The notes under the pieces are model-generated. The model was not told the DNA's origin and did not search any database. It saw only the letters and a program-made list of their open reading frames with translations. Shown here in pieces: positions 1 to 12,301 of a stretch of DNA of 12,301 nt. Made by a program: the position numbers and the translations under genes. The number at the start of each line of letters is the position of its first letter. Position 1 is the first letter of the stretch. Source of the stretch: Boseongicola sp. SB0675_bin_26 (GTDB taxonomy: Bacteria; Pseudomonadota; Alphaproteobacteria; Rhodobacterales; Rhodobacteraceae); contig VYCX01000020.1 in assembly GCA_009843725.1 (NCBI GenBank), positions 2,108 through 14,408 on the forward strand, given 5' to 3'.

Positions 1-86
1 AACGTGAAGCCGCTGCCGATCTGGCGCACCGGCGCGTTCAGGTCGATCAGTTCGGCAAAACGCGGATCGGTCGCTGCATGGGGCAT
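1..86 (-). CDS. SMP-30/gluconolactonase-like protein (5' fragment)
   Basis: Only the first 28 codons are in the window, and the frame runs off the low-coordinate edge. The ATG at 86 opens MPHAATDPRFAELIDLNAPV, followed by RQIGSGFT. The pattern 'ELIDLNAPVRQIGSGFT' resembles the start of SMP-30/gluconolactonase/LRE-like beta-propellers, where it is usually followed by F-TEGPVW, which would lie outside the window. Such proteins hydrolyse sugar and other lactones, which fits the two hydrolase genes upstream. A GAGGAG site sits 6 nt before the ATG, and the preceding gene stops 10 bp upstream. The family call rests on a short segment. Confidence 0.6.
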   Translation of the reverse strand, partial: MPHAATDPRFAELIDLNAPVRQIGSGFT

Positions 87-92
87 GGCAAA

Positions 93-98
93 CTCCTC
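93..98 (-). promoter_or_regulatory. Ribosome binding site of the SMP-30-like gene
   Basis: GAGGAG on the minus strand, 6 nt before the ATG at 86 and overlapping the stop codon of the MBL-fold lactonase. It supports both the start choice and operon continuation beyond the window. Confidence 0.65.
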
Positions 99-945
99 AG
101 GCCGGGAACCAGTTGCGGGCCGGCAGGCTTTCCACAACGGGACCCGGGCACGTCATGCCAATGCGGCCCGCGACCTGTCCGTGCTCGATCACCGCACCAC
201 GATCGTGCACAGGCAACAGGTACCGATAGTTGTTGAGCAGTTTCTTGATCTGTGCCTTTTCCGAGCGCTTGGATCCGGCGTGGTTCCCGGTGACCTGCGG
301 TTCCATGTAGTTGTTGACCCGGACATGGTTGACGACCTGGTCGTTGAAGTCATAGATGACGTCGCCGCAGATGCAGGCTAGCCCGTCGGCGGTTTCGACA
401 ATCACGTTCATCGATCCTTCAGTATGCGCGCCCGCAGGCTCGCACCAGACGCCCGGAATGATCTCTTCTGCACCCGTAATTTCAAGGTCCAGGAAACGAA
501 TGGCTTCGGGTTCGTAGATCCTGTCGACAAGGTGCTTGATGTCCGGCTTCGGGTACTGCGGGTACATGATGCCCGAGACGGAGAACTCCATTTCCCGGCG
601 GTTCAGCACGACCGTCGTGTTTAGGGGAAAGTCGTCATCATTTCCGGCGTGATCGATGTGAAGATGCGTGTGCAGGATGTAACGGATGTCACCCACACGG
701 AGCCCATGCTTTGACAATTGCTGCTCTACGGTGTTTTCGTGATAGCAGTGCCCGCGCATGCCAAGGGTCTCCATGATCGCGTTGTCGCGATATCCGGTGT
801 CGACCAAGACCGGGTACTGCCCTCCGAGGATGAGAAACCCGTAGGTCGGGACACGACGAACGCGGCCACAGTCGTGGCCCAGGACCAGAAAGCTGGCTTC
901 TAGCTCGATGTCGCCAAAATCAAGTATGTGGATGGTGAGGGCCAT
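97..945 (-). CDS. Metallo-beta-lactamase-fold lactonase (N-acyl homoserine lactonase family)
   Basis: A 282-residue MBL-fold hydrolase close to the AttM/AiiA-type lactonase family. Di-zinc ligands are visible: H94-x-H96-x-D98-H99 in HTHLHIDHAG, H174 in GAHTEGS, D195 in CICGDV and H247 in LLPVHDRG. This is the full set, so it should be active. No signal peptide is seen. The family opens lactone rings; in this operon a catabolic lactone is more likely than a quorum signal, but that is inference. The ATG at 945 follows an AAGGGAG site, 11 bp after the amidohydrolase stop. Its stop lies 10 bp before the next gene. Confidence 0.9.
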   Translation of the reverse strand: MALTIHILDFGDIELEASFLVLGHDCGRVRRVPTYGFLILGGQYPVLVDTGYRDNAIMETLGMRGHCYHENTVEQQLSKHGLRVGDIRYILHTHLHIDHAGNDDDFPLNTTVVLNRREMEFSVSGIMYPQYPKPDIKHLVDRIYEPEAIRFLDLEITGAEEIIPGVWCEPAGAHTEGSMNVIVETADGLACICGDVIYDFNDQVVNHVRVNNYMEPQVTGNHAGSKRSEKAQIKKLLNNYRYLLPVHDRGAVIEHGQVAGRIGMTCPGPVVESLPARNWFPA

Positions 946-951
946 GGGGAA

Positions 952-958
952 CTCCCTT
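952..958 (-). promoter_or_regulatory. Ribosome binding site of the MBL-fold lactonase gene
   Basis: AAGGGAG on the minus strand, 6 nt before the ATG at 945 and overlapping the TAA stop of the amidohydrolase gene. It indicates continued co-transcription. Confidence 0.65.
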
Positions 959-1835
959 ATTCGACGCGATAAATTCGCGCTGCGGTGTCGTTGAAGATTT
1001 GCAGTTTCTGCTTCTTGGTGAGATTCACTGTCGCTTTCCTGAATGCGCCGATGAGATCCCGATAGTTCGTCCAGAGCTTCTCAATCGGAAAGTTCGATCC
1101 GAACATGCAGCGGTCAGCCCCGAAGATCGAGACGGTCTCCTTTACAACGTCGGCAATGAAGTCCGGGTCGTTCCGGTGAATGAACGTTCCGAACGCCGAA
1201 AGCTTCGTGACCACGTTCCTTCGCTTTGCGAGGTCCGTCATGGCTGCGCGCCAGGCCTTCCAGCCAGCCTGGGATTGATCTTCCAGCATGCCGGCATGCT
1301 GCAGGATGAACGTCACGTCCGGGCACCCATCAGCGAGTTCCGCGGCGTCTGCCATCTGGCCAGGAAACACCTGAAGGTCGAAGGTGAATCCGTGCTCCGC
1401 GAGTTTTCCGATGTTCTCGACAACACGGGGATCCGAGACCTGCCTGCGATCGGGGGCGAACCGATATTGCGGATTTTCGTGCCAGTGAAACTGCTGCCGA
1501 AAGCCTCTCAGCAAGGAATGGCCCTTGAGCGACTTCAACGTGGGAGCGACATCGCCCTTCGTGAAATCCAGAAAGCCGACAATTGCATGGGGCCAGCCTT
1601 TCCTGCCCGCAACGGACTGAACCCAGGCGATCTCGTCCTTGAACCAGTTCGGCGCCCAGTTGGCCTGAACATAGACCGACTTCTTGATCCCGGCACCCTT
1701 GATGTCGGCGCAATACTCTTCGACCGGGTAGTCCCTCTTGATCGCTGAATAAGGACCGAAGATCCTCGGTCGCTCGGGCCCGAGCAGCCATGGCAGGTCA
1801 CTTTGCCGCCAGATATGGTGGTGAGCGTCTATCAT
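957..1835 (-). CDS. COG3618/Amidohydro_2-type TIM-barrel hydrolase (lactonase-like)
   Basis: A 292-residue TIM-barrel hydrolase of the amidohydrolase superfamily, COG3618 branch, which includes lactonases such as fuconolactonase, sulfomuconolactonase and pyrone-dicarboxylate lactonase (LigI). Visible marks are the N-terminal D3-x-H5-x-H7 motif, LRGFRQQFHW (109-118) at the GxR strand, D153 in TFDLQV, H180 in ILQHAGM, K211 in VVTKLSAF, and MFGSNFP (244-250), where many members have Asp in place of N248. It overlaps the CoxE-like gene by 4 bp (ATGA), with an AGGGAAG-type site upstream. It probably opens a lactone or cleaves a ring product of the Mo hydroxylase; the substrate cannot be read from sequence. 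Confidence 0.88.
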   Translation of the reverse strand: MIDAHHHIWRQSDLPWLLGPERPRIFGPYSAIKRDYPVEEYCADIKGAGIKKSVYVQANWAPNWFKDEIAWVQSVAGRKGWPHAIVGFLDFTKGDVAPTLKSLKGHSLLRGFRQQFHWHENPQYRFAPDRRQVSDPRVVENIGKLAEHGFTFDLQVFPGQMADAAELADGCPDVTFILQHAGMLEDQSQAGWKAWRAAMTDLAKRRNVVTKLSAFGTFIHRNDPDFIADVVKETVSIFGADRCMFGSNFPIEKLWTNYRDLIGAFRKATVNLTKKQKLQIFNDTAARIYRVE

Positions 1836-2959
1836 GCGGCGCTTCCCTGACGGGCTTGGGATGCCAGGCCCAGAAGATGGTCCGCAACCGCTTCGCTTGT
1901 TGATCCGTCGGCCAATGCATCAAGGCTCGGCACTATCGCACTCAGACCGCCGGTTGCAGGCACGTAGTCCGGATCCGACCCCAGCGGCGTCAGCCAATCC
2001 ACGCGCCAAGCCAGCTTTGAAAGCCGGCGAACCGCTTCAAGCATCAGCGTTGGCGACCCGCGTTCCAGGCCGTCGGACAAGACGACAATCGCCGCGCCAC
2101 GAGCAAAGCCGGCATAGCGTGGCACTGCAAGGAAGGCAGTCAGCGCCTCGCCGATCCGCGTGCCGCCATCAACGTCGGCAACAAGCGCGGAGGCGCGCTC
2201 CAACGCCCTTGCCCGATTGCGTACGCGCAATGCAGGTGTCAGTCGCGTCAACCGGGTGCCAAGCGTAAAGACCTCTGCGCGGTCAGCCGCGTCGGTCAAC
2301 ACGTGCGCGAAAGTCATTGCAGCCTCTGTTCGGTCTTTCATCGAGCCAGAAACGTCAATCAGCAGCACGATCTTGCGCTGGCGATTCTTGCGGCGACGTC
2401 GTGCAAGGGTGAAGACCTCGCCGTCCCGTCTTGCAGCGTCGCGCAGGGTCCGACGCATATCCAGCAGCTTGCCGCCCCGATCAGGTGCAAAGCGGTATGA
2501 CAGCCGACGCGGCAGTCGGGCGGACGCGAGGCGCTGAAAGCGTGCCAAGGCCGAACCTGGGTCTTCCTCCGTGAATTCGCGGCGTGACAGTCGCTCAATG
2601 GCCGTGGCCTCTCGGCCGGTCTCGGCATCAGGATCAACCGCATCCCGCTCTTCGCTGGCTCCGGTCGGCTCGTGGGCCGAAACCGTCTGGTCTTCGACTT
2701 CAACTGCGCCGGGCGCGGTCATCCCCAAGAAGTAGGCGCGGAAGAGCGCGTCAAATTCGTCCTGCCGGTCCCTGGGAATCGCCAGCATGGCGATCCCCGC
2801 GCGGCGAACATCCTCGACGTTCCGCGGCCCCAGCAGCTCGATTGCCTCAAGAAACCCGATGGTCTGATCGGGGCCAACGGAAAAGCCGTGGATGCGCAGG
2901 ACAGCGGGAAAGCGGACGAACGGCTCGGCTGCGCGGGGAAGCGGGCGTGGATCCGTCAT
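1832..2959 (-). CDS. VWA-domain protein (CoxE-like)
   Basis: A 375-residue VWA protein of the CoxE family. The C-terminal von Willebrand A domain has an intact MIDAS metal site: D202-x-S204-x-S206 in LLIDVSGSM, T267 in GGTRIG and D296 in VVLSDGLERG. The N-terminal ~190 residues hold an acidic, low-conservation stretch (about 85-125) and a basic RRRRKNRQRK patch just before the VWA core. CoxE acts with CoxD in assembling the CO dehydrogenase active site; the same pairing here implies a maturation role for the Mo hydroxylase. The ATG at 2959 was chosen because it gives the ATGA overlap with the MoxR gene and a GGAGA-type site precedes it; the upstream extension in the same frame is inside the MoxR gene. 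Confidence 0.9.
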   Translation of the reverse strand: MTDPRPLPRAAEPFVRFPAVLRIHGFSVGPDQTIGFLEAIELLGPRNVEDVRRAGIAMLAIPRDRQDEFDALFRAYFLGMTAPGAVEVEDQTVSAHEPTGASEERDAVDPDAETGREATAIERLSRREFTEEDPGSALARFQRLASARLPRRLSYRFAPDRGGKLLDMRRTLRDAARRDGEVFTLARRRRKNRQRKIVLLIDVSGSMKDRTEAAMTFAHVLTDAADRAEVFTLGTRLTRLTPALRVRNRARALERASALVADVDGGTRIGEALTAFLAVPRYAGFARGAAIVVLSDGLERGSPTLMLEAVRRLSKLAWRVDWLTPLGSDPDYVPATGGLSAIVPSLDALADGSTSEAVADHLLGLASQARQGSAA

Positions 2960-3837
2960 GCCGCTTCTCCAGGCAGGAACGCGTCCAGTCGCGGAGATAG
3001 TTGTGCAAGGTCGTCCTGGTCTTTCAGCACAACCCCAATCGAGCGCCGGAAGGCTGCTGGCCAAGGCTCTCCTTGTGCATTCAACAGCGTCGCGGCCTCC
3101 GCCCACTCGACGGTCTCGGCAACGCCAGGCAGCTTGACCAGCGGTTCTTCCCGCATAAGCCCCACCGAAGCGACCACAGCCTCCGCTGTCGCTTCGGCAA
3201 CCGACGACGCTCGCACCATCACGATTCGGGCTTCAAGTGCAGGATCAGGGAAGTCGATCCAATGATAGACACAGCGTCGCCTGAGGGCCTCGTGAAGATC
3301 GCGGGTGCGGTTCGAGGTCAGAACCACAACCGGGTGAGATGCCGCGCGAACGGTGCCGGTCTCGGGTATCGATATGGTGAAGTCCGACAGGAATTCGAGC
3401 AGGAACGCCTCGAACTCGTGGTCGGAACGGTCGATTTCGTCAATCAGCAAGAGGGATTCATCCGGCGCCAGCAGCGCTTCCAGCAAGGGGCGCGCCAGCA
3501 GGAATTCATCCGTGTAAACGTTGAGCTGGCTGTTCTCGGCCTGGCGAATTGCCAGCATTTGGCGCGGATAATTCCATTCATAGAGCGCCGCCGCGGCGTC
3601 GATTCCCTCGTAGCATTGCAAGCGGATCACGTTCCGGCCCAGCACAGCGCCAATCGCCTTGGCGGCCTCGGTCTTGCCGACGCCCGGAACGCCTTCCAGA
3701 AGAAGCGGCTTGCCGAGCGCCAGCGCGAGATAGGCCGAGGTCGACAGCGCGTCATCGGCGAGGTACTGCGCCGCCGTCAAGGCGCCTTGCAGCGCTCCGG
3801 GGCTGTCGATTCCGCGTATGTCCGCCCGTACCGGCAT
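2956..3837 (-). CDS. MoxR-family AAA+ ATPase (CoxD-like)
   Basis: A 293-residue AAA+ ATPase of the MoxR group. Walker A is GVPGVGKT (49-56), Walker B LLLIDEID (129-136), sensor-1 N176 in VVLTSNRTRDL, and arginines at 186-188 (LRRRC) fit the arginine-finger region. CoxD of Oligotropha carboxidovorans belongs to this group and is needed to introduce sulfur into the Mo-Cu site. Such ATPases typically work with a VWA-domain partner, here the next gene, as a chaperone-like pair. I chose the ATG at 3837 because MPVRADIRGI begins where the family begins and it forms TGATG with the previous stop; the longer open frame upstream lies in the Mo-subunit gene. A role in maturing the Mo enzyme is inferred from family and context. 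Confidence 0.92.
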   Translation of the reverse strand: MPVRADIRGIDSPGALQGALTAAQYLADDALSTSAYLALALGKPLLLEGVPGVGKTEAAKAIGAVLGRNVIRLQCYEGIDAAAALYEWNYPRQMLAIRQAENSQLNVYTDEFLLARPLLEALLAPDESLLLIDEIDRSDHEFEAFLLEFLSDFTISIPETGTVRAASHPVVVLTSNRTRDLHEALRRRCVYHWIDFPDPALEARIVMVRASSVAEATAEAVVASVGLMREEPLVKLPGVAETVEWAEAATLLNAQGEPWPAAFRRSIGVVLKDQDDLAQLSPRLDAFLPGEAA

Positions 3838-4865
3838 CAGGCGCCTGGCCTGCCTTGGGGACGTGCGCCGCCGTTCGCGCGAATGCCACGCAACACCTTT
3901 TCCGGGGTGATCGGAAGGCTGTCGCATTCCACGCCGACCGCGTTGAACACGGCATTGGCGATGGCAGGCAACACTGGATTGGCGCACATCTCGCCCGGCC
4001 CCTTGCCGCCGAAGGGCGCATCCGGGGCCGGACGCTCGAGAACCGAGATATGGTGAGGCACAGCATCACCCGGCCCCGGCTGAAGATAGTGATTGAAATC
4101 GACGGGGCCATGCGACCGGTCCGGATAATTGGGCTCTGTCGTTTCGTACAGCGCGTGGCTCACGCCCATCCAGGCGCCCCCGATCAATTGCTGTTCCACC
4201 AGTCGGGGATTGAGCGCACGTCCAACCTCGTAAGCAGAGTTGATGTGCTGGACCTCGACCTCTCCGGTTTCGTCATCCACAGTCAAGTCTATGATCAATG
4301 CGGCGTGGGCGAAGGATGACACCGGAGTCATTTCGCCGGTGTCGCTGTCGACCTCGGACAACGGGACAAGGAACATTCCGCGTCCCGCAAGCGTGCGGCC
4401 TTGACCGAACTGCGCGGCCGTTGCCGTCGCCTCGACCGTAGTTGACCGGCTGGGCGCACCCTTTACATGGATGTTCCCGCGCCCGTCAGTCACAAGGTCA
4501 GACGCGTCGACCTCAAGCTCCTCCGCCGCAGCTTCCAATAGCTGGGCGCGGGCCTCCGTGGCTGCACGGATGATCGCGTTGCCCATTCTATGCGTTCCGC
4601 GCGATGCGAACGAACCCATGTCGTGGGGACCGGTGTCGCTGTCCGCAGTGTCAACAAAGACATCCTCAACCGGCACGCCGAGCGTCTCAGCAGCCAATTG
4701 GCGACCCACCGACTTGATGCCTTGCCCAAGATCGATGGAAGAGAGCGTGACCTTGAATTTTCCGTCAGGCGTCGAATGAACCAGCGCCTGGCTGGGGTCG
4801 CCGCCAAGGTTCATGCCGATGGGGTAGTTGATGCAGGCAAAGCCGCGTCCATGATGAATGGCCAT
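3837..4865 (-). CDS. Molybdopterin-binding subunit, C-terminal half
   Basis: The 342-residue second Mo-cofactor domain of the large subunit, as a separate gene. It begins MAIHHGRGFACINYPIGMNL, normally internal sequence in CoxL/XDH-type subunits. GQG at 47-49 and the QLAAETLGVP helix bind the cofactor. The SFASRGTHRMGNA segment (85-97) is the usual GSRxTxxxG region. GKGPGE (287-292) carries E292, the expected catalytic glutamate, followed by NPVLPAIANAVFNAVG. With the N-terminal half minus its tail, the total is about 790 residues, the normal size of an undivided subunit, so nothing essential seems lost. Eubacterium barkeri nicotinate dehydrogenase is a known precedent for a Mo subunit split in two (NdhL/NdhM). 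The stop overlaps the MoxR start (TGATG). Confidence 0.92.
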   Translation of the reverse strand: MAIHHGRGFACINYPIGMNLGGDPSQALVHSTPDGKFKVTLSSIDLGQGIKSVGRQLAAETLGVPVEDVFVDTADSDTGPHDMGSFASRGTHRMGNAIIRAATEARAQLLEAAAEELEVDASDLVTDGRGNIHVKGAPSRSTTVEATATAAQFGQGRTLAGRGMFLVPLSEVDSDTGEMTPVSSFAHAALIIDLTVDDETGEVEVQHINSAYEVGRALNPRLVEQQLIGGAWMGVSHALYETTEPNYPDRSHGPVDFNHYLQPGPGDAVPHHISVLERPAPDAPFGGKGPGEMCANPVLPAIANAVFNAVGVECDSLPITPEKVLRGIRANGGARPQGRPGA

Positions 4866-6781
4866 CAGCGCCTCCTCGACCCGGAGATGAACCGCGAGAC
4901 GCCTGGCCGCCTCACACCGCGCTGGAAGTGCGTCGTGGCGCTTTCACTTTCGGCCTCGGCGGCGGCCGGTGGCGTTGCCGGCTGTTGCGCCGCTGGCGTG
5001 CCCGGCGCCTGTGCCGTTGGCTGCGCATTCGGTTGCGTGAACGTGCTCGCCGGACGCTGAGTGTAGGCTGCAGGCAGGGAAGGACCGCCACTGGCACCTG
5101 GGGAACGCGTTGGATGCCTTGGCTCTCCTGGGACGATTGGCAGCGCGCTGGATGCCGTTTCATCCACGGGTCCCTGTGGCGTCGCCGGAGCGCCCTTGAA
5201 CCCAAGTCGCTCGATCTCTGCCTCCATGTCATCCCGTTGAGGTGCAATGCCGAGGGCTGAACTGTTGTTGGAGGAATGGCCTTCCGGAAGCAGTCCGCGA
5301 GTCCCCTGCCCCGAGAACGGCTCCGGCGCGAGCCCGGAGCGCCTTCGCTCGCCTATCCTGCCCTCGTCGTCAGTGACCGTCTCGGGGATCACACCCAACG
5401 CAGCCTCGCCGCCGCCGACCTTGCTTGAAGCTCGCACCGCGTCGGCGGACAGGCTCCAGCCCGTCTTCTGAGCGACCGCCTGGCAGCTTTCGATCAAGGC
5501 GCAGTTCTTCGCCTCGCGCCGATGCGCCTTCATGTCGCCATCGCGGTACGCGTTCAGGATTCGCAGCTCGATCGGGTCCTTGCCGACAGCGCGTGCAACC
5601 CTGTCCATGTGACGTTCGATCGCGAAATCCACGGCGGTAATACCGAAGCCGCGCATAGCCGTTGAAGGGGTCCGATTGGTGAAGACGCAGTAGACATTGG
5701 ATGCGACGTTCGGAATCGAATAGGGACCGGGCAAATGGCCCGTCGCCTTCTGAACGGCATAGGAAGACAGCCGCGTGTAGGCGCCAGCGTCAAAGAACCC
5801 AGTAAAGGCACGCGCGATGATGCGGCCGTCGCGCATCACCCCGTCCTTGATCCGCCACCGTTCGCCTCCGCGCGGACCGCCGATCTGCATCTCTTCGGCG
5901 CGGTCCCACATGTATTTCACGGGTTTGCCGGTGGCCAGGCAGGCGAGCGCAGCCAAGGGTTCATGATGGCTGTCCACCTTGCCGCCGAATCCGCCGCCGA
6001 CGGTGCCGCCGATGAAGTGCAGACGCGCCGAGCTGATGGCGAGCTGCTTCGCCGTGACCCCAACCGAGAAGAAGAGCGCTTGGGTCGATGTATGAACGGT
6101 GATCCGGTCATTGGTTTCCGGAGCCGCGATGGCACCACAGGTCTCGATGGGCGCCTGCTCGATCGGCGACATCTGGTATTCGCCCTCGACGATGTGATCG
6201 GCCCTTGAGAATGCGGTCTCGACGTCCCCGAACCGCAGTTTCTGGTGATCATAGATGTCAAAGTAGTCGAAGGTGTTGTTGGGATACTCGTCGTTGACGA
6301 TCGGCGCCTCGGGTTTCAGCGCCTCTTCCACGTCCAGTACATGGGGCAGTTCCTCGTAGTCCACCTTGACGGCATCAACCGCTTCCTGGGCTGCGCGAAC
6401 CGATGTCGCAACGACTGCAAGGATCGGCTGACCGACATAGCCGACCTTGTCGGTCGCCAGAAGAGGTTCATCGTCCCGGCCGAAATTGATCAGCGACAGA
6501 AGCGTGTTGGTGTTCACGGGCACGTCGCGGCCGCCAAGTACATGAACAACGCCGTCCTGCTGCTCGGCGGCCGAGGAATCGACCGATCGGATGCGCGCGT
6601 GGTGGTGGGGTGAGCGCACGCAACGCATGTGCAGGAGTCCATCGAAGACATGGTCGTCATAGAATTTCGACCGCCCGGTTACATGACCCAGGATGTCCTG
6701 CCTGATGACCGGCTTGCCGACGACATCGAGGTCGTCGGAACGCTCGTCGGCAAAAAGGTCCTTGCGATACTCGACTGGCAT
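4865..6781 (-). CDS. Molybdopterin-binding subunit, N-terminal half, with long disordered tail
   Basis: N-terminal portion of a CoxL/XDH-type large subunit, 638 residues from the ATG at 6781. The GTG three bases upstream, overlapping the previous stop, is an alternative. The a/b hammerhead domain spans about 20-150. The first Mo-cofactor domain follows with HTSTQALFFS, GGGFGGK (about 262-268), and AMRGFG (about 375-380) where the family has the AxRGFG active-site loop. Homology appears to stop near residue 450. The remaining ~190 residues are low-complexity, rich in Pro, Ala, Gln, Ser and Gly, and end in a basic segment. The second Mo-cofactor domain is missing here and is encoded by the next gene, which overlaps by one base (TGATG). 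A CO-dehydrogenase-type CSFR loop is absent, so the substrate is not CO in the classical sense. Family is certain; the split and tail are unusual. Confidence 0.9.
   Translation of the reverse strand: MPVEYRKDLFADERSDDLDVVGKPVIRQDILGHVTGRSKFYDDHVFDGLLHMRCVRSPHHHARIRSVDSSAAEQQDGVVHVLGGRDVPVNTNTLLSLINFGRDDEPLLATDKVGYVGQPILAVVATSVRAAQEAVDAVKVDYEELPHVLDVEEALKPEAPIVNDEYPNNTFDYFDIYDHQKLRFGDVETAFSRADHIVEGEYQMSPIEQAPIETCGAIAAPETNDRITVHTSTQALFFSVGVTAKQLAISSARLHFIGGTVGGGFGGKVDSHHEPLAALACLATGKPVKYMWDRAEEMQIGGPRGGERWRIKDGVMRDGRIIARAFTGFFDAGAYTRLSSYAVQKATGHLPGPYSIPNVASNVYCVFTNRTPSTAMRGFGITAVDFAIERHMDRVARAVGKDPIELRILNAYRDGDMKAHRREAKNCALIESCQAVAQKTGWSLSADAVRASSKVGGGEAALGVIPETVTDDEGRIGERRRSGLAPEPFSGQGTRGLLPEGHSSNNSSALGIAPQRDDMEAEIERLGFKGAPATPQGPVDETASSALPIVPGEPRHPTRSPGASGGPSLPAAYTQRPASTFTQPNAQPTAQAPGTPAAQQPATPPAAAEAESESATTHFQRGVRRPGVSRFISGSRRR
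4868..5434 (-). other. Low-complexity Pro/Ala/Gln-rich tail at the split of the molybdopterin subunit
   Basis: Coding segment for about the last 190 residues of the N-terminal half. It contains runs such as QPNAQPTAQAPGTPAAQQPA and ends in a basic stretch, RRPGVSRFISGSRRR. A short charged patch (DDMEAEIERLGFKG) is the only part that looks helical. No family match was recognised. The other minus-strand frames here give Arg-rich or otherwise implausible protein, so this frame appears to be the used one. It lies where an intact large subunit would run straight on into the second Mo-cofactor domain. Confidence 0.75.
4871..4877 (-). promoter_or_regulatory. Ribosome binding site for the C-terminal half of the molybdopterin subunit
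   Basis: GAGGAGG on the minus strand, 5 nt before the ATG at 4865. It is encoded within the final Ser-Arg-Arg codons of the upstream half. A well-placed site at the break argues that the two halves are separately translated genes and not one gene broken by a sequencing error. Confidence 0.75.
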
Positions 6782-7254
6782 CACGCGGCACCCCGCTGCC
6801 TGGCGGCTTCAAGTATTGCGTCAATGATCGGCTCATAACCCGTGCAGCGGCAAAGATTGCCTGAGATGGCTTCTTCGACCTCCGAGCGAGTCGGGCTTGG
6901 GTTTCGGTCAAGGAGCGCCTTGGCTGCCATCAGCATGCCCGGCGTGCAGTACCCGCACTGCGCAGCAAAGCCTTCAATGAAGGCTCTTTGCAGCGGGTGC
7001 AGCTCCGGCCCGTTTGACAGCCCGCCGGTTGTCTCAATTGACCGACCGGCGACGGTCTCGGCCAGGACCAGACAGGACACGTGCGGCTCTCCGTCGATGA
7101 GGACCGTGCAGGCACCGCAGCTGCCCTGTCCGCAACCGTACTTGGGCGACAGGTCTCCGCATTCGCGACGAAGCACGTCAAGAAGATTGGCACCTGGGTC
7201 GACGAAGACCGCCGTCTCGGATCCGTTTAGCCTGAAAGCGACAGGGGATTTCAC
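6781..7254 (-). CDS. Molybdenum hydroxylase 2Fe-2S subunit (CoxS/CutS-like)
   Basis: Small subunit with two [2Fe-2S] clusters, 157 residues, normal length for the family. The N-terminal plant-ferredoxin-type cluster uses C41, C46, C49 and C61 (YGCGQGSCGACTV...SC). The C-terminal helical-domain cluster uses C100, C103, C135 and C137 (QCGYCTPGM...NLCRCTGYEPI). It shuttles electrons from the Mo centre to FAD. The start is GTG at 7254, inside the end of the FAD-subunit gene; no nearby ATG fits, and a strong GGAGGA site precedes it. No Tat signal is seen, so the enzyme is probably cytoplasmic. The stop forms TGATG with the next start. Confidence 0.95.
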   Translation of the reverse strand: MKSPVAFRLNGSETAVFVDPGANLLDVLRRECGDLSPKYGCGQGSCGACTVLIDGEPHVSCLVLAETVAGRSIETTGGLSNGPELHPLQRAFIEGFAAQCGYCTPGMLMAAKALLDRNPSPTRSEVEEAISGNLCRCTGYEPIIDAILEAARQRGAA

Positions 7255-8042
7255 CGTGCGTCCTCCCCAAGCAAAAGACGACGAAGATGAACCGGCGCCA
7301 CCTCGCGGCGATACCAGCCAGAGGCGATCGGATCGTCCTGTACCGCCAGCCCCTCGGTCGCGGCAGACAGCGCGGCGGTGATGCCTGCGTGATCAAGGCT
7401 GACCCCTTCAAGCGCGTTTTCGACCGCCCGGACCCGCACTGGTGTTGGCGCCATTGCGCCATAGGCAATGCGGACGCCTGACAGTCGGCCCGCTCTTCGG
7501 GCGAGGTGCGCGGCCATCGACATCACCGAAACGCCTTTGGGCTTGACCCGGGACACCTTTCTGAACCGAAATTCATCACCCCGCGGGCGACGGACCAGCA
7601 GCGACCGAACGACGCCGCTCCGGCTGGCCAGAAATTCCTCAAGGCTCAATTCCTCTCCATTGGCCATCCGAACGATGGCGTCCAAGGCGAGCAACGCAAC
7701 CGCCAAGTCACCATAGGGATGCGGCGCCATCAGGTTCCCGCCCACGCTCGCCATGTTGCGGATTGCGGGCCCGCCCACGGCGCGGGCAGCCGGGGACAGG
7801 AAGTCCAGATCCCGCGAAGCCAGGATTCCAGCCATCGTGACGCCTGCCCCGACCTCCAGGCGATCGCCTTCAACCCGAATTTCGGATAGCGATGCATCCG
7901 TTGTACGCACGATGCGATTGAACCGCCGGTCACCATAGTTGACACGGTTCATGATCAAGGTCCCGCCGCCCAGAAACCGGGCATGATCGTCCATTGCGCC
8001 AGCGGCTTCGCCAACGGTCGGGTACGTCTGGACTTCAAGCAT
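7251..8042 (-). CDS. Molybdenum hydroxylase FAD-binding subunit (CoxM/CutM-like)
   Basis: Medium subunit of a xanthine-dehydrogenase-family molybdenum hydroxylase, 263 residues. It carries FAD, which takes electrons from the 2Fe-2S subunit and passes them to an acceptor. FAD-binding motifs are FLGGGTLI at 23-30 (the AGGxSL-type loop) and IRNMASVGGNL at 94-104 (canonical IRNxGTxGGNL), then YGDLAVAL. The C-terminal CO-dehydrogenase flavoprotein domain spans about 155-260. I chose the ATG at 8042 over upstream in-frame starts because MLEVQTYPTVGEA matches where the family begins; the upstream extension lies inside the SRPBCC gene and looks non-native. It overlaps the SRPBCC gene by 8 bp and the next gene by 4 bp (GTGA). 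Confidence 0.92.
   Translation of the reverse strand: MLEVQTYPTVGEAAGAMDDHARFLGGGTLIMNRVNYGDRRFNRIVRTTDASLSEIRVEGDRLEVGAGVTMAGILASRDLDFLSPAARAVGGPAIRNMASVGGNLMAPHPYGDLAVALLALDAIVRMANGEELSLEEFLASRSGVVRSLLVRRPRGDEFRFRKVSRVKPKGVSVMSMAAHLARRAGRLSGVRIAYGAMAPTPVRVRAVENALEGVSLDHAGITAALSAATEGLAVQDDPIASGWYRREVAPVHLRRLLLGEDAR
7261..7266 (-). promoter_or_regulatory. Ribosome binding site deciding the GTG start of the 2Fe-2S subunit
   Basis: GGAGGA on the minus strand, 6 nt before the GTG at 7254 and inside the FAD-subunit coding sequence. It supports the GTG over any downstream start. Confidence 0.7.
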
Positions 8043-8481
8043 GACCCATTCCCATGTGGGTCCGAATGGCCTCGAACCCCGCGGCGTAGATGCCGTCGCC
8101 AACCAGCTCAGACAGCTCGCTTGCACGCCCCGCAGGCGTGTCAAAGCGGCTTTCCCATTCCCAATAGGTTCGGTCCCCGTCCGTCACCGGGAGCAGGCGG
8201 ACGTGGGCGACGTAGTTGAAGAGCGGAACAGGCGTGTCGAGCAGGCAGTAGCTGAAGGTCTGCTCCAAGTCCGAAAGCGTCAGGAGCTGTTCACGCAGAT
8301 TGGCGCCACTCTCAAGACGGAAGTTCCTTACGCAGCCAACCATGTCCGACGGATATCCGCGCTCAATATGGCTTTCGGCGACCGCCGGATGCCATTGATC
8401 ATGGCCATTGAAGTCGCGAATGACCGCCCAGACCGCCTCCGCCGGCGCGTCAAGTACGGTGCTCTTCTTGACGTGCGGCAT
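8035..8481 (-). CDS. SRPBCC (START/Bet v 1-like) family protein B
   Basis: A 148-residue SRPBCC protein, second of the tandem pair. It shares with protein A the WHP motif (about 30-32), VGCxRNFxL..G.N.REQLL.LSD (about 48-71), the PVT.GDRT.xEW strand and a C-terminal helix, so the pair arose by gene duplication. It is soluble by sequence, with no membrane helix. The ATG overlaps the stop of protein A by one base (TGATG), and its own stop overlaps the FAD-subunit start by 8 bp. Two divergent copies could form a heterodimer or bind two ligands, for example substrate and product or quinone; this is inference. Confidence 0.88.
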   Translation of the reverse strand: MPHVKKSTVLDAPAEAVWAVIRDFNGHDQWHPAVAESHIERGYPSDMVGCVRNFRLESGANLREQLLTLSDLEQTFSYCLLDTPVPLFNYVAHVRLLPVTDGDRTYWEWESRFDTPAGRASELSELVGDGIYAAGFEAIRTHMGMGHA

Positions 8482-8921
8482 CAGCCACCCCCGAACTGGC
8501 GCTTGAGCGCGTCAAATCCGGCCTGGAAAACGTCCGTGCCAATCAAGGATACCAGCTCGTCTTCGTCGCCCGGGTCACATGAAAACTCCGCTGTCCATTC
8601 GATGAAGGTCCGGTCGCCCTCGGTGACGGGAGTCAGCCTGAGCGTTGCGACATAGTCTTCGAGCGGCATCGGACTTTCGAGGATCGAGTAGGTCACGAAC
8701 ATGTCGTAGTCTGACAGGCCCAACAACTGTTCACGGATGTTGTCGCCGTTTTGCAGATTGAAGTTCCGAATGCACCCGACCTTGTCGGCCGGAAGCGCCT
8801 CTTCGATCCGGCTTTCGCGTATCATGGGATGCCATCGCGGGAGGTCATTGAATCCGCGGATGCGATCCCACACGCGATCCGGCGGAGCGGAGATGACGGA
8901 GGAAGCGTAGACCCGGGCCAT
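8481..8921 (-). CDS. SRPBCC (START/Bet v 1-like) family protein A
   Basis: A 146-residue single-domain SRPBCC protein (polyketide cyclase/dehydrase-like helix-grip fold), which normally forms a deep hydrophobic ligand pocket. Visible marks are an N-terminal strand (ARVYASSVISAPPDRVWDRI), FNDLPRWHP at about 24-32, VGCIRNFNLQNGDNIREQLL at about 48-67, and a C-terminal amphipathic helix. No signal peptide or membrane helix is seen. It is a clear paralogue of the next gene, about 47% identical by hand alignment. CO dehydrogenase clusters carry an SRPBCC gene, coxG, which has a C-terminal membrane segment; this protein occupies a similar context but lacks one. The ATG lies 1 bp after the flotillin stop, implying translational coupling. 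The ligand is unknown. Confidence 0.88.
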   Translation of the reverse strand: MARVYASSVISAPPDRVWDRIRGFNDLPRWHPMIRESRIEEALPADKVGCIRNFNLQNGDNIREQLLGLSDYDMFVTYSILESPMPLEDYVATLRLTPVTEGDRTFIEWTAEFSCDPGDEDELVSLIGTDVFQAGFDALKRQFGGG

Positions 8922-8922
8922 C

Positions 8923-11850
8923 TCAGGATTTCGCCTCCCCGTCCTTCTTCTTCTCCTCCTCCGCCTCGGCCCTCGCCGCGGCCCTGACTTTCTGGCTCTC
9001 GCTCATGGCACGCGCCATGTTGCTGGCGTCCTGGAAGATCGCCGATCTCGCCAAGTTTGAGCCGTCAATGCCGATGTCGTTCATCAGGCTGTCGATCATC
9101 GGCCCCTGAACCCGGTACCGAAGCGCGGAATTTATGACCTCGTCGGTCGGGCTTGCAGCACCACCTCCACCGCCGCCGCCGGAACCGCCGTCTGCCCAGT
9201 TGAGGCCGGTTGTGCCACCACCGCCAAGCTGCATGATCTTGATCTCGTCGATCTTCTCAAGCGGTTTGACCTGCGCTGCAATGATGCCTTCGAGCCGCTC
9301 CAGCATGTTGCGCTTGAAGAGCGATGCCCGGGCTTCGTCGGTAAGGATGTTCTCGGCCTCGTTGATAAGCCGCTGGGCCTCTGCGCGAACTGCCGAGACA
9401 ACTTCTTCCGCATGCGCGGCGAGCTTGGCGCGTTCGGCCTCCTTTTCGGCGGCGGCAACGCCAACCTGCTTGTCTCGCGATGCCTCCTCGAGCGCGGCAG
9501 CCGTATCGACCTTGGCCGCGGCTTCGGCGGCGCGGGCACGTGCCGCATCGGCCTCGATTGCCGCGGCGCTTTCGTCGAGCGACTTGCCATAAAGTGCAAT
9601 CGCCTTCTCCATCGCCGCTTCCTCGACCGCCTTTTCGCGCTCGATCTCCAATTGGCGGCGCTTCTTCTGATGCGCAATGCGCGCGTCATCAAGCTCGTCC
9701 TCGGATTGAATCTGCACGCGTTCGACAACTTCTTTCGCGGCGATCTCGGCTTCGCGCAGCGCCTTTGTCCGTTCAACTTCGAGGTGCTCCAGCGCTTTGC
9801 GGCGCTCGATGTTTGCGGCCTCAATGGCGCGTTCCTTCTCGATCTCGGCGGCGCGGGTCTTGGCCTCTTCCTCAATGCGGGCCGCATTGATCGTTTCCTG
9901 AGCGGCGATGTTCGCCTCGTCGACCGCGCGGTTGCGGGCAATTTCCCGTTCCCGCATGTCCTGTTCATAAGCAATGCGCTCGGCAGCGAGCTTCTTTTCC
10001 TTGGCAATTCGGGCTGCTTCGACCGCCTCGGCTCTTGACTGTTCGCGCACCTCCGTGTCTTCGCTGGCCTCAATCCGCTCGAATGCGACCAGCCTCTCCT
10101 GAGCAATGCGGGCCTTTTCGACGGCCTCGCGCGACTCGATCTCGGACTCTTCGAGCATCTTGTTGCGCTCGATCTCCAAGCTCCGGGTCTCGCGCTCCGA
10201 GGCGATGCGCTCCGCCGCGACCTTCTTCTCTTGCGCGATGCGCGCGGCCTCGACCGCTTCCGCCTTCAGGAGATCTCGTTCTTCGGTCTTTTCATCCGCC
10301 TCTATGCGTTCGAATGCCAGGAGGCGCTCTTGCGCAATACGGGCCTTCTCGACGGCCTCACGTGCATCGATCTCGGCCTGGTCGATTGCACGATTGCGCT
10401 CGATTTCTAGGCTGCGGGTCTCCCTGTCAGAGGATATGCGGGCCGACGCCACGGCCTTTTCCTGCATGATCCGCAGCTTTTCCGTCGCCTCGCGTTGAGC
10501 GATTTCGGCTTCGCTGATGGCCAGGTCGCGGGCAACCTCGCGCTCGCGCGTGGTCTGTTCATACTCGATCCGGGCCTCGGTCACGGCCTTTTCCTGCGCG
10601 ATGCGGGCGCGCTCCACGTTTTCGCGTGCTGTGATGCCTTCCGCATCGATGGCCTGCTGGCGCTCGATCTCCTTTGACTGGGTTTCGCGCTCTTTCGCGA
10701 TGCGCGCCTCTTCCAGGGCCTTTTCCTGGGCGATGCGGGCCGTTTCGATCGCCTCACGCGCCGCGATTTCCGCAGCGTCGGTCTGCCGTCGTGTCTTGAT
10801 CCGTTCCTCGGTCAGCGACCTTTCCTGCGCGATCCGCGCCCTTTCAACGGCTTCACGGGTCGAGATGTCAGCTTCGTCAACCACTTTCTGCGACTCGATC
10901 TCGCGTTGCCTGACTTCTCGTTCGGACGCGATGCGCGCCTCGGAAATCTGGCGCTCGTTTTCGATCCGGGCAGTTTCAATGGCTTCGCGCGACAGAAGCG
11001 TCGCCTGTTCGGCATCCTTTTCCCGCTCGGAACGTTCCCGTGCCAGTTCTGCACGTTGCTGCGCGCGGCGGAATTCAACTTCCCGCTCCTGGTCAAGACG
11101 GGCTTCTTCGGACTCGCGCTCGATGTCCAGCGCCTGTTTCTCAGCCTCGAGATTGCGCGCGCGAATCTTGATCATCGCGTCCTGCTCGATGTCGTTGCGC
11201 AGCTTCCGGCGCTGCTCGACGGCCTCAATGACGGCTGTCAAGCCTTCTGCGTCGAACTTGTTGGACGGGTTGAAATACTGAATGTCCGTCTGGTCGATGT
11301 CCGTCGCCGCAACGCTTTCCAGCTCCAGCCCGTTCTTGTCGAGCCCTTCCTGCGCCATTTCCTTGACGCGGGCGACGTACTCGTTGCGATTCTCATGTAC
11401 CTCCTCAAGCGTCATCTGCGACGCGACGGTGCGCAGCGCGGATATGAATTTGCCAGACAAGAGCGAGTGGATGCGCTCGGGTTCCAGTGTCCGCCGGCCA
11501 AGGGTCGAGGCAGCAAGCGAAACCGCCTCCTTGGTCTGGTTCACCCGAACGTAGAATTCCGCGTCCACGTCTATGCGCATCCGGTCGCGCGTGATCAGCG
11601 CCTCGTCCTTCTCACGGGTCACCGCAAGTTGCAGGGAATTCATGCTTACCGGCGTGATGTCGTGAATGATCGGCCAGACGAATGCGCCGCCGTTGATGAC
11701 AACCTTCTCGCCAAGAAAACCCGTGCGCACGAATGCGACTTCCTTGGTTGAGCGGCGGTAAAGCCAGTACATCACCCAGTAGACGACAAAGATGACGATG
11801 ACGGCCGCGATGAGCCACAGGATCAGTTGTCCTAACAGTTCGCCAGTCAT
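8923..11850 (-). CDS. Giant flotillin-like SPFH protein with extended hendecad coiled coil
   Basis: Membrane scaffold protein of the flotillin/SPFH family, 975 residues, about twice the ~500 residues usual for bacterial flotillins (YuaG/FloT, YqiK). An N-terminal hydrophobic helix at about residues 7-31 anchors it. An SPFH domain follows (about 35-200; GGAFVWPIIHDITPVSMNSLQL and DVDAEFYVRV are typical). A charged coiled coil then runs from about 212 to 750 in units that are multiples of 11 residues. Next come an Ala-rich helix (about 755-875) ending in the flotillin-type KPLEKIDEIKIMQL, a Gly-rich hinge (876-900), a conserved-looking segment (901-935) and a highly charged tail. Flotillins organise membrane microdomains and oligomerise into cages. 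The ATG at 11850 has a strong ribosome binding site. The stop is 1 bp from the next gene. Family call is firm; the length and its role in this operon are the unusual points. Confidence 0.93.
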   Translation of the reverse strand: MTGELLGQLILWLIAAVIVIFVVYWVMYWLYRRSTKEVAFVRTGFLGEKVVINGGAFVWPIIHDITPVSMNSLQLAVTREKDEALITRDRMRIDVDAEFYVRVNQTKEAVSLAASTLGRRTLEPERIHSLLSGKFISALRTVASQMTLEEVHENRNEYVARVKEMAQEGLDKNGLELESVAATDIDQTDIQYFNPSNKFDAEGLTAVIEAVEQRRKLRNDIEQDAMIKIRARNLEAEKQALDIERESEEARLDQEREVEFRRAQQRAELARERSEREKDAEQATLLSREAIETARIENERQISEARIASEREVRQREIESQKVVDEADISTREAVERARIAQERSLTEERIKTRRQTDAAEIAAREAIETARIAQEKALEEARIAKERETQSKEIERQQAIDAEGITARENVERARIAQEKAVTEARIEYEQTTREREVARDLAISEAEIAQREATEKLRIMQEKAVASARISSDRETRSLEIERNRAIDQAEIDAREAVEKARIAQERLLAFERIEADEKTEERDLLKAEAVEAARIAQEKKVAAERIASERETRSLEIERNKMLEESEIESREAVEKARIAQERLVAFERIEASEDTEVREQSRAEAVEAARIAKEKKLAAERIAYEQDMREREIARNRAVDEANIAAQETINAARIEEEAKTRAAEIEKERAIEAANIERRKALEHLEVERTKALREAEIAAKEVVERVQIQSEDELDDARIAHQKKRRQLEIEREKAVEEAAMEKAIALYGKSLDESAAAIEADAARARAAEAAAKVDTAAALEEASRDKQVGVAAAEKEAERAKLAAHAEEVVSAVRAEAQRLINEAENILTDEARASLFKRNMLERLEGIIAAQVKPLEKIDEIKIMQLGGGGTTGLNWADGGSGGGGGGGAASPTDEVINSALRYRVQGPMIDSLMNDIGIDGSNLARSAIFQDASNMARAMSESQKVRAAARAEAEEEKKKDGEAKS
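9898..10128 (-). repeat. 231-bp in-frame tandem repeat, copy 2 (flotillin residues 575-651)
   Basis: Second copy of the 77-residue unit, beginning EAVEKARIAQERLVAFERIE. By hand alignment about 51 of 77 residues match copy 1, with the closest match in the first half. This suggests a duplication of a two-block unit within the coiled coil, followed by divergence. Confidence 0.8.
10129..10359 (-). repeat. 231-bp in-frame tandem repeat, copy 1 (flotillin residues 498-574)
   Basis: First copy of a 77-residue unit (a 33- plus a 44-residue block) beginning EAVEKARIAQERLLAFERIE. It is followed directly by a second copy with the same internal layout. The shared DNA stretch around GAATGC recurs exactly 231 bp apart (10312 and 10081). 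Confidence 0.8.
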
Positions 11851-11855
11851 GTGAG

Positions 11856-11863
11856 CCTCCCTT
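11856..11863 (-). promoter_or_regulatory. Ribosome binding site of the flotillin gene
   Basis: AAGGGAGG on the minus strand, 5 nt before the ATG at 11850. It sits in the 19-bp gap after the TIM-barrel gene and fixes the flotillin start directly before the hydrophobic N-terminal helix. Confidence 0.75.
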
Positions 11864-11869
11864 TCGGCC

Positions 11870-12301
11870 TTAGAGGTCGATCTCCTTGAATTTCTTCGTC
11901 TGTTCCGTCAGCGCGACTTCCGTCGGCAGGCGCTCCATCGACGAGGCACCATAAAAGCCGTGACAATTCCTGGTGTTCTTCAGGACGAATGCCGCGTCCT
12001 CCGGCATCGCCACCGGCCCGCCGTGAACCAGCACGAGGGCGTCGGGATTCACCTCAAGCGCCGCAGCGGCCCATTCATCCGTCAAGCCGGGGGCATCGGC
12101 CAGCGCCACTCCCGTCTCCGCCCCGATTGAGCCTCCGGCCGTCAGTCCCAGGTGCACGACAATGATGTCGGCGCCCGCAGCCGCCATGTCGCGCGCATCA
12201 TCTGCCGAGAACACGTAAGGTGTCGTCAGCATGTCGCGATCAGCGGCCATGCGGATCATCTCGACTTCGTGGCCGATCCCCATACCGGTCTCCTCCAGAT
12301 T
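11870..12301 (-). CDS. Tm-1-like / PEP-hydrolase-family TIM-barrel protein (3' part)
   Basis: This is the C-terminal ~143 residues of a TIM-barrel protein; the 5' end lies outside the window. The frame stays open to the window edge and reads N-L-E-E-T-G-M-G before the first internal Met, so the Met at 12283 is not the true start. The segment LEETGMGIGHEVEMI, followed by AAGADIIVVHLGLT.GGSIGA and LVHGGP, matches my recollection of the PEP_hydrolase/Tm-1 C-terminal domain family. In tomato Tm-1 this domain is fused to a UPF0261 domain; in bacteria the two are often separate neighbouring genes. The biochemical role in bacteria is poorly defined, and 'PEP hydrolase' is mainly a family name. It ends in TAA, 19 bp before the flotillin start, so it is probably co-transcribed with it. 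Family assignment is fairly sure; function is not. Confidence 0.78.
   Translation of the reverse strand, partial: NLEETGMGIGHEVEMIRMAADRDMLTTPYVFSADDARDMAAAGADIIVVHLGLTAGGSIGAETGVALADAPGLTDEWAAAALEVNPDALVLVHGGPVAMPEDAAFVLKNTRNCHGFYGASSMERLPTEVALTEQTKKFKEIDL

Follow-up and report, generated by a model that had tools for sequence, protein, structure and literature searches.

Giant flotillins have been known since 2009, when Hinderhofer et al. described 'giant SPFH2' (SPFH2b) proteins of 800-1000 aa (PMC2636767). In the accessible portion of that paper, an NfeD gene is the usual but not universal partner in SPFH2 operons (17 genomes had an SPFH2 lacking one in 2009), and there is no mention of hendecads, 11-residue steps or an operon with ABC transporter, SRPBCC and molybdenum enzyme genes. 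In the human flotillin-1/2 cage (9BQ2, PMC11260169; 9L3G), 44 subunits were shown to form a single-layer right-handed barrel with a 186-residue wall; in the comparison of SPFH proteins by Fu and MacKinnon, as given in the available text of that article, the longest wall has 189. A periodic constraint on coiled-coil length has also been described for prokaryotic SMC arms, in steps of about 100 residues with a 3.5-residue (heptad) component according to the excerpted text (PMC5344682). In flotillins we find a step of 11. Measured against the literature searched, it is this length rule, rather than the existence of giant flotillins, that appears new.

The window, a stretch of 12,301 nucleotides from Boseongicola sp. 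SB0675_bin_26, encodes a giant flotillin of 975 aa on the minus strand (8923..11850), starting at an ATG at 11850 with a GGGAGG motif ahead of it. Orthologues of similar length (open frames 992-995) occur in six of seven other genomes of the genus, and in the seventh the gene is cut by the contig end. An N-terminal hydrophobic helix (residues 3-35, 11746..11844, minus strand, as are all features given here), also predicted as a helix by AF2, precedes a Band_7 domain (residues 37-195, 11266..11742; PF01145, 65.8 bits, cut-off 23.6), and a Flot C-terminal domain lies at residues 800-928 (9067..9453; PF15975, 112.8 bits, cut-off 27). This is the architecture of a flotillin (SPFH2). Its length and strongly expanded coiled-coil region, here of 46 hendecads, place it with the giant SPFH2 proteins as the available part of PMC2636767 describes them. 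It falls far below the FloT equivalog NF058507 (45 bits, cut-off 700). Among solved structures, the best fold matches were to flotillin complexes and to the SPFH domain of mouse flotillin, followed by prohibitin, vault and stomatin. With the human cage, as presented in the accessible text, it shares the SPFH domain, the long wall helix and the C-terminal part.

The segment between the two domains is dominated by an 11-residue period. For large hydrophobic residues in positions 289-750, Fourier power is 59 at 5.5, 53 at 2.75 and 31 at 2.2, which are harmonics 2, 4 and 5 of 11, and no peak in 500 shuffles exceeded 13.9. Heptads are absent: power at 7, 3.5 and 3.6 is 0.1-0.6 over the same residues, and a heptad or mixed period is ruled out by values of 0.5-0.6 at 7 and 3.5. 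The initial annotation had placed an unbroken array of 42 hendecads at these residues (bases 9601-10986 of the 8923-11850 frame). The placement and the unbroken register are confirmed and the count was too low: the array comprises 46 hendecads, residues 245-750 (9601..11118), with no proline and one glycine. The register was predicted with a profile of 31 giants whose wall lengths differ from that of the window protein, leaving out the genus of the window and anchored only at a C-terminal landmark (NEAEN); this register was the best of 11 in 46/46 consecutive hendecads and in 43/43 windows of 33 residues. Scores for the hendecads at 267 and 597 are just under zero, yet still best in the predicted register. 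The 77 residues before position 289 had also been assigned to the 11-residue period. This holds from about residue 245; the register shifts by a total of 4 at about residues 240-247 (11110..11133), earlier residues do not fit, and residues 212-288 taken alone give no 11-residue hydrophobic peak. Blocks of 22, 33 or 44 residues, also proposed, are ruled out as a higher-order period, power there being at most 1.5 and relatives commonly differing by single hendecads.

Residues 201-832 contain no proline, and in 107 giants, with 68,642 wall residues between them, there is one, with 547 glycines. Mean pLDDT was 63.8 and 58.8 in single-chain AF2 models from two alignments. The predicted helix was interrupted at 357-371 and 568-603 in one model, and at 326-329, 515-523, 594-599 and 784-797 in the second. 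With such low confidence, and with most interruptions changing place between alignments, the models neither prove nor refute one continuous helix, and we dropped AF2 as proof of it. Register breaks in homologues had been named beforehand as a sign of short hinged helices. Inside the array the register scan found none in giants whose wall length is 7 modulo 11. Giants of the 10-modulo-11 class are best fitted by a 3-residue shift in 73/73 rows (in a scan allowing one break only), and the middle-length relatives L072, L079, L080 and L097 show several interior breaks if the window's own profile is used for scoring.

Wall length was measured between two landmarks located by profiles, RNDIEQ (residues 218-223, 11182..11199) and NEAEN (residues 830-834, 9349..9363), the latter with its asparagine in 215/215 different measured rows; a third, KAIALYGKS (residues 749-757, 9580..9606), marks the array end. 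The window wall spans 612 residues, whereas ordinary bacterial flotillins (FloT/YqiK type) have 194-252, which bears out the expectation that it is far longer. It would be about three times the 189-residue wall of Fu and MacKinnon and compares with 186 in human flotillin, both measured differently (PMC11260169, available text). Ordinary flotillins share the landmarks, and the hendecad phase relative to NEAEN is identical in ordinary, middle and giant walls. The longest protein, L228, reaches about 1170 aa, beyond the 800-1000 aa in the part of PMC2636767 available.

Across ordinary and giant flotillins alike, wall length follows a simple rule. Among 240 proteins measured from 245 candidates, covering 36 distinct lengths between 194 and 824 residues, length is 7 or 10 modulo 11 in 237; the exceptions are L029, L151 and L152. 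The five candidates lacking a block were L009, a fragment of the window gene, and the long SPFH proteins L099, L153, L154 and L155; the C-terminal block is absent from the Hymenobacter and Deinococcus records, the only ones from outside the phylum. When moduli of 5-15 were scanned over the distinct lengths, the two commonest residues held 35/36 lengths for 11 and at most 22/36 for any other modulus. Plasmid records obtained once the rule had been framed obeyed it in 4/4 measurable cases (two of six were not measurable). In a re-check by regular expressions alone, which missed 82/245 rows, 140/148 different rows fell into the two classes; five of the eight exceptions are taken as mis-hits, because with profiles four of them obey the rule and one has no block, and the remaining three are genuine. 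Our searches of the literature, mostly non-subscription, found no such rule among the matches listed and no link between hendecads and flotillins, and full texts combining SPFH with 11-residue terms were matched only in a protease review.

The giants form one clade, on one side of a single branch with support of 99 in a FastTree phylogeny of 222 rows. On the same tree, 8 switches of residue class suffice for 62 or more changes in length.

The explanation that we favour, at somewhat better than even confidence, is a giant SPFH2 flotillin cage with a hendecad wall about three times the usual length, serving as a scaffold for the transport-oxidation module of its operon. The protein would most likely stand on the membrane as an SPFH cage with a single-layered helical wall. 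One hendecad, corresponding to three helical turns, would repeat a pattern of one alanine stripe and two stripes of large hydrophobics, with the stripes packing against both neighbouring subunits. Gaining or losing 11 residues would then alter wall length without turning the C-terminal cap relative to the wall, which may be why natural lengths change almost only by 11s. Counted against this explanation are the gaps in the AF2 models, the differing hydrophobic pattern of human FLOT1, the three rule breakers, the register breaks of middle-length relatives, the part that repeat-block duplication may have in the steps, the few evolutionary switches between enzymes and the match of the SRPBCC proteins to PF10604 only. 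The data show the hendecad register, the stepped lengths, the single clade of giants, the conserved operon and the pairing of wall length with enzyme type; assembly into a cage, the cause of the stepping and the scaffold function are inferred from them.

The same array could be read as a rod. Hendecad coiled coils can make long rods, and subunits might pair into two- to four-stranded coiled coils reaching into the cytoplasm from SPFH ends ringed at the membrane. Human FLOT1 lacks the 5.5/2.75 hydrophobic pattern of the window flotillin (its hydrophobics peak at 2.23, near 11/5, and its alanines at 2.2), so that the solved cage is an imperfect template. A two-stranded coil, however, requires one hydrophobic face, and in the window hydrophobic power reaches 4-5 at 3.67 residues, compared with 53-59 at 2.75 and 5.5. 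Large hydrophobics are instead calculated to lie in two stripes separated by about 131 degrees, as expected for a helix with two neighbours, and on this ground the sequence favours a wall over a stalk. The distance to a landmark within the Flot domain follows the same length rule, and the register is common to ordinary flotillins, whose human relatives make single-layer walls (PMC11260169, in the text available). We regard a rod or stalk as unlikely. Much less probable still is a lone, non-packing helix of the SAH/ER-K type acting as a stiff spacer. The array is rich in Glu, Arg and Ala and free of proline; an SAH is a charged helix without hydrophobic stripes, and here Ile occupies block position 7 (counted from 0) in 37/42 blocks, with V, T, I or L at position 2 in 40/42. 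Stripes common to giants outside the genus indicate packing.

The 11-residue steps might also be a by-product of mutation, with unequal recombination of 33-base units setting lengths and no selection on register. Consistent with this, lengths change often on the tree, and the array contains a duplication of 77 residues, or seven hendecads (residues 476-552, 10195..10425, and 553-629, 9964..10194), whose copies are identical at 75% of amino-acid and 69% of nucleotide positions. Against it, Tandem Repeats Finder found no DNA-level tandem array in the window, ordinary walls (194-249 residues) obey the rule despite fewer and weaker hendecads, and insertions between KAIAL and NEAEN in five alignment rows likewise total 22, 33 or 44. 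Duplication of repeat blocks could account for part of the stepping; as a full account we think it doubtful.

The proposed scaffold role draws on the operon. Upstream of the flotillin, after 19 bases, lies a PEP_hydrolase-like TIM-barrel gene that runs off the window (11870..12301; PF09370). Downstream, after a single base, come two SRPBCC genes (8481..8921 and 8035..8481; PF10604), then the molybdenum hydroxylase FAD subunit (7251..8144, start codon uncertain; PF00941, PF03450), its 2Fe-2S subunit (6781..7254; PF01799, PF00111) and a large subunit split between two genes, an N-terminal half (4865..6784) and a C-terminal half (3837..4865), which match the first and second halves of NCBIfam xanthine dehydrogenase-family profiles below cut-offs. 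Both halves occur as separate ORFs in all 84 loci containing both. A MoxR/CoxD-like AAA ATPase (2956..3987; NF047784 MadB family, below its cut-off) and a CoxE-like VWA protein (1832..3106; PF05762) follow. The molybdenum CO dehydrogenase cox cluster, as described in the accessible text of PMC4240915, shares the FAD, 2Fe-2S and molybdenum subunits, the MoxR-like ATPase, the CoxE-like VWA protein and adjoining small proteins; the window operon differs in its divided large subunit, its PF10604 SRPBCC proteins and the addition of a flotillin and a Liv-type ABC transporter. A role for CoxG in bringing CO dehydrogenase to the membrane has been proposed (PMC4240915), and an archaeal dehydrogenase is anchored by CoxG-like proteins (PMC11962113), in the available parts of both sources; for the SRPBCC proteins here the reported matches are to PF10604 and none to a CoxG family.

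The giant-flotillin operon is conserved: a Liv-type ABC transporter, UPF0261, PEP hydrolase-like, flotillin and SRPBCC genes, with PEP_hydrolase and SRPBCC rather than NfeD as the immediate flotillin neighbours in the window and its relatives. Nearly all ordinary flotillins in our set are without SRPBCC or PEP hydrolase neighbours within the stretch covered. Members of the protein cluster of SRPBCC protein 1 lie downstream in 127/130 loci with walls above 300. In our searches, again mostly of non-subscription literature, flotillin with SRPBCC, PEP hydrolase, UPF0261 or giant SPFH2 led to PMC2636767 only. Enzyme and wall length go together, with molybdenum hydroxylase in 108/112 loci with walls of at least 535 and alcohol dehydrogenase in 14/14 tested operon members with walls of 227-384. 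This link rests on few evolutionary switches, and the giant operon of L077 (and its near-copy L076) lacks a molybdenum subunit in the stretch covered; both points would suit a flotillin that merely shares a transcript with the enzymes. That reading seems improbable to us, given gaps of only 19 and 1 bases to the flanking genes and given that, where a locus covers 9 kb or more and the wall has at least 535 residues (112 loci, some being the same genome fetched twice), SRPBCC is present in 112/112, PEP hydrolase-like in 109, UPF0261 in 109 and LivG in 110. Under the scaffold reading, the Liv-type ABC transporter, the molybdenum hydroxylase and the SRPBCC proteins would probably be kept together by the cage at the inner membrane.

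A bolder and rather doubtful extension is that bacterial flotillin walls are 11-residue rulers, with cage height set by increments of three helical turns and tuned to the housed enzyme, the tallest, with helices of about 80-120 nm, forming a compartment on the membrane that encloses a transporter-coupled molybdenum hydroxylase. The operon offers a natural series, with the same partners accompanying walls of 227, 348, 384 and 535-824 residues and two different enzymes. If the rule is true, the size of an SPFH cage would be readable from sequence and alterable by design in known steps, and the question of what flotillin cages contain would become testable.

The giant flotillin of the window is a minus-strand open reading frame of 975 amino acids (8923-11850) with a Band_7 domain at residues 37-195 and a Flot domain at residues 800-928, both above the Pfam cut-off. 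Between these domains, the initial annotation had described residues 289-750 as an unbroken array of 42 hendecads (11-residue repeats). Large hydrophobic residues in this stretch give power of 59, 53 and 31 at periods of 5.5, 2.75 and 2.2 residues, which as harmonics of 11 indicate an 11-residue period. No peak exceeded 13.9 in 500 shuffles. In the protein itself, periods of 7, 3.5 and 3.6 were empty. The 11-residue signal is thus dominant, with no heptad period. With block positions numbered from 0, isoleucine occupies position 7 in 37 of the 42 hendecads; position 2 is valine, threonine, isoleucine or leucine in 40, and alanine is most frequent at positions 1 and 5. Residues 201-832 contain no proline and four glycines; the walls of 107 giants (68,642 residues) contain 1 proline and 547 glycines.

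The array extends further than first described. A hendecad profile was derived from 31 giants that share the window's residue class (wall length modulo 11) and have other wall lengths, which excludes the window's genus. Its only anchor was the NEAEN motif close to the C-terminus. For each block of the window protein, 11 registers were compared. The predicted register scored best in all 46 consecutive hendecads of residues 245-750, two of which (at 267 and 597) score slightly under zero, and in 43/43 windows of 33 residues. Register is lost N-terminal to about 245, with a shift of 4 in all at about 240-247. The proposed unbroken register is therefore confirmed within a longer array, and the suggestion that the 77 preceding residues also fit holds for only about 44 of them.

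Wall length, the distance from RNDIEQ to NEAEN, was measured by profile landmarks in 245 candidates with N-terminal scores above 100 bits. This set includes most of the long flotillins detected in the sampled genomes and, of the ordinary ones, those obtained as loci plus a few more; some loci represent the same genome twice. Both landmark blocks were found in 240 candidates, and in 237 of these the distance is 7 or 10 modulo 11. Three loci from related genomes depart from this rule, L151 and L152 at 3 modulo 11 and L029 at 0 modulo 11; the short L029 flotillin, with a wall of 198, has genes for SRPBCC and PEP hydrolase beside it. When the count is limited to the 215 distinct wall sequences in which every landmark could be read, spanning 37 lengths from 194 to 824, residue 7 occurs in 138, residue 10 in 76 and residue 3 in 1. 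For the distance from RNDIEQ to the more internal KAIAL motif, the two commonest residues at modulus 11 cover 35 of 36 distinct lengths versus 6.5 expected; the next best modulus, 5, covers 22 versus 14.4 expected. A measure using regular expressions alone places 140/148 rows and 33/41 distinct lengths in two residue classes (chance about 4e-16, assuming uniform residues and independent lengths). Six plasmid records obtained later yielded four measurable flotillins, all 7 modulo 11, and insertions after KAIAL total 22, 33 or 44 in five rows (L072, L079, L080, L097, L098). Four further loci (L099, L153, L154, L155) encode long SPFH proteins (open frames of 858-956 amino acids) with a flotillin-like N-terminal part and without the C-terminal block. 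Flotillin-like proteins are also encoded on Hymenobacter and Deinococcus plasmids (L276, L277), with lengths near 722 and 652 amino acids respectively, and the Hymenobacter gene adjoins PspA, DUF1449 and a 'DNA repair ATPase'.

In a FastTree phylogeny of 222 rows, with the wall left out of the alignment, a minimum of 62 wall-length changes contrasts with only 8 residue-class changes, and giants form one clade. In 73/73 rows of 10-class giants (duplicates included), the single break that fits best shifts the register by 3 residues and lies 185-203 residues ahead of NEAEN. Counter to this pattern of register and length class, middle-length rows fit the window's own profile poorly and with several breaks. 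The main hendecad phases are common to 99 ordinary, 16 middle and 107 giant rows; among giants, some phases are blurred because rows of both residue classes were pooled.

Whether such a helix builds a cage wall or a two-stranded rod can be considered from its surface. By arithmetic, phases 0 and 6 from NEAEN, where the large hydrophobics lie, are separated by about 131 degrees on a helix of 3.67 residues per turn. Alanine falls at roughly 98-164 degrees, and charged residues sit between these positions and around them; the power of hydrophobics at 3.67 residues itself is small. Judged from sequence, two separate stripes suit a single-layer wall helix with two neighbours better than a two-stranded rod. 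Published flotillin cages are right-handed single-layer barrels whose wall is 186 residues long, and walls in the set of SPFH proteins compared span 44 to 189 residues (PMC11260169). The 612 residues of the window wall, at 0.15 nm each, correspond to a calculated 92 nm or so of helix; because of tilt, cage height would fall below this. As 11 residues make three turns at 3.67 residues per turn, adding 11 would leave cap orientation unchanged, and the length rule may arise because whole-hendecad additions preserve that orientation. The coiled-coil length constraint in SMC arms is related to, but different from, this rule (PMC5344682).

Single-chain AF2 models of the window protein predict helices at 201-356, 372-567 and 604-832 from a 40-row alignment (mean pLDDT 63.8), and at 201-325, 330-514, 524-593, 600-783 and 798-835 from 6 near-identical rows (mean pLDDT 58.8). 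The gaps mostly differ between models, except around 594-600, where the array has its weakest hendecad. No PDB relatives were detected by sequence search alone at E 0.001; the top PDB matches of the 40-row model are flotillin complexes, the mouse flotillin-2 SPFH domain, prohibitin, vault protein and stomatin.

The window protein is present in all 7 other searched genomes of the genus, one copy being cut by a contig end. Among the best 80 of at least 565 confirmed places, the window sits with Silicimonas/Boseongicola-like Rhodobacteraceae at 97-98% identity, and giants also occur in Bosea, Bradyrhizobium, Roseibium, Hoeflea, Roseomonas and one Granulosicoccaceae metagenome bin. In overlapping samples of the order, class and phylum, Flot was detected in 108/390, 61/385 and 51/398 genomes.

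Across 130 loci with walls above 300, an SRPBCC cluster lies downstream of the flotillin in 127 and a PEP_hydrolase-like cluster upstream in 115. The related locus L247 reads two Liv-type permeases, LivG ATPase, an ABC transporter ATPase fused to both UPF0261 domains (L247:2916-5135), PEP_hydrolase-like, flotillin, SRPBCC, then FAD, 2Fe-2S and two molybdopterin-binding subunits, and a MoxR-like ATPase. UPF0261 was detected in 109/112 giant loci. SRPBCC genes are paired in the window and several other loci, and a CoxE-like VWA gene follows the MoxR-like ATPase in the window. The molybdenum hydroxylase large subunit is split into two genes (window 3837-6784), as it is on separate ORFs in 84/84 related loci with both halves. 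In the window the cluster ends with genes of the lactonase-like metallo-beta-lactamase and amidohydrolase types (window 97-1835). In Variovorax paradoxus the PEP hydrolase-flotillin-SRPBCC order accompanies an ordinary-size flotillin.

Wall length was compared with enzyme type in 147 loci whose wall had been measured, of which 146 span 9 kb or more and one, L278, is shorter. With walls of at least 535, a molybdenum subunit was found in 108/112 loci and the dehydrogenase part of an SRPBCC-alcohol dehydrogenase fusion in 0/112. Operon members with walls of 227-384 match that dehydrogenase part in 14/14, one of them (L141) matching one molybdenum half as well. This fusion of SRPBCC to a zinc alcohol dehydrogenase, in middle-length flotillin operons (L148:683-3012, L080:8408-9883), is confirmed by Pfam in L148. 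The short-wall members L029 and L132 (the latter the same gene as L141) are on short loci, outside this set. Molybdenum genes were not found with four giants. Two of these are on short loci; the others, L077 and its near-copy L076, have two SRPBCC genes each, followed in L077, by eye, by a lactonase-like gene similar to the window's and an aldehyde dehydrogenase-like gene. An FAA hydrolase is nearby in 7/16 loci with walls of 300-420. Given that giants form one clade, a single switch may underlie the match between wall and enzyme.

Giant SPFH2 proteins received their name in 2009 (PMC2636767), and the literature searched yielded no mention of flotillin hendecads, the length rule or this operon. 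According to one proposal, CoxG brings CO dehydrogenase to the membrane (PMC4240915), and an archaeal dehydrogenase is anchored by CoxG-like proteins (PMC11962113). By analogy, the SRPBCC proteins might localise the hydroxylase at the membrane, either within the putative cage or next to it.
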